DNA of 64,000 bases from Bosea sp. RAC05. GTDB lineage: Bacteria; Pseudomonadota; Alphaproteobacteria; Rhizobiales; Beijerinckiaceae. The DNA lies in contig NZ_CP016464.1 of the NCBI RefSeq assembly GCF_001713455.1, forward strand, positions 247,501-311,500. The letters run 5' to 3'. The notes beneath the pieces are model-generated. The model did not search any database and was not told the DNA's origin. It saw only the letters and a program-made list of their open reading frames with translations. Position 1 is the stretch's first letter. Every line of letters starts with the position of its first letter. A program made the translations under genes and the position numbers. Below are positions 1-64,000 of the stretch, piece by piece.

Positions 1-1070
1 GCGCCATGATGACCGCCTTCGCCGGCCGCGTCCGCACCGCCCCGCTGCCGGACGGCCAGGTTCTGCAGGCTCTCTATGCGCCGGGCCTCAACCCGGGCGA
101 CCCGCGCCAGATCGTGCGCGTGTCGCTCATGACCAATGGCCAGCCGGATGGCACGGTGGCGGTCAACGACCGCGGCCTCTTCGTCCTCGTCAACCTGCCG
201 CGGCAGGAGCTCGCCAGTCCGCAGCGGCCGCAGCGCCGGTCCGAGGACGACGAGGACGGGGATGACGAGGAAAGCGGCGGCGCGCGTCTCTATGAGAGCA
301 TCTACGAGACCGGGATGCGGCATGACCTGCCGCGGCCGCTGATCGACGAGCTCGTCCGCATCTTCTCCTATGATCTCGATTTCCAGCAGCGCGTGCGCGG
401 CGGCGACAATCTCGAGGTCATCTTCACCGAGGAGGACGAAGGCGAGCGCGCCGAGATCCTGTCGGCCTCGCTGACCATCGGCGGCGAGACGCGCCGGGTC
501 TTCCGCTTCCAGGCGCCGGAGGACGGCCTCATCGATTATTTCGACGAGGAGGGGAAGTCGCTGAAGAAGTTCCTGCTGCGCAAGCCGATCGCCGATGGCG
601 AGATGCGCTCGGGCTTCGGCATGCGCTACCACCCGATCATGCGCTATTCGAAGATGCATACCGGCGTCGACTGGGCCAACCGCATCGGCACGCCGATCCT
701 CGCCGCCGGCAACGGCACCGTGATCAAGGCGGAATGGGATTCCGGCTATGGCCGCCGCATCGAGATCCAGCACGCCAACGGCTATGTCACGACCTATTCG
801 CACCAGTCGGCCTTCGCCAAGGGCATCGCGCCCGGCGTCAAGGTGCGCCAGGGCCAGGTCATCGGCTATCTCGGCTCGACCGGCCTCTCGACCGGGCCTC
901 ATCTGCATTACGAGGTCCTGGTCAATGGCAGCTTCGTCAACCCGATGAAGATCCGCGTGCCGCGCGGCCGCGAGCTCCAGGGCCCGGCGCTGGCCGAATA
1001 CAAGCGCCAGCGCGACGAGATTCAGGTCCTGATCGAACGCGCCGGCGGGGCGGTCGCGCAACTGCGTTGA
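1..1070 (+). CDS. M23 family metallopeptidase, C-terminal part
   Basis: Zinc endopeptidase of the M23 (LytM/lysostaphin) family, which cleaves peptide cross-links in peptidoglycan in the periplasm. Numbering from the Met at base 6, the zinc-site motif HTGVD lies at residues 218-222 and the HLH motif at 299-301. They sit in the beta-barrel domain of about residues 190-315. Before them is the usual M23-associated segment (about 110-190), and an acidic low-complexity stretch lies near residues 75-90. The frame stays open to the left edge, and the visible part has no signal peptide or membrane anchor. The true start therefore almost certainly lies upstream of the window. The C-terminus is complete. 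It could be an active hydrolase or an EnvC/NlpD-like activator, but the intact H, D and HLH residues favour activity. Confidence 0.9.
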   Translation, partial: AMMTAFAGRVRTAPLPDGQVLQALYAPGLNPGDPRQIVRVSLMTNGQPDGTVAVNDRGLFVLVNLPRQELASPQRPQRRSEDDEDGDDEESGGARLYESIYETGMRHDLPRPLIDELVRIFSYDLDFQQRVRGGDNLEVIFTEEDEGERAEILSASLTIGGETRRVFRFQAPEDGLIDYFDEEGKSLKKFLLRKPIADGEMRSGFGMRYHPIMRYSKMHTGVDWANRIGTPILAAGNGTVIKAEWDSGYGRRIEIQHANGYVTTYSHQSAFAKGIAPGVKVRQGQVIGYLGSTGLSTGPHLHYEVLVNGSFVNPMKIRVPRGRELQGPALAEYKRQRDEIQVLIERAGGAVAQLR

Positions 1071-1179
1071 ACGCATGACAGGCGTCTTCGCCTCGTCTCG
1101 ACCCGCTCACGACGCTTGACTTGCGCCGGCCGAGCGGACACGCGCAGGGACGGTCCTCCTCCTGCGCCGGTGCCGCACC

Positions 1180-2097
1180 ATGCTCGCCGCCCTGCTCGTC
1201 GTCCTGCCCGTCTTCGGCCTGATCGCGCTCGGCTATCTGGCGCGCTGGACGAAGCTCCTGCGCGAGACCACCGGCGAAGGCCTCTCCGATTTCGTCTTCG
1301 TTCTGGCCGTGCCCTGCCTGCTCTTCCGCACCCTGGCCACAGCCGACGTTCCGCAGACCCAGCCCTGGGGCTACTGGATCGCCTATTTCACCGGCCTCGC
1401 CATCGTCTGGGCACTGGCCATGCTGATCGCGAGCCGCGTCTTCGCCCGCAAGGGGCCGGAGCTCGTCGTCTCCGGCTTCGCCGCCGCCCAGTCCAACACG
1501 GTCTTCGTCGGCGTCCCGATGATCCTGAAGGCCTATGGCGACGCCGGCGCCGTGCCGCTCGGCCTGCTGCTGGCGATCCACCTGCCCGTCACGATGACGG
1601 TCGCGACGCTGCTGGCGGAAGGTCGCTCGGCCTCGCCCGCGATGATGATCCGGCGGCTCTTCACCCACCCGATCATCATCGGCATCATCCTGGGCATGCT
1701 GGCGCGCCCCGTCGTCGGGCAGCTGCCCGCCCCGTTCTGGACGCTGATCGATCTGATCGCGGCGGCAGCCGTCCCCTGCGCGCTGATCAGCCTCGGCATC
1801 AGCATGCGCCGCTACGGGCTGGAGTCCGGGCTCGGGCTGCCGGTGGCGCTGAGCGCGCTCAAGCTCGGCCTGCATCCGCTGATCGTCTATGTGCTGGCGA
1901 CGAAGGTCTTCGACATGCCGCCGCACTGGTCGGGCGTGGCGGTGCTGTTCGCCGCCTGCCCCTGTGGCATCAACGCCTATCTCTTCGCGGAGCGCTATCG
2001 CCAGGGCGTCGCCGACGCCTCCAGCGCGATCACGCTCTCGACGCTGATCTCGCTGTTCACCACCGCCGCCTGGCTGACCTGGCTGGGTGTCGGCTGA
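1180..2097 (+). CDS. AEC family transporter (auxin efflux carrier-like permease)
   Basis: Inner-membrane protein of 305 residues, the usual size for bacterial AEC (BART superfamily) permeases. These carry small carboxylates or other metabolites; the substrate cannot be read from the sequence. The protein is mostly hydrophobic, with about ten membrane segments in two halves. The first half has conserved polar residues in the stretch AAQSNTVFVGVP (near residues 106-117), and the second half has the matching segment AACPCGINAYLF (near 265-276). The ATG at 1180 is chosen because the protein begins directly with a membrane segment, as is usual in the family. It stands alone on the plus strand between the M23 gene and the convergent gluQ, whose stop lies only a few bases past this one. 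Confidence 0.88.
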   Translation: MLAALLVVLPVFGLIALGYLARWTKLLRETTGEGLSDFVFVLAVPCLLFRTLATADVPQTQPWGYWIAYFTGLAIVWALAMLIASRVFARKGPELVVSGFAAAQSNTVFVGVPMILKAYGDAGAVPLGLLLAIHLPVTMTVATLLAEGRSASPAMMIRRLFTHPIIIGIILGMLARPVVGQLPAPFWTLIDLIAAAAVPCALISLGISMRRYGLESGLGLPVALSALKLGLHPLIVYVLATKVFDMPPHWSGVAVLFAACPCGINAYLFAERYRQGVADASSAITLSTLISLFTTAAWLTWLGVG

Positions 2098-2103
2098 CGC
2101 CGC

Positions 2104-3000
2104 TCAACCGAAGCCGAGATCGTGCCGGATCTGCGCCGCGGTGACACCCTCGGCCCTGAGATCGGCCAGGCTCCGCGATCCCCGGCTCTTGGCGAGCTTG
2201 CGCCCCTCCGCATCCGCCAGCAGGTCATGGAAATGATAGAGCGGAGTCGGCAGGCCGAGCAGCCGCTGCAGCAGGACATGGATGTCGGTGGCGGCCTCGA
2301 GATCGCGCCCGCGCACCACATGCGTCACGCCCTGCAGCGCATCGTCGACGACGACGGACAGGTGATAGCTCGTCGGGACGTCCTTGCGCGCCAGCACGAC
2401 GTCGCCCCAGCGCCGCGGCTGCACGACGACGCGCGTGACGCCGCCCGAAGCGTCGAAGACGCCATAGTCGAGGTCCTCCCCGACGGCCGCCAGCGCGCGT
2501 TCGAGGTCGAGCCGCAGCAGATGCGGCGCGCCCGAGGCGATCCGGCCCTCCGCCTGCCCCGAATCGAGGCCGCGGCAGCATCCCGGATAGAGCGGCGCGC
2601 CGTCCGGATCGACCGGCCAGGCTTCGCCCGTCTCCTGGGCCCGGGCGGATGCGGCGGCGCGCACCTCCTGCCGCGAGCAGAAGCAGGGATAGACCAGGCC
2701 GTGCCGGCGCAGCCCCTCGAGCGCGACGCGATAATCGCCGAAATGCTCGGACTGCCGCCGGACCTCGCCTGCGAAGGGGACGCCCAGCCAATCCAGATCG
2801 TCGCGCAGCCCCTGCTCGAAGGTGGGCGTGCAGCGCGCGCGGTCGATGTCCTCGATGCGCAGCAGCAGGCGCCCGCCCATCGCCCGGGCCAGGCGCTCAT
2901 TCGTCAGCGCCGACAGCGCGTGCCCGAGATGCAGCCGCCCGTTCGGGCTCGGCGCGAAGCGCAGGACCGGCGGTTCAGAGGTGGGAGGCGACGGCGGCAT
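2104..3000 (-). CDS. gluQ: Glutamyl-Q tRNA(Asp) synthetase
   Basis: A truncated glutamyl-tRNA synthetase paralogue that activates glutamate and attaches it to the queuosine at position 34 of tRNA-Asp. It lacks the anticodon-binding domain of GltX, which explains its 298 residues. The class I signature is HLGH at residues 24-27, preceded by FAPSPNGRLHLG. The KMSKS-like loop near the C-terminus reads KLAKSRGS. A Cys-rich zinc site (CFCSR and, later, CC) lies near residues 106-144. The gene converges on the AEC transporter and diverges from the DNA glycosylase gene 120 bp away. Family assignment is firm. The modified-base target follows from the family, not from the sequence. Confidence 0.95.
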   Translation of the reverse strand: MPPSPPTSEPPVLRFAPSPNGRLHLGHALSALTNERLARAMGGRLLLRIEDIDRARCTPTFEQGLRDDLDWLGVPFAGEVRRQSEHFGDYRVALEGLRRHGLVYPCFCSRQEVRAAASARAQETGEAWPVDPDGAPLYPGCCRGLDSGQAEGRIASGAPHLLRLDLERALAAVGEDLDYGVFDASGGVTRVVVQPRRWGDVVLARKDVPTSYHLSVVVDDALQGVTHVVRGRDLEAATDIHVLLQRLLGLPTPLYHFHDLLADAEGRKLAKSRGSRSLADLRAEGVTAAQIRHDLGFG

Positions 3001-3120
3001 GCGTCCTGTCTAGAATCACCGGGAGGGGCCGCCAAGCGGGGGCAGGCTCGAGGGTGGGAAAGGCCAGGTGGCGATGCTGCTGACGCCTGCGGGTGGCGGC
3101 ATCTGGCAGATCGGGACGCC

Positions 3121-3765
3121 ATGACAAACCTCATCACCACGACAGCCGATCTCGAAGAGGGCATGGCGGCGCTCTGCGCGCTCGACCCCCGCTGGTATCC
3201 CATCGTCGCGCGCACAGGCATCCCGCCGCTGCGACGGCGGGAGGGCGGCTTTCCGGGGCTGGCGGCGATCATCGTCTCGCAGCAGCTCTCCGTCGCCAGC
3301 GCGCGGGCCGTCTGGGCGCGCGTCGAGTCGGTGCTGTCACCCCTGACCCCTGACCGCATCCTCGCAGCCGACGACGAGGCGATGCGGTTGTCGGGCCTGA
3401 CGCGCCCGAAGCAGCGCGCGATGCGCGCCGTCGCCGCGGCCATCGCCGAGGGCCGACTGCGCTTCGACCGGCTGGAGGACGCGACGGCCGAGGAGGTCCA
3501 CCGTCATCTCACGGCCGTCCCGGGGATAGGCCCCTGGACGGCCGACATCTATCTCTTGTTCTGCCTCGGTCATCGCGACGGCTTCGCGCCGGGCGATCTG
3601 GCGATCCAGGAGGCGGCCCGGGTCGCCTTCGGCCTGCCGGCGCGGCCGGTTGCGGCTGCGCTCGAGGCGCTGGCTGAACCCTGGCGCCCCTGGCGGGGCG
3701 TCGCCGCCCGGCTGCTCTGGGCCGAATACGCCGTGCTCAAATCCCGCGAGGGCGTGAACGCCTGA
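3121..3765 (+). CDS. DNA-3-methyladenine glycosylase II family (HhH-GPD)
   Basis: Base-excision repair glycosylase of 214 residues that removes alkylated purines. The helix-hairpin-helix reads VPGIGPWTADIY (residues 133-144). The catalytic aspartate of the GPD motif is D159 in FAPGDLAIQ. An AlkA-type N-terminal region is present, including VSQQLSVASARAVW (52-65), but the extra N-terminal TBP-like domain of E. coli AlkA is absent. The frame is open far upstream, but that part is antisense to gluQ. The ATG at 3121 begins the conserved region. No partner gene is adjacent. I leave the symbol blank because the short form is not orthologous to alkA over its full length. Confidence 0.92.
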   Translation: MTNLITTTADLEEGMAALCALDPRWYPIVARTGIPPLRRREGGFPGLAAIIVSQQLSVASARAVWARVESVLSPLTPDRILAADDEAMRLSGLTRPKQRAMRAVAAAIAEGRLRFDRLEDATAEEVHRHLTAVPGIGPWTADIYLLFCLGHRDGFAPGDLAIQEAARVAFGLPARPVAAALEALAEPWRPWRGVAARLLWAEYAVLKSREGVNA

Positions 3766-3775
3766 CGGACGGCCT

Positions 3776-4567
3776 TCAGCGCCCGAGCTGGGTCAGCGCG
3801 GTCTGGGCCGCGCCGCGCAGGAAGGCGGTGTCGCTCATCACCGTCACCAGCTTCGCACCCATCGCCAGGAAGGCCTTCGCCCGCTCGGCCGACTGCGCGT
3901 AGATCGCAACCGGCTTCCCGACCGACGATGCCCGCGCCACGATGTGGCGGATCGCCTCGTCGACCTCGGCCGAGAGCGGATTGACCTCCTTGCCGCCGGA
4001 GAGCGCGATCGAGAGGTCGGAGGGACCGACGAAGACGGCATCGATCCCGTCCAGCGCCAGGATGTCGTCGAGGATCGCCATGGCCTCGCGCGTCTCGATC
4101 ATCGCGAAGGTCAGCGAGAAGCGGTTGGCCTCGCGCAGATAGCCGTTCTGGTCGAGCCCCGAGGCCCCCAGCCCGCCATAGCTGCCCCAGCTCCGCTCGC
4201 CCATCGGCGGATACTTGGCATAGGCGGCAAACGCGCGGGCATCCGCCATGGTGTTGATCATCGGCGCGATGACGCCCGACGCGCCGGCATCGAACAGCCG
4301 CGACACGTTCTGGAACTCGCCGACGGGAATGCGCGCCAGCGCCGGCTTGCCGGCGGCGTTGATCAGCGGCACGGCCCGGATGACCTCGCCCAGCGTGATC
4401 GGCCCGTGCTGCATGTCGAGGGTGACGGCGTCGAAGCCTTCCTTGGCGAGCACGCCCGCGATCGCGGGGTCCTGAAGCCCGCACCAGGCGGAAACGAGGC
4501 TGTCCCCCCGGGCGAGGCGATCGGCGAGGGAGGACAGGACAGTCTGTGTGGCCATGGCGCGTTTCAT
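3776..4567 (-). CDS. HpcH/HpaI aldolase/citrate lyase family protein
   Basis: A metal-dependent class II aldolase of 263 residues, from the family that splits or forms 2-keto-3-deoxy acids with pyruvate as donor. The catalytic histidine is H54 in LDMQHGP. The metal ligands are E158 in MIETRE and D184 in VGPSDLS. R79 in LARIPVG and the segment GASGVIAPMINT (95-106) belong to the substrate site. The physiological substrate is unknown, because nothing nearby belongs to an aromatic or sugar-acid pathway. Two start codons lie close together, at 4567 and 4555. I take the first because it leaves the domain intact, while the longer open frame upstream is Arg/Pro-rich and unconvincing. It runs convergent to the glycosylase, with 10 bp between the stops. 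Confidence 0.88.
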   Translation of the reverse strand: MKRAMATQTVLSSLADRLARGDSLVSAWCGLQDPAIAGVLAKEGFDAVTLDMQHGPITLGEVIRAVPLINAAGKPALARIPVGEFQNVSRLFDAGASGVIAPMINTMADARAFAAYAKYPPMGERSWGSYGGLGASGLDQNGYLREANRFSLTFAMIETREAMAILDDILALDGIDAVFVGPSDLSIALSGGKEVNPLSAEVDEAIRHIVARASSVGKPVAIYAQSAERAKAFLAMGAKLVTVMSDTAFLRGAAQTALTQLGR

Positions 4568-4723
4568 CCGTTGCGGGCCCCGCTCTTGGCTCGGCCGGCG
4601 GGTGCGCCACGTTGGACCGGCCCGCGCCCCAAATGCAAACGGGCGCCCATGCGCCCGCTTCAATCACGCCCTGCGTTTGCGCGGGCTCGACGCTCTCGGG
4701 GCGCCTCGGACCGGACGGACCGC

Positions 4724-5047
4724 TCAGCGGCCCGCCTGGATCTCCTCGGCCGCCCGGATCAAGAGCTCGCCCATCACGCGGCGGATCTCGTCGTCGCCGA
4801 CCGACACGCCGCCCGCCGCGAAATCGCCGCGGACCTTGCGCAGCACGTCGTCGTCGCCGGCTTCCTCGAAATCGGCCACGACCACGGCCTTCGCATAGGC
4901 GTCGGCATCGGCGCCGGCCTTGCCAAGCTTCTCGGCCGCCCACAGCCCGAGCAGCTTGTTGCGCCGCGCGGTGGCCTTGAAGCGCAGCTCCTCGTCATGG
5001 GCGAACTTGTTCTCGAAGGCATCCTTGCGCTGATCGAAGGTCGTCAT
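4724..5047 (-). CDS. F1-ATPase inhibitor zeta subunit (DUF1476)
   Basis: A 107-residue, mostly helical, charged protein of the DUF1476 family. The characterised member is the zeta subunit of Paracoccus denitrificans F1FO-ATP synthase, which blocks ATP hydrolysis by inserting its N-terminal region into F1. The conserved N-terminal stretch (FENKFAHDEE, residues 11-20) is followed by ARRNKLLGLWAAEKLG (27-42) and the helical core VADFEEAGDDDVLRKV (57-72). The family is restricted to Alphaproteobacteria. The ATG at 5047 matches the family N-terminus exactly. It diverges from purC across a 381-bp intergenic region. No ATP synthase gene is in the window, and zeta genes usually stand apart from the atp operon. 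Confidence 0.92.
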   Translation of the reverse strand: MTTFDQRKDAFENKFAHDEELRFKATARRNKLLGLWAAEKLGKAGADADAYAKAVVVADFEEAGDDDVLRKVRGDFAAGGVSVGDDEIRRVMGELLIRAAEEIQAGR

Positions 5048-5428
5048 GCGGTAAAGTCCTTTGCGGGCAGGGCTGGAACGGCTCTGGGAGACACGCCGCC
5101 GCCATATAGGATGTCGCGCGGGAACAGACCAGTCCGAATGCGGATGCTCCGCTGCGAGCGCCGGCCGGTGGCGCGGAAAACCGGCGGCGCGGAGCGGTTT
5201 GTTGCGTTTGCGGTGCAGAAGCGCCATATAGCGGGCGCACGGGCGGCCCTGCTGGGCGGCCCGCACATTGAGCCGGCCGGCAGCGCGGTCTACGCTGATT
5301 CCAACCTGGTCGGAATCAGCCCGGATTCGAGCTGGACCGGCTGACCAGGGGCCCAGATCCCGCCGCGGGGCGACCCGCGTCCAGAGAAAGGCCGACCTTT
5401 GGATTTCCTCAAGCCACGGTATATCCCA
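5048..5428. other. Divergent intergenic region between the zeta gene and purC
   Basis: 381 bp with no convincing gene. It must hold the promoters of both flanking genes. The most regular element is the inverted repeat at 5294-5320. The stretch 5230-5290 is GC-rich and gives no clear -35/-10 pair by eye. Weak open frames run through it on both strands, but they only extend the neighbouring genes and lack conserved content. Confidence 0.6.
5294..5320. promoter_or_regulatory. Inverted repeat with GANTC sites upstream of purC
   Basis: Perfect 9-bp arms, GCTGATTCC (5294-5302) and GGAATCAGC (5312-5320), flank a 9-base spacer. Each arm contains a GANTC site, the target of the cell-cycle methylase CcrM in Alphaproteobacteria, and another GATTC lies just downstream. 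The centre is about 120 bp before the purC start. It could be an operator, a 5'-leader stem-loop or a CcrM/GcrA-responsive promoter element. The symmetry is directly visible; the function is inferred. Confidence 0.45.
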
Positions 5429-6193
5429 ATGAATCGCCGCCGTCGCATCTACGAAGGCAAGGCGAAGGTCCTCTATGAGGGACCCGAGCCCGGAACGCTG
5501 ATCCAGCACTTCAAGGATGACGCCACCGCCTTCAACGCCAAGAAGCACGAAGTCATCGACGGCAAGGGCGTGCTCAACAACCGCATCTGCGAGCACATCT
5601 TCTCCAACCTGAACGACATCGGCGTTCCCACGCATTTCATCCGCCGGCTGAACATGCGCGAGCAGCTGATCCGCGAGGTCGAGATCATTCCGCTCGAGGT
5701 CGTCGTGCGCAATGTCGCCGCCGGCTCGCTCTCGACCCGGCTGGGGCTCGAGGAGGGCACGCAGCTGCCGCGCTCGATCATCGAGTTCTATTACAAGAAC
5801 GATGCGCTGGGCGATCCGATGGTCTCGGAAGAGCACATCACCGCCTTCGGCTGGGCGACGCCCCAGGAGATCGACGACATCATGGCGCTCGCCATCCGCG
5901 TCAACGACTTCCTCTCCGGCCTCTTCCTCGGCGCCGGCATCCGTCTCGTCGACTTCAAGATGGAATGCGGCCGGCTCTGGGAGGGCGAGATGATGCGCAT
6001 CGTCGTCGCCGACGAGATCAGCCCCGATTCCTGCCGTCTCTGGGACATCAAGTCCAAGGACAAGCTCGACAAGGACCGGTTCCGCCGCGACATGGGTGGC
6101 CTCATCGAGGCCTACACCGAAGTCGCCCGCCGCCTCGGCATCCTCGGCGAGAACGAGAAGGCCGGCCCGGCCGGCCCCCGCCTCGTCCAGTAA
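5429..6193 (+). CDS. purC: Phosphoribosylaminoimidazole-succinocarboxamide synthase
   Basis: SAICAR synthetase, the eighth step of de novo purine synthesis. It joins aspartate to CAIR with ATP. It has 254 residues and the family's N-terminal motif [15 protein letters not shown] (residues 3-17), where the Lys-rich loop binds ATP. Further conserved parts are FKDDATAFN (28-36), [12 protein letters not shown] (about 91-102) and the C-terminal [16 protein letters not shown] ten codons upstream is also in frame, but the ATG at 5429 gives the standard N-terminus. The next purine genes, purS and purQ, follow 0.75 kb downstream, separated by a lipoprotein gene and a strong hairpin terminator 50 bp past the purC stop. 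purC is therefore probably transcribed on its own. Confidence 0.96.
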
Positions 6194-6210
6194 GCCCGTC
6201 GACGGCTGCC

Positions 6211-6861
6211 ATGGACGCCGGCTCGCCGCCGCGCCAGATCCTGAAACGGGAGCGCCTGCGCTCCCGTTTTCGCGTCATGGGCCCGCTCACCGCCGCGCTG
6301 CTGCTGTCCGGCTGCGCCGGCGATTTCGGCGCAGGGATCGCCGAGCTGCCCGCCGCCCAGGGCTGGCAGCCGCTCCCGATCGGCGGCTGGGTGCTGAACG
6401 ACGGCATCGAGGCGCGCACCATGGTGGTCTGCCCACGCGAGAGCTGCGCGCGGCAGGGCTTCGCCTCGGTCATCGCCTTCTCCGGCCGCGAGGCGGACAA
6501 GATGGAGCAGGCCCTGAAGGCCGATCCGGAGCGCCTCGCCCGCCTGTTCTCGAAGCCGCCATCCGATCCCGCGCGAAAGCCGGCCGCGCCGAAGCCCACT
6601 ACCGGCAAGGCGGATGCGCGGCCCAAGAGCACGACCCGCGTCAGCCGCTTCGAGGCCGAGGGCGCGAGTGGCCTCCTCGTCGAGATCCGCGCGCGCGACA
6701 CGGGCGCCAGCGACACGAACACCAAGGATCTTGGCAGCAAGAGCGCCGCGACCGCGATCCTGCATGCGCGCGAGGGCGACCAGCTCGTGCTCGCCATCGC
6801 CGTCTCCGCGGAGGCCGAGAGCGCCCGCCGCGATGCGGTGGCCGCATGGCGCAGCCGCTGA
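6211..6861 (+). CDS. Putative lipoprotein of unknown function
   Basis: Not recognised as a named family. A lipobox LLLSGC precedes a conserved-looking exported domain of about 190 residues, with a Pro/Lys/Ala-rich linker in the middle (near residues 115-140). The start is uncertain. From the ATG at 6211 the signal peptide has a basic n-region (LKRERLRSRFR) and the cysteine is near residue 35. From the ATG at 6277 only about 12 residues precede the cysteine, which is very short for a signal peptide. The basic n-region is encoded by a perfect hairpin that looks like the purC terminator, so both readings have a cost. The gene sits between purC and purS, 82 bp before purS. It may be co-transcribed with purSQ without sharing their function. 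Confidence 0.7.
   Translation: MDAGSPPRQILKRERLRSRFRVMGPLTAALLLSGCAGDFGAGIAELPAAQGWQPLPIGGWVLNDGIEARTMVVCPRESCARQGFASVIAFSGREADKMEQALKADPERLARLFSKPPSDPARKPAAPKPTTGKADARPKSTTRVSRFEAEGASGLLVEIRARDTGASDTNTKDLGSKSAATAILHAREGDQLVLAIAVSAEAESARRDAVAAWRSR
6244..6270 (+). terminator. Intrinsic terminator after purC
   Basis: Perfect 11-bp stem, AAACGGGAGCG (6244-6254) with CGCTCCCGTTT (6259-6269), a 4-base loop and a TTTT run at 6267-6270. It begins 50 bp after the purC stop. It also lies inside the longer reading of the lipoprotein gene, so either it is attenuating rather than absolute or the lipoprotein starts downstream of it. Confidence 0.7.
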
Positions 6862-6943
6862 TTCACGTGAAACCGGCCATTCCGGTTGAGCCCGGTTCGA
6901 TTCGCCGTTAAGGCAGCCGCAGAACGCCCCTCTGGAGATCGCC

Positions 6944-7186
6944 ATGAAAGCCCGCGTCACCGTCACCCTCAAGACCGGCGTGCTCGATCCGCAGGGCAAG
7001 GCGATCGAGGGCGCGCTGAAGTCCCTCGGCATCGAGGGTGTCGGCTCGGTCCGCCAGGGCAAGGTCTTCGACATCGAGCTGTCGGGCTCCGACAAGGCCG
7101 CGGCGGAAGCCGCGCTCAAGACCGCCTGCGAGAAGCTGCTCGCCAACACCGTGATCGAGAACTACCGCGTCGAGATCGGGGCCTAA
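6944..7186 (+). CDS. purS: Phosphoribosylformylglycinamidine synthase subunit PurS
   Basis: The small subunit (80 residues) of the three-part FGAM synthase PurS-PurQ-PurL. It bridges PurQ and PurL so that ammonia can be channelled. Family features are the N-terminal strand KARVTVTLKTGVLDPQGKA (residues 2-20), the central LGIEGVGSVRQGKVFDIEL (29-47) and the ending VIENYRVEI. It is 4 bases upstream of purQ and surely translated with it. A single-chain PurL as in E. coli would not need this protein, so a small-type PurL must be encoded elsewhere in the genome, outside the window. Confidence 0.96.
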   Translation: MKARVTVTLKTGVLDPQGKAIEGALKSLGIEGVGSVRQGKVFDIELSGSDKAAAEAALKTACEKLLANTVIENYRVEIGA

Positions 7187-7190
7187 TCCG

Positions 7191-7886
7191 ATGAAAGCCG
7201 CCGTCATCACCTTCCCCGGCTCCAACCGTGACGGCGACGTCGCCAAGGCGCTGAAGCAGGCCGGCGCCAGCGTCGCCCATGTCTGGCACGCCGACACCGA
7301 ACTGCCAGCGGGAACCGACCTCGTCGTACTGCCCGGCGGCTTCTCCTATGGCGACTATCTGCGCACCGGCGCCATCGCCGGCCGCGCCAACGTCATGGAC
7401 GCGACCCGGGCGCACGCCGCCCGCGGCGGCTATGTGCTGGGCATCTGCAACGGCTTCCAGATCGCCTGCGAGGCAGGGCTCCTGCCGGGCATCCTGATGC
7501 GCAACGCCGATCTCAAATTCGTCTGCAGGCGCCAGCACCTCACGGTCGAGCGCGCCGACACGCCCTATACCTCCGCCTATGCGCGGGGCCAGGTCATCGA
7601 TGTCTGCATCGCCCATGGCGAGGGCAACTACGTCGCCGACCCGGAGACGCTGGCGCGGCTCGAGGGCGAAGGCCTCGTCGCCTTCCGCTATGCCGACGCG
7701 CAGGGGCAGGTCACGGCGCAGGCCAATCCCAACGGCTCGCTCAACAACATCGCCGGCATCTATTCGCCCGGCTTCAACGTGCTCGGCCTGATGCCGCACC
7801 CCGAGAACCTGATCGATTCGCTGACCGGCGGCACCGATGGTCGCGGGATGTTCGAAAGCCTGATGGGCGGCAAGAAGGCGGCCTGA
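7191..7886 (+). CDS. purQ: Phosphoribosylformylglycinamidine synthase subunit PurQ
   Basis: Class I glutamine amidotransferase subunit (231 residues) of FGAM synthase. It releases ammonia from glutamine for PurL. The nucleophile is C86 in GICNGFQ, and the other triad residues are H203 and E205 in LMPHPEN. The oxyanion region is VLPGGFSYGDY (46-56). The start is fixed by the 4-base gap to purS. A dispersed palindromic repeat begins 28 bases after the stop, and the next gene, ccmG, runs the opposite way. purL is not adjacent. Confidence 0.97.
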   Translation: MKAAVITFPGSNRDGDVAKALKQAGASVAHVWHADTELPAGTDLVVLPGGFSYGDYLRTGAIAGRANVMDATRAHAARGGYVLGICNGFQIACEAGLLPGILMRNADLKFVCRRQHLTVERADTPYTSAYARGQVIDVCIAHGEGNYVADPETLARLEGEGLVAFRYADAQGQVTAQANPNGSLNNIAGIYSPGFNVLGLMPHPENLIDSLTGGTDGRGMFESLMGGKKAA

Positions 7887-7914
7887 AGCCGTCACTCCCC
7901 TCGGAACCATCCCC

Positions 7915-8003
7915 GTCATCCCGGGCTTGCCCCGGGATCCATCGAAGGGCGCCGACGCTCGATGATGGACTCCGGATCTCCGCTTCGCTGCGTCCGGAAT
8001 GAC
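7915..8003. repeat. Dispersed GTCAT...ATGAC palindromic repeat, copy 1
   Basis: 89 bp between the convergent ends of purQ and ccmG. It opens with GTCAT and closes with ATGAC. Inside are a perfect hairpin (ATCCCGGG, 7918-7925, with CCCGGGAT, 7931-7938), a second pair CATCGA/TCGATG (7940-7945 and 7959-7964) and two TCCGGA hexamers (7971-7976, 7993-7998). It shares its architecture with copies at 25613-25687 and 54278-54368. It may serve as a bidirectional terminator. Confidence 0.75.
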
Positions 8004-8038
8004 GCGTCACGGTCAAGGCTTCGGCGAAGCGATCGGTA

Positions 8039-8668
8039 TCACTTGCCCGCCACCGCCCGCGCCAGCAGCCGGCCGGCGCTCGCGGCGTCGAGCGGGCCGA
8101 CATGCTTTTCGAGAATGCGCCCGTCGGGCCCGATCACGAAGGTTTCCGGAACGCCATAGACGCCCCATTCGATCGCGGCGCGGCCCGACCGATCGACGCC
8201 GACCGCGGAATAGGGATTGCCGAGCGCGCCGAGGAACCGGCGCGCATTCTCCGCCTCGTCCTTGTAGTTGATGCCGACCACGGCGACGCGCCCCGCCTTG
8301 ACCTGCGGCGAATCGGCGAGCGCCACCAGGAAGGGATGCTCGACCCGGCAGGGCGCGCACCAGCTCGCGAAGACGTTGACGATGGTCGCGCGGCCGGCCG
8401 TGAGATCGGCCATGCCGAAGGCGGGAACCGGACGCCCGTCGCGCTGCAGCCCCTCCAGCGCGGTGAGAGTGACGGGCGGCGCCGGCTTCCCGATCAGCGC
8501 GGAGGGCACCTTGCTGGCGTCGCCGGCGAAGAGCCCGACGAGGAAGACGACCGCCAGCGCGCCGAACAGGACCAGCGGCAGCAGGAACAGCAGCGGCGAG
8601 CGGCGGCGCGGCGCCGCCTCCGCCTGGCCCTCGAGCTGGCTCTCGGCTTGGTTCTCGAGCTGGCTCAT
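8039..8668 (-). CDS. ccmG: Thiol:disulfide interchange protein CcmG/DsbE
   Basis: Periplasmic thioredoxin-like protein (209 residues), anchored by one N-terminal membrane segment (about residues 24-48). It helps reduce apocytochrome c before heme attachment. The active site is WCAPC (C104, C107). Other family marks are the TlpA-like core VNVFASWC and the cis-proline segment GVYGVPETFVIGPDG near residues 172-186, including the Glu typical of CcmG. The N-terminus has an unusual Gln/Glu-rich stretch of about 18 residues. Its ATG overlaps the ccmD stop (ATGA), so the two are translationally coupled. Last gene of the minus-strand run ccmC-ccmD-ccmG. Confidence 0.95.
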   Translation of the reverse strand: MSQLENQAESQLEGQAEAAPRRRSPLLFLLPLVLFGALAVVFLVGLFAGDASKVPSALIGKPAPPVTLTALEGLQRDGRPVPAFGMADLTAGRATIVNVFASWCAPCRVEHPFLVALADSPQVKAGRVAVVGINYKDEAENARRFLGALGNPYSAVGVDRSGRAAIEWGVYGVPETFVIGPDGRILEKHVGPLDAASAGRLLARAVAGK

Positions 8669-8838
8669 GGCGATTCCCGTTCCGCGCGACGGCCGGCGCC
8701 ACGTTGCTCGAGCTCGGCCAGCGCCCGCTTCTGGGCCCTGTGATCGAGCAGGACGGACGCCACGAGCCCGCCCAGCACGACTGCGACGGCAGCGTAGGAC
8801 GCTAGGATGAAGCCGGCATGCGGCCCGAGCCCGCTCAT
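8665..8838 (-). CDS. ccmD: Heme exporter protein CcmD
   Basis: A 57-residue membrane protein that stabilises the CcmABC-CcmE complex during heme loading in cytochrome c maturation. It begins MSGLGPHAGFILASYA, matching the CcmD pattern (HAxFIxxSY), with a single membrane segment at about residues 8-30. A charged helix follows (DHRAQKRALAELEQRG). It lies between ccmC (13 bases upstream) and ccmG (4-base overlap), the canonical position. It is short and poorly conserved at the C-terminus, so context and the HAGFILASY motif carry the assignment. Confidence 0.9.
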   Translation of the reverse strand: MSGLGPHAGFILASYAAVAVVLGGLVASVLLDHRAQKRALAELEQRGAGRRAERESP

Positions 8839-8851
8839 GACCGATCGGTCC

Positions 8852-9613
8852 TCATGCCGGCGCGCTCCCCGCCGCCAGACGGTCGAGCCGCTCCGCTTCC
8901 AGGATCGTCAGCGTCCGCACGCGCCGCCGCATGATCTCGGCGCGCATCGCCACCAGATGCAGCGTGATCGCCATCAGGGTGAAGCCAAGCGCCAGGATCA
9001 GCAGCGGCCAGAGCATCGAGGGATGGATCGTCGGCCCGTCCAGCCGCAGCACCGAGGCCGGCTGGTGCAGCGTGTTCCACCAGTCGACCGAGAACTTGAT
9101 GATCGGCACGTTGACGAAGCCGACCAGCGTCAGGATCGCCACCGCACGCCCGGCCTGGGACGGCTCGTCCAGCGTGCGCCACAGCGCCATGATGCCGAGA
9201 TAGATCAGGAGCAGAACCAGCATCGAGGTCAGCCGCGCATCCCAGACCCAGTAGGTCCCCCACATCGGCTTGCCCCAGAAGGCGCCGGTGAGCAGGCAGA
9301 TCAGGGCGAAGGCGGCGCCGATCGGAGCTGCGGCCTTCTGCGCGACATCGGCGAGCGGGTGCCGCCAGACCAGCGTGCCGAGCGCCGAGAGCGTCATCAT
9401 CGTGTAGAACATCATGGCGAGCCAGGCGGCCGGCACATGCACGAACATGATGCGGATGGTCTCGCCCTGCTGATAGTCGGCCGGCGCCACGAACCAGGCG
9501 AGATAGAAGCCCACGGTCAGCAAAACACCGGCCACGCCCGTCGACCAGGGCAGCAGCACGGCGGAGAGGCGCATGAAGCGCGTCGGATTTGCGAGATCGA
9601 TCAGGCCAGCCAT
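8852..9613 (-). CDS. ccmC: Heme ABC transporter permease CcmC
   Basis: Integral membrane protein (253 residues, six membrane segments) that presents heme to the chaperone CcmE in the periplasm. The tryptophan-rich heme-handling motif reads WGTYWVWDARLTS, between membrane segments 3 and 4. The two histidines expected to ligate heme are visible in MFVHVPAAW (near residue 59) and near TIHPSMLW (near 196). It is the first gene of the ccmC-ccmD-ccmG run. In many relatives it directly follows ccmB. Here 0.57 kb with a plus-strand small gene separates them, so it needs its own promoter. Confidence 0.95.
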   Translation of the reverse strand: MAGLIDLANPTRFMRLSAVLLPWSTGVAGVLLTVGFYLAWFVAPADYQQGETIRIMFVHVPAAWLAMMFYTMMTLSALGTLVWRHPLADVAQKAAAPIGAAFALICLLTGAFWGKPMWGTYWVWDARLTSMLVLLLIYLGIMALWRTLDEPSQAGRAVAILTLVGFVNVPIIKFSVDWWNTLHQPASVLRLDGPTIHPSMLWPLLILALGFTLMAITLHLVAMRAEIMRRRVRTLTILEAERLDRLAAGSAPA

Positions 9614-9940
9614 GTCATCGCATCATGCTCGGAGGCTGCCCCCAAAGCGGCCGACGCAGCATTATCAAGGCAGGCCAGCCGCAGCAATCCGCTAGCCGGC
9701 CATGCGACATCGGGACGTCCGCCCCCTTTCGCACCCGGCCGGTGGCCGCCGCGGTGGGACGGTTGCGCCGGGTCTCGCCCCGCCATCTCGCCTCCAGCCC
9801 CACGGCAGGCGGAACCCGCGCCGATGCCGATACACCTTCATTCAAATGCTAAGAGATTGAGACGATTGATATATCGTCGCTTGCGGTTGTCCACTCCCGG
9901 TTTGCTTGGTAGGGTCTGGCGAATCCGAAAAGGAATGGTC
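9614..9940. other. Divergent intergenic region upstream of ccmC and the small gene
   Basis: 327 bp. The part next to ccmC (9614-9830) is GC-rich without a clear gene. From about 9836 to 9915 the DNA becomes markedly AT-richer and carries an inverted repeat GACGAT (9861-9866) / ATCGTC (9873-9878) around TGATAT. This is the likely control region of the plus-strand small gene and perhaps of ccmC. I see no unambiguous -35/-10 pair. Confidence 0.5.
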
Positions 9941-10183
9941 ATGACGCGGCATCTGCCGGACGCGATCCAGCGTGACGTCGAGACCATGGTTCGCGCCAAG
10001 GCCGGCGAATCGCGCGTGCTCGACGTCGACGCGACCGCGAGGGAGATTCTCGGCCGCCATGGCGGGCTGGGTCTCGAGATCGGCACGGTCGCCGCCAGCG
10101 TGGCCCGCCTCGCCAGCCAGTATGGCTGCGCCGTCCAGCTCGGCGGCCGGCACCACGGCTCCGGTCGAATCGCGGCTCGCTGA
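9941..10183 (+). CDS. Small hypothetical protein between ccmC and ccmB
   Basis: An 80-residue soluble protein, not recognised. Codon use is strongly G/C-ending like its neighbours. A good ribosome binding site (AAAAGGA) ends six bases before the ATG at 9941; another in-frame ATG at 9935 is too close to that site. Predicted content is mainly helical, with the distinctive stretch EILGRHGGLGLEIGTVAASV (residues 36-55) and a His-rich end (GGRHHGSG). There is no signal peptide or membrane segment. It lies antisense to the direction of the ccm genes and ends 4 bases before the ccmB stop (convergent). Its job is unknown; a regulatory or heme-related role would be a guess from position only. Confidence 0.65.
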   Translation: MTRHLPDAIQRDVETMVRAKAGESRVLDVDATAREILGRHGGLGLEIGTVAASVARLASQYGCAVQLGGRHHGSGRIAAR

Positions 10184-10187
10184 GACG

Positions 10188-10856
10188 CTACTCCGCCTGC
10201 CGCAGCGCCGCCGCGGCCGCCAGTGTCCCGACGACGATCGCCGCCAGCGACAGCGCGCACAGGATCAGGAACGGCGTGCGGAAGGGAATCGTCCCGCCCA
10301 GCGCGGCATTCGACGCCGAAACGCCGAAGATCAGCACCGGCACCGTCAGCGGCGCCACCAGCACGGGCAGGATCAGCCCGCCGCGCCGCAGGCCCGCCGT
10401 CAGCGCCGCAGCGCCGGCGCCGATGAAGCTGAGCGCCGGCGTGCCGACGAGCAGCGTCGCAGCCACCGGCAGCATCGCCTCGCCCGGCAGCGCCACGAGG
10501 AGCCCGAGCAGCGGCGCCGCCAGCGCCAGCGGCAGGCCCGTCGTCAGCCAATGCGCCAAGCCCTTGGCCAGCACGGCGAGTTCCAGCGGCAGCACGGACG
10601 CGCGGATCAGGTCGAGCGAGCCATCCTCCTCGTCGCCCTGGAACAGCCGGTCGAGCCCGATCAGCATCGACAGAAGCGCGCCCAGCCACAGGATGGCGGG
10701 GCCGATTCGCGAGAGCAGGTTGAGATCGGGCCCGAGCGCGAAGGGCACGAGCACGACGATGGTCAGGAAGAAGACGAGCGCGAGTTCGCCGCCGCCACCG
10801 GCCCGCGAGGCGAGCGCAAGATCGCGCTTCAGGATGGCGAGGAAGGCGCGGGTCAC
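10188..10856 (-). CDS. ccmB: Heme exporter protein CcmB
   Basis: Membrane subunit (222 residues, six membrane segments) of the CcmAB ABC transporter. CcmAB uses ATP to release holo-CcmE from CcmC-CcmD in cytochrome c maturation. Conserved features are the N-terminal ILKRDLALASR, the loop FQGDEEDGSLDLIRAS and PLELAVLAKGLAHW in the cytoplasmic coupling region. The start is a GTG at 10856 that overlaps the ccmA stop (GTGA), which fixes it and shows translational coupling. The length agrees with the usual 220 residues. Confidence 0.95.
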   Translation of the reverse strand: MTRAFLAILKRDLALASRAGGGGELALVFFLTIVVLVPFALGPDLNLLSRIGPAILWLGALLSMLIGLDRLFQGDEEDGSLDLIRASVLPLELAVLAKGLAHWLTTGLPLALAAPLLGLLVALPGEAMLPVAATLLVGTPALSFIGAGAAALTAGLRRGGLILPVLVAPLTVPVLIFGVSASNAALGGTIPFRTPFLILCALSLAAIVVGTLAAAAALRQAE

Positions 10857-11473
10857 GGCCCGATCCTTACATCGCGCACGCCGTCCAGCCCGAGCGGACC
10901 ATGCGTCGCGGCCAGGATCGCCCCGCCCTGCGCCAGATGATCCCGCATCAGACCGCTCAGCATGGACTGGGCCGCGGCATCGAGCGCCGACATCGGCTCG
11001 TCGAGCAGCCAGATCGGCCGCCGTGCGACGAGGAGCCGGGCGAGCGCGACGCGGCGGCGCTGTCCGGCCGAGAGATAGCCGACCGGCAGCGCCGCGACAT
11101 GGGGCAGGCCGACCGCGGCCAGCGCCTCGGCCGGCGAGAGGAACGCCTCCCCCAGCAGCGCCTGCGCGAAGACCAGGTTCTCCTGCGCCGTCAGCGCCGT
11201 CTTCAGCCCATCGCGATGGCCGACGACATGGCTGACCTCGACCGGCGCGACCTCCTCGGCCCCCACGATCTTGATCGTGCCCGCATCCGGCCGCAGCCGC
11301 CCGCACAGCATGGCGAGCAGGCTCGACTTGCCGGCCCCGTTGCGCCCCGTCAGCGCGATCGCCTCGCCATTGCCGAGCCGGAAGCCGAGATCAGAAAAGA
11401 TCAGGCGACCGCCGCGGCGGCAGGCCAGCCGGTCGACGTCGAGGACGAGGGTGGGATAGGGCGGGCGCGTCAA
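10853..11473 (-). CDS. ccmA: Heme ABC transporter ATP-binding protein CcmA
   Basis: ATPase (206 residues) of the CcmAB complex that drives release of heme-loaded CcmE. The Walker A motif is GRNGAGKSS, the signature LSAGQRRRVALARL and Walker B IWLLDEPMSALD. No ATG lies near the conserved N-terminus. The best start is the TTG at 11473, which gives TRPPYPTLVLDVDRLACRRG and the family length. A GGAAG element lies just upstream. Further upstream the frame runs antisense into the acnA control region and is not convincing. It diverges from acnA across 233 bp and overlaps ccmB by 4 bases. Confidence 0.93.
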   Translation of the reverse strand: MTRPPYPTLVLDVDRLACRRGGRLIFSDLGFRLGNGEAIALTGRNGAGKSSLLAMLCGRLRPDAGTIKIVGAEEVAPVEVSHVVGHRDGLKTALTAQENLVFAQALLGEAFLSPAEALAAVGLPHVAALPVGYLSAGQRRRVALARLLVARRPIWLLDEPMSALDAAAQSMLSGLMRDHLAQGGAILAATHGPLGLDGVRDVRIGP

Positions 11474-11706
11474 GACAGGAGCATCTTCCGGAGCGTCAGG
11501 ATTGCGCAAGAACGCGCTTCGTTCATGTAGCGGGCTTCTTGGAATTGCTCTATAGAGCCCGTGGCTACGCCGCACGCCGATCCGGCGCGGGGCTCGGGCA
11601 CTCCCGGGGCGGCGCGCGCGACATGCGCAATAGGCCTTCGATCTGGCGATCCCGCAAGGGTGTCCGCCGGTTCGCGACCGCAACCCCTTGATCAGGATCA
11701 GCCCGC

Positions 11707-14406
<2,700 letters not shown>

Positions 14407-14449
14407 GCGCAGCCATAGTCCGCACGCGCGGACTGGTCGAAACAATCGA

Positions 14450-14483
14450 GGGCTGCGGCATCGCACGATGCCGCAGCCCTTTT
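14450..14483 (+). terminator. Intrinsic terminator after acnA
   Basis: A 14-bp perfect stem (14450-14463 with 14466-14479), a 2-base loop and TTTT at 14480-14483. It lies between acnA and the convergent chemotaxis receptor gene. Confidence 0.9.
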
Positions 14484-14517
14484 CGCTTGAGAGGGGTCGA
14501 AGCGGGCGGGCCGCCCG

Positions 14518-16452
14518 TCAACCCGCCAGGCGCAGCGGCACGGCAGCCGCCGGACGGACCGCGGCCCGGGCGACGCCCGCGGTGCGGAACGCGGCCACCA
14601 GCGCATCGAGTTCCGCGATCTTGCGTCCGAGCAGGACGGCGGAAGCCGCGCTTTCCTCGGCCAGCGCCGCGTTCTGCTGCGTCATCTCGTCCATCCGCGC
14701 GACGGTCTGGCTCATCTCGTCGATGCCGTTCGACTGTTCGCCCGAGGCGGCGGCGACCTCCGTCACCGTGCCGGCCACCTTCTGGGTCGCCTCGACGATC
14801 TCGCCCAGCACCTCGCCCGCGCTCCGCACGAGCTTGACCCCGGCAGCCACCTCCTGCGTGGTGTCGCTGATCAGGCCGGAGATGCTCTTGGCCGCATCCG
14901 CGGATTGCTGCGCCAGCGCCCGGACCTCGGAAGCCACGACCGCGAAGCCCTTGCCGGCATCGCCCGCCCTCGCAGCCTCGACCGCCGCGTTCAGCGCCAG
15001 CAGATTGGTCTGGAAGGCAATGCCGTCGATGACCGAGGTGATGTCGGTGATCTTGCCGCTGGCCTGCTCGATGCGGTTCATCGCGCCGATCGCGTCGGTC
15101 ACGATCGCCCCGCCATTGCGGGCGACCCGCGTTGCGTTCTCGGCGAGATCGACCGCCTGGCGCGAGGCATTGGCCGAGGCCTTCACCGAGGCCGCGAGTT
15201 GCTCGGTGGTGGCCGCGGTCTCTTCCAGCGACGAGGCCTGCTCTTCCGTGCGGGTCGACAGGTTCTCCGCCCCCGCCTTGATCTCTTCGGCGGCCGCCGC
15301 GACCTCGCGCGCCGTCTGCTTGATCACGCTCACCGTCATGGCGAGCTTCTCGACCATCCCGTTGATCGATGCGCTCACCGAGCCGAGCTTGCCCGAATAG
15401 TCGGCGCTGACGCTGCGGGTCAGGTCGCCCTCGGCGATGGCTTCCAGGATATCCGCGAAGGTCGTCGTCGCGCCGTCGATCGCGACATTGATCTGGTTGA
15501 TCCCGGTCACCAGTGCCGTCATCTCGCCCTGCTGCGCCCCGGGGTCGACGCGCTGGCTGAAATCGCCATGGACCGCCGCATCGACCGCCCGCCTGATCTG
15601 CTGTGCGGTTTCGGCGAAGGCCTCGGCCTGGCGCTGCGAGGCCCGCAGGTCCTCGTCGCGCCGCAGCCGCTCCTCGGCCGCACGCCCGGCCAGTACGTCC
15701 TGATAGGAGCCGATGGTGCGGGCCATCTCGCCGATCTCGTCGCGCCGGTCGCGATGGGGGATCACGGCCGCCATCGCGTCCGAACCGCGCTGCCGCATCG
15801 TCGCGACGATCTCCGCGATCGGCCTGATGATGCTGCGCAGCACCGCGGCATAGAGACCCATGGCCGTCAGCAGCGCGATGATCAGTCCCGCGATCGCAAC
15901 GCCGGCGGCGAGCTGGCGGGCGCTGCCCGCGCCGGTCTGCGCCGCCAGCGCCTCCGCCTCCAGCGCATCGCCCGCCTCCTTCATCGAGGTTTCGAGCGCC
16001 TCAAAGCGCTCGTCGAACAGGGCCATGCCCGCGAGCGCCGCCTTGCGGTCCCTGAAGGCGAGTTCGACCAGCGTCACCGCCTGGGCGATGTAGTTCTTCA
16101 GGGGCTCGTCCAGCGCCTGCAGCCGCGCGAGCGTCTGGGGCGAACTCACGATCGCCTTTGTGGCGGCGATCCGTTCGGAGAACTCCTGGGCGTGGGTGCG
16201 CGTCTCGGCGATGGTCTCGGCACCGTCCTGCCCGGCGTCCGAGCGGATCAGCGCCGCATAGACATCGGCGCGCAAACCGTCATGCAGCATGTCGCCGATG
16301 GTGTGGTTGCGGATGGCGGTCGCGGAATTGGCGAGGTCGTCGATGGCCGAGCCCATGCGCGACGAGGAGTGGATCCCGATGCCCGCCACAGCGCTCGTGA
16401 TGACGGCCAGAAACAGGCATAGCAAGGCAAAGCGCGTTTTCAGCGAAACCAC
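14518..16452 (-). CDS. Methyl-accepting chemotaxis protein
   Basis: Transmembrane chemoreceptor of 644 residues. Membrane segments lie at about 7-29 and 184-206, with a mostly helical four-helix-bundle-type sensor between them, about 155 residues long. HAMP-like linkers follow, the second around the [17 protein letters not shown] segment near residues 345-355. The signalling hairpin tip is [20 protein letters not shown], followed by [18 protein letters not shown], which contacts CheA and CheW. The C-terminus (VPLRLAG) has no CheR/CheB tethering pentapeptide. The ligand cannot be told. The gene is monocistronic and convergent to acnA, and a CtrA-like box sits 50 bp before its start. Confidence 0.95.
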
Positions 16453-16501
16453 GGCCTATCCCCCCATTTGGCTCGAAAGCAGCACAGGGTCGCACCGGAT
16501 G

Positions 16502-16517
16502 GTTAACGCAAGGTCAA
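16502..16517 (-). promoter_or_regulatory. CtrA-box-like site upstream of the chemoreceptor gene
   Basis: On the minus strand the site reads TTGA-N7-TTAAC, one mismatch from the CtrA consensus TTAA-N7-TTAAC. It is about 50 bp before the start at 16452. Chemotaxis and motility genes are common CtrA targets in Alphaproteobacteria. The match is seen; the regulation is inferred. Confidence 0.4.
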
Positions 16518-16717
16518 TCACACAATTTCTGCGTACAATCCGCTGACCCCACGCCCGTGAGGCGATCCCGGCTTCGGACTCGTCGGAGTTGTCCTCTTAC
16601 CCCCCGCGGTGTAAGGGGGCGTCACAGTCATCCTTGGCGGGGGGCTTGGGGCAGGCGCAGGACGATCGTCCGCGCCCGGATGTCGTCCGCCTCCATCATC
16701 ACGACGGGAGCACCCGC

Positions 16718-16999
16718 ATGTCCGCCACGTTCGAGACGGTCGCCGGAATCATTTCGGAGACCTGCGACATTCCGCGCGAGAAGATCGCGCCCGAAAGCCA
16801 CGCCATCGACGATCTCGGCATCGACTCGCTGGCCTTCCTCGACATCGCCTTCGCGATCGACAAGGCCTTTGGCATCAAGCTCCCGCTCGAGCAGTGGACG
16901 CAGGAAGTCAACGAGGGCAAGGCGCCCGCCGAGCAGTATTTCGTGCTCGAAAACCTCTGCAAGCGCATCGACGACCTCGTCGCCGCCAAGGCGGCCTGA
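16718..16999 (+). CDS. acpXL: Acyl carrier protein AcpXL
   Basis: Special acyl carrier protein (93 residues) on which the 27-hydroxyoctacosanoic (C28) acyl chain of rhizobial lipid A is built. The phosphopantetheine attachment serine is S37 in [10 protein letters not shown]. Unlike the housekeeping ACP it carries the insertion [20 protein letters not shown], typical of AcpXL. A GGGAG ribosome site precedes the ATG at 16718. It is first in the lipid A acyl cluster. fabZXL follows after 181 bp, a wider gap than between the later genes. The order acpXL, fabZXL, fabF2XL, fabF1XL, adh, lpxXL is the one described for Rhizobium. Confidence 0.95.
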
Positions 17000-17180
17000 G
17001 CTCCATCACCGCTGTGATCACGGCCCTCACCCGGGGCGCGGACGCGATGTCCGCGACACCCCGGGATGGGGGCCGTCCTGCTTTGGCGAGGGCGCCGGCT
17101 TGAGCCGCGCCGGATCAGCGTTTAGAGCAGAGCCGCGTCGGGGCCGGCTTCGACGCCCCGAGACCGACGATCGGAAGCGC

Positions 17181-17654
17181 ATGCGCCTCGAATACTTCGA
17201 CATGATCGACCGCGTCGTCGCCTTCGAGCCGGGCGAGAAGCGGATCACGACGCGCTCGACCGTGCCGGCAGCCGATGCCAGCCCCGTCTTCGAGGGCCAT
17301 TTTCCCGGCCATCCGCTCGTGCCCGGCGTGCTCCTGACCGAGACGATGGCGCAGGCGTCGGGCTATCTGCTGCTCGCCCTCAACGGGCTGACGCAGATGC
17401 CCTTCCTGATGACCGTCGACAAGGCCCGCTTTCGCACCTTCGTCGAGCCGGACGCCGTGCTCGACATCGCCGCCGAACTCGTCATCGAGGGCTCGGGCTA
17501 TGCCGCGACCAAGGCGCGCATCGCCATCGACGGCAAGCCGATCTGCGATGCGGAACTGCGCTTCCGCCTGATGCCCTTCCCCGCCGACATGCGCAGCCTG
17601 ATGGAGGCACGCCTGGCCGCCATCGGCCTCGTTCCGGAACAGGCCCGATCATGA
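17181..17654 (+). CDS. fabZXL: 3-hydroxyacyl-ACP dehydratase of the C28 fatty acid cluster
   Basis: A FabZ-type hot-dog dehydratase (157 residues) that removes water from 3-hydroxyacyl-AcpXL during elongation. The catalytic pair is H40 in FEGHFPGHP and E54 in LLTETMAQ, 14 residues apart as in E. coli FabZ (H54/E68). The ATG at 17181 starts the conserved domain. The frame is open upstream but carries no conserved content. Its stop overlaps the start of fabF2XL by 4 bases (ATGA). Confidence 0.94.
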   Translation: MRLEYFDMIDRVVAFEPGEKRITTRSTVPAADASPVFEGHFPGHPLVPGVLLTETMAQASGYLLLALNGLTQMPFLMTVDKARFRTFVEPDAVLDIAAELVIEGSGYAATKARIAIDGKPICDAELRFRLMPFPADMRSLMEARLAAIGLVPEQARS

Positions 17655-18778
17655 AGCACGGCGTCGTCATCACCGGCATCGGCCTCGCCTCCAGCCTGGG
17701 CGAGGGCATCGACACCCATGCGGACGCGCTGGCGGCCATGGCCGCGCCCGTCGTCGACGCGACGAGCTTCGCGCCCTATCCGGTTCATCCGCTGAAAGCC
17801 CTCGAACTCGACCGGCAGATCCCCAAGAAGTCCGACCAGCGCCAGATGGAGCCCTGGCAGCGCCTCGGCGTCTATGCCGCCGGCCTCGCGCTCGACGGCG
17901 CGGGGCTGAAGGACGATGCCGCGGCCAAGGCGGTGCTCCAGGTTATCGTCGCCGCCGGCGGCGGCGAGCGCGACCATGCCGTCGACAGCGCCATCCTCAC
18001 CGGTCTGCGTGGCGCCAACGCGCCCGGCGCCTTCCTCAACGAGCGGCTGATGGGCGACCTGCGCCCGACGCTGTTCCTGGCCCAGCTCTCCAACCTGCTC
18101 GCCGGCAATATCGGCATCGTCCACGGCATCACCGGTGCCTCGCGCACCTTCATGGGCGAGGAGCAGGCCGGGGTCGACGCGGTCCGCACCGCCCATGCCC
18201 GCATCGCCGCGGGCCAGGCCGAAATCATGCTGGTCGGCGGTTCCTACAATGCCGAGCGGCAGGACATGCTGCTGCTGTTCGAGCTCGGCGGCTATCTGCG
18301 CAAGGGCGATTTCGCCCCCGTCTTCGAGCGGCAGGCCGCACCGGGCCTGATCACGGGCAGCGCCTCGGCCTTCCTCGTGCTGGAATCGGCCGAGCGCGCG
18401 GCCGCCCGCGGCGCCACCGTCCTGGCCCGGCTCGACGCCGTCGTCGCGACCCGCTCGAAGCGCCAGCCCGGCGCGGTCGAGGCGGCGCTGCGCGGCCTGC
18501 TCGCCGATCTCGGCCCCATCGCCCCCGGCGCGCTCGCCGTCTCGGCCGCCACCGGCGTCGCCGGCATCACCGCCGAGGAGGCGGCTGCGCTGGCGACCCT
18601 GCCGCAGGCGCGCCGCGTCGCGGCCGGTGATCTGCTCGGCCACGCGGTCGAGGCCGCCTTCCCCGTCTCGGTCGCGCTCGCCGCCGCCGCCCTGTCGAAG
18701 GGCCAGGCGCGCGAGGCCGTCGTCACCGGCGCCGGCCATTGGCGCGGCGAAGGCGCCGCCCGCCTGGTGGCCCTGTGA
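17651..18778 (+). CDS. fabF2XL: Cysteine-free beta-ketoacyl-ACP synthase homologue (FabF2XL), possible chain-length-factor subunit
   Basis: A thiolase-fold ketosynthase homologue of 375 residues in the position of fabF2XL. The fold is clear at both ends (VITGIGLASSLGEG, residues 7-20; HGITGASRTF and EIMLVGGSYNAE in the middle). The protein contains no cysteine at all. Around the expected nucleophile it reads MGEEQAGVDAVR (168-179), and my alignment puts E171 in the Cys position. The first catalytic histidine motif (NAHGT) is replaced by SAATGV, while a GHAVEAAF segment keeps the second. The EEQAG sequence resembles the EQAG of type II polyketide chain length factors, where Gln replaces Cys. 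It therefore probably pairs with FabF1XL as a non-catalytic partner. It overlaps fabZXL and precedes fabF1XL by 10 bases. Confidence 0.88.
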   Translation: MKHGVVITGIGLASSLGEGIDTHADALAAMAAPVVDATSFAPYPVHPLKALELDRQIPKKSDQRQMEPWQRLGVYAAGLALDGAGLKDDAAAKAVLQVIVAAGGGERDHAVDSAILTGLRGANAPGAFLNERLMGDLRPTLFLAQLSNLLAGNIGIVHGITGASRTFMGEEQAGVDAVRTAHARIAAGQAEIMLVGGSYNAERQDMLLLFELGGYLRKGDFAPVFERQAAPGLITGSASAFLVLESAERAAARGATVLARLDAVVATRSKRQPGAVEAALRGLLADLGPIAPGALAVSAATGVAGITAEEAAALATLPQARRVAAGDLLGHAVEAAFPVSVALAAAALSKGQAREAVVTGAGHWRGEGAARLVAL

Positions 18779-18788
18779 GGAGCGTCCG

Positions 18789-20098
<1,310 letters not shown>

Positions 20099-20102
<4 letters not shown>

Positions 20103-20845
20103 CCAAAATTCTCGTCACCGGCGGCGCCAAGGGCGTCGGCGCGGCCATCGTCCGGGCGCTGGCCGCGGCCGGCCACAATGTCGACTTCACCTATCGCGCC
20201 TCGGGCGAGCAGGCGCTGGCGCTCGCCGCCGAGATCGCCGCCGCGCATCCCGGCCGCGCCATCCAGGCCCTGCCGCTCGACCTCTCCGACAAGGCGGCGC
20301 TCGACGCCTTCTGCGAGGAGCGCGAGGGCGAGAGCTATTTCGGCCTCGTCCACAATGCCGGCCAGCCCTATGATTCGCTCGCCGCGATGATGGCGCAGGA
20401 CAAGGCGGAAGCGGCCATGCAGGTCAATTTCTGGGCCTTCACCCGCCTCGCCAAGAGTCTGATGCGGTCCATGATCCGTGCCCGCTCCGGGCGCATCGTC
20501 GCCATCGGCTCGGTCGCGGCGCTGCGCGGCAACCCCGGCAACGCGGCTTACGCCGCCTCCAAGGGCGCGCTGATCTCCTATGCGAAGACGCTCGCGGTCG
20601 AGACCGGCAAGCGCGGCGTCACCGTCAACGTCATCGCGCCGGGCTTCGTCGACACCGACATGATGGCGCCCTATGCCGCCTATCGCGACAAGATGCAGGC
20701 GCAGATCCCGGCGGGGCGCTTCGCTAGGCCAGACGAGGTCGGTGGCCTTGCCGCCTTCCTGATGAGCGAACCCGCCGCCTACATCACCGGCACGGTCATC
20801 CCGATCGACGGCGGCGTGACCGCGCAGCTCGGCGTCCACCGCTGA
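20099..20845 (+). CDS. SDR family 3-oxoacyl-ACP reductase-like protein in the C28 cluster
   Basis: A 248-residue short-chain dehydrogenase of FabG type. The cofactor motif is TGGAKGVG (residues 7-14), the NAG motif lies at 86-88, and the catalytic residues are S138, Y151 and K155 (YAASK). It overlaps the fabF1XL stop by 4 bases, so it is firmly in this operon. It most likely reduces 3-oxoacyl-AcpXL to the 3-hydroxy form for FabZXL. The cluster described in Rhizobium goes from fabF1XL straight to the adh gene, so this is either a lineage-specific addition or a dedicated ketoreductase. Specificity is inferred from position. Confidence 0.9.
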
Positions 20846-20957
20846 GATGACCCGCATCCGTCGTTGCGGGGAGCGTGTCTACGGCGCAATCTAGTCGCCT
20901 CCGGCCGCGAAGTGATGGCTTCGCTCTGCTCGGAATGGCGACATGAGGAGTCGTGCT

Positions 20958-21140
20958 ATGGACATAACAATCGAGCTGGAGCCTCAGATCGCCGCCATCG
21001 TAAAAGAACTGGCTGCTCAAACGGATCGTTCGCCGGAATGGATTATTGCGACCGCGATCGAAAATTACGTCGATGCGGTTCACCACAAAAGCCCAGAGCA
21101 GACCGCCTTTCCGCATGGCACAGCGACGAACAGTCCCTGA
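20958..21140 (+). CDS. Small ribbon-helix-helix (CopG-like) protein
   Basis: A 60-residue protein with the pattern of a ribbon-helix-helix DNA-binding domain. A short strand (DITIELEP, residues 2-9) is followed by two helices joined at TDRSPEWIIATAIENYV (22-38). A GAGGAG ribosome site lies 7 bases before the ATG at 20958, which I prefer to the in-frame ATG at 20943. Codons are noticeably less G/C-biased than in the neighbours, which suggests recent acquisition. RHH proteins are often antitoxins or autoregulators, but no RelE/ParE-type toxin is adjacent. It interrupts the lipid A cluster between the SDR and adh genes. Confidence 0.75.
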   Translation: MDITIELEPQIAAIVKELAAQTDRSPEWIIATAIENYVDAVHHKSPEQTAFPHGTATNSP

Positions 21141-21255
21141 GCCGCTGATCAGACCCCTTGTCGCGCCGTCACAACAACAGATTGCCTTGAACTGTGATGG
21201 ACCGGTGGCACCCCGCGCCGCGCTGCAGCGACTGAAAAAGAGACCCCGTCTTCCC

Positions 21256-22278
21256 ATGCGTTCACTTCAACTTCACGGCGACCGCGACCTCCGTCTCGAG
21301 GAGATCGACCCGCCGCCGCCTCCCGCCGCCGGCGAGGTCCAGATCCGCATCCGCGCCGTCGCGCTGAACTATCTCGACGTCTGGGGCTTCCGCGGCATGG
21401 CCTTCGCCAAGCGCAAGATGCCCCAGGCCGCCGGCGTCGAGGCCTCGGGCGAGATCGTCTGCGTCGGCGAGGGCGTCACCGGGCTCGCCGTTGGCGATAC
21501 CGTTACCGCCTATGGCGCCGAGACCTGCGGCCACTGCAAGGCCTGCCGCGAGGGCCGCGACAATCTCTGCGAGAACGTCGCCGGGATCATGGGCTTCCAT
21601 ATCGACGGCTTCGCCCGCGAATACCTGAACAAGGCGGCAAGGCTCGTCGTCAAGGCGCCGGCCGGCGTCTCCTTCGAAGACGCCGCCTGCGCGCCGATCG
21701 GCTTCGGCACGGTCCAGCACATGCTGTTCGACAATGCCAAGCTCGAGCCCGGTGAATCAGTCCTGGTGCATGCCGGCGGCTCCGGCATCGGCACCGCCGC
21801 GATCCTGATGGCCAAGGCGATCGGCTGCACCGTCTACACGACCGTCGGCGACGACGAGAAGGGCCGCAAGGCCGCCGAGCTCGGCGCCGACTACGTCGTC
21901 AACTACAAGACCGAGCGCTTCGAGGGCGAGGTCCGCCGCCTGACGAAGCGGAAAGGCGTCGACGTCGTCTTCGAGCATGTCGGCGCCGACACCTGGAACG
22001 GCTCGCTGCTCTGCCTCAAGCGCGGCGGCCGCCTCGTCACCTGCGGTGCGACCTCGGGGGCGTCGGCCACGATCAACCTGATGCAGCTGTTCCAGCAGCA
22101 GTACCGCATCACCGGCTCCTTCGGCTGCCGCATCGAGAACATCCGCCAGTCGCTCGACAAGATGGCGGCCGGCATGAAGCCGGTGATCGATTCGGTGTTT
22201 CCGCTCGAGGATTTCGAGAAGGGACTGGCGCGCCTCGAGGGCCGGCAGGTCTTCGGCAAGGTCGTCGTGACCTTCTGA
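21256..22278 (+). CDS. Zinc-type alcohol dehydrogenase/enoyl reductase-like protein (MDR) of the C28 cluster
   Basis: A medium-chain dehydrogenase/reductase of 340 residues, matching the adh2XL position of the rhizobial cluster. The structural zinc loop is CGHCKACREGRDNLC. The Rossmann motif is VHAGGSGIGTAAILMAKAIG and the GroES-like fold covers the first 130 residues. In the pathway it could reduce the enoyl group or handle oxidation at C27; the sequence does not decide. The start at 21256 begins the conserved domain (RSLQLHGDRDLRLEE); the open frame upstream has no similarity. A 115-bp gap separates it from the RHH gene, so a separate promoter is possible. Confidence 0.88.
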   Translation: MRSLQLHGDRDLRLEEIDPPPPPAAGEVQIRIRAVALNYLDVWGFRGMAFAKRKMPQAAGVEASGEIVCVGEGVTGLAVGDTVTAYGAETCGHCKACREGRDNLCENVAGIMGFHIDGFAREYLNKAARLVVKAPAGVSFEDAACAPIGFGTVQHMLFDNAKLEPGESVLVHAGGSGIGTAAILMAKAIGCTVYTTVGDDEKGRKAAELGADYVVNYKTERFEGEVRRLTKRKGVDVVFEHVGADTWNGSLLCLKRGGRLVTCGATSGASATINLMQLFQQQYRITGSFGCRIENIRQSLDKMAAGMKPVIDSVFPLEDFEKGLARLEGRQVFGKVVVTF

Positions 22279-22391
22279 CGGCGCGGCGGGCCGACGGGCC
22301 GCAACCCGGCGGCTTCGGCTGAAAACTTGACGAAACCGCCGTCCTGCCGCAAGTCGCGGCTCCAGCCCGGCCGCAGCGGCCACAGGGGCGC

Positions 22392-23387
22392 GTGGGGACC
22401 GGGCCGATCTTGAGACGCTTGAAAGCAATCGCCGCACGCGCCGGCGCGGCGGTGATGATCGGCCTGATCCGGGCCCTGTTCGCCTCCCTGCGCCTGCTTG
22501 GCCCCGAGCGCTCGAGCGACCTCGGCGGCTGGCTGCTGCGCACGGCGAGCCCGCTGATTCCGGTCAACCGCGTCGCGCTGGCCAATATCCGGGCCGCCTT
22601 TCCCGGCATGGCCGAGCCCGAGGTGCGCCGGATCGCGCGCGGCGCCTGGGAGAATCTCGGCCGCACCGCCGCCGAATACGCCCATCTCAAGACGCTCTTC
22701 GACTACGATTACCTCCATCCCGACGCGCCCTCCCGCGTCGAAGTCGAGGGCATCGAGCATTTCATCGCGCTGAAGGACGACGCGAAGCCCGGCCTGATCT
22801 TCTCGGCGCATCTCGCCAATTGGGAACTGCCGGCGATCTGCGCCCAGGCCTATGATCTCGACACGACCGCCGTCTTCCGGGCGCCGAACGACCCCGCCAT
22901 CGCCGCGGTCGTCCACGAGATCCGCTCCGGCGCGATGGGCGGGCTCGCCGCCGCCAAACAGGGCGCCGCCTTCGCCATGCAGGGCGTGCTCGAGCGCGAC
23001 GGTCATCTGGGCATGCTCATCGACCAGCACTTCACCCGAGGCGTCGTCGTGCCCTTCATGGGCCGCCCGGCCCTGACCAACCCGATTCTCGGCAAGTTCG
23101 CGCGCCGCTTCGAATGCCCGGTGCACGGCGTGCGCGTCATCCGCCTGCCGAACCAGCGCTTCCGGCTGCAGCTGACGCCAGCGCTCGACCTGCCCCGCGA
23201 TGCGCAGGGCGAGATCGACGTGCAGGGCGCGATGGCGATGATGACGGCCGTGGTCGAGGGCTGGGTCCGCGAACATCCCGAGCAATGGCTCTGGATGCAC
23301 CGCCGCTGGCGCCCGAACATGATCTCGGCCGCCGCCGCCGCGGAGGCACCGGCCGTTGCACCATCCCCTGTTTTCAAGGCAACGTGA
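22392..23387 (+). CDS. lpxXL: Lipid A very-long-chain acyltransferase LpxXL
   Basis: Inner-membrane acyltransferase of the LpxL/HtrB family (331 residues) that transfers the C28 chain from AcpXL to a primary hydroxyacyl group of lipid A. The HX4E motif is H140-E145 in AHLANWELP. The DQHFTRGVVVPFMGRPA segment matches the acyl-donor region of the family, and an N-terminal membrane segment spans about residues 18-38. The start is uncertain: GTG at 22392 (taken here) or TTG at 22410. The position, last in the acpXL cluster, supports the specific name over a general lauroyltransferase. Confidence 0.92.
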   Translation: MGTGPILRRLKAIAARAGAAVMIGLIRALFASLRLLGPERSSDLGGWLLRTASPLIPVNRVALANIRAAFPGMAEPEVRRIARGAWENLGRTAAEYAHLKTLFDYDYLHPDAPSRVEVEGIEHFIALKDDAKPGLIFSAHLANWELPAICAQAYDLDTTAVFRAPNDPAIAAVVHEIRSGAMGGLAAAKQGAAFAMQGVLERDGHLGMLIDQHFTRGVVVPFMGRPALTNPILGKFARRFECPVHGVRVIRLPNQRFRLQLTPALDLPRDAQGEIDVQGAMAMMTAVVEGWVREHPEQWLWMHRRWRPNMISAAAAAEAPAVAPSPVFKAT

Positions 23388-23454
23388 TTTTGAAGTGAGA
23401 CGAATGGGGCGCTTTGGTAACGCCTGAGATGTAAGGTCTCGCCGAGTTCAAGCC

Positions 23455-24213
23455 ATGAAACGTTCCGCGCCCCTCCTGTCCGCCGCTGCCGCCCTGCTCG
23501 TGCTGGGCGCCGCCACCGCGCGCGCGCAGGCCCCGGACCTCCAGCCCCGGGCCGTGGTCGAGCTCTTCACCAGCCAGGGCTGCTCGTCCTGCCCGCCGGC
23601 GGACGCCCTCTTCGTCGATCTGGCGAAGCAGCCGGACATCATCACCCTGACCCTGCCGGTGACCTACTGGGACTATCTCGGCTGGAAGGACACGCTCGGC
23701 AAGGACAGCTTCGCCAAGCGCCAGAAATACTACGCCAAGGCCCGCGGGGACGGGCAGGTCTACACCCCCCAGGCCGTGATCAACGGCGCGGCGCATGTCG
23801 TCGGGTCCGACCGCGGCGAGATCGAGCGGGCATCGAAGCAGCCCCCCGGCGGCGGCTTCGTCGCGAAGCTCGGGGTGAAGGAAGACAGCGGGCAGCTCGT
23901 GGTGACCCTCGCCCCGATCGGCGACGCACAGGAGCGGACGGCCGGCGTCTGGGTTGCGACCACGACAAAGATGGTCACCGTGCCGATCGGCCGCGGCGAG
24001 AACCAGGGCAAGACCGTGGCCTATGCCAATGTCGTGCGCGGCATGACGCGCATCGGCGATTGGGATGGCCGGCAGGCGACCCTCACGGCGCCGATCGCCG
24101 TCACGCAGGGGGCCGAGGTCGACAGCTATGTCGTCCTCGTCCAGGCCGAGCGTCAGGGCAAATCCGGCGTCATGCCGTCCGCGGTGCTCGCAGCGGCCCG
24201 CAGCCCGCGCTGA
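23455..24213 (+). CDS. DUF1223 domain-containing exported thioredoxin-like protein
   Basis: A 252-residue protein with a clear signal peptide (AAALLVLGAATARAQA, cleavage near residue 25). The DUF1223 core begins ELFTSQGCSSCPPADALF, where C43 and C46 form a CxxC-like pair in a thioredoxin-type fold. Further family marks are VTYWDYLGWKDTLG and YTPQAVING. The function of the family is not established; the exported location and paired cysteines suggest a periplasmic redox role. It follows lpxXL by 67 bp on the same strand and converges with the TPM gene 7 bases after its stop. Confidence 0.9.
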   Translation: MKRSAPLLSAAAALLVLGAATARAQAPDLQPRAVVELFTSQGCSSCPPADALFVDLAKQPDIITLTLPVTYWDYLGWKDTLGKDSFAKRQKYYAKARGDGQVYTPQAVINGAAHVVGSDRGEIERASKQPPGGGFVAKLGVKEDSGQLVVTLAPIGDAQERTAGVWVATTTKMVTVPIGRGENQGKTVAYANVVRGMTRIGDWDGRQATLTAPIAVTQGAEVDSYVVLVQAERQGKSGVMPSAVLAAARSPR

Positions 24214-24220
24214 GCGGCAC

Positions 24221-24826
24221 TCACAGGATCACGACATTGTTCGGCAGTTCGTCGACGTCGTCGGGCGAGCGCGGAGCATGGTTCGCCAGGACGGCGCCGA
24301 TCGCGCGCACCGCGGTGACGATCCCCTCGCGCAGCCGGTCTTCGCGGCCCGCGAGCACGACCGACTCGACGATCCCGTCCCAGACCGCCTGCTCGACCCG
24401 GCCGTCGATGCCGCTGTCGGCGATGATCTCGGCATAGCGCTCCTGGATCGCGACGTAGAGCAGCACCCCCGTCCGCTGCCGCGTGCGGCTCAGGCCCCGC
24501 GCCGTGAATTCGCGCAGCGCGACGTCATGGGCGCGCCGGCGCTTGACGAAACCGGGCACGAAGCGCCCGCCGCGGCCATACCAGAGCAGGCTCGCCAGCA
24601 GCAGCACGGCGCAGACGAGCTGGATCAGGAAGATCCGCGGCGCGCTCGTTTCCGTCATCGCAAGCAGCGGCCAGGGCACCAGCAGCGAGAGCGTCAGCGC
24701 CATCGCCACCGGCACCATGCGATAGCTCGCCGCCGCCCGGTCGATCATGACGACGATCTCTCCCGCCGTCTGGCCCTCGGCCTCGCGCACGGCCTCGGCA
24801 ATCGCCTCCCGGTCCTGCTCGTCCAT
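24221..24826 (-). CDS. TPM domain-containing membrane protein
   Basis: A 201-residue protein with two membrane segments in its first half (about residues 35-58 and 65-82). A C-terminal TPM-like domain follows (GLSRTRQRTGVLLYVAIQER, about residues 111-130). The N-terminus AIAEAVREAEGQTAGEIVVM is also TPM-like. TPM proteins take part in membrane-protein turnover in plastids; the bacterial role is unclear. The ATG at 24826 shares a base with the stop of the upstream ygcG-type gene (TGATG), so the two are coupled. It is the last gene of a LemA-TPM-TPM operon. Confidence 0.85.
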   Translation of the reverse strand: MDEQDREAIAEAVREAEGQTAGEIVVMIDRAAASYRMVPVAMALTLSLLVPWPLLAMTETSAPRIFLIQLVCAVLLLASLLWYGRGGRFVPGFVKRRRAHDVALREFTARGLSRTRQRTGVLLYVAIQERYAEIIADSGIDGRVEQAVWDGIVESVVLAGREDRLREGIVTAVRAIGAVLANHAPRSPDDVDELPNNVVIL

Positions 24827-25617
24827 CACCAGTCTCCCGAAGCCCCGCCGCCGCCCGATGATCCGCCGCCCCCGGAGAAGCCGCCGCTCGAACCCGAGCC
24901 CCCACCGGATCCCGAGCTCCAGCTTCCGCCCGAACCCGTGCTCCAGCCGGAGCTTTGCGGCAGCGTCACCCAGCGCCCGTTGCGCAGGCGGTGCCGGCGC
25001 GACGCGTCGGTGCCGCCGAACTCCCGGATGAAGGCGGCGACGATGATCAGGACCAGCGCCATCATGACCACCATCGCGATGATGTCGACCGACGATGTCT
25101 CGTCGCTGCGCACGCTCGCGCGCCGCTGCCACTCTTCCGCATCGCCGGCGAGGATGGTCACGATCGCGTCGACGCCGCCCTCGATGCCGCCGGCGAAGTC
25201 GCCCGCCTTGAACTTCGGTGCCACCGCCGTGGTGATGATGACCTTGGAGAGCGCGTCGGTGAGCGCCCCTTCCAGCCCATAGCCCACCTCGATGCGGACC
25301 TTGCGCTCGGTCGGCGCGACCAGCAGCAGGACGCCGTTGTTGGTCTTGGCCTGGCCGAGCTTCCAGAACCGGAACAGGCCGTTGGCATAGTCTTCGATGC
25401 TCAGCCCCTGCAGCGAGGGCACCGTCGCGACGACGATCTGGTCGGAGGTCTTGTCCTCATGGGCCTTGAGCTTGGTCTCGATCCGCTGGCGCGCCTCGGC
25501 CGCGATCAGGTTCGAGCCATCGACGATGCGGCCGGAGAGCGCGGGGTAGGACGGATCGGCGGCCAGCGCGAGCGAGCCGAACAAGGCCGTCAGCAGAGCG
25601 AGGCACACAGCCGTCAT
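24826..25617 (-). CDS. YgcG-family TPM domain protein
   Basis: A 263-residue protein with a signal peptide (AVCLALLTALFGSLALA) and a TPM domain at about residues 24-150 (VDGSNLIAAEARQRIE; NNGVLLLVAPTERKVRIEVG). A membrane segment near 184-206 and a Ser/Gly-rich tail (SSGGFSGGGGSSGGGGASG) follow; this tail is typical of YgcG. The family accompanies LemA in many bacteria. The start codon is peculiar: the ATG at 25617 is part of the terminal ATGAC of a dispersed palindromic repeat, and no ribosome site is visible before it. Upstream in-frame codons belong to the repeat itself. Confidence 0.88.
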   Translation of the reverse strand: MTAVCLALLTALFGSLALAADPSYPALSGRIVDGSNLIAAEARQRIETKLKAHEDKTSDQIVVATVPSLQGLSIEDYANGLFRFWKLGQAKTNNGVLLLVAPTERKVRIEVGYGLEGALTDALSKVIITTAVAPKFKAGDFAGGIEGGVDAIVTILAGDAEEWQRRASVRSDETSSVDIIAMVVMMALVLIIVAAFIREFGGTDASRRHRLRNGRWVTLPQSSGWSTGSGGSWSSGSGGGSGSSGGFSGGGGSSGGGGASGDW

Positions 25618-25687
25618 TCTCGGGCGCAGCGAAGCGAAGACCCGAGAATCTCTCCCAAGAGATGCTCGGGTCGAGCCCGAGCATGAC
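25613..25687. repeat. Dispersed GTCAT...ATGAC palindromic repeat, copy 2
   Basis: 75 bp between lemA and the ygcG-type gene. It begins GTCAT and ends ATGAC. It contains the pair ATTCTCGGG (25616-25624) / CCCGAGAAT (25641-25649) and the tight hairpin ATGCTCGGG-TCGAG-CCCGAGCAT (25662-25684). The second hairpin has the same arms as the first hairpin of copy 3 at 54281-54303. Its left end supplies the start codon of the ygcG-type gene. Confidence 0.78.
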
Positions 25688-25726
25688 GGCTGGGTCAGCA
25701 GCATGGCCCGGCCCCGTCGAGCGCCC

Positions 25727-26335
25727 TCAGAACTTCACGGCCGGCGGCCGCTCCGCTCCCGCCGTCGCGGCAAAGGTCTCCATCGCCTTGGCGCCCCAGA
25801 ACAGCCGCGCCCAGATCACGCCCGGAAAGGTGCGGATCTCCGTGTTGAAGGCCTGGACCGCCTGGATGTAGTCGCGCCGCGCCACGGTGACCCGGTTCTC
25901 GGTGCCTTCGAGCTGGGACTGGAGCGCCAGGAAGTTCTGGTTCGACTTCAGATCGGGATAGCGCTCGACCGTGACCAGCAGCCGCCCCAGCGCGCCGCTG
26001 AGCTGGTTCTGCGCCTCCTGATATTCCTTGAACTTGGCGGGATCGGTGATCGTCGAGGCATCGACCTTGACCTGGCTCGCCTTGGCCCGGGCCTCGACCA
26101 CGGCGGTCAGAACCTCGCGCTCCTGCGCCGCATAGCCCTTCACCGTCTCGACGAGGTTGGGAATCAGGTCGGCGCGACGCTGATACTGGTTCTGCACCTC
26201 GCTCCAGCTCGCCTTGGCCTTTTCCTCCAGCGTCGGCACGTTGTTGACGCCGCAGCCGGCCAGGACCAGCCCGAGCAGGGCCATGGCAGCGACGGCGAAG
26301 GGCCGGCGGACAGATGAGACGGACGAAAGCGACAT
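25727..26335 (-). CDS. lemA: LemA family lipoprotein
   Basis: A 202-residue LemA protein: a lipobox (GLVLAGCG, Cys near residue 28) followed by a long helical domain exposed outside the inner membrane. Conserved stretches are YQRRADLIPNLVETVKGYA, LGRLLVTVERYPDLKSNQNF and NRVTVARRDYIQAVQAFN, the last close to the C-terminus. The exact role of LemA is unknown; it is widely linked to TPM/YgcG proteins, as here. The ATG at 26335 gives a complete lipoprotein signal. It diverges from ggt across 146 bp. A palindromic repeat lies between it and the next gene in the operon. Confidence 0.93.
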   Translation of the reverse strand: MSLSSVSSVRRPFAVAAMALLGLVLAGCGVNNVPTLEEKAKASWSEVQNQYQRRADLIPNLVETVKGYAAQEREVLTAVVEARAKASQVKVDASTITDPAKFKEYQEAQNQLSGALGRLLVTVERYPDLKSNQNFLALQSQLEGTENRVTVARRDYIQAVQAFNTEIRTFPGVIWARLFWGAKAMETFAATAGAERPPAVKF

Positions 26336-26481
26336 GCCGGGCCCCCTTGGCACGATCGGGAAACAAAGACGTGGGGCGATCTTAGCCGCGGCAGGGCACC
26401 ACTCCAAGCGGCGCGAGGAGATGGCGCGGTCGCGCCGTTGCGCTAGGCTGGCGGCAGCACCCGTCAGCGGATGATCGCCCC

Positions 26482-28236
26482 ATGCCCCTGTTTCCCGGCC
26501 ACCGCCCCCGCATCCTGACCTGCGCCCTGCTCCTGCTGATGGTGGCACCGGCCACGGCCCAGCCGCTCGCCCCGGCGCCCGAGGCGGCGACGGGCAAGAT
26601 CGCGAAGGCCACCGCCACCGCCCAGCGCTTCATGGTGGCCGCCGCCAATCCGCTGGCCGCCGCCGCGGGGCGCGACATCCTGCGCGACGGCGGCAGCGCG
26701 GTCGACGCCGCCATCGCCGTCCAGCTCGTGCTGAACCTGGTCGAGCCGCAGAGTTCCGGCCTCGGCGGCGGCGCTTTCCTCGTCCACTGGGACGAAGCCG
26801 CCCGGCGGGTGGTCACGCTCGACGGGCGCGAGACGGCGCCCGCCGCGGCGAAACCCGACCGTTTCATCGGGAAAGACGGCAAGCCGATGCGCTTCGTCGA
26901 GGCGGTCGTCGGCGGGCGTTCGGTCGGGGTTCCCGGCACGCCCAAGCTGCTGGAGGAGGCGCATCGCCGCTGGGGGAAACTGCCCTGGCCAAAGGTGCTC
27001 GCTCCGGCGATCAAGCTGGCGGAAGACGGCTTTGCGATCTCGCCGCGCCTGAACGGGCTTTTGTCCGGCGAAAAGAATCTGGCGAAGGACGCCCGCGCCG
27101 CCGCCTATTTCTACGAGGCCGACGGCCAGGCGAAGGCGGTCGGCACGATCCTTCGCAACCCGGCCTTCGCCGCGACGCTGCGCGCGCTGGCCGAACGCGG
27201 CGCGGGCGCCTTCTACGAGGGCGAGATCGCGCGCGACATCGTCGCGACCGTGACAGGCCACACGACCAATCCCGGCGACATGACGGCAGCCGATCTGTCC
27301 GCCTACCGGGTCGAGGAGCGCGAGCCCGTCTGCGGCACCTACCGGGTCTGGCGCCTCTGCGGCATGGGCCCGCCGAGTTCGGGCGCCGTCGCCGTGCAAC
27401 AGATCCTCGGCATGCTGGAAACGCGCGATCTCGCCCGCATGCAGGCCGGCGCGGATGCCGCGCACTGGTTTTCGGAGGCCGGGCGCCTCGCTTTCGCCGA
27501 CCGCAACCTCTATCTCGCCGATCCCGCCTTCGTCGGTATCCCGCTGCCCGGGCTGATCGACCGCGACTATATCCGCTCGCGCGCCGGGCTGATCAGCCCC
27601 GAACGCTCGATGGGCCGCGCCAAGGCCGGCGAGCCGCCCAACAAGCGGGCGCAGCTGCTGGCCCCCTCGGAGGGCATCGAGAATGGCACCAGCCACATCT
27701 CGGTCGTCGATGCGCAGGGCAACGCCGTCTCGATGACCACGACGATCGAGGATGGCTTCGGCGCGCGGCTGATGACAGCGGGCGGCTTCCTGCTCAACAA
27801 TGAGCTGACGGATTTCTCGTTCGTGCCGGAGGAAGACGGCAAGCCGGTCGCCAACCGCGTCGAGCCGGGTAAGCGGCCGCGCTCCTCGATGGCGCCGACG
27901 CTGGTCTTCGACGCCTTCGGCCGGCTCTACGCCGTGGTCGGCTCGCCCGGCGGCAGCCAGATCATCGGCTATGTCGCCAGGACGCTGGTCGCGCTGCTCG
28001 ACTGGAAGATGGACCCGCAAGCCGCCGTCGATCTCGGCAATTTCGGCAGCCGCAACGGCCCGACCGAACTGGAAAAGAGCACGGAAGCCGAGGGCTGGAA
28101 GGCGGCGCTGGAGGCCAAGGGACATGAGGTCCGCCTGATCGACATGACCTCGGGCATCCAGGCCATCGTCAAGACGCCGGAGGGCTTCGTCGGCGGGGCG
28201 GATGGACGCCGGGAGGGCGTCGCGATCGGGGATTAG
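26482..28236 (+). CDS. ggt: Gamma-glutamyltransferase
   Basis: Periplasmic enzyme (584 residues) that hydrolyses or transfers the gamma-glutamyl group of glutathione. A signal peptide (LLLLMVAPATAQ) is followed by the large-subunit region. The self-cleavage site is before T403 (NGTSHISVVD), which becomes the nucleophile of the small subunit. Substrate-binding residues lie in SSGLGGGAF, near 93-101. The motif PGKRPRSSMAPT and the glycine pair in GSPGGSQIIGY match the family. A typical member is about 580 residues. The gene is monocistronic and convergent with the small membrane protein gene, with a pair of palindromes between them. Confidence 0.96.
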   Translation: MPLFPGHRPRILTCALLLLMVAPATAQPLAPAPEAATGKIAKATATAQRFMVAAANPLAAAAGRDILRDGGSAVDAAIAVQLVLNLVEPQSSGLGGGAFLVHWDEAARRVVTLDGRETAPAAAKPDRFIGKDGKPMRFVEAVVGGRSVGVPGTPKLLEEAHRRWGKLPWPKVLAPAIKLAEDGFAISPRLNGLLSGEKNLAKDARAAAYFYEADGQAKAVGTILRNPAFAATLRALAERGAGAFYEGEIARDIVATVTGHTTNPGDMTAADLSAYRVEEREPVCGTYRVWRLCGMGPPSSGAVAVQQILGMLETRDLARMQAGADAAHWFSEAGRLAFADRNLYLADPAFVGIPLPGLIDRDYIRSRAGLISPERSMGRAKAGEPPNKRAQLLAPSEGIENGTSHISVVDAQGNAVSMTTTIEDGFGARLMTAGGFLLNNELTDFSFVPEEDGKPVANRVEPGKRPRSSMAPTLVFDAFGRLYAVVGSPGGSQIIGYVARTLVALLDWKMDPQAAVDLGNFGSRNGPTELEKSTEAEGWKAALEAKGHEVRLIDMTSGIQAIVKTPEGFVGGADGRREGVAIGD

Positions 28237-28355
28237 CGAGGGGCTGCGCTGCCTGAACCGCGCGTCATGCTGGGCGCAGCCAAGCTGAATTTCGGCCCGA
28301 CCGGAAGATCTCGCTGAAAAAACAACATGCTAGCGGAGCGGTAGCCCCTGGTCAT

Positions 28356-28394
28356 ACCCGGTCAGACCGGGTCCAACCCTGCCGGTCAGACCGG
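28356..28394. repeat. Two near-identical perfect palindromes at a convergent gene end
   Basis: The first is a 17-bp perfect palindrome, ACCCGGTCAGACCGGGT (28356-28372). The second is 13 bp, CCGGTCAGACCGG (28382-28394), which is the core of the first and overlaps the stop of the minus-strand membrane protein gene. Centre-to-centre spacing is 24 bp. They may be transcript-end hairpins or a tandem protein-binding site. Confidence 0.6.
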
Positions 28395-28865
28395 TTCGCG
28401 CCGCTCGCCGCCCGCACTGCGCCCGGCGATCAGCCAATAGACGAAGCCCGTCGCGGCGCCGATCAGCACGAGCCCGCCGAGCACCTGCACCTCGGCTCCC
28501 GTCGGGGCACGCGCCAGCCCGAGCATGCCGAGCGGCAGCAGCGCCGCGAGCAGACCGGTCAGCCCGCTCTGGATCAGGCCGCTGCGCAGCGAGAACAGCT
28601 CGCAGGCGACGGCGACCAGCACGACCGGCGCGACGATGATCGCAAAGCCCAGCCGGCCGAGCAGCACGAAGGCGGCCTCGGCGGTCGGCCCGGGATCGAT
28701 GCCCATATCCGCCAGCCCGAACAGCGCGTCGAGCAGGCGCTCGAAGCCGCCGCCGATCAGCAGCGCGAGCCCCGGCGAGACCACGCTGGCGAGCATCATC
28801 GCGACGAGGCCCGCCGTCATCGCCATCACCAGCGCGAACGGAATCAGCAGGAGCCAGCGCAGCAT
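28386..28865 (-). CDS. Hypothetical membrane protein
   Basis: A 159-residue protein, not recognised. It has four predicted membrane segments at roughly residues 3-30, 65-88, 98-118 and 125-145. A loop containing GFERLLDALFGLADMGIDPG lies between the first two, and the tail is short and charged. The N-terminus (LRWLLLIPFALVMAM) is an uncleaved membrane segment. It starts 4 bases after the rlmN stop and is probably translated from the rlmN transcript. No catalytic motif is visible. Similar rlmN-linked membrane proteins exist in related bacteria as far as I recall, but I do not assign a function. Confidence 0.75.
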   Translation of the reverse strand: MLRWLLLIPFALVMAMTAGLVAMMLASVVSPGLALLIGGGFERLLDALFGLADMGIDPGPTAEAAFVLLGRLGFAIIVAPVVLVAVACELFSLRSGLIQSGLTGLLAALLPLGMLGLARAPTGAEVQVLGGLVLIGAATGFVYWLIAGRSAGGERREPV

Positions 28866-28869
28866 CGGA

Positions 28870-30090
28870 TCAGCCGGCGTTCGCCGCGGGCGCCTCGTCC
28901 TGGTCCAGCATCAGCCGGGCCCGGGCGGAGAGCTTCTCGGTCTCGCTCTTGAGCTGGCCGCAGGCGGCGAGGATGTCGCGGCCGCGCGGCGTGCGCACCG
29001 GCGAGGCATAGCCGGCGCGGAAGACGATTTCGGAGAAGCGCTCGATGCGGTCCCAGTCCGAGCATTCGTATTTGGTGCCGGGCCAGGGATTGAACGGGAT
29101 CAGGTTGATCTTGGCGGGGATGCCCTTGAGCAGCCGCACCAGCTCGCGCGCCTCGGCGTCGCTGTCGTTGACGCCCTTGAGCATGACGTACTCAAACGTA
29201 ATTCGTTTCGCGTTCGAGACGCCGGGATAGGTCCGGCAGGCCTCGAGCAGATCGGCGATCGGGTACTTCTTGTTCAGCGGAACCAGCTCGTTACGCAGAT
29301 CGTCGCGCACCGCATGCAGCGAGATCGCCAGCATCGTGCCCATCTCGTCGCCGAGCGGGCCGATCTGGGGCACGACGCCCGAGGTCGAGACGGTGATGCG
29401 CCGGCGCCCGAGGGACAGCCCCTCATTGTCGGAAATGACGTCGATGGCGTCGCGCACGCCGTCGAAATTGTAGAGCGGCTCGCCCATGCCCATGAAGACG
29501 ATGTTGGAGACGAAACGCCCGCCATCCTTGGGCACGAAGGCGCCGCCCGGCGCACTCCGATTCGGGAAATCGCCGAGCCGGTCGCGCGCCACCATCAGCT
29601 GCGCCACGATCTCCTCGGTTGTGAGGTTGCGCACGAGGCGCTGGGTGCCGGTGTGGCAGAAGGTGCAGGTCAGCGTGCAGCCGACCTGGCTGGAGACGCA
29701 GAGCGTGCCGCGGTCGACCTCGGGGATGTAGACGCATTCGATCTCGGCGCCGCGGTCGCGCGGGCCGGTCGGCGCCATCCGGATCAGCCATTTGCGGGTG
29801 CCGTCGGTCGAGATCTGCTCGGCGGTGACCTCCGGCAGATCGAGCGTGAAGCGCTCGGCGAGCGCGCCGCGCAAGCCCTTGCCGATCGTGGTCATCTCCG
29901 CGAAATCGCGCACGCCGTAATGATAGATCCAGTTCCAGAGCTGGCCGACGCGCATGCGCCGTTCCTTCTCGGGGATACCGATCTCGGCCAGCGCCTCGGC
30001 CAGCCCGGCGCGCGTGCGCCCGACCAGCGAGGGCCGCTGCAAAACGGGTTCGGCCGCCGGGGCGGCGGGTTCAAGGACGGTCAAGGTCAT
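28870..30090 (-). CDS. rlmN: 23S rRNA (adenine-C2)-methyltransferase RlmN
   Basis: Radical-SAM enzyme (406 residues) that methylates C2 of A2503 in 23S rRNA and A37 in some tRNAs. The [4Fe-4S] ligands are C138, C142 and C145 ([12 protein letters not shown]). The two mechanistic cysteines are C131 (LCVSSQ), matching E. coli C118, and C377 (ACGQL), matching C355. GMGEPLYN lies in the SAM region. The N-terminus is about 20 residues longer than in E. coli and Ala/Pro-rich. It follows the IalB gene by 85 bp on the same strand and is 4 bases upstream of a small membrane protein gene. Confidence 0.97.
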
Positions 30091-30175
30091 CGGAACTCTG
30101 GCTCGGGGCGGGCGGTGGCGTCCCGCATTGGGGCGCGCTCATAGCACGAGAACGCGCGCCAGAGAAATCGCCGGC

Positions 30176-30802
30176 CTATTTGCAGGCGTCTTCGGCGCGC
30201 TTCACCGTCTGGCTCATGCCGGCGAGAGAGTATTTGTCGGCGGTCGGGTTGCCGCGCTTCGACGTGCCCTTGATCTCGAGCCCGGCGCCCTTGCGCAGCG
30301 ATTCGAGCATGCGCGGCTCTTCGGCCGGGTTCTTCAGCCACATGTTCTGGCCCTTGGCGACGAGCGCATAGCGCTCCGACCCGATGATGGCCTGATGCTC
30401 GACATCTTCCTTGAGGTCGAAATTCATCACGAAGCTGATCTCGTTGCGCACGCCCTCGGCCGGGCGCGTGGCCACGAAGAGCAGGCCCTCGACGTCCTTG
30501 AGATTCGCCGGCAGGCGGCTTTCCGCCTTGGACAGCGCGTAGCAGACCTTGGAACGGCCCTGCTGCGACGAGAAGGCCTGCCACTTGCCGGCCGTCTCAA
30601 GCAGCATCGCCTGGCCCTGGCCGGCGGCGGCTGGCGCCGCTGCGGCAGCCGCGGGGCGCCCGCGCTGCTGCTGCTGGGCCTGTGCGGCCGAAGCGAGGAC
30701 CATGGCGCCGAGGCAGCCCGCGAGCAGCGTCGGCAGGAGGAGGACACGGCGCGAGGCGGGAGCGCCGGAACGGAGAAACGAGCTGATCATGGCCGCCATC
30801 AA
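30176..30802 (-). CDS. Invasion-associated locus B (IalB) family protein
   Basis: An exported protein of 208 residues named after the Bartonella IalB protein; it is widespread in Hyphomicrobiales, including non-pathogens, and of uncertain function. A signal peptide (LLAGCLGAMVLASAAQA) is followed by a Gln/Ala/Pro-rich linker. The IalB domain contains WQAFSSQQGRSKVCYALSKA, with the second conserved cysteine at the end (EDACK). These two cysteines probably form a disulfide. Three possible starts lie within 12 bases (30802, 30799, 30790). It precedes rlmN. Confidence 0.88.
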   Translation of the reverse strand: MMAAMISSFLRSGAPASRRVLLLPTLLAGCLGAMVLASAAQAQQQQRGRPAAAAAAPAAAGQGQAMLLETAGKWQAFSSQQGRSKVCYALSKAESRLPANLKDVEGLLFVATRPAEGVRNEISFVMNFDLKEDVEHQAIIGSERYALVAKGQNMWLKNPAEEPRMLESLRKGAGLEIKGTSKRGNPTADKYSLAGMSQTVKRAEDACK

Positions 30803-30989
30803 TCATTAAAAATCTTAACACTGCCTTTACCACCCGTTGACGGGCGCGATGGCTGGGGCAGGCGGATAGAGTGCCACGATCCTGGCGAAAATGCGAATGG
30901 CGGCGCCGGCCGCATCCGCATTTCGAACACTCCTGTCCCATGGCACAATCCTGCGAGAGGGCCGCGAGCCCCACCCGAGGTGGAGAACG

Positions 30990-31964
30990 ATGAAGGCATT
31001 GCTCTGCGAGACGCACGGGCCGGCGGAAACGCTGGTCATCCGCGACATCCCCGAACCTCAGCCGGGCCCGGGCGAGATCGCGATCGCGGTCAGGGCCGCC
31101 GCGCTCAACTTCTTCGACACGCTGATCATCGAGAATCGCTACCAGACCAAGCCCGGGCTGCCGTTCTCGCCGAGCGCGGAATGCGCCGGCATGGTCGTCG
31201 CGCTGGGCGAGGGTGTCTCCGGCTGGCGGATCGGCGAGCGCGTCGCCGCCTGGCTCGGGTATGGCGCCGCGCGTGAGCGCGTCGTGGTTCCCGCCGAAAG
31301 CGCGATCCCGATCCCGGACGGGCTCTCCGACGCGCAGGCGGCGGGTCTCTTCGTCACCTATGGCACCGCGCTGCACGGGCTGATCCAGCGCGCGGGGCTG
31401 AAGCCGGGCGAGACGCTGGCGGTGCTCGGCGCGGCCGGCGGGGCGGGGCTGGCTGCGGTCGAGATCGGCGCTCTGCTCGGGGCCCGCGTGATCGCCTGCG
31501 CCTCCTCGCCGGAGAAGCTGGCCCTTGCCCACGCGCACGGTGCCGGCGAGGGCATCGACTACGGCAGCGAGGACATCCGCGCCGCGCTGCGCCGCCTCAC
31601 CGAGGGCCGCGGCGTCGACGTGCTCTACGACACGGTCGGCGGCGACCTCGCCGAGCCGGCTCTCCGCTCGATGGGCTGGGAGGGGCGCTATCTCGTCGTC
31701 GGCTTCGCAGGCGGCGGCATTCCGAAAATCCCGCTCAACCTGCTGCTGCTGAAGGGCTGCGACCTGCGCGGCGTCTTCTGGGGCGATTTCGTCAAGCGCG
31801 AGCCGAGCGCCCAGCGCGCCAATATGGAGCGGCTGCTGGGCTGGGTCGCGGAGGGCCGGATCCGCGCCCATGTCCATGCCGAGATCCCGCTCGAGCGCTG
31901 GACGGAGGCCTATGCGCTCATCGGCGACCGCAAGGCCCAGGGCAAGATCGTCCTGACGCTGTGA
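30990..31964 (+). CDS. NADPH:quinone oxidoreductase family protein (MDR)
   Basis: A zinc-free medium-chain reductase (324 residues) of the QOR group, which reduces quinones or other alpha,beta-unsaturated carbonyls with NADPH. The GroES-like N-terminal half has LNFFDTLIIENRYQTKPGLP. The Rossmann motif is GAAGGAGLAAVEIGALLGA. The YDTVGGD and NLLLLKGCDLRGVFWG segments are typical of the subgroup. No zinc-binding cysteine loop is present. A GGAGA ribosome site precedes the ATG at 30990. It stands alone, divergent from the IalB gene and convergent with the DUF1232 gene. Confidence 0.9.
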   Translation: MKALLCETHGPAETLVIRDIPEPQPGPGEIAIAVRAAALNFFDTLIIENRYQTKPGLPFSPSAECAGMVVALGEGVSGWRIGERVAAWLGYGAARERVVVPAESAIPIPDGLSDAQAAGLFVTYGTALHGLIQRAGLKPGETLAVLGAAGGAGLAAVEIGALLGARVIACASSPEKLALAHAHGAGEGIDYGSEDIRAALRRLTEGRGVDVLYDTVGGDLAEPALRSMGWEGRYLVVGFAGGGIPKIPLNLLLLKGCDLRGVFWGDFVKREPSAQRANMERLLGWVAEGRIRAHVHAEIPLERWTEAYALIGDRKAQGKIVLTL

Positions 31965-31971
31965 CGCAGCC

Positions 31972-32346
31972 TCAGAGCTCCGTCATCGTCTGCTTCGCCT
32001 TCTCGCGGTGGCCGGGCGTGATCGAACTCGCGACCGCCGCCAGCGCCGCCGCGATCACCGCCGCATCGTCGGTGAAGCCGAGCAGCGGCATGATGTCGGG
32101 CAGCGCATCGAGCGGCAGCACGAAATAGCCGAGCGCCGCGAGCAGCGTCATCCGGACACGCCGCGGCGTCGCCGGGTCGCGGGCGCAGAACCAGGCGGCC
32201 AGGAGGTCCTCCGCGAAGGGAATGCGCCGGGCGACGCGCTTCAGCCGGCCGAGGAACTCGGCCCCGAAGCGGGCCTCGTCGCGCAGGCTCTTGCGGATCG
32301 CCGCCATTTCCTCGTCCGTGAAGCGGGAGGTGAAACCGTCGCTCAT
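31972..32346 (-). CDS. YkvA family protein (DUF1232)
   Basis: A 124-residue protein with the DUF1232 core near residues 60-95. It reads LLAALGYFVLPLDALPDIMP followed by LLGFTDDAAVIAAALAAV, forming two short membrane-associated helices. Function is unknown for the family. The first half is charged and helical (FTDEEMAAIRKSLRDEARFG). I take the ATG at 32346 because it directly precedes the conserved region; the frame upstream is antisense to the SDR promoter region. It is convergent with the quinone oxidoreductase gene, 7 bases apart. Confidence 0.85.
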   Translation of the reverse strand: MSDGFTSRFTDEEMAAIRKSLRDEARFGAEFLGRLKRVARRIPFAEDLLAAWFCARDPATPRRVRMTLLAALGYFVLPLDALPDIMPLLGFTDDAAVIAAALAAVASSITPGHREKAKQTMTEL

Positions 32347-32540
32347 CTGGCCCCTCCTGAGGGCACGTTGCGGGACGCCATCCTGCCGCGATACGGCTGG
32401 CCCCGCCATGTCGAAAGATGTGGCCCCGCCGAAACCCGCTGCAAGAGGTCTGCCCAGCGGGCAGTGCAAGAAACCGCCTTGGACGATGAAGCCAGCGCCG
32501 CTAAACGCTGGAGGCGTCGCATCAGACCCCGGGACACGCC

Positions 32541-33326
32541 ATGCAGATCGATTCCTCCGTCGCCGCGATCGTCACCGGCGGGGCCTCGGGCCTCGGCGAG
32601 GCCACGGCCCGTATGCTGGCCGCCCAGGGCGCCCGCGTCGCGCTGTTCGACCTCAACGCCGAACGGGGCGACAAGGTCGCCACCGAGATCGGCGGCCTCT
32701 TCGTCCCCTGCGACGTCACCATCGAGGCCTCGGTCGACGAAGCGCTGGCCAAGGCGCGAGCGGCCCAGGGCGTGGCGCGCATCCTGGTGAACTGTGCCGG
32801 CATCGCGCCCGGGCGCCGCATCGTCTCGAAGAAGCGCGAGACCGGCGAACTCGTCGCGCATGACACGGCCCTGTTCGAGAAGGCGCTCGCCATCAACCTG
32901 ACCGGCACCTTCCGGATGCTCGCCAAGTCGGCTGCGGCGCTGGCGGCTCTCGACCCGGTCACCGCCGATGGCGGGCGCGGCGTCTTCATCTGCACCGCCT
33001 CCATCGCGGCCGAGGACGGCCAGATCGGCCAGGCCGCCTATGCCGCCTCGAAGGCGGGCGTCGCCGGCATGACCCTGCCGATCGCGCGCGAACTCGCCGC
33101 CTCCGGCATCCGCGTCATGACGATCATGCCCGGCCTGTTCGAGACGCCGATGTTCGACGGCCTGCCCGAGGAGGCCCGCGCCTCGCTCGCTGTCTCCGTC
33201 CCGCACCCCTCGCGGCTGGGCAAGCCGGCGGAATATGCCGCGCTGGTGAAGACCATCATCGAGAACGACATGCTCAACGGCAGCGCGATCCGCCTCGACG
33301 GCGCCCTACGCATGGCCCCGAAATAG
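32541..33326 (+). CDS. SDR family NAD(P)-dependent oxidoreductase (HSD10-like)
   Basis: A classical short-chain dehydrogenase of 261 residues. The cofactor motif is TGGASGLG (residues 13-20), with an acidic residue after strand 2 (FDLNAERG) that favours NAD. NCAG and the catalytic YAASK are present, the latter within QAAYAASKAGVAGMT. The insertion IAPGRRIVSKKRETGEL and the TASIAAEDGQ segment match the 3-hydroxyacyl-CoA dehydrogenase type 2 (HSD10) group, so a role in fatty-acid or branched-chain acyl-CoA oxidation is likely. No beta-oxidation partner is adjacent. It diverges from the DUF1232 gene across 194 bp. Confidence 0.88.
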   Translation: MQIDSSVAAIVTGGASGLGEATARMLAAQGARVALFDLNAERGDKVATEIGGLFVPCDVTIEASVDEALAKARAAQGVARILVNCAGIAPGRRIVSKKRETGELVAHDTALFEKALAINLTGTFRMLAKSAAALAALDPVTADGGRGVFICTASIAAEDGQIGQAAYAASKAGVAGMTLPIARELAASGIRVMTIMPGLFETPMFDGLPEEARASLAVSVPHPSRLGKPAEYAALVKTIIENDMLNGSAIRLDGALRMAPK

Positions 33327-33342
33327 GCGGCGAGCCCGGAAG

Positions 33343-34080
33343 CTAGCCGTCGCGCGCCCTATCCTCCGGGACGATCCGATAGACCGTCCCGGCGCTGCGG
33401 TCGCGGCAGAGATCCACGCGCTCGCCGTTCCAGTGATAGTCGAGATGGCGGCCCTGCACCGGTTGCGAGGCGCGATCCGGATAGAACAACCCGACGCATT
33501 GCCCGCCCGCATGCCGGACGCTGGGGTACACCACGCCATCCGAGCCGGCTGCCCGCAGCGCCGCCCCCACCGCCTGGCTGGCGACATAGTCATCCGGCTT
33601 CAGGACCGCCTCGAGCTCCGATTGCGGCCCCCGCAGATCATGCAATTGCGCGGCGATATCGAGCCGGATTTCTCGAAACTGCGAGGTCCAGCCCGGCGGC
33701 TGGCGCGTCGCCGCCATGAAGCGGGCATGGTGATGCACCGTCTCGAACAGCGCCGTCTCGAAGCTCTCCCCGGCATAAAGCACTCCGAAGGCACCCGCCG
33801 AGAAGCGGCTCGGACGATCCGTGCTGACATGGGTGAAGGGCGCCATCAGCCAGGTCGCGCCCGGCCCCGCCACCCGCCGCTCGGGCGGCACGAGATCGAG
33901 CTGGCCGATCGTTTCCATCAGGCGCGGATTGGTCTTCTGCTCGGCCGAGAGCAGCAGCGGCCAGTCGGCGGGGTCGGCGATGTCCTCGAACAGGTCGATC
34001 GGCGGGAAGAGACTGCGGATGATCCGCACCGCCCCGCGCCAGTGGACCGCCGCGACCGGCAGGCCGCCGGGGTCGATCAC
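33343..34080 (-). CDS. RES domain toxin
   Basis: A RES-family toxin (245 residues). Characterised RES toxins destroy cellular NAD+. The family is named after conserved Arg, Glu and Ser. My candidates here are R92 (in TDRPSRFSAG), E113 (in SFETALFETVH) and S187 (in DGVVYPSVRHAGG); Y102 in GVLYAGES is also typical. The N-terminal 60 residues are an extension seen in longer members. The start is a GTG at 34080 that overlaps the antitoxin stop (GTGA), so it is translated from the same message, antitoxin first. Gene order matches known Xre-RES pairs. All key residues are intact, so it is probably active. Confidence 0.9.
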   Translation of the reverse strand: MIDPGGLPVAAVHWRGAVRIIRSLFPPIDLFEDIADPADWPLLLSAEQKTNPRLMETIGQLDLVPPERRVAGPGATWLMAPFTHVSTDRPSRFSAGAFGVLYAGESFETALFETVHHHARFMAATRQPPGWTSQFREIRLDIAAQLHDLRGPQSELEAVLKPDDYVASQAVGAALRAAGSDGVVYPSVRHAGGQCVGLFYPDRASQPVQGRHLDYHWNGERVDLCRDRSAGTVYRIVPEDRARDG

Positions 34081-34487
34081 CAGCCGCCCCGCTCGTCGTC
34101 GAGATAGCGCCGCACCCGCATCAGGTCGGTGAGCTCGCCGCCGAGCATCACCTGCAGCGCCGAGCGCCCGGCGAAGACCGTGTTCGCAGCATGGATCCAG
34201 TCATAGCCGCGCTGGGGCTCGCGGAAGATGATCCGCAGCGCCTTGTGGATGCCCATCAGGTTCGAGAGCCTGGCCTTGCCGTCGCGCGAGATGCGGCCGA
34301 TCTGCCCGGCCTTCCAGCGGCCATAGCTGCGGGGCGGCATGTCGAGCAGCGTGGCAGCCTGCTCGTCCGTCAGCCGCCAGTGCCGGAACAGGTTGACCGC
34401 GGCCCGAAACATCGCGGCCGCTTCGCCATCGGTGATGGGTTCCGGCGCGAAGCCGCGCGCCGCGGTGTCGATCTCCAGCAGGGCCAT
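34077..34487 (-). CDS. Xre/MbcA/ParS family antitoxin (DUF2384)
   Basis: The 136-residue antitoxin partner of the RES toxin. The N-terminal half is a helix-turn-helix region (DEQAATLLDMPPRSYGRW, near residues 41-58). The C-terminal half is the DUF2384 toxin-binding domain, ending in a conserved MLGGELTDLMRVRRYLDDER segment, the arm that plugs the toxin active site in this family. GGAGG lies 7 bases before the ATG at 34487, which makes it a better start than the adjacent GTG at 34490. Such antitoxins repress their own operon; palindromic sites lie just upstream. Confidence 0.9.
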   Translation of the reverse strand: MALLEIDTAARGFAPEPITDGEAAAMFRAAVNLFRHWRLTDEQAATLLDMPPRSYGRWKAGQIGRISRDGKARLSNLMGIHKALRIIFREPQRGYDWIHAANTVFAGRSALQVMLGGELTDLMRVRRYLDDERGGW

Positions 34488-34499
34488 CACCCATCCTCC

Positions 34500-34538
34500 G
34501 CCATCTGGCTAGAGATGATAGCTTCAGAGCCATATGGC
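34500..34538 (-). promoter_or_regulatory. Probable operator of the RES/Xre operon
   Basis: A perfect 10-bp palindrome GCCATATGGC (34529-34538) and a one-mismatch copy GCCATCTGGC (34500-34509) lie 29 bp apart, centre to centre, directly upstream of the antitoxin ribosome site. Between them GCTA and TAGC flank seven bases (34508-34522). The stretch is AT-richer than its surroundings. Autoregulation is a property of the family; the assignment of these sites is inferred. Confidence 0.5.
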
Positions 34539-34558
34539 AAGGCTGCCCGCCGCGGCGC

Positions 34559-35188
34559 TTATTCGCCTGCCTTCGCCGCCTTGATCTCGTGCTTCAGGAT
34601 CAGTGGTGTCTGGGCGAGCGCGAAGACCATGGTCAGCGGCATCACGCCCCAGACCTTGAAGGCGACCCAGAAATCCTGGGTCTGCGTGCGCCAGACGATC
34701 TCGTTCAGCGCCGCCAGAACGAAGAAGAACAGCCCCCAGCGCAGGGTCAGCTTGCGCCAGCCCTCCTCGTCGAGCTGCATCACCGATTCCAGCACCAGCG
34801 CCAGAAGCGAGCGGCCGAAATACAGCCCGCCCAGCAGCACGCAGCCGAACAGCGCGTTCACGATGGTCGGCTTGACCTTGATGAAGAAGGCGTCGTCCAG
34901 CGCGATGGTCAGCCCGCCGAAGACGGTGACCACGACCGCGTTCACGATCGCCATGCGCGGCAGATAGCCCATCAGGATGCGCGACGCCGCCAGCGCCACC
35001 AGCGAGGCGACGATGAAGATGCCGGTGGCGACGAAGATGCGCCGGTCGGAGGCGACGCCGAACAGCCGGTCGCCATAGGAATTGGCGAAGAAGAAGATCG
35101 CGAGCGGCCCGAATTCCAGCGCCAGCTTGAGCAGAGGGTTGATCGGCCTGCCCTTCGCCGCGGGGGGCTGTGCCATGCTGTCGCTCAT
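34559..35188 (-). CDS. yciB: Septation protein A/inner membrane-spanning protein YciB
   Basis: Inner-membrane protein (209 residues) of the YciB/IspZ family, linked to septum formation and envelope integrity. It has about six membrane segments. Family marks are LALEFGPLAIFFFANSYG near the N-terminus, KPTIVNALFGCVLLGGLYFG in the middle and LRWGLFFFVLAALNEIVWR towards the end, followed by WVAFKVWGVMPLT. The ATG at 35188 precedes a short soluble N-terminus; a second ATG four codons later (35176) is possible. It lies 43 bases downstream of ftsY on the same strand, a linkage seen in other Hyphomicrobiales. Confidence 0.93.
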   Translation of the reverse strand: MSDSMAQPPAAKGRPINPLLKLALEFGPLAIFFFANSYGDRLFGVASDRRIFVATGIFIVASLVALAASRILMGYLPRMAIVNAVVVTVFGGLTIALDDAFFIKVKPTIVNALFGCVLLGGLYFGRSLLALVLESVMQLDEEGWRKLTLRWGLFFFVLAALNEIVWRTQTQDFWVAFKVWGVMPLTMVFALAQTPLILKHEIKAAKAGE

Positions 35189-35231
35189 CTCGTCCTGCCT
35201 GTCTGCGCCGGCGGCGTCATGCCGCGGGCTG

Positions 35232-36398
35232 TCACGCCGCTTCGTCCAAACCGGACACCGCCCGCGCGAAATCGCGCGCCGAGAACGGCTCCAGATCCTC
35301 GACACCCTCGCCGACGCCGATGAAATGCACGGGCAGGCCAAATTTCGCCGCCAGCGCCACCAGGATGCCGCCGCGCGCCGTGCCGTCGAGCTTGGTCATC
35401 ACCAGCCCGGTGACGCCGGCCGTATCGCCGAAGGCCTCGACCTGGCTGAGCGCGTTCTGCCCGACGGTGGCGTCGAGCACCAGCAGCGCCGCATGCGGTG
35501 CCTCCGGATCGAGCTTGCGGATAACGCGGACAACCTTGGCGAGTTCGTCCATCAGCCCGGTCTTGTTCTGCAGCCGCCCGGCCGTGTCGACCAGCAGCAC
35601 ATCGGTGCCTGCGGCTTTCGCCTTCTGCAGCGCCTCGAAGGCGAGCCCCGAGGCGTCCGCCCCCTGATTGCCGGAGACGACCTCCGCCCCCGTGCGCTCG
35701 CCCCAGACCTTGAGCTGCTCGATCGCCGCCGCACGGAAGGTGTCACCTGCCGCTAGCATGACCGACCGGCCCTCGGCCCGGAATTTCGCGGCCAGCTTGC
35801 CAATCGTCGTCGTCTTGCCGGAGCCGTTGACGCCGACCATCAGGATCACGAACGGCTTTTTCGTGGCGTCGATCACCAGCGGCTGGGCGACCGGCGACAG
35901 GATCGCCTCGACCTCGCGCGCCAGGATGGCCTTGACCTCGGAGGGCTCGATCTGCCGGTCGTAGCGTCCATCGCCGACGGCCTTGGCGACGCGGGCGGCG
36001 GTGGCCAGCCCGAGATCGGCCTGGATCAGGATGTCCTCGAGGTCTTCCAGCGTACCGGCATCGAGCTTGCGCTTGGTGAAGAGGTCGGTGATGCCGGTCG
36101 TGAGCGCCGAGGAGGTCCGCGACAGCCCCTCCGTCAGGCGCCGCCACCAGCTCCGCTTGGGCTCGGGCACGGGAACCGGGGCGCTCGGGACCGACGCGGC
36201 CTGTACGGGAGCCGGCTCCGGCATCGCGATCGGCAGCGGCGCGGCCTCGCCGGTCAGCAGCTCGGGCGCGATCGCGGCGTCCGCCAGCGGAGCCTCCGGC
36301 GGCACCGCATCCGGCGTCGGGGGGAAAGCGGCCGGTTCCGGCTCGCTGCCGAACAGTCTCGAAAAGAAGCCGCGCTTCTTCGGTTCGTTCTCGCTCAT
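35232..36398 (-). CDS. ftsY: Signal recognition particle receptor FtsY
   Basis: SRP receptor GTPase (388 residues) that brings ribosome-nascent chains to the translocon. An acidic, Pro/Ala-rich A domain (about residues 18-80) is followed by the N domain (from about 84) and the GTPase G domain. The G domain shows GVNGSGKTT (189-197), DTFRAAA, DTAGR and TKLDGTARGG. The N-terminal KKRGFFSRLFG is an amphipathic membrane-targeting helix. Two adjacent ATGs occur (36401 and 36398); the second is better spaced from GGGAAG. It diverges from the pseudouridine synthase gene across 72 bp and leads the ftsY-yciB operon. Confidence 0.96.
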   Translation of the reverse strand: MSENEPKKRGFFSRLFGSEPEPAAFPPTPDAVPPEAPLADAAIAPELLTGEAAPLPIAMPEPAPVQAASVPSAPVPVPEPKRSWWRRLTEGLSRTSSALTTGITDLFTKRKLDAGTLEDLEDILIQADLGLATAARVAKAVGDGRYDRQIEPSEVKAILAREVEAILSPVAQPLVIDATKKPFVILMVGVNGSGKTTTIGKLAAKFRAEGRSVMLAAGDTFRAAAIEQLKVWGERTGAEVVSGNQGADASGLAFEALQKAKAAGTDVLLVDTAGRLQNKTGLMDELAKVVRVIRKLDPEAPHAALLVLDATVGQNALSQVEAFGDTAGVTGLVMTKLDGTARGGILVALAAKFGLPVHFIGVGEGVEDLEPFSARDFARAVSGLDEAA

Positions 36399-36470
36399 CA
36401 TTCTTCCCGTGGCCTTGCCGCGCCACGGCTCGTGCTTGCGCGACAGGATGGCCTTCGCTAGCGCAATGCC

Positions 36471-37241
36471 ATGACCACGCCCGACCGACCAGAAATTTCG
36501 CAAGCGAGCCCGGGCGCGCACCCCTCCGGATCGCAGCGCGACGAGCTGCCACTGCCCTTTCCGCTGCTCTACCGCGACGCCATGATGCTGGTCATCGACA
36601 AGCCGGCCGGCCTGCCCTCGCATCGCGGGCCCCAGGCCAAGCGCCGGGTCATCCCCGTCCTGACCGACCATCTCGACGCGCTGCGCTTCGGCCTGCCGCG
36701 CCGGCCCGAAGCCGCACACCGGCTCGACAAGGACACGTCGGGCTGCCTGATCCTCGGCCGCCATCCCCGCGCCATGGCCGAGCTCAACCAGATGTTCCGC
36801 GACGGCGGAATCGCCAAGAGCTACTGGGCGATCGTGCAGGGCAGCCCGGCCGCCGAGTCAGGGTTGATCGACCTGCCGCTGGCCAAGCGCGCACCCGATC
36901 GCGGCTGGTGGATGAAGGTGGATCCCGACGGCCTGCCTTCGCAGACGCGCTACCGGGTGATGGGGCGCGGACAGGGCGAGGCCGGCCCGCTCGCCTGGCT
37001 CGAGCTCGAGCCGTTGACCGGCCGCACCCACCAGCTGCGCGTCCATTGCGCGGAATCGGGCTGGCCGATGCTGGGCGACGAGATCTATGGCGATGCCCCG
37101 CGCGAGGGCGGGCCGGGCCTGCAGCTTCATGCCCGCTCCGTCACCGTGCCGCTCTATCGCAAGAAGCCGCCGATCCGGGTCGAGGCGCCGCCGCCGCCGC
37201 ATATGCTGGCCGCCCTGCGGGCCTGCGGCTGGCGTGAATAG
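36471..37241 (+). CDS. RluA family RNA pseudouridine synthase
   Basis: A 256-residue enzyme converting a specific uridine in rRNA or tRNA to pseudouridine. The catalytic aspartate is D86 in HRLDKDTSG. Other motifs are VIDKPAGLPSHRG (41-53), KSYWAIVQG and LTGRTHQLRVH. It has no S4 domain, so it belongs to the short RluA/TruC-like group, and the exact target base cannot be told. About 25 N-terminal residues are poorly conserved and Ser/Pro-rich. It is convergent with phhB, whose stop is 9 bases past its own. Confidence 0.93.
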   Translation: MTTPDRPEISQASPGAHPSGSQRDELPLPFPLLYRDAMMLVIDKPAGLPSHRGPQAKRRVIPVLTDHLDALRFGLPRRPEAAHRLDKDTSGCLILGRHPRAMAELNQMFRDGGIAKSYWAIVQGSPAAESGLIDLPLAKRAPDRGWWMKVDPDGLPSQTRYRVMGRGQGEAGPLAWLELEPLTGRTHQLRVHCAESGWPMLGDEIYGDAPREGGPGLQLHARSVTVPLYRKKPPIRVEAPPPPHMLAALRACGWRE

Positions 37242-37250
37242 CGCCTGAAA

Positions 37251-37547
37251 CTACGGGCGCAGCGCATCCATGGCGTGGGCGAGGCGGACGTCGAGTTCCG
37301 TCAGCCCGCCCGCATCATGCGTTGCCAGCGTCACCTCCACGGTGCGGTAGACGTTGAACCACTCGGGATGGTGACCCATCGCCTCGGCCAGCAGCGCGAC
37401 CCGCGTCATCCAGCCGAAGGCCTCGCTGAAATCGCGGAAGACATAGCGCTTGGTCATGGCTTCGCGCCCCTCGACGAGTTTCCACCCGGTCAGCGTCGTC
37501 AGCGCCTCCTGCAGGGCATCGGGGCCGAGTCGCTTGGGCATGGTCAT
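37251..37547 (-). CDS. phhB: Pterin-4a-carbinolamine dehydratase
   Basis: A 98-residue enzyme that dehydrates 4a-hydroxytetrahydrobiopterin, recycling the pterin cofactor of aromatic amino acid hydroxylases. The family motif is [20 protein letters not shown], containing both catalytic histidines and the tryptophan. [19 protein letters not shown] is the preceding helix. No phenylalanine hydroxylase gene is in the window, so it may have another role, as in many bacteria that keep it alone. The ATG at 37547 overlaps the thpR stop by 4 bases. Confidence 0.95.
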
Positions 37548-38122
37548 CTCCGCTGATGGTCTGCCCGAATCGGCCGGTTCGGATAGGACGGGCCGAGCGG
37601 ATAGGCCGCCTCCAGCACATAGGGCCCGCCGCCGACCGAATCGCGCGACGACATCAAGGCCAGCCGCCGCGCCGTGAAGCTGATCGGCCGGACGATCGGG
37701 TGCAGGCTGAGGAAATGCGCCACATCGAGCGGCGAGGTGTCGCGCAGCCGCGCCAGCGTCACATGCGGCACGAATTTGCGGCCCTCCGCCGGCAGGCCCA
37801 GCCGCCGCATCAGCCGCTCGAGATCGGCCTGGAGCTCGGTCAGCCGCGGCGTCGGCTGGACCCGCGCATAGACCGCGCGCGGCTTGTCCCCGCCGAAGGT
37901 GCCCAGCGCGTCCAGTGTGACCTCGAAGGGATAGGACTGGATGTCGCCGAGGAAGGCATCGACATCGTTGGCGGTGCGCCGGTCGACATCGCCCAGGAAA
38001 CGCAGGGTGATGTGGTAGTCGGCTGGATCGATCCAGCGCGCCCCGGCCAGCCCGCCCCGATGCGGCGTCAGGGCCGAAGCGACCTCGGCGGGAATCTCAA
38101 GCGCTGTGAACAGCCTCGGCAT
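37544..38122 (-). CDS. thpR: RNA 2',3'-cyclic phosphodiesterase (2H family)
   Basis: A 2H phosphoesterase (192 residues) that opens RNA 2',3'-cyclic phosphates to 2'-phosphates; formerly called 2'-5' RNA ligase. The two catalytic HxTx motifs are HITL (H37) and HVTL (H120), at the spacing expected for the duplicated fold. RLFTALEIP is the standard N-terminus, and [13 protein letters not shown] sequence occurs near the end ([10 protein letters not shown]). It is coupled to phhB by a 4-base overlap, with no known biochemical link between the two. Confidence 0.94.
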
Positions 38123-38172
38123 GCCGAATCAGTGCCAGTTTTTTGTGACTCTGGCGAGACGAAATGCCGGGC

Positions 38173-38198
38173 AGGCGCTGCCCGACAGGGCAGCGCCT
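38173..38198 (-). terminator. Hairpin after the aldo/keto reductase gene
   Basis: Perfect 11-bp stem, AGGCGCTGCCC (38173-38183) with GGGCAGCGCCT (38188-38198), around a 4-base loop. It starts 14 bases past the stop on the minus strand. The following sequence has only a short T stretch, so termination may be weak or the hairpin may protect the 3' end. Confidence 0.5.
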
Positions 38199-38212
38199 CG
38201 ATCGAGCCCGGA

Positions 38213-39268
38213 TCAGGGGCAGGGATTGCCGACAAGCTGGTGGATCGCGTCGATCCCGGCCTCGACCTCCGGCGACAGCGTGACCGCGATCGAGGCGATG
38301 TCGGTCTTGAGCTGCTCCATCGAGGTCGCGCCGATGATGTTGGCGGTGACGAACGCGCGGGAGTTCACGAAGGCCAGAGCCATCTGCGCCGGGTCGAGCC
38401 CGTTCTCCCGCGCCAGCGCGATGTAGCGCTTGATCGCATCCTCGGCGCCCGCAGTCTGGTAGCGCTGGCCGCGGTCGAACAGCGTCGTGCGCGCACCGGC
38501 CGGCCGCGCGCCGTCGAGATATTTGCCGGTCAGGAAGCCCTGGCCGAGCGGCGAATAGGCGAGCAGCCCGACATCCTCGCGGATGGCGATTTCGGCCAGC
38601 GCCGTCTCGAAGGTGCGGTTGAGCAGGTTGTAGGAATTCTGGATCGACTGCACGCGCGGGCCGCCGCGCGTTTCGGCGTCGCGCACGAAGCTCATCGTGC
38701 CCCAGGCGCTCTCGTTGGAGAGGCCGAGATGGCGGATCTTGCCCTCCTTCACGATCTCCGCAAAGGCGTCGAGCTGCTCGGCGATCGGCGTCTCGTCCGC
38801 AGGACGCTCGAAGGCGGCCTTCGAGAAACGCGTCGGGTTCGAGCCCCAGGGCATCGGCCGCTCGGGAAAATGGATCTGGTAGAGGTCGATATAGTCCGTC
38901 TGCAGCCGCTGCAGGCTTTTCTCGACCGCCTCGCGGATCTGCTTGCGCGTCACACGCGTCGGGCTCTTGTCGTCGCGGAACCAGGTGTTGGCGCCGCGAC
39001 CGCAGACTTTCGAGGCGAGGATGACCTTGTCGCGGTTGCCGCGCGCCTTGAACCAGCTGCCGAGGATCCGCTCCGTCGAGCCCTGCGTCTCCGCCTTGGG
39101 CGGGATCGAGTAGAGCTCGGCCGTGTCGAAGAAGTTCACGCCCTGGTCGAGCGCGTAGTCCATCTGCGCATGGCCCTCGGCCTCGGTGTTCTGCTCGCCA
39201 TAGGTCATGGTTCCCAGGCAGATCACCGAGACCTCGAGATCGGTGCGGCCGAGACGACGATATTCCAT
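38213..39268 (-). CDS. Aldo/keto reductase (Tas-like)
   Basis: An NADP(H)-dependent aldo/keto reductase (351 residues) of the Tas group. The barrel motif is FFDTAELYSIPP (catalytic D and Y). The catalytic lysine is in ILASKVCGRG and the histidine in LYQIHFPERPMPWG, a segment that resembles E. coli Tas. The cofactor motif near the C-terminus reads NIIGATSMEQLKTDI. The natural substrate is unknown. The ATG at 39268 begins the standard MEYRRLGRTDLEVS N-terminus; the frame upstream is Arg/Ser-rich and not coding. The arylesterase gene lies 88 bp upstream on the same strand. Confidence 0.92.
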   Translation of the reverse strand: MEYRRLGRTDLEVSVICLGTMTYGEQNTEAEGHAQMDYALDQGVNFFDTAELYSIPPKAETQGSTERILGSWFKARGNRDKVILASKVCGRGANTWFRDDKSPTRVTRKQIREAVEKSLQRLQTDYIDLYQIHFPERPMPWGSNPTRFSKAAFERPADETPIAEQLDAFAEIVKEGKIRHLGLSNESAWGTMSFVRDAETRGGPRVQSIQNSYNLLNRTFETALAEIAIREDVGLLAYSPLGQGFLTGKYLDGARPAGARTTLFDRGQRYQTAGAEDAIKRYIALARENGLDPAQMALAFVNSRAFVTANIIGATSMEQLKTDIASIAVTLSPEVEAGIDAIHQLVGNPCP

Positions 39269-39356
39269 GGCGAAGCAACTCCGGAAGCGGCGGGCGAAGG
39301 ACGCGCGTCGAGCAGATGGGGGAAGGCGGTCGGGCGGGCGTAAACGCCCGCGCGGA

Positions 39357-40136
39357 TCAGGACTTGGCCGGCAGCGTCGCGAGGAAGCGCTCGACCGTGG
39401 GCAGGATGTTGCGGACGATGACGCGGACGCCCTCGGCCGTGGGGTGGAGCAGATCGGGCTGGTTGAGCACGCGGTCGCCCGCGATGCCCTCCAGGAAGAA
39501 GGGGTAGAGCACCAGCCCGTGGGCCTTCGCAAGCTCGGGATAGATGCTGTCGAAGCGCGTTGCATACTCCGTGCCGAGATTGCGCGGAGCATACATGCCC
39601 GTGAGCAGCACCGGGATGCCTCGCGCCTTCAGCCGGGCGATGATGGCCTCCAGACCCCTGCGCGTCACCGCCGGGTCGAGCCCGCGCAGCGCGTCGTTGG
39701 CGCCGAGTTCGAGGATGACGCCGTCGGTGCCATCAGGCACCGACCAGTCGAGCCGCTCGAGCCCGCCCTGGACGGTGTCGCCGGAGACGCCGGCGTTCAC
39801 GATCTCGACAGCATGGCCCTTGGCCCGCAGCGCCTGCTCCAGCGCCGGCGGAAAGGCGGCGCTGGCCGGAAGATTGTAGCCGGCGGTCAGACTGTCGCCG
39901 AGAGCCACGAGTTTGAGCGTCCGCGCCGGCTTGAAACCGGGGTTCGAAGGGGGCGTCTGGGCCATGGTCGCGACCGGCAGCAGGGAGAGACAGAGCAGAA
40001 AAGCGGCGCAGAGAGATTGGACAAGGGCGAGACCGCGCCCATATCGCGGCTCTGCGGCACGACATGACGGCTTGCCCTGCTCGGGCCGCGTTTGGCTGAG
40101 AGCAGGGCCGCTGGTGGATTTCGAAGTCAGGATCAT
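39357..40136 (-). CDS. Arylesterase/SGNH hydrolase (TesA-like)
   Basis: A GDSL-type esterase, related to TesA/lysophospholipase L1, exported to the periplasm. The nucleophile is S82 in ALGDSLTAGY, the oxyanion residues are in AGVSGDT and GAND (N147), and D228 with H231 lie in PDLLHPTAEG. The only start codon in frame before the hydrophobic signal region is the ATG at 40136. This leaves a long 37-residue n-region before the membrane-spanning stretch (LCAAFLLCLSLLPVATMAQ). Its start lies only a few bases from that of the divergent ABC gene. The tesA/ybbA/ybbP neighbourhood is also found in E. coli. Confidence 0.9.
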   Translation of the reverse strand: MILTSKSTSGPALSQTRPEQGKPSCRAAEPRYGRGLALVQSLCAAFLLCLSLLPVATMAQTPPSNPGFKPARTLKLVALGDSLTAGYNLPASAAFPPALEQALRAKGHAVEIVNAGVSGDTVQGGLERLDWSVPDGTDGVILELGANDALRGLDPAVTRRGLEAIIARLKARGIPVLLTGMYAPRNLGTEYATRFDSIYPELAKAHGLVLYPFFLEGIAGDRVLNQPDLLHPTAEGVRVIVRNILPTVERFLATLPAKS

Positions 40137-40139
40137 TGG

Positions 40140-40877
40140 ATGATGAGCGATACGCGCGTCCCGCCGACGGATCAGCCGGCGATCGAATTGCGGGATGTCG
40201 AGCTTAGTTTGGGGCGTGCGGCCGCCCGCGTCCATATCCTCAAGGGCGTTTCTTTGTCGCTGGCGGCGGGGCAGGCCACCGGGCTCGTCGGCCCCTCCGG
40301 CTCCGGCAAGTCGACGCTGCTGATGACGATGGCGGGTCTGGAACGGCCCGACAGCGGCCTCGTCAAGGTTGCGGGCCAGGATCTCGGCGCCCTCGACGAG
40401 GACGGTCTCGCCGTCTTCCGCGGCCGCCATATCGGCATCGTCTTCCAGTCCTTCCACCTCGTCCCGACCATGACGGCCCGCGAGAACGTCGCCCTGCCGC
40501 TGGAGCTCGCCGGCGTCGGCGACGCCTTCGCCCGGGCCGAGGCCGAGCTGCGCAATGTCGGCCTCGGCGACCGCATGGACCATTACCCGGCCCAGCTCTC
40601 GGGCGGCGAGCAGCAGCGCGTCGCCATCGCGCGGGCCGTCGCGCCGGACCCCGCCATCCTCGTCGCCGACGAGCCCACCGGCAATCTCGACGAGAGCACC
40701 GGGCGCTCGATCGTCGATCTGATCTTCGCCCTGCGGCGCGAGCGCGGCGCGACGCTGGTGCTCGTCACGCACGACCTCTCGCTGGCGGCCCTGTGCGACC
40801 GCACGGTGCGGCTGCGCGCCGGCCGAATCGAGGCCGCCGGCCCCGCCCCGGCCGCGGCGGATGTGGCGGCGCTCTGA
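40140..40877 (+). CDS. ABC transporter ATP-binding protein (YbbA/LolD-like)
   Basis: ATPase subunit (245 residues) of a MacB/LolD-type transporter. Walker A is GPSGSGKST, the signature LSGGEQQRVAIARA, Walker B ILVADEPTGNLD and the switch histidine VTHD. The Q-loop reads IVFQSFHLVPTMT. Start codons at 40140 and 40143 are adjacent and equally possible. It is immediately followed by its membrane partner and diverges from the arylesterase gene. The same three-gene neighbourhood in E. coli (tesA, ybbA, ybbP) supports a YbbAP assignment. The substrate is unknown, and a link to lipid or lysophospholipid handling is only suggested by the esterase. Confidence 0.92.
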   Translation: MMSDTRVPPTDQPAIELRDVELSLGRAAARVHILKGVSLSLAAGQATGLVGPSGSGKSTLLMTMAGLERPDSGLVKVAGQDLGALDEDGLAVFRGRHIGIVFQSFHLVPTMTARENVALPLELAGVGDAFARAEAELRNVGLGDRMDHYPAQLSGGEQQRVAIARAVAPDPAILVADEPTGNLDESTGRSIVDLIFALRRERGATLVLVTHDLSLAALCDRTVRLRAGRIEAAGPAPAAADVAAL

Positions 40878-43473
40878 GATGCACGGGACCGTCAAACCGC
40901 TTCCCGCCTCTCCGGCCGGCGCCCCGCTGGCTGCGCTGGCGCTGCGCCTCGCCTGGCGCGACCTGCGCGGCGGCTTTCGCGGCTTCGGCGTCTTCATCGC
41001 CTGCCTCGCGCTCGGTGTGATGACGATCGCCGCCGTCGCCTCGGCCTCGCGCGGCCTGACCGAGGGCCTCTCCCGCGAGGGCCGGCGCATCCTCGGCGGC
41101 GACGCGGCCTTCGGGCTGATCCACCGCGAGGCGACGCCGCAGGAACTGGCCTTCCTCACCAGCCGTGGCACGGTCTCCACCATCGCCACCATGCGCGGCA
41201 TGGCCAATGCCGGCGACAAGGGCGCGGCGCTCGTCGAGATCAAGGCCGTGGATGCAGGCTATCCCGGCATCGGCGAACTGATCACCGAGCCGAAAGCCCC
41301 CGTCGCCGATCTGCTTGCGGCGCGCGACGGCGTCTTCGGCGCCGTCGCCGATCCCGTCCTGTTCGGCCGGCTCGACCTGAAGCCGGGCGACACGATCCTC
41401 GTCGGCTCGGCCCGCGTTCAGCTGCGCGCCAACCTCGTCTCCGAGCCCGACAAGATCGCCGCCGGCGTCGGCTTCGGCCCGCGGCTGCTGATCTCGCAGG
41501 AGGCGCTGCGCGCCACCGGCCTGCTCCAGCCCGGAAGCCTGGTGCGCTGGACCTACCGCGTCGCGCTGCCGCCGCAGGCCTCGAGCGATGCCGCTCTCGC
41601 GGCCCTGATCGCCGATGCCGGCACGCAAGCCCGCGATGCCGGCTGGGAGATCCGCTCCCGCGCCAACGCCAATCCCGGCTTCCAGCGCAATCTCGAACGC
41701 TTCACCCAGTTCCTGACGCTGGTCGGCCTGACCGCCCTGCTGGTCGGCGGCGTCGGCGTCGCCAATGCGGTGCGCCGCTTCGTCGAGGCCAAGAAGCTCG
41801 ACTTCGCCACCATGAAGGCGGTCGGCGCCACGGGCGGGCGCGTCGTCGCGATCCACCTGACCGAGGTCATGCTCGTCGCGGCGCTCGGCACCGCCATCGG
41901 CCTGGCTCTGGGCGCCGCGGCCCCCTTCGCGCTCGGCGCCGCCTTGAAATCCGTCCTGCCGGTTCCCTTCGAGCCGACGCTGGCGCCCGGTGAACTCGGC
42001 GTTGCCGCCCTTTATGGGCTGCTCACCGCGCTGGTCTTCGCCATCCTGCCGCTCGGCCGCGCGCATGACGTCCCTGTCTCGGCGCTGTTCCGCGACCAGA
42101 TCGCGCCTGATGCCCGCCGCCCGCGCGCGATCTATCTCGCCATCTGCCTGCTCGCGGTCGCCGGACTCGTCGGCGTCGCGCTGCTCTTCGCCTATGACCG
42201 TCGCATCGCGCTGATCTACATCGCCGTGATGACGGGCATCTTCCTGCTGCTGCGCGGCGTCTCCTGGGGGCTGATGGCGCTGGCGCGTAGGCTGCCGCGG
42301 CCGAAGAACCCCTCGCTGCGCATGGCGCTGGCCAACAGCCACCGCCCCGGCGCGCTCACCCCGTCGCTGGTGCTGTCGCTGGGGCTCGGCGTCGCCCTGC
42401 TCTCGGCGCTGGCCTTCATCGACAACAGCCTGACCCGGCAGCTGACCCAGTCCCTGCCGGAGAAGGCGCCGAGCTTCTTCTTCCTCGACATCCCGAATGC
42501 GGAGGCCGGCCGCTTCGACGCGCTGCTCCATCAGGAGCGGCCGGGCGCCACGCTGACCCGCGTGCCGATGATGCGCGGCCGCATCGTCTCGATCAACGGC
42601 GTCCGCGCCGAGGACATCAAGGCGAGCGAACAGGCCGCCTGGATTCTCGATGGCGACCGCGGCATCACCTATGCGCAGGCGATCCCCGAGGGCTCGCGTG
42701 TCGCCCAGGGCGAGTGGTGGCCGGCCGATCATCGCGGCGAGCCGCTGGTGTCCTTCGACGCGCAGATCGCCGCCGGCATCGGCCTGAAGATCGGCGATAG
42801 CCTCACCGTCAACGTGCTCGGCCGCAACATCACGGCCCGCGTCGCCAATCTGCGCACCGTCGAGTGGCGCTCGCTCGGCATCAATTTCGTGATGCTGTTC
42901 TCGCCCAACACCTTCGCCGGGGCACCGCATACCAACCTCGCCACGATCACGCCCGCGGCTGACACCGCCGCGGCCCCCGCCGGCACGGACGCCACCCTCC
43001 TGCGCCGGCTGGCCGTCGAGTTCCCGACCGTGACGGCCGTGCGGGTGAAGGACGCGCTGGAGGCGGTGAACACCATCGTCGCCCAGCTCGCCACCGCCAT
43101 TCGCGGCGCATCCGGGCTCGCCATCGCCGCGAGCCTGCTGGTGCTGGGCGGCGCTTTGGCAGCCGGCCAGAGGGCGCGGCTTTACGACGCCATGATCCTG
43201 AAGACGCTGGGCGCCACGCGGCGCTTCATACTTTCGTCGTACGCCCTTGAATACGCGGCCATCGGCCTCGTCTCGGCGCTGTTCGGCGTTGTCGCAGGCG
43301 CTCTCGCCGGCTGGGGCGTCGTGACGCAAGTGATGAAGATCGAATTCGTCAGTGACCCGACCGGCGCGTTACTGGCCGCGACTGCGGCCGTCGGCGTTAC
43401 CGTCCTGTTCGGGCTCGCCGGCACGCTGAAAATACTATCGAAAGCGCCGGCTTCTCATCTGCGGAATTTGTGA
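40861..43473 (+). CDS. FtsX-like permease family ABC transporter (YbbP-like)
   Basis: Large membrane subunit (870 residues) of the YbbAP-type transporter. It shows the long form: an N-terminal membrane segment (VFIACLALGVMTIAAVAS), a periplasmic domain, and an FtsX-type membrane core (FLTLVGLTALLVGGVGVANA). Two central membrane segments and a second periplasmic domain follow, then a second FtsX core (IRGASGLAIAASLLVLGGAL onward). It ends KAPASHLRNL. The start at 40861 overlaps the ATPase gene by 17 bases. An ATG at 40879, one base after the ATPase stop, is a good alternative. Confidence 0.92.
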   Translation: MWRRSEMHGTVKPLPASPAGAPLAALALRLAWRDLRGGFRGFGVFIACLALGVMTIAAVASASRGLTEGLSREGRRILGGDAAFGLIHREATPQELAFLTSRGTVSTIATMRGMANAGDKGAALVEIKAVDAGYPGIGELITEPKAPVADLLAARDGVFGAVADPVLFGRLDLKPGDTILVGSARVQLRANLVSEPDKIAAGVGFGPRLLISQEALRATGLLQPGSLVRWTYRVALPPQASSDAALAALIADAGTQARDAGWEIRSRANANPGFQRNLERFTQFLTLVGLTALLVGGVGVANAVRRFVEAKKLDFATMKAVGATGGRVVAIHLTEVMLVAALGTAIGLALGAAAPFALGAALKSVLPVPFEPTLAPGELGVAALYGLLTALVFAILPLGRAHDVPVSALFRDQIAPDARRPRAIYLAICLLAVAGLVGVALLFAYDRRIALIYIAVMTGIFLLLRGVSWGLMALARRLPRPKNPSLRMALANSHRPGALTPSLVLSLGLGVALLSALAFIDNSLTRQLTQSLPEKAPSFFFLDIPNAEAGRFDALLHQERPGATLTRVPMMRGRIVSINGVRAEDIKASEQAAWILDGDRGITYAQAIPEGSRVAQGEWWPADHRGEPLVSFDAQIAAGIGLKIGDSLTVNVLGRNITARVANLRTVEWRSLGINFVMLFSPNTFAGAPHTNLATITPAADTAAAPAGTDATLLRRLAVEFPTVTAVRVKDALEAVNTIVAQLATAIRGASGLAIAASLLVLGGALAAGQRARLYDAMILKTLGATRRFILSSYALEYAAIGLVSALFGVVAGALAGWGVVTQVMKIEFVSDPTGALLAATAAVGVTVLFGLAGTLKILSKAPASHLRNL

Positions 43474-43626
43474 TGACTAGCTGCGAAGGACTCTGGATAG
43501 ACATTACAGGGTTGTAACTTTGCATGAGCCGGGCGTCGCGTTTCTATGGCGCTCGGCGTTTAACCATGTGGCCCCCTTGTAAGAACCGCCAAACCCCCTC
43601 ATATTCCCGTCATCGCCACGGTTGTG

Positions 43627-43693
43627 CGCGACGACAGGGCATCGCCGGACGCGATGGCCGTCTTCGGAATCACTGTCAGGGGAAACTCGCTCG
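43627..43693 (+). ncRNA. Structured 5' leader, candidate ybhL motif
   Basis: The leader of the Bax-inhibitor-family gene folds well on paper. An outer pair GACAG (43633-43637) / CTGTC (43673-43677) encloses a hairpin CATCGC-CGGAC-GCGATG (43640-43656) and a small one CCG-TCTT-CGG (43658-43667). A GGGGAAA element follows. Rfam describes a ybhL leader motif in Alphaproteobacteria upstream of genes of exactly this family. I cannot run the covariance model, so the identity is an inference from position and structure. Confidence 0.5.
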
Positions 43694-44470
43694 ATGAGCA
43701 ACTTCGACCGCAATGCTCCAGTCTGGGGTGCCGGCCGCGCACAGCAGACCAGCGCCGTCGAGATGGATCAGGGCCTGCGCTCGTTCATGCTCGGCGTCTA
43801 CAACAACATGTCGATCGGCCTGGCCATCACCGGCCTCGCCGCGATCGGCATCTCCATGCTGGCGATCGCCGGTGTCTCGCCGACCGGCAAGGTCACGGCG
43901 CTGACCCCGCTCGGCCAGGCGCTCTATCTCAGCCCGCTGAAGTGGGTCGTGATGCTGGCGCCGCTCGCCTTCATCCTGTTCTTCTCGTTCAAGGCGGAGA
44001 GCATGAGCTCCTCGTCGGCGCGGGCCATGTTCTTCGCCTTCGCGGCGGTGATGGGCGTGTCGCTGTCGTCGATCTTCGTGGTCTACACGGGTGAGTCGAT
44101 CACCAAGGTGTTCTTCATCACCGCCGCGACCTTTGGTGCGCTGAGCCTCTACGGCTACACCACCAAGAAGTCGCTGTCGGCGATGGGTTCGTTCCTGATC
44201 ATGGGCCTGATCGGCCTGGTGATCGCCTCGGTGGTCAACATCTTCCTGCAGTCCAGCGCCCTGTCCTTCGCCGTCTCGGCGATCGGCGTGCTGGTCTTCG
44301 CCGGCCTGACCGCCTGGGACACCCAGCGTCTGAAGGAAATGTACCTCTACTCCGACATGAACCCGGAGGAGGCTGCGAAGCTCTCGGTGAACGGCGCGCT
44401 GTCGCTCTACCTGAACTTCATCAACATGTTCCAGATGCTGCTCTCGCTGTTCGGCAGCAAGCAGGAGTGA
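43694..44470 (+). CDS. Bax inhibitor-1/YccA family membrane protein
   Basis: A 258-residue protein with seven predicted membrane segments, of the BI-1 (TMBIM) family, which includes YbhL, YccA and the pH-sensitive calcium leak channel BsYetJ. The soluble N-terminus (about 35 residues) is followed by SFMLGVYNNMSIGLAITGLA. The family's C-terminal motif AWDTQRLKEMYLYSD holds the aspartate thought to control the pore. The ATG at 43694 has GGGGAAA upstream. It is monocistronic, with a probable structured leader before it and a strong terminator after it. Confidence 0.94.
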   Translation: MSNFDRNAPVWGAGRAQQTSAVEMDQGLRSFMLGVYNNMSIGLAITGLAAIGISMLAIAGVSPTGKVTALTPLGQALYLSPLKWVVMLAPLAFILFFSFKAESMSSSSARAMFFAFAAVMGVSLSSIFVVYTGESITKVFFITAATFGALSLYGYTTKKSLSAMGSFLIMGLIGLVIASVVNIFLQSSALSFAVSAIGVLVFAGLTAWDTQRLKEMYLYSDMNPEEAAKLSVNGALSLYLNFINMFQMLLSLFGSKQE

Positions 44471-44514
44471 GCCGCCGCCCGCCCCTCACCTGGGGCAGGC
44501 CTGCGAAAACACCG

Positions 44515-44546
44515 AGCCCCGGCCTCACGGCCGGGGCTTTTCTTTT
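44515..44546 (+). terminator. Intrinsic terminator after the BI-1 family gene
   Basis: A 10-bp stem, AGCCCCGGCC (44515-44524) with GGCCGGGGCT (44529-44538), a 4-base loop and TTTTCTTTT to 44546, starting 44 bp after the stop. Confidence 0.92.
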
Positions 44547-44677
44547 GGCTGGGCGCGACTTGTTTTTCATCACGATTTCAGAAGATACTCGGTTGGCAGA
44601 TTTTGCGGCCGCCTCGGAAGTGGCGGCGCAGCGTTTGGATTGGTTAGTCAGGGCGCAGTAGGCTGGGATGTACAATA

Positions 44678-46861
44678 ATGGCGCAAGTCGAAATCAATAA
44701 TCTCGCCTACCCATTCAACCAGGTTGTTTACGTTGTCAGTACATTCCCAAATGGGACCGTCGCCACAGGAAGCGGTGTACTGGTTGGCCCCAATGATGTG
44801 CTGACCGCTTCGCATGTTGTTTATGACGGTAGATATGGAGGCGCTGCCACATCGGTTCGTGTCATTCCAGCTTATGATCCGAGTCCGCTCGAGCAACCCT
44901 ATGGATCGATCAACGCGACCTCCTGGTCGTACTGGACTGGATTTGATCCCGACAATGACGGCCTGCTGTTTGCTGGCAATGGCGGTCCTGGGCTCGCAGG
45001 TTCCGAAATCGATTACGCCGTGATCAACCTTTCCGTTGCGATTGGCGATCGCACGGGGTGGATGGGCATCGATCCGAATTTTGGCTCTGGCTACGTCAAT
45101 GTCACGGGCTATCCTGGAGTCTACAACAGGAATCCGATGAACGAAGTCGGGTTCGTTTACGAGGACCCCGTTGATTTCGTGATCCGTTTTGCTGGTCTGG
45201 AAATCCACGGCGGCAATTCGGGCGGACCGGTCTGGTACTATTTGAATGGTGTGCCAACCGTCGTCAGTGTCGTCTCGACCGCATCATGGGGGGCGCAGTT
45301 CTCCGGGGCGAATTATACGCAAGTCCTGAACTGGATCGCGTCCAACGACAATCTGATCGCAAATGCAGACCGCATCTTGTCCGGGACGTTTTTGGGTGAC
45401 GTTTTCACGCTGGGCGGCGGCAACGACACCATCGCCGGTTTTGGTGGAGACGACACCATTTTTGGCGGAGGGGGAAATGACGCTCTGAATGGCGGTGCCG
45501 ACAACGATGTTCTCTATGGGCAGCTTGGGAATGATACCCTCATTGGTGATACCGGGCACGACATTCTGATCGGCGGCGAGGGCAACGACAGCCTTTTTGG
45601 TGGTGTCGGAAATGACGTTCTTGCCGGTGAGGGTGGAACGGATGTCCTCAATGGCGACGATGGCAACGACGCGCTCAACGGTGGGGCGGGAACGAACACG
45701 TTGAACGGCGGCGCCGGTGATGATGTGCTCTATGCAATGGAGGCCGGCACACACACGCTGAATGGTGGCACGGGCGATGACAATTACTTTGTGATCGTAG
45801 CACCCAGTTCCATCGTCGATGCCTCGGGGCTGGATACGTTGTGGGTCGGCTACAATGGCTCGATGGCTGAAAGCTCACCCGTTGAAATACTGCGCTTCAT
45901 CGAAGGGTATTCAGGTTATTTCTTTGCTGGAAATACCGGCGCAAACATCATTTACGGATCGAGCATCGCGAATACGCTCTGGGGCGCGGGCGGGGGCGAC
46001 TCGATTTTTGGCGGGGGCGGCAACGATACCATTTATGGCGATTCGGGCCTCGGGGCGGATGGCGGCGATGCACTGTATGGCGAAGCCGGGAACGACACGA
46101 TTTTCGGGGGTGGCGGAAACGATGTGATCCTCGGTGGCGTCGGTTCGGACGTCATCATCGCCGATGACGGCAACGATATCGTCGCGGGCGAGGGCGACGC
46201 GGATGCGATCGATGGAAGGAGCGGCAACGACATTCTGAACGGTGGCGATGGCGACGATGTGATTTTCGGCGATGGACTGGCCAACGCGACCCAGTTCTTC
46301 GGCAGCGATACCATTTTCGGCGGCGCCGGAAACGACACGATCTGCGGCGAGAGCAACAACGCCAACGTGGGCGGCCTGGGTGATACGCTCTACGGGGATG
46401 ATGGCAACGACACGATCTTTGGCGGTGCTGGCAACGACGTGATCTATGGCGGCAATGGGGCCGATGTGATCAACGGTGGTGTCGAGTCAGACTTCATCGT
46501 CGGCGGCGCTGGCGCCGATATCATCCTGGGCTCTGGCGCGTCTGCCTTTGGCGCGGCATCGGCCGGGGGCGACCTTTTCTCCTATTCCAACCTGTTCGAT
46601 GGCGGCGACAGGATTTTTGGCTTCGACTTGAATACCGCGACGGGCCGAGATGGTATCGACATCAGCTCGCTGCTCGACGCGTTCGGCTATCTTGGAAACA
46701 CGCCAAGGGCGGCCGGATACCTCTATGTCCTCCAGAACGGAGCCAATACCGAGGTTTTTGTCGATCCAAACGGCTTTGCGACCGGTGCGAACCTCTTCCA
46801 TCTCGCGACACTGGAGGGCGTGACCGCGTCGAACCTGACCGACAGCTATTTCATTTTCTAG
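44678..46861 (+). CDS. Secreted RTX protein with an N-terminal trypsin-like serine protease domain
   Basis: A 727-residue two-part protein. Residues 1-220 form a chymotrypsin/V8-like protease with an apparent triad H46 (TASHVVY), D112 (EIDYAVIN) and S181 (GGNSGGPV). Residues about 240-640 hold many calcium-binding RTX nonapeptides of the form GGxGNDxIx, in three blocks with a non-repeat segment near 360-430. The last 75 residues include a Gly-Asp-rich block and end in the hydrophobic tail SYFIF, as expected for a type I secretion signal. There is no N-terminal signal peptide. No type I ABC, membrane fusion or TolC gene is nearby. GC content is visibly lower than in the neighbours, which suggests acquisition. 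Confidence 0.92.
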   Translation: MAQVEINNLAYPFNQVVYVVSTFPNGTVATGSGVLVGPNDVLTASHVVYDGRYGGAATSVRVIPAYDPSPLEQPYGSINATSWSYWTGFDPDNDGLLFAGNGGPGLAGSEIDYAVINLSVAIGDRTGWMGIDPNFGSGYVNVTGYPGVYNRNPMNEVGFVYEDPVDFVIRFAGLEIHGGNSGGPVWYYLNGVPTVVSVVSTASWGAQFSGANYTQVLNWIASNDNLIANADRILSGTFLGDVFTLGGGNDTIAGFGGDDTIFGGGGNDALNGGADNDVLYGQLGNDTLIGDTGHDILIGGEGNDSLFGGVGNDVLAGEGGTDVLNGDDGNDALNGGAGTNTLNGGAGDDVLYAMEAGTHTLNGGTGDDNYFVIVAPSSIVDASGLDTLWVGYNGSMAESSPVEILRFIEGYSGYFFAGNTGANIIYGSSIANTLWGAGGGDSIFGGGGNDTIYGDSGLGADGGDALYGEAGNDTIFGGGGNDVILGGVGSDVIIADDGNDIVAGEGDADAIDGRSGNDILNGGDGDDVIFGDGLANATQFFGSDTIFGGAGNDTICGESNNANVGGLGDTLYGDDGNDTIFGGAGNDVIYGGNGADVINGGVESDFIVGGAGADIILGSGASAFGAASAGGDLFSYSNLFDGGDRIFGFDLNTATGRDGIDISSLLDAFGYLGNTPRAAGYLYVLQNGANTEVFVDPNGFATGANLFHLATLEGVTASNLTDSYFIF

Positions 46862-47177
46862 CGAAATCGAAAGGCTTCCCGTCGCGCCTCGCTGATCAGC
46901 ATAGCGGCTCGGGAGCCGAGATAAGTGAACTCTCAGGCTGCCCGCACATTCGAGAGGAAGCATTCCGCTTCTGCCCGGCGGGAGAGGTCCCCGGCCACAG
47001 TGTCGTTGGCAGCCGTCGCAACCGACCTGTTCGCGGGAGCCACTTCTTGAGTGCGTTTCACGGCCAGCCGCACATTGCGAAGAACGGGGACTGCCCTTTT
47101 AATCTCCCTGTCCAGACTGCCTCGGACCAAACGACCGGAAAGCTTGCCTTTTGGCCCTGCGCACGGAACATCGCGGC
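46862..47177. other. Intergenic region after the RTX gene, possible decayed gene
   Basis: 316 bp without a gene I can support. A minus-strand frame (46933-47208) reads through it and ends in a plausible-looking segment (DLSRRAEAECFLSNVRAA). However, it overlaps the GNAT start, has no ribosome site, and its codon bias is weaker than the neighbours. It may be the remnant of a gene. No terminator is obvious behind the RTX gene. Confidence 0.4.
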
Positions 47178-47711
47178 ATGACAGCGCCTGCGATCCGCCC
47201 CGCCACATCGGCCGACATCCCCGCCATCACCGCGATCTACGGGCACGCCGTCCGTCACGGCACGGCCTCCTGGGAGCTGGAAGCCCCCGATGAGGCCGAG
47301 ATGCTGAAACGCTTCGAGGCGATCGGGGCCGGCGGCTACCCCTATCTCGTGGCGGAGCGCGACGGACGGGTGCTCGGCTATGCCTATGCCAGCGCCTACC
47401 GGCCCAGGCCCGCCTACCGCGCCACCGTCGAGAACTCGATCTACATCGCGGCCGACGCCCAGAAAGAGGGCGCCGGCAGCGCGCTTCTCGCCGCCCTGAT
47501 GGAGGCCTGCGCGAGCCGCGGCTTCCGCCAGATGATCGCCGTGATCGGCGACGGCACGGGCGCATCTGTCGGCTCAAGGCGCCTGCACGAGCGCGCCGGC
47601 TTCCGCCTGATCGGGGTGGCCGAGAAGGTCGGCTTCAAGCATGGCCGCTGGCTCGACCAGATGCTGATGCAGAAGGACCTCGGCGAGGGCGACCGCACGC
47701 CGCCGGCCTGA
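47178..47711 (+). CDS. GNAT family N-acetyltransferase (phosphinothricin acetyltransferase-like)
   Basis: A 177-residue acetyl-CoA-dependent acetyltransferase of the Pat/Bar/MddA type, which acetylates methionine sulfoximine-like or related amino compounds. Family features are IRPATSADIPAITAIYGHAV at the start, TASWELEAPDEAEM (substrate region), VLGYAYASAYRPRPAYRATV and NSIYIAADAQKEGAGSALL, which includes the acetyl-CoA pyrophosphate loop. GFRLIGVAEKVGFKHGRWLD closes the fold. The ATG at 47178 begins the domain; an in-frame start nine codons upstream adds nothing conserved. It converges with the DUF2794 gene. Confidence 0.9.
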   Translation: MTAPAIRPATSADIPAITAIYGHAVRHGTASWELEAPDEAEMLKRFEAIGAGGYPYLVAERDGRVLGYAYASAYRPRPAYRATVENSIYIAADAQKEGAGSALLAALMEACASRGFRQMIAVIGDGTGASVGSRRLHERAGFRLIGVAEKVGFKHGRWLDQMLMQKDLGEGDRTPPA

Positions 47712-47726
47712 GGGAACGGCCCCGAA

Positions 47727-48095
47727 TCAGCCGACGACGCTGAGCTTCTTGTCGAGAACCCGCAGCACCCGCGACAACTCCGCGCCGCGCTTCAGCACCA
47801 GCCCCGTCGCCGCGACGACCGAATAGGCGCCCTGGCGCTTGGCCAGCGCGGGATCCTTGACGATGCGGTAGAGCGGCACCTCCGACGAGCGGCGATAGAC
47901 CGAGAACTGCGCCTGATCCTTGAGAAAATCGATCGCGTAGTCGCGCCATTCGCCGGCCGCGACCATGCGGCCGTAGAGATTGAGCAGCTCGGACAGCTCC
48001 TTGCGGTCGAAGGTGACCGTCGCGGGTTTCGCAGCGACCGGGAACGGAATGACCCCGTTTGCCGCCTGCGATTGCGGCGTCTCGCTCTCGCTCAT
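47727..48095 (-). CDS. DUF2794 domain-containing protein
   Basis: A 122-residue soluble protein of a family found mainly in Alphaproteobacteria, with no established function. The conserved core starts at VTFDRKELSELLNLYGRMV and continues AAGEWRDYAIDFLKDQAQFS, PLYRIVKDPALAKRQGAYS and LVLKRGAELSRVL. The first 25 residues are variable. There is no signal peptide or membrane segment. It is monocistronic, and its upstream region holds the orphan terminator described at 48412-48443 on the other strand. Confidence 0.88.
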   Translation of the reverse strand: MSESETPQSQAANGVIPFPVAAKPATVTFDRKELSELLNLYGRMVAAGEWRDYAIDFLKDQAQFSVYRRSSEVPLYRIVKDPALAKRQGAYSVVAATGLVLKRGAELSRVLRVLDKKLSVVG

Positions 48096-48459
48096 TGCGC
48101 CTCCCGATGGCCGCCGCCGTGGCGGCCTCGATGCATCGCAGCCGATGATGCCCGCCCGATGCTACGCTGGCAAGCAATCGGCAAGGCTCAGCCCACCGCG
48201 CCGGATCGGGGCGCGGCTGGCGCCGTCCACCATCACGGCTTCGTCAGCGGCGCCGCATTTTCGCCGCGATCGGGCCAAGCGTCCGCCCTGTTGCGTGGGT
48301 CTGATACCGATGTTGCCTCGATGGCCCGGCGTCGCCGATCTTCGGTTTGTCAGCCCCCCAGCCCCCCGCGGATCGTGCGGAGCCGGGCCAGTTCAATCGA
48401 GGCCAACTCAGCGGCTGGCGTCCTGCGCCGGCCGTTTTTCTTTGTCGCGACCGCCCGTT
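48096..48459. other. Intergenic region between the DUF2794 and AhpD-like genes, possible sRNA locus
   Basis: 364 bp. Both flanking genes are on the minus strand, so the region should hold only the DUF2794 promoter and the end of the AhpD-like gene. Yet a plus-strand intrinsic terminator sits at 48412-48443 with no plus-strand gene before it. Between 48280 and 48410 there are C-rich tracts, but I cannot define a fold or a promoter. Confidence 0.45.
48412..48443 (+). terminator. Orphan plus-strand intrinsic terminator
   Basis: Stem CGGCTGGCG (48412-48420) with CGCCGGCCG (48426-48434), one G-U wobble, a 5-base loop and TTTTTCTTT (48435-48443). The nearest upstream plus-strand gene ends at 47711 and a minus-strand gene lies between, so it probably ends an unannotated transcript. 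Confidence 0.6.
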
Positions 48460-49077
48460 TCATCGGGCCTGGCGGTGATATTCGGCATTGGGGCGCATGT
48501 CGACGGCCGAGGCCATACGGTTCGACATGTTGTAGAAGGCGGCCACCGCCGAGACGTCCCAGATGTCCCGCTCGCCGAACCCGACCGCTCGCAGGCCTTC
48601 CCGATCGCTCTCGCCGACGAGATGGGGTGTCTCCGTCAGCTTGACCGCGAAGTCGAGCATGGCGCGGTGGCGCGCCGACAGATCGGCGGCGCGGTGGTTC
48701 ATCGCCATCAGCTCGCCCAGCACCGGATCCTGCGAGAGCTGCCGCACCGCGGCGCCATGGGCCGTCAGGCAGTAATAGCAGCGGTTCACGCTCGACACCG
48801 CGACCGCGATCATCTCGCGCTCGAGCTTCGACAGCCCGGACGGGGCCAGCATCAGGTCGTTGTAGAAGGCGGCGAAGGCCGAAAGCTTGGCGTCGTCATG
48901 GGCGTAGGCCACGAGCACGTTCGGCACGAAGCCGAGCTTGTCCATGCACTTGTCGAAATAGGCCTGGTTCTCCGCGCCAAGCGCCCCCGGCGGCAGATCG
49001 AGCGCCATCGCAGGCGGGGCGACATCCTGTGGCGCCGGCCGCTCCCCGGGCTTCGGTTTGTCATGATTGGCCATCAT
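48460..49077 (-). CDS. Carboxymuconolactone decarboxylase/AhpD-like peroxidase-related protein
   Basis: A 205-residue helical protein of the AhpD-like, peroxidase-related group. The redox motif is CYYCLTAHG (CxxC plus His) in SSVNRCYYCLTAHGAAV, preceded by LSKLEREMIAVAVS. A second copy of the family's helical pattern (DLSARHRAMLDFAVKLTETP) and the DIWDVSAVAAFYNMSNRMA segment follow. Such proteins probably reduce peroxides or alkyl hydroperoxides through the two cysteines; partner reductants are unknown. Starts at 49077 and 49074 are both possible. It diverges from the glutamate dehydrogenase gene across 103 bp. Confidence 0.9.
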   Translation of the reverse strand: MMANHDKPKPGERPAPQDVAPPAMALDLPPGALGAENQAYFDKCMDKLGFVPNVLVAYAHDDAKLSAFAAFYNDLMLAPSGLSKLEREMIAVAVSSVNRCYYCLTAHGAAVRQLSQDPVLGELMAMNHRAADLSARHRAMLDFAVKLTETPHLVGESDREGLRAVGFGERDIWDVSAVAAFYNMSNRMASAVDMRPNAEYHRQAR

Positions 49078-49180
49078 GGTTCGTCCTGTCGTGTCGCCCG
49101 GGTCGTCGCCCAGCGCTGCGCCGCAATTGAAAGGCGTCCCAGCCTATGTCATCGCTGGGACAAAATAACAGGGGTGGACC

Positions 49181-52100
49181 ATGGGCAAGCGCGTGACCAA
49201 TGCGACGGCTGCCGCCGTTTTCGCAATCGAGAGCGCAGCAGCCGACCATCCCGGAGCGATGCCGCCCGAATTTCCGCGCCTGCTCTACGGCCGCGCCGTC
49301 GCCGAGGATCTCGAGGCCCTTCCCGCCGACATGCTGGCCCGGGCCGCAGCCGCAGCCCATGCGCATCTGCTGGCGCCACGCGCACCCCAGGCGATCAATC
49401 TCCGCTTGCGGGACGAGGCCTTCGACAGCGATGGCCGGCAGCGCCAGGCCACGATTCTCGAGGTCGTCAACGAAAACAAGCCGTTCCTGCTCGATTCGAC
49501 GCTGTCCGAACTCGCCGAGCAGGGCTACGAGCCGCGTCTCGTCTCGCATCCGATCCTGGCGGTCGCCCGCGCCGCCGACGGTGCCTTCCTCTCGCTGGCC
49601 GGCGAGGCGGCGGGCCGGGCCCCCGAAGGCACGCGCCGCGAGAGCCTGATCCAGATCGTGCTCGAACGCATCGATGCGCCCGAGGCACGTGACCGGCTCT
49701 GCGCGGGGCTGGAGCGCGTCTATGCCGATGTCGGGCTCGCGGTCGAGGACTGGGCCGCGATGCGCGGCCGAATCACCGAGGTGATCCAGGCCTATCGCGC
49801 CAATCCGCCGCCACTGCCGGAAGACGAGGTCGGCGAGGCGCTGCAGTTTCTCGAATGGATCGCCGGCGACAACTTCACCCTGCTCGGCATCCGCGCCTAC
49901 CGCTTCCCCAACGGCGATGCGGCGGCCGATCCGATCGAGGGCTCCGGCCTCGGCATCCTGCGCGATCCTGCCGTCAAGGTGCTCCGCAAGAACCGCGAGA
50001 TGGTCACCGTCACGCCGGAGATCCGCGCCTTCCTGGCCAAGCCCCAGGCGCTCATCATCACCAAGGCGAACGTCAAGAGCCGGGTCCACCGCCGCGTCCA
50101 TCTCGATTATGTCGGGGTCAAGCTGTTCACGCCGGACGGGCGGCTCGACGGCGAATTGCGCATCGTCGGCCTGCTGACCTCGAACGCCTACACCGGCAGC
50201 GCGCTCGCCATTCCCTATCTGCGCCTCAAGGTCGCCCGCGTCGCCAAGAACATCGGCTTCGATCCGGCGAGCTATTCCGGCCGCGCCCTCTACAACGTGC
50301 TCGATGCCTATCCGCGCGACGAGCTCTTCCAGATCGACGGTGCGACGCTGGAAAGCTTCGCGCTCGCCATCCTGCAGCTCACCGAGCGGCCACGCATCCG
50401 CGCGCTGGCCCGCGTTGACGAGTTCGACCGCTTCGTCTCGATCCTCGTCTTCATTCCGAAGGACCGCTACGACACCCGCGTGCGCCGCCGCGTCGGCGAG
50501 TTCCTGGCGAGCATCTACCAGGGCCGGATCTCGGCTGCCTATCCCGCCTATCCGGAGGGGCCGCTCGCCCGCACCCACTACATCATCGGCCGCGACGAGG
50601 GGAAAACCCCGAAGATCGACCGGGCCACGCTGGAAGCCGGCATCACCGCGATCGTGCGGACCTGGAGCGACGGCCTGAAGGACGTGCTCGATGCGCAGCG
50701 ATCCGGGCCCGCCGCCCGCGCGCTGGCCGAGCGCTATGCCGAGGCCTTCGGCGCCGCCTATCGCGACCGCTTCTCGCCCTCCGAGACGCTGGCCGACATC
50801 GACCTGCTGCAGAAGCTCTCGGCCGAGCGCGCGCGGGCCGTCGACCTCTACCGCCGCGAGGGCGACCCGGCGACCCGGGCCAACCTCAAGGTCTTCTCCC
50901 GCGGCGCGGCGATCTCGCTCTCGGCCCGCGTGCCCGTGCTGGAGAACATGGGCTTCCGCGTCGTCAACGAGCGGACCTACAACATCACGCCGCAGCCGGC
51001 CGCCGGCGAAGCCGCCGACACCACCCGCGTCTGGCTCCACGACATGACGCTGGAGCGCGCCGACGACGGCGAGATCGACGTGTCCCGCCTCGGGCCCGCG
51101 CTCGAAGCGGCGATGATGGCGCAGTTCCGCGGGCTGGCGGAGTCGGACCGCTTCGACCAGCTCGTCCTGGCGGCGGGCCTCGCCTGGCGCGAGGCCTCGC
51201 TGCTGCGGGCGCTCGGGCGCTATCTGCGCCAGGTCGGGGCGCCCTATGCGCAGGGCTACATCGCCGACGCGCTGGCCCGGCATCCCGCGATCGCGGCAGG
51301 CCTGGTCGCGCTGTTCACCGCGAAGTTCGATCCCCGCCTGGCCGAAGCCGAGCGCCGGACAGGGATGGAGGCCGAGCGCCGGGCGATCGAGACCGCACTC
51401 GACGCCGTCAGCAGCCTCGACGAAGACCGCATCCTGCGCCGCCTCGTCAACCTGATCGACGCGGCCCTGCGCACCAATTTCTTCCAGATCGGCCCCGACG
51501 GGCAGCCCCGCGGCACGATCTCGATCAAGTACGACTGCGCCAAGGTCGATTCGCTGCCGCTGCCGCGCCCGCTCTACGAGATCTTCGTCTATTCGCCGCG
51601 CGTCGAGGGCATCCATCTGCGCTTCGGCAAGGTCGCCCGCGGCGGCCTGCGCTGGTCCGACCGGCCGCAGGATTTCCGCACCGAGGTGCTCGGCCTCGTC
51701 AAGGCACAGCAGGTCAAGAACGCGGTGATCGTGCCCGTCGGCGCCAAGGGCGGCTTCGTGCCCAAGCACCTGCCGCCGGCCTCGGACCGGGCGGCCTGGT
51801 TCGCCGAGGGCACCGAGAGCTACCGCATCTTCGTGCGCACCCTGCTCGAGCTCACCGACAATCTCGATGGCGAGACGGTGATTCCGCCGGCCGACACCGT
51901 GCGCCATGACGGCGACGATCCCTATCTCGTCGTCGCCGCCGACAAGGGCACGGCGACCTTCTCCGACACCGCCAACGCGCTCTCGCTGGAGAAGCACCAC
52001 TGGCTCGGCGATGCCTTCGCCTCGGGTGGCTCGCAGGGCTACGACCACAAGAAGATGGGCATCACCGCCCGCGGCGCCTGGGAGGCGGTGAAGCGCCATT

Positions 52101-54139
52101 TCCGCGAGATCGACATCGACATCCAGACGACGCCCTTCACCGTGGCGGGCGTCGGCGACATGTCGGGCGACGTCTTCGGCAATGGCATGCTGCTGTCGCC
52201 GGCGATCCGGCTCGTCGCCGCCTTCGACCACCGCGACATCTTTCTCGATCCCGATCCCGACCCGGCCAAGTCGCTGGCAGAGCGCCAGCGCCTGTTCGAT
52301 CTGCCGCGCTCCTCCTGGCAGGACTATGACAAGAGCCTGATCTCAGCCGGTGGCGGCGTCTTCTCGCGCCAGGCCAAGAGCATCCCGCTCTCGCCGGCCG
52401 TGCAGGCCCTCCTGGGCCTGTCCAAGGCCGAGGTTTCGCCGCCGGAGCTGATGACCGCGATCCTGAAGTCGCATGTCGACCTGCTCTGGTTCGGCGGCAT
52501 CGGCACCTATATCCGCGCCTCCGACGAGAGCGACGCGCAGGTCGGTGACCGCGCCAACGACCCGATCCGCATCACGGGCGGCGAGGTCGGCGCCCGTGTG
52601 ATCGGCGAGGGCGCCAATCTCGGCTGCACCCAGCGCGGCCGCATCGAGGCCGCCCGCGCCGGCATCCGCCTGAACACCGACGCGATCGACAACTCCGCCG
52701 GCGTCAACACCTCCGACGTCGAGGTCAACATCAAGATCGCGCTCGCCGGCCCGGTCCAGGACGGCCGCCTGCCGGAAGCGGCCCGCAACACGCTGCTGGC
52801 GGAGATGACCGACGAGGTCGGTGACCTCGTCCTGCGCAACAACTACCTGCAGACGCTGGCGCTGTCCCTCACCGAGGCCCGCGGCACCGGCGCGACTCCG
52901 GGCCTGCGTTACCTGATGCAGACGCTGGAGGCGCAGGGGCGGCTCGACCGCGCGGTCGAATACCTGCCGAGCGACGCCGTGCTGGCAGAGCGCGAGAAGC
53001 GCGGCGAGGCGCTGACGCGGCCCGAACTCGCGGTGCTGATCGCCTATGCCAAGCTCGCCTTGCACGACGCGCTGCTGGAATCCGACGTTCCCGACGACCT
53101 CTATCTCAACAGCGAGCTCATCCGCTATTTCCCGCAGGCGCTGCGCGAGCGCTATGCCTCCGACATCGCCGGCCACAAGCTGCGCCGCGAGATCGTCGCG
53201 ACGCAGCTCGCCAACGCCATCGTCAACCGTGGCGGGCCGACCCTGGTGCCGGTGCTCTCGGCGCTCACCCATGCCGAGATCCCCGCCATCGCCGCCGCCT
53301 ATGCGGTGGCGCGCGACGCCTTCGACCTGATCTCGCTCAACGGCACGATCGACGCGCTCGACGCGAAACTGCCCGGCAAGATCCAGCTCGGGCTCTATGG
53401 CGCCGTACAGGACCTGCTGCGCGACCGCATGGGCTGGTTCCTGCGGCGCGGCGCGGCGCGGCCGGGCACGATCGAGGCCACGGTCTCGCATTACCGCGCC
53501 GGCGTCAGCGCATTGGCCGAGACCCTCGAGATGCTCCTGCCGGAGGTCCAGGCCCATGCCCGCCAGGCCCGCATCGCCGTGCTGACGGCCGAAGGCGTGC
53601 CGGCGGCCCTCGCCGCGCGCATCGCCAGCCTGCCGACCCTGGCCCAGGCGACCGAGATCGTCGACATCGCCGGGCAGACCGGCGGCGACATCGCCTCCGT
53701 CGCCGCGATTCATTTCGGCGTCGATTCGATCTTCGGCCTGTCGGCTCTCGCGGCCGCCGCCGCCGCGGTTCCCGCCACCGATGATTACGAGCGTCTCGCC
53801 CGCGAACGCGCCGTCGAGACGCTGTTCGACGCCCAGGCCGGCCTGACCCGCGAGATCGCGGCCGGCGGCACGAGCCTCGACGCCTGGCAGGAGGCGCGCC
53901 GCAGCGACGTCGAGCGCTGCCGCACCACCGTCCAGGCCATCGCCGCCTCGGGCCTGTCCCTCCCGAAACTCATGGTGGCGGCCGGCATGCTGGCCGATCT
54001 GCCCGCAAGAGCGCCTGAGCGCCCGCCCAACCGAAAGCCCCGCGATGACCGAGTCCGTCACCGAAACCGCCACCCGCATCGACCCCAAGCTGCTGGAAAT
54101 CCTCGTCTGCCCGCTGACCAAGACCACCCTGGAGTATGA
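49181..54139 (+). CDS. NAD-specific glutamate dehydrogenase, 180-kDa class
   Basis: Very large NAD-GDH that oxidatively deaminates glutamate to 2-oxoglutarate. The N-terminal half holds ACT-like and helical regulatory regions. The catalytic part, near residues 780-1250, contains [56 protein letters not shown] and [10 protein letters not shown]. The open frame encodes 1652 residues. The last 40 or so are Arg/Pro/His-rich ([18 protein letters not shown]) and overlap the Trm112 gene by 95 bp. A stop in another frame at 54016-54018 would give about 1612 residues, so the tail may result from a small indel. A GGGGTGGA site precedes the ATG. Confidence 0.95.
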
Positions 54140-54245
54140 CGCCGCGAAGCAGGAGCTGGTCAGCCGCGCGGCCAGGCTCGCCTACCCGATCCGCGACGGC
54201 ATCCCGATCATGCTGCCCGAGGAAGCGCGTCCGCTGGACGAGTGA
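54045..54245 (+). CDS. Trm112 family protein
   Basis: A 66-residue zinc-ribbon-like protein of the bacterial Trm112 (YcaR) family. Eukaryotic Trm112 activates RNA and protein methyltransferases; bacterial members probably do the same. The family core is [20 protein letters not shown] followed by [20 protein letters not shown]. Only one cysteine of the usual zinc site is visible (C near residue 22), as is common in alphaproteobacterial forms. Its first 95 bases overlap the glutamate dehydrogenase tail in another frame. A dispersed palindromic repeat follows 32 bases after its stop. Confidence 0.9.
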
Positions 54246-54277
54246 GTCGCTCGGCCGGCCACTCGTCGAGCCGCGCC

Positions 54278-54368
54278 GTCATGCTCGGGCTTGTCCCGAG
54301 CATCCACGTCTGGAACACCGCAAGAGACCGGCAAAGACGGGGATGGTCGGCACAAGGCCGACCATGAC
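54278..54368. repeat. Dispersed GTCAT...ATGAC palindromic repeat, copy 3
   Basis: 91 bp between the convergent Trm112 and UbiH-like genes. It opens GTCAT and closes ATGAC. The two hairpins are ATGCTCGGG-CTTGT-CCCGAGCAT (54281-54303) and ATGGTCGGC-ACAAG-GCCGACCAT (54343-54365), both perfect 9-bp stems with 5-base loops. The same design occurs at 7915-8003 and 25613-25687. Here it could end transcription from both sides. Confidence 0.82.
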
Positions 54369-54385
54369 GGGACAATGGTCTTCCG

Positions 54386-55633
54386 TCAGAGCGCCTCGCC
54401 ACGGAGCAGCCGGGGCGGCGCGCCCGCGACGCCGGCCGCCTCGCGGATGAAGAAGCGCTTCAGCCCCGGCAGCCGGTCGACCAGCCCCAGGCCCAGGTCG
54501 CGCGCCAGCCGCAGCGGCGTCGCGTCGTTGGAAAACAGCCGGTTGAGCCCGTCGGTGGCCGCGCCCATCGCCACCGTGTCGAAGCGGCGCGCCCGCTCAT
54601 AGCCTTCCAGCACGTCGGCAGCGCCCGGATCGAGCCCGAGACGGGCGGCATCGACGATCACCTCCGCCAGCGCCGCGACGTCCTTGAGGCCGAGATTGAG
54701 GCCCTGGCCGGCGATCGGATGGATCAGATGGGCGGCGTCGCCGAGCAGGGCCAGGCGCTCGCCGACGAAGCGGCGCGCCACGCCGAAGCCGAGCGGATGC
54801 GCCGTGACCGGGCTCTCCAGCGCGATCTCGCCGAGTTCCAGCCCGAAGCGCCGCTCGATCTCCGCCAGCATGCCCTCCTCATCGAGCGAGAGCAGCGCCG
54901 GCACATTCTCGTTGCGCTCGCTCCAGACCATCGAGGAGCGATGGCCGAGCCGCCCGCCATCGCTCAGCGGCAAGATCGCGAAGGGGCCCGAGGGCAGGAA
55001 ATGCTCGACGGCCCGCCCACCATGCGGCCGCTCATGGCCGATCGTCGCCACCAGCCCCGACTGGCCGTAATCCCAGCCGACCCAGCCGATGCCGGCCTGC
55101 TCGCGCAACCGGGACCGGGCGCCGTCGGCCGCGACCAGCAGCCGGGCCCGCAGCGTCTCGCCGCCCGCAAACGCGACGCTGACGCCGGCATCGCCGCTGT
55201 CGAAGCGCGTGACGCCTTCGTCCCGCAGCTCGACGCCCACCTCGCGGCAGGCGGCGGTCAACGCTTCGATCAGCGCCCCGCTGCCGACCATATGGGCGAA
55301 GGGCTGCCCCGGCTCGACCTCGCCGTCGAAGGTCAGGAAGACCGGGCGCACGACATCGCCGCTGCGGCTGTCGGACACGACCATCTCGGTCATGGCCTGT
55401 GCGTCACCCGCGATCTTGTCCCAGATGCCGAGCGACTGGAGCATCACCTGCGCCGCGGCGGCGACCGCATAGGCGCGCGTATCGGGGCGCGCCGGGCGTG
55501 CGAAGGCGGGATCGGCGACGATCACCGCGAAGGCGCGACCGAGCACCTGCTTCAGCGCGAGCGCCAGCGAAAGCCCGGCAATGCCGCCGCCGGCGATGAC
55601 GATCGCCTCGCCCGGCCGTGTCTGCTCGCTCAT
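54386..55633 (-). CDS. FAD-dependent hydroxylase of ubiquinone biosynthesis (UbiH/UbiF/Coq6 family)
   Basis: A flavoprotein monooxygenase (415 residues) that hydroxylates the ubiquinone ring. The dinucleotide motif is IAGGGIAGLSLALAL (about residues 12-26). The DG motif reads LLVAADGARSRLREQAG, and the family's GDAAHLIHPIAGQGLNLGLK lies near residue 300. Alphaproteobacteria use various members for the C1, C5 and C6 positions (UbiL, UbiM, UbiH, UbiF), and the position used by this one cannot be decided from the sequence. It converges on the palindromic repeat after Trm112 and diverges from the thioesterase gene. Confidence 0.92.
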   Translation of the reverse strand: MSEQTRPGEAIVIAGGGIAGLSLALALKQVLGRAFAVIVADPAFARPARPDTRAYAVAAAAQVMLQSLGIWDKIAGDAQAMTEMVVSDSRSGDVVRPVFLTFDGEVEPGQPFAHMVGSGALIEALTAACREVGVELRDEGVTRFDSGDAGVSVAFAGGETLRARLLVAADGARSRLREQAGIGWVGWDYGQSGLVATIGHERPHGGRAVEHFLPSGPFAILPLSDGGRLGHRSSMVWSERNENVPALLSLDEEGMLAEIERRFGLELGEIALESPVTAHPLGFGVARRFVGERLALLGDAAHLIHPIAGQGLNLGLKDVAALAEVIVDAARLGLDPGAADVLEGYERARRFDTVAMGAATDGLNRLFSNDATPLRLARDLGLGLVDRLPGLKRFFIREAAGVAGAPPRLLRGEAL

Positions 55634-55782
55634 GCGCCATCCTCCTCATCGCCACGGGAGCGCGCGCCCCTCCCGCCTTGACGATCCGGGACGGGTCGGT
55701 GCTGATGCGGCGGAACCGGCGGCTGCTGTGCGCGCAAGCCGGCTTCACCGTCAACCCGCCCGCCGCCAGAGCCTGTTCGACC

Positions 55783-56652
55783 ATGTCCCAGATCAGCGAC
55801 TCCCTGATGTCGATCCTCGACCTCGAGCCGCTCGAGCGCAATCTGTTCCGGGGTCGCAGCCCCCGTGTCGGCTGGCCGCGCGTCTTCGGCGGGCAGGTTA
55901 TCGCGCAGTCGCTCTACGCCGCCTGCAAGACGGTGGAGGGCCGCCAGCCGCATTCGCTGCACGCCTATTTCCTCCTCGGCGGCGATCCCGAAATCCCGAT
56001 CATCTACGAGGTCGACCGGCTGCGCGACGGCCGCTCCTTCACGACGCGGCGCGTGCTGGCGATCCAGAAGGGCGAGGCGATCTTCGCCATGTCCGCCTCC
56101 TTCCAGGTCGAGGAGCCCGGCTACGAGCACCAGATGCCGATGCCCGACGTCCCCCCGCCGGAGGATCTGCCCGATCGCGACGCGATGAGCCGCGATATCC
56201 TGCCCAACATGCCCAAGGCGGTCCGCGCCTATTACCAGCGCGAACGGCCGATCGAGATCCGCCCGGTCGAGCTCCGGCGCTATGCCGGCACGGGCGAGGC
56301 GATGGAGCCGCGCTTCCATGTCTGGATCCGGGCGATGCAGCCGCTTCCCGACGACCCGGCGATCCACCAGGCGGTGCTCGCCTATGCTTCGGACCTGATG
56401 CTGCTCGATTCGAGCCTGATCGCCCACGGCACCACGGTCTTCGATCCGCAGGTCCAGGCCGCCAGCCTCGACCATGCGCTCTGGTTCCACCGGCCGTTCC
56501 GGGCCGATGACTGGCTGCTCTATGCGCAGGACAGCCCCTCGGCCTCGGGCGCGCGCGGCTTCTCGCGCGGGCTGGTCTTCGACCGGCAGGGCCAGCTCGT
56601 CGCCTCGGTCGCGCAGGAGGGCCTGGTCCGGCCGCGGCCCGACCGCGCCTGA
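55783..56652 (+). CDS. tesB: Acyl-CoA thioesterase II
   Basis: Double hot-dog thioesterase (289 residues) that hydrolyses medium- and long-chain acyl-CoA. The first domain has RVFGGQVIAQSLYAACKTV and HSLHAYFLLGGDPEIPIIYE. The second carries the active-site region LAYASDLMLLDSSLIAHG (Asp and Ser) and the ending SLDHALWFHRPFRADDWLLY, followed by ARGFSRGLVFDRQGQLVASV. The ATG at 55783 begins the standard SDSLMSILDLE N-terminus; the 55 codons upstream are open but not conserved. It is followed by the control region of glnK. Confidence 0.95.
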   Translation: MSQISDSLMSILDLEPLERNLFRGRSPRVGWPRVFGGQVIAQSLYAACKTVEGRQPHSLHAYFLLGGDPEIPIIYEVDRLRDGRSFTTRRVLAIQKGEAIFAMSASFQVEEPGYEHQMPMPDVPPPEDLPDRDAMSRDILPNMPKAVRAYYQRERPIEIRPVELRRYAGTGEAMEPRFHVWIRAMQPLPDDPAIHQAVLAYASDLMLLDSSLIAHGTTVFDPQVQAASLDHALWFHRPFRADDWLLYAQDSPSASGARGFSRGLVFDRQGQLVASVAQEGLVRPRPDRA

Positions 56653-56670
56653 CGCCGTTTTAGGCAATAG

Positions 56671-57228
<558 letters not shown>

Positions 57229-57260
57229 TCACACGCGATCCTTCCGAGGAGTTTCAAACC

Positions 57261-58727
57261 ATGCATTTCAAGACCATCAGCCGGGTCGGGCTCGTCGCGC
57301 TGGCGCTGGCCGCCGCCGGCGGCGCGCTCGCCCAGACGCCCGCCGCTCCCGTCCCCAACAAGGGTGACGTCGCCTTCATGATGAGCTCGACCGTCCTGGT
57401 CTTCCTCATGACGATCCCGGGCCTCGCCCTGTTCTATGGCGGCCTCGTCCGCAGCAAGAACATGCTCTCGGTGCTCACCCAGGTCTTCGCGATCGTCAGC
57501 ATCGTCGCCCTGATGTGGGTGATCTTCGGCTACTCGCTCGCCTTCACCAATGGCGGCGGCCTGAACGACTATGTCGGCGGCTTCTCGAAGGCCTTCCTGC
57601 GCGGCGTCGACGCCACCACCACCGTCGCCACCTTCTCCAACGGCGTCGTCATCCCCGAATATGTCTATCTGGCCTTCCAGATGACCTTCGCCTGCATCAC
57701 GCCGGCCCTCATCGTCGGCGCCTTCGCCGAGCGCATGAAGTTCTCGGCGCTGCTGCTCTTCACCGTCCTCTGGGTCACCTTCATCTACTTCCCGATGGCC
57801 CACATGGTCTGGTACTGGGGCGGCCCGGATGCGGTCGGCAACGCCGCCAAGGCCCTCGCGGAGGCTGGCGCCGACGGCAAGGCCGCTGCCCAGGCCGCGC
57901 TCGACGCCGTCAACGCCGATGCCGGCATGCTCTTCAAGTGGGGCGCGCTCGACTTCGCCGGCGGCACCGTGGTGCACATCAATGCGGGCATCGCCGGCCT
58001 CGTCGGCTGCATCCTGATCGGCAAGCGCATCGGCTATGGCAAGGAGCTGATGGCCCCGCACTCGCTGACCATGACCCTGATCGGCGGCGCCCTGCTCTGG
58101 GTCGGCTGGTTCGGCTTCAACGCCGGCTCGAACCTCGAGGCCAACGGCACCGCCGCCCTGGCGATGGTCAACACCTTCGTCGCCACCGCCGCCGCGGCCG
58201 TCGCCTGGCTGTTCGTGGAATGGGCCGTCAAGGGCAAGCCCTCGATGCTCGGCATGGTCTCCGGCGCGGTCGCCGGCCTCGTCGCCGTCACCCCGGCCGC
58301 GGGCTTCGCCGGCCCGATGGGCTGCATCATCCTCGGCCTCGTCGCCGGCACGATCTGCTTCGTCTTCTGCTCGACGGTGAAGAACGCGCTCGGCTACGAC
58401 GACTCGCTCGACGTCTTCGGCATCCACTGCATCGGCGGCATCCTGGGTGCGCTCGCCACCGGCATTCTCGTCAACGTCAATCTCGGCGGCGCGGGCATCC
58501 CGGACTACGCCTCGAAGCCCGGCGAACTGGCGGTCGGTGCCTATGAGTTCGGCACCGCCTTCATGGCTCAGGTCAAGGCCGTGCTGTTCACGCTGGTCTT
58601 CAGCGGCGTCGGCTCGCTGATCCTGTTCAAGATCGTCGACGTGGTCGTCGGCCTGCGCGTCGCCCCCGACGCGGAGCGCGAGGGCCTCGACATCGCCGAG
58701 CACGGCGAGCGCGCCTACCACGCTTGA
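57261..58727 (+). CDS. amtB: Ammonium transporter
   Basis: Ammonium channel (488 residues) with a cleavable signal peptide (ALALAAAGGALAQ) and eleven membrane segments. The pore histidines are H239 (GTVVHINAGIAG) and H389 (FGIHCIGG). The signature DFAGGTVVHINAG is complete. A periplasmic loop of about 40 residues (188-226, Ala/Gly/Asp-rich, beginning GPDAVGNAAKA) is longer than in E. coli AmtB. The C-terminal cytoplasmic tail, which meets GlnK, ends DIAEHGERAYHA. It is co-transcribed with glnK and closed by a strong terminator. Confidence 0.97.
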   Translation: MHFKTISRVGLVALALAAAGGALAQTPAAPVPNKGDVAFMMSSTVLVFLMTIPGLALFYGGLVRSKNMLSVLTQVFAIVSIVALMWVIFGYSLAFTNGGGLNDYVGGFSKAFLRGVDATTTVATFSNGVVIPEYVYLAFQMTFACITPALIVGAFAERMKFSALLLFTVLWVTFIYFPMAHMVWYWGGPDAVGNAAKALAEAGADGKAAAQAALDAVNADAGMLFKWGALDFAGGTVVHINAGIAGLVGCILIGKRIGYGKELMAPHSLTMTLIGGALLWVGWFGFNAGSNLEANGTAALAMVNTFVATAAAAVAWLFVEWAVKGKPSMLGMVSGAVAGLVAVTPAAGFAGPMGCIILGLVAGTICFVFCSTVKNALGYDDSLDVFGIHCIGGILGALATGILVNVNLGGAGIPDYASKPGELAVGAYEFGTAFMAQVKAVLFTLVFSGVGSLILFKIVDVVVGLRVAPDAEREGLDIAEHGERAYHA

Positions 58728-58768
58728 AGACAGGCGCACGGCCGGGCCCAACCGGCCCTCTCGACACC

Positions 58769-58798
58769 ATCCCCGGCGGGCGACCGCCGGGGATTTTT
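58769..58798 (+). terminator. Intrinsic terminator after amtB
   Basis: A 10-bp stem, ATCCCCGGCG (58769-58778) with CGCCGGGGAT (58785-58794), a 6-base loop and a T run to 58798. Confidence 0.9.
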
Positions 58799-58835
58799 CA
58801 TGGGCGGACGGCGGCGGCCGGGGGCGATGTCGCCA

Positions 58836-58856
58836 AGGTTAAGCGTGTCTTAACCT
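58836..58856 (+). promoter_or_regulatory. CtrA box upstream of ftsK
   Basis: AGGTTAAG (58836-58843) and CTTAACCT (58849-58856) form a perfect 8-bp inverted repeat around CGTGT. It contains TTAA-N7-TTAAC (58839-58854), a full match to the CtrA consensus. It lies about 55-70 bp before the ftsK start, so CtrA could control a division gene here. The match is seen; the control is inferred. Confidence 0.6.
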
Positions 58857-58908
58857 CGGCTTCCTAACGTGGTCGCATCGGCCGTTGCGACGCGGCCCGC
58901 AGTCCTGG

Positions 58909-61530
58909 ATGACGGCCCAACCCCGCATGCGCACGATCCGACGCTCCTCCTCGCTGATGGACCGCCTGCCCGATCCGGTGCGGGAGTTCCTGTCGCGCCG
59001 TGCCAGCGAGATGGTCGGCCTCGCACTGCTCGCGCTGATGGCCGCCGTGGCCCTCTCGCTGGCGACCTGGTCGGTCGACGACCCCAGCCTCAACAATGCC
59101 ACCAGCGGCGCCGTCGCCAACTGGCTCGGCCGTCCGGGCGCCATGGTCGCCGATCTGCTGATGCAGCTCATCGGGCTCGGCGTCATCGCCCTGCTGTTTC
59201 CGCCGCTCGTCTGGTCGCTCAGGCTCGTGCGCTTCCACATCTTCGACCGCGGCGCCCTCAAGCTCGGCCTCTGGATCGTCGCCGTCGCCGCCACCGCCGC
59301 GGTCGGAAGCGCCCTGCCCGCGACGCCGCGCTGGCCGCTGCCCACCGGCATGGGCGGCGTCATCGGCGACGGCCTCCTCTTCGGCACGCGCAACCTCGCC
59401 GGCATCGCCGGCAATGCGGTCGGCGGGCTCGTCGGCTTCCTCTATGCGGGCATCGCCATTCTCGCCGTCACCGCCGCCGCCGGCTTTGGCTTCGTCAGTG
59501 ACGAGGACCCGGTCCTCGACGAGGACGAGGCCGACGAATCCTGGTCCGAAAGCGAGGATCGCCGCGATGACGAGCCCGGCATCGCTGTGATCCTCGTCGG
59601 CTGGCTCGCCCATGGCGCCATGGCCCTGCGCGGCATGATCCTGCGCCGCCTGCCGCAGCCGCCCCAGGCCGCGACCCAGAGGGCCGGCACGCCGGCCACC
59701 GGAACGGGCGCCCTTGCCGCCGCGGGCCGCGTCCGCCGCGAGCCCCAGTTCGCCGAGGAGGCGCGAGGCGGCGCGGGCGCGCGCCCCACCGTTCCACCCT
59801 TCGCCCCGGCCCCGCTGCCGCCGCTGCGCGGGCCGCGGGCGGCGCCCGTCGACGACGCGCCCTTCGACCTCGACGACGACGAGCCGCTCGACCTGCGCGA
59901 CCTCAACGCGCCGCGCGTCACCGCGCCGGCCCCCGGGCCCAAGCCCGGCAAGCGCATCCAGCGCGAGGCTCAGCCCTCGCTGCTCGACCGCGACGAGTTC
60001 GAGCTGCCGCCCCTGACCTATCTGTCCGAGCCCCGGAAGCTGCCGGCCAACGCGATCTCGACCGACGCGCTCGAACAGAACGCGACACTGCTCGAGGGCG
60101 TGCTGGAGGATTTCGGCGTGCGTGGCGAGATCACGCAGGTGCGCCCCGGCCCTGTGGTGACGCTCTACGAACTCGAGCCGGCTCCGGGCACGAAGTCCTC
60201 CCGCGTGATTTCGCTGGCGGACGACATTGCGCGCTCGATGAGCGCGATCTCGGCGCGCGTGGCGGTGATTCCCGGCAAGAACGCCATCGGCATCGAGTTG
60301 CCCAACGCCAAGCGCGAGACGGTCTATCTGCGCGAGCTTCTGGCGAGCCAGGATTTCGAGAGCTCCAAGCACAAGCTCGCTCTGGGGCTCGGCAAGACCA
60401 TCGGCGGCGAGCCGGTGATCGTCGATCTCGCCAAGATGCCCCATCTCCTGGTCGCCGGCACGACCGGCTCGGGCAAGTCGGTGGCGATCAACACGATGAT
60501 CCTGTCGCTGCTCTACCGGCTCAAGCCCGAGCAGTGCCGGCTGATCATGGTCGATCCCAAGATGCTGGAGCTGTCGGTCTATGACGGCATCCCGCATCTG
60601 CTCACCCCCGTCGTCACCGATCCGAAGAAGGCGGTCGTCGCGCTCAAATGGGCGGTGCGCGAGATGGAGGAGCGCTACAAGAAGATGTCGAAGCTCTCGG
60701 TGCGCAACATCGACGGCTTCAACGCCCGCGTCGTCGAGGCCAAGGCCGCCGGCGAGGTCATCACCCGCACGGTCCAGACCGGCTTCGACCGCCATTCCGG
60801 CGAGGCTGTTTACGAGGACGAGGTCATGGACCTCGAGCCCTTGCCCTATATCGTCGTGATCGTCGACGAGATGGCCGACCTGATGATGGTCGCCGGCAAG
60901 GAGATCGAGGGCACGATCCAGCGCCTCGCCCAGATGGCCCGTGCCGCGGGCATCCATGTCGTGCTGGCGACGCAGCGCCCGTCGGTGGACGTCATCACCG
61001 GCACGATCAAGGCGAATTTCCCGACGCGCATCTCCTTCCAGGTGACGAGCAAGATCGACTCACGCACGATCCTCGGCGAGATGGGCGCCGAGCAGCTGCT
61101 GGGCCAGGGCGACATGCTCTACATGGCCGGCGGCGGGCGCATCACCCGCGTCCACGGCCCCTTCGTCTCGGATGCCGAGGTCGAGAAGGTCGTCGCCCAT
61201 CTCAAGACGCAAGGCCGGCCGCAATATCTCGACGCCGTCACCTCCGAGGAGGAAGAGCCCGGCACTGAGGGCGAGGACGGCGCGGTCTTCGACAAGACCG
61301 GCATGGGCCAGTCCGAGAGCGAGGACCCTTACGACCAGGCGGTGGCGGTGGTGCTGCGGGACAAGAAGGCCTCGACCTCCTACATCCAGCGCCGCCTGCA
61401 GATCGGCTACAACCGCGCCGCCTCGATCATGGAGCGGATGGAGAACGAGGGCATCGTCGGCCCCGCCAACCACGCCGGCAAACGCGAAATCCTCGTCGAA
61501 ACCGGCAGGGCCAGGGAAGACGAGGATTGA
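58909..61530 (+). CDS. ftsK: DNA translocase FtsK
   Basis: Septal DNA pump (873 residues) that clears and resolves chromosomes at division. About four membrane segments lie in the first 190 residues. A long acidic/Pro-rich linker (to about residue 370) follows, then the alpha-beta motor with Walker A GTTGSGKS (517-524) and Walker [13 protein letters not shown]. The [13 protein letters not shown] segment is typical. A C-terminal winged-helix gamma domain ([21 protein letters not shown]) reads the KOPS polarity sites. The start could also be 58927. A CtrA box lies upstream. Confidence 0.96.
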
Positions 61531-61734
61531 AAACGGGGTTGACGCCCGCGCCAGCCCTTGTCGTTGCGGGTCCCGGTCCTCAAATTGCCATCAGGCCGCT
61601 GCAACCTGCGGCATGACTTTGCGTTATCTGTCCGGCGCCGGGTCGACGCGCAGCCGGACAGCAGGGCGCCACCGCCACGACGGTCGACAGGTCCGACACG
61701 GGCCGGCCGTGACAGAATGGAGCAAGGCCTGCCG

Positions 61735-62559
61735 ATGACGTTGATCCCGACCCCCAGGGCCAAGGCTGCGATGCTGGCATGGCTCGGCTGCGTCGCGCTT
61801 CCGTCTTCGCTGCTGGCACAGCCCCTCCAGATCCTGCCGCCCAAGCCGGCGGTCTCGAGGCCGGCCGCCAGCCGCCCCCTGCCGCTGCCACCCGTCCGGC
61901 CGCCGGGCCTGGGGCTGCCGCGCGTCGCGGAAGCCCCGGTCGCGCAGCCTGCCAGCACAGCCATCGTTCCCGCGACGGAGACGACGCGGGCCTCGGCCCC
62001 GGTTCGCGCCAAAACCGGTGCGCCCGCGACCCGCGAGGAGGCGATCGAGCGGCTGAACGCCTATCTCAACAGCTTCACCACCCTGCAGGGCAACTTCATC
62101 CAGCATGCCGCCGACGGCCGGCGGCTGGAGGGGCGCATCTATATCCAGCGACCGGGCAAGATGCGCTTCGAATACGAGCCGCCCGCCACGATCGAGGTGA
62201 TCTCGGACGGCACCTCCGTGGCCGTGCGCGACAAGCGCCTCGCGACGCAGGACATCTACTCCCTCGGCCAGACCCCGCTGAAGTTCCTGGTGCGCGAGCG
62301 CATGGATCTGGCCCGCGAGGGCACGATCACCGGCGCCGCGATCGATGGCGACGTGCTGACGCTGCGGCTGGAGGATCGCTCGACGCTGGGCGGAACCTCG
62401 AAGATCGCGCTGAAATTCGATCTGACGGCGAATGTACTGCGGCAATGGGTCGTCATCGATCCGCAGGGCTACGAGACCACCGTGTCGCTCTACAATCTCG
62501 ACACGCAGCGCCGCCCCGACGCCAAGAATTTCGTGATCGACTACCAGCGCAAGCTCTGA
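61735..62559 (+). CDS. lolA: Outer membrane lipoprotein carrier protein LolA
   Basis: Periplasmic chaperone (274 residues) that carries lipoproteins from LolCDE to the outer membrane. A signal peptide (AAMLAWLGCVALPSSLLAQ) is followed by an unusually long Pro/Ala-rich linker of about 65 residues. The LolA domain contains LNSFTTLQGNFIQHAADGRR, PGKMRFEYEPPATIEVISDG and TPLKFLVRERMDLAREG. The ATG at 61735 has an AAGG element well placed before it; 61717 is the alternative. It lies 204 bp after ftsK; ftsK-lolA-xth is a frequent order in Hyphomicrobiales. Confidence 0.93.
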   Translation: MTLIPTPRAKAAMLAWLGCVALPSSLLAQPLQILPPKPAVSRPAASRPLPLPPVRPPGLGLPRVAEAPVAQPASTAIVPATETTRASAPVRAKTGAPATREEAIERLNAYLNSFTTLQGNFIQHAADGRRLEGRIYIQRPGKMRFEYEPPATIEVISDGTSVAVRDKRLATQDIYSLGQTPLKFLVRERMDLAREGTITGAAIDGDVLTLRLEDRSTLGGTSKIALKFDLTANVLRQWVVIDPQGYETTVSLYNLDTQRRPDAKNFVIDYQRKL

Positions 62560-62643
62560 CGTCGGACGGGGGCCCGATCGGGCGTCTTGCCTTTTGCGCG
62601 CCAGCGGATGAGTTTCCGGCACCCTTCTCGCCGGACGACCTCA

Positions 62644-63459
62644 GTGCAACTCACCGTCACAAGCTGGAACATCAACTCGGTCAGGCTGCGCATCGGCATG
62701 GTCACCGATTTTCTCGGCCGCCATGCGCCCGATATCCTCTGCCTGCAGGAGACCAAGACGCCGGACGAGCAGTTCCCGGCCAAGGCCTTCGAGAAGGCGG
62801 GCTATGTCCACCAGGCCTTCATCGGGCAGAAGGGCTATAACGGCGTCGCCATCGTCTCGAAGCTGCCCTTCAGCGAGCGCGACGCGATGGCGATGTGCGG
62901 TCGCAACGACGCCCGGCACATGACCGTGGTGCTCGATGCCGCCGCCGGTGCCGCCGCAGGCATCGCGATCCACAATTTCTACATCCCCGCCGGCGGCGAC
63001 ATCCCCGACCCCGCGAAGAACGAGAAATTCGCCCATAAGCTCGCCTTCCTCGACGAGATCGGCGCCTGGAACGTGGCGAAACGCCCGACCGACCGACCGG
63101 CGATCCTCGTCGGCGATCTCAACATCGCGCCCTACGAGCACGATGTCTGGAGCCACAAGCAGCTCCTCGACGTGGTCAGCCACACCCCGATCGAAACCAC
63201 GACGCTGGAGCGGCTTCGCTCCGAAGGCGGCTGGACCGACGCGGCGCGCCTGCTGCGGCCGGAACCGGAGAAGCTCTACAGCTGGTGGAGCTACCGCGCC
63301 GCCGACTGGGAAGCATCGGATCGCGGCCGCCGGCTCGACCATATCTGGCTGTCGGACGCGCTGAGGCCGACGCTGCGCGACGTGACCTTCCTGCGCGAGG
63401 CGAGGGGCTGGGAACGGCCCTCGGACCATGTCCCGGTGACGGCGACGCTGCAGCTCTGA
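62644..63459 (+). CDS. xthA: Exodeoxyribonuclease III
   Basis: AP endonuclease/3'-5' exonuclease (271 residues) for base-excision repair. The family start TVTSWNINSVRLR is reached from the GTG at 62644. An ATG at 62608 would add twelve unconserved residues. The metal ligand is E36 in LQETKTP, the active-site Asp/Asn lie in VGDLNIAP, and the final SDHVPV carries the catalytic histidine (H262). RRLDHIWLSD is the family's penultimate motif. It follows lolA by 84 bp on the same strand. Confidence 0.95.
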   Translation: MQLTVTSWNINSVRLRIGMVTDFLGRHAPDILCLQETKTPDEQFPAKAFEKAGYVHQAFIGQKGYNGVAIVSKLPFSERDAMAMCGRNDARHMTVVLDAAAGAAAGIAIHNFYIPAGGDIPDPAKNEKFAHKLAFLDEIGAWNVAKRPTDRPAILVGDLNIAPYEHDVWSHKQLLDVVSHTPIETTTLERLRSEGGWTDAARLLRPEPEKLYSWWSYRAADWEASDRGRRLDHIWLSDALRPTLRDVTFLREARGWERPSDHVPVTATLQL

Positions 63460-63466
63460 GGCAAGC

Positions 63467-63931
63467 TCAGCCCCGATCGATCGCGATCAGGGCCTCCCGC
63501 ACAACCGTCAGCTGGTCGACGAAGCCGCGCAGCCTGTCGCTGATTGCCGCCGCGACGGCCTCCGCCGAGCCAGGTGATTCGGCCAGGACGCGGCGCATCA
63601 CGCTGCGCGACAGGCGCATCACCTGCGTCGGCTCGCGGGCGATCGCCGTGACCGGGCGTGCGACGGCCGTGAACAGGGCCATCTCGCCGATCAGGGCGCC
63701 GGGGCCGACGATCTCCTGCGCCGGTTGCCCGTCCTCGCGACTGTCGAGCGCGACCGCCCCCGAAATCACCAGCACCGCCCCGTCCGACGGCTCGCCGACG
63801 CGAAACAGCACGTCACCCGCTCTCAGGATGCGGCTCTCCGCGGCGAAGGCAATCAGCCTCAGCGCATCGCGCTCCATCAGGCCCAGCAGCGGCTGCCGGG
63901 CCAGCAGGGCGATGTCGTCGTCGAGGGCCAT
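63467..63931 (-). CDS. Cyclic nucleotide-binding domain protein
   Basis: A 154-residue single-domain protein with a cNMP-binding (CAP-type) fold. The phosphate-binding cassette reads GALIGEMALFTAVARPVTAI (about residues 78-97), with the Glu and Arg that hold cAMP or cGMP. ILRAGDVLFRVGEPSDGAVL forms the first strands. After the C-helix there is no helix-turn-helix, so it is not a CRP-type transcription factor and must act through a partner. It starts 3 bases after the stop of the gene entering from the right edge and is probably in its operon. Confidence 0.9.
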   Translation of the reverse strand: MALDDDIALLARQPLLGLMERDALRLIAFAAESRILRAGDVLFRVGEPSDGAVLVISGAVALDSREDGQPAQEIVGPGALIGEMALFTAVARPVTAIAREPTQVMRLSRSVMRRVLAESPGSAEAVAAAISDRLRGFVDQLTVVREALIAIDRG

Positions 63932-63934
63932 ATC

Positions 63935-64000
63935 CTAGGGGTTGAGCCGGTAGCCGCCGGCATCCGTCACCAGCAGGCGGGCATTGCCCGGGTCGGGCTC
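63935..64000 (-). CDS. C-terminal end of an unidentified protein
   Basis: Only the last 21 codons are inside the window, ending GGYRLNP and TAG. The segment ARLLVTDAGGYRL resembles the C-terminal wing of OmpR-type DNA-binding domains, which often end in a GYRL-like sequence. The fragment is too short to name it. The cNMP-binding gene follows after 3 bases, which suggests the two are co-transcribed and possibly act together. Confidence 0.5.
   Translation of the reverse strand, partial: EPDPGNARLLVTDAGGYRLNP

Follow-up and report, generated by a model that had tools for sequence, protein, structure and literature searches.

FabF2XL, a ketosynthase homologue without a nucleophile in the lipid A very-long-chain fatty acid cluster of Bosea, as a candidate docking partner of FabF1XL

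In model type II polyketide synthase (PKS) systems, the condensing enzyme is described as a heterodimer in which an active and an inactive ketosynthase (KS) are obligate partners (PMC12664062). The two subunits, KS-alpha and the chain length factor (CLF), are exemplified by the actinorhodin proteins (1tqy). Pairs of this kind are also known from pathways with lipid-like products, such as the aryl polyene pair ApeO-ApeC and the ishigamide pair Iga11-Iga12, both of which make reduced, lipid-like chains. Residues Arg30 and Arg31 of ApeC are proposed to be important for binding the acyl carrier protein (ACP), and an interaction between the ACP and the CLF is reported for the Iga system (PMC8358021). 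In polyunsaturated fatty acid (PUFA) synthases, the KS-CLF didomain of PfaC places a CLF within a fatty acid system for very long chains (C20) (PMC9702510).

Lipid A of rhizobia and Agrobacterium carries a very long acyl chain that is linked to a dedicated gene cluster (PMC11901934, PMC5613085). In A. fabrum this chain is C28 27-OH, and the cluster is reported to be needed for the very-long-chain fatty acid (VLCFA) of lipid A (PMC11901934). Two of the cluster genes, fabF1XL and fabF2XL, are both described as encoding ordinary 3-oxoacyl-ACP synthases (PMC11901934, PMC7663294). In an A. fabrum fabF2XL insertion mutant no VLCFA was found, and this was partly restored by a supplied copy of the gene; the acyltransferase LpxXL still worked in the mutant, using C16-C18 chains (PMC11901934). 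In Bradyrhizobium ORS278, neither fabF1XL nor fabF2XL mutants could be recovered (PMC5613085). These genetics fit FabF2XL as an obligate subunit; the A. fabrum phenotype establishes that FabF2XL is needed for VLCFA and is not a demonstration that it controls their length. A search of the open literature, titles and abstracts included, returned no proposal of a CLF role for FabF2XL (a 2011 JBC paper on mutants lay outside its scope). KS-CLF pairs as such are already known, including those of the aryl polyene and PUFA pathways, and what would be new here is a place for one in primary lipid A metabolism.

The window, meaning the whole stretch of 64,000 nt of Bosea sp. RAC05 DNA that was analysed, carries such a cluster on the plus strand between 16718 and 23387, with acpXL, fabZXL, fabF2XL, fabF1XL, a short-chain dehydrogenase/reductase (SDR) gene, adhXL and lpxXL in that order. 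The features are as follows.

16718..16999, plus strand: acpXL, dedicated acyl carrier protein, 93 aa (NF005079, 172 bits); K49 and K54 correspond to E48 and E53 of AcpP
17181..17654, plus strand: fabZXL, dehydratase (PF07977)
17651..18778, plus strand: fabF2XL, ketosynthase homologue without a nucleophile, 375 aa (NCBIfam NF005084, 521 bits; Pfam match to the N-terminal KS domain only)
17840..17842, plus strand: R64 of FabF2XL, at the place of Arg68 of FabF, ACP-dock region 1
17951..17974, plus strand: AAGGGERD loop of FabF2XL, residues 101-108, at the place of Ile108 of FabF and of the CLF chain-length loop (the alignment with FabF is ambiguous here)
18056..18058, plus strand: D136 of FabF2XL, at the place of Lys128 of FabF, charge-reversed, ACP-dock region 2
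18143..18163, plus strand: RTFMGEE strand of FabF2XL; E171 (18161-18163) is at the place of Cys163 of FabF
18789..20102, plus strand: fabF1XL, catalytically complete ketosynthase, 437 aa (NF005076, 738 bits); C185 at 19341-19343
20099..20845, plus strand: SDR, FabG-like reductase inside the cluster
21256..22278, plus strand: adhXL, zinc-type dehydrogenase
22392..23387, plus strand: lpxXL, VLCFA acyltransferase of lipid A (NF005120, 424 bits)

The fabF2XL gene ends 10 bases upstream of the ATG of fabF1XL at 18789. Its product is an open frame of 375 aa that keeps the full KS length, contains no Cys and reads ...SRTFMGEEQAGVDAVR. The score of 521 bits is well above the curated cut-off of the NF005084 / PRK06519 family (320 bits), and the family is sharply bounded in the sample of the order Rhizobiales, where the lowest full match scored 466 bits, four partial matches scored 333-400 and the next protein 73.5. 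Counts by alignment column were made on 211 FabF2XL sequences (212 unique sequences, one short row dropped), drawn from two genome collections in which only identical sequences were merged, so that near-identical species may remain.

Among these 211 relatives, the column of the nucleophile (that of C185 in FabF1XL) holds Glu in 210 and Asp in one, and an aligned Cys in none. FabF1XL has Cys there in 198 of 199 sequences, the remaining residue being an unread X. The register is backed by an independent profile alignment, which places E171 on C163 of E. coli FabF. The two residues before E171, Gly and Glu, are each invariant (211/211), giving the family a signature of its own, GEE. The first catalytic His is missing throughout (0/211), as is the Lys (0/211), and the Phe of the GFGG gate is found in only two sequences, while the second catalytic His is kept in 178. 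Loss of the nucleophile is a family rule, and FabF2XL, without the Cys-His-His(-Lys) set of a catalytic beta-ketoacyl-ACP synthase, cannot act as a Cys-dependent condensing enzyme. The KS fold is nevertheless retained, according to the alignment, an AlphaFold2 (AF2) monomer model and a structure comparison. In the comparison, KS chains of 6kxd and 1tqy were among the matches listed (best 50 entries); each entry was represented by its best chain, and the unlisted CLF chains of 6kxd and 1tqy carry no meaning. The original prediction that FabF2XL lacks both the thiolase-fold nucleophile and the first His motif, and that FabF1XL retains C185, H325 and H362, is borne out; FabF1XL also keeps K357 and F421. 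The absence of any Cys, by comparison, is true of the window protein and is not a family trait, since only 34 of 135 relatives are Cys-free over their full length. Public names still call the protein a synthase (NCBIfam NF005084; jgi '3-oxoacyl-[acyl-carrier-protein] synthase II').

Like the type II PKS subunits, FabF1XL and FabF2XL are encoded side by side and share a fold, the one being a catalytic KS homologue and the other lacking the nucleophile. The resemblance does not extend to the motif on which the original prediction leaned, that is, the EQAG of Bosea read as the hallmark of a CLF. In a true CLF the word is SE[Q]AGG, with Gln on the Cys column (L226), and in Bosea it is GE[E]QAG, with Glu on that column, so the motif is one residue out of register; moreover, residue 172 is Gln in only 28 of 211 relatives. 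The three annotated CLFs that were aligned have Q, Q and H on the Cys column (L225, L226 and L227, respectively), and three looser partner genes have R, R and A (L229, L231 and L228). The Gln (or similar residue) expected of a type II PKS CLF is thus replaced by Glu or Asp in FabF2XL. Other differences from CLFs are the second His, which is R in the three annotated CLFs and mostly kept in FabF2XL; the C-terminal KS match in Pfam, found in two CLF controls but not in FabF2XL; and the order of the genes, which is reversed relative to the CLF loci fetched, the dead subunit coming first in fabF2XL-fabF1XL. ApeC is about half-size with a single thiolase domain (PMC8358021), in contrast to the full-length FabF2XL, and PfaC is described as part of a fused megasynthase, whereas FabF2XL and FabF1XL are discrete type II proteins beside an ACP dedicated to the pathway. 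The housekeeping FabF homodimer differs in that FabF2XL is without its Cys163, His303, Lys and gate Phe, and has one ACP-dock residue reversed in charge.

In a phylogenetic tree, the 14 FabF2XL rows group as a single clade (100/100) with a long stem. An unstarred 94/93 split sets it on the CLF side, among long branches, and the AU test rejects neither a grouping of FabF2XL with CLFs (p 0.393) nor one with FabF1XL (p 0.207).

In the sample of the order, 124 of 397 genomes scored above the cut-off for FabF2XL (NF005084), and it was the same set that did so for FabF1XL (NF005076) and for AcpXL (NF005079); in each of the three profile searches, 0 of 14 control genomes exceeded the cut-off. No FabF2XL genome of this sample was without FabF1XL (0/124). 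In a sample of the phylum, FabF2XL was found in 44 of 397 genomes, and two of the 44 lie outside the order. A second FabF2XL is present in ten genomes, each of which has a second FabF1XL as well (over the cut-off in six; below it in the other four, two of them with a partial match), while a second AcpXL over the cut-off was found in none of the ten. Second pairs in tandem or nearby were seen at seven loci, again without a second AcpXL over the cut-off. In one genome (G361), no further gene of the cluster lies within 11 kb of a FabF2XL-FabF1XL pair (L130), and the full cluster is also present (L134). Since AcpXL and the pair usually share one cluster, co-occurrence by itself is no proof of contact between them.

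FabF2XL is encoded beside a catalytic KS, as CLFs are. Among 80 named loci, it adjoins FabF1XL in 68, and no fused FabF2-FabF1 open frame was found in these 80. The other 12 are 11 loci of Methylobacterium and one at a contig end, and in all 12 cases FabF1XL is present over the cut-off elsewhere. The Methylobacterium clusters are split, with acpXL, fabZXL and fabF2XL kept together and FabF1XL located elsewhere in each genome beside a like SDR gene; the pair is therefore maintained even when unlinked. In the set L045-L144, a crude ordering of open frames placed 102 of 107 FabF2XL copies next to FabF1XL. Four of the five non-adjacent copies were judged to be artefacts of the ordering and one to be real; this lone copy (L105, genome G043), the single locus in the order sample where FabF2XL stands without its neighbour, is from a genome with two FabF1XL genes on other contigs.

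Conservation is divided between the two proteins. In the ten-residue blocks spanning residues 131-170, FabF2XL scores 0.82, 0.96, 0.91 and 0.91, and the same columns in FabF1XL score 0.39, 0.56, 0.73 and 0.84. The six catalytic blocks (171-190, 211-220, 301-310 and 321-340) show the reverse, at 0.90 to 0.96 in FabF1XL and 0.50 to 0.67 in FabF2XL. The AF2 monomer of FabF2XL has an overall pLDDT of 92, and is lowest at 101-110 and 131-150 (62, 62 and 68), segments that are among the most conserved parts of the protein (0.86, 0.82 and 0.96). In ketosynthases, the region containing segments such as those in 101-150 forms the dimer interface and the tunnel. High conservation combined with low model confidence is read as marking parts of FabF2XL that may need a partner, a thin alignment being the other possible reason. 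Within the first segment lies the Gly-rich loop (G103 in 199, G104 in 191 and G105 in 210 of 211 relatives), where FabF has Ile108 and the CLF controls have aromatic residues, and where FabF2XL reads Gly-Gly-Gly-Glu-Arg-Asp. Such a loop would fit a longer tunnel, although the alignment is ambiguous at this point.

A similar division is seen in the residues that bind the carrier protein. When AcpP is crosslinked to FabF or FabB, it is mostly the other, uncrosslinked monomer of the synthase that makes the contacts (PMC7138838), a general statement that does not assign K128 of FabF to one monomer or the other. In FabB, the residues K62' and R65' are met by D35 and D38 of AcpP (PMC7966745). The dock residues named for FabF are K65, R68, K69, R127, K128 and R206, together with the patch 129-132 and 205-206. 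All six positions are basic in 30 of 30 housekeeping FabF proteins of the order. In FabF1XL, 63-65 are deleted (the dock alignment spans a deletion), basic residues are found at R68 in 13, K69 in 0, R127 in 17 and K128 in 52 of 199 sequences, and the R206 column is Ser in all 199. If the dock lies on the partner subunit, as in FabF and FabB, then most of it would be missing from a FabF1XL homodimer, and the division observed is what a FabF1XL-FabF2XL heterodimer would need.

FabF2XL keeps a part of the dock and alters another. From region 1, only the R68 position is retained (R64 in the window protein), K or R being present in 210 of 211 relatives; K65 and K69 are basic in none, and R127 in one. 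Further K or R residues, absent from FabF of the order, are found at 63 (198/211) and 64 (204/211). The L-R-P-T patch is nearly invariant (208, 210, 211 and 211 of 211, respectively). At the position of Lys128, the charge is reversed, D or E being present in 195 of 211 FabF2XL, 2 of 199 FabF1XL and 0 of 30 FabF sequences; a profile-profile alignment confirmed that D136 and Lys128 are in register. The recognition region of AcpXL carries a reversal of its own. Of 97 AcpXL relatives, 93 have E48K and 94 have E53K, whereas among 30 housekeeping AcpP sequences of the order, position 48 is acidic (E or D) in 29 and position 53 is E, likewise in 29. Other acids of AcpXL are kept (E13 in 87/97, D35 in 97/97, and D in place of E47 in 97/97), while D38 is lost in 19 of 97, including the window protein. 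The two reversals go together, in that genomes with K48 in AcpXL have an acid at position 128 of FabF2XL in 111 of 119 copies, and those with Q48 (four genomes of one family) have A or G there in all eight copies (acid in 0/8). The changes in AcpXL could also come from its other partners, FabZXL and LpxXL. The net charge of dock segment 58-77 (+1.7 in FabF2XL, -1.2 in FabF1XL) was dropped as evidence, as the value for the working FabF of the order is -2.1.

Coevolution of FabF1XL and FabF2XL was examined in 187 same-locus pairs, by mutual information and by branch-wise co-change. The expected interface box held 17.5% of the top 40 coevolving pairs, compared with 4.1% and 3.4% by area, and five shuffles of the mutual information gave 0-5%. 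Against column marginals, the ratios for branch-wise co-change were 1.92, 1.37, 1.06 and 1.17 at the top 100, 200, 500 and 1000 pairs. The enrichment largely vanishes by this measure and was not used. For the pair M168/S182, all eight rows without Met also have a partner other than Ser, but this amounts to only two co-changes on the tree.

FabF1XL and FabF2XL probably form an obligate pair, in which FabF2XL would dock AcpXL and line the tunnel at the interface. The heterodimer that had been predicted is well supported by sequence evidence independent of the EQAG motif (the shared 124 genomes, the paired second copies, the divided conservation and the divided dock), while the argument from EQAG fails. 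Condensation would take place only at the FabF1XL site (C185, H325 and H362): the acyl chain would be loaded on C185, and malonyl-AcpXL, docked mainly on FabF2XL, would be condensed with it there. FabF2XL would keep the face that in FabF serves the active site of the partner, its own site being filled by the nearly invariant Glu. Docking may involve the R64 region and D136, the latter set against K49 and K54 of AcpXL, and the growing chain would then enter an interface tunnel lined by FabF2XL. Contact with the ACP on the side of the inactive subunit would resemble that of the ApeC and Iga systems. A more specific proposal is that the pair is a private condensing heterodimer for VLCFA, of an origin apart from the polyketide CLFs, in which the charge-reversed dock favours AcpXL and insulates C28 synthesis from FabF and AcpP, and the Gly-rich loop of FabF2XL opens a tunnel that sets the length at C26-C30. 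This is tentative, and somewhat more likely to be wrong than right in this full form.

The clearest alternative is that FabF2XL is a structural or docking partner of FabF1XL and nothing more, chain length being set elsewhere, by the FabF1XL tunnel, the selectivity of LpxXL or kinetics. It has a little less than an even chance, and its probability overlaps with that of the docking and tunnel subunit, as both assume the same heterodimer and differ only on length. The strongest signals concern docking rather than the tunnel, for which the alignment of the GGG loop is ambiguous, and the A. fabrum insertion mutant is missing the VLCFA entirely, with LpxXL then taking C16-C18 chains (PMC11901934). 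On the other hand, the KS/CLF interface channel of type II PKS is described as primarily responsible for length (PMC12664062), C22 PUFA fell by 57.51% when the CLF of a PUFA synthase was disrupted (PMC9702510), and segment 131-170 of FabF2XL is strongly conserved. Should FabF2XL instead act independently of FabF1XL, binding and presenting acyl-AcpXL as a monomer or homodimer, then the dock features that it keeps, the lone copy at L105 and the split Methylobacterium clusters would be accounted for. This is unlikely, given that FabF1XL is present in all 124 FabF2XL genomes, that the second copies occur together in ten of ten, and that FabF1XL alone would lack most of a dock kept in 30 of 30 FabF proteins of the order.

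A near-universal Glu (210/211) and a second His retained in 178 relatives are more than an idle site would need, and FabF2XL could still be catalytic, with E171 (or E170/E171) serving as a base or acyl acceptor, for example in a malonyl-AcpXL decarboxylase or an acyl transferase. The absence of the first His and the Lys, and the near absence of the gate Phe, make this improbable; KSQ-type decarboxylases need Gln in place of Cys together with both His, and FabF2XL has neither the Gln nor the first His. That FabF2XL is a decaying relic, or just an oddity of annotation without function, is hardly credible. The synthase name that NCBIfam and JGI give to a protein without the nucleophile could be taken that way, but 34 columns are invariant among 46 FabF2XL sequences with 45-79% identity to the window protein, and FabF2XL is present in all 124 genomes with AcpXL over the cut-off. 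The phenotype of the A. fabrum mutant (PMC11901934) also argues against it, as does the fact that no fabF2XL mutants of Bradyrhizobium ORS278 could be recovered (PMC5613085).

If FabF2XL is the docking and tunnel subunit of the pair, named residues would offer a direct way to test how bacteria count to C28. The logic of the chain length factor would then extend from secondary metabolism to lipid A, and there would also be a hint of how cells separate a dedicated ACP from the housekeeping fatty acid synthase.

Sixteen of the clusters had no match to fabZXL, and a cluster without this gene has been reported in Mesorhizobium loti (PMC7663294). The FabG-like SDR gene that follows fabF1XL in the window is outside the six genes given for A. 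fabrum (PMC11901934); of 100 clusters fetched, 50 have a like gene on the same strand, and the SDR at 20099-20845 is perhaps a dedicated ketoreductase for AcpXL.
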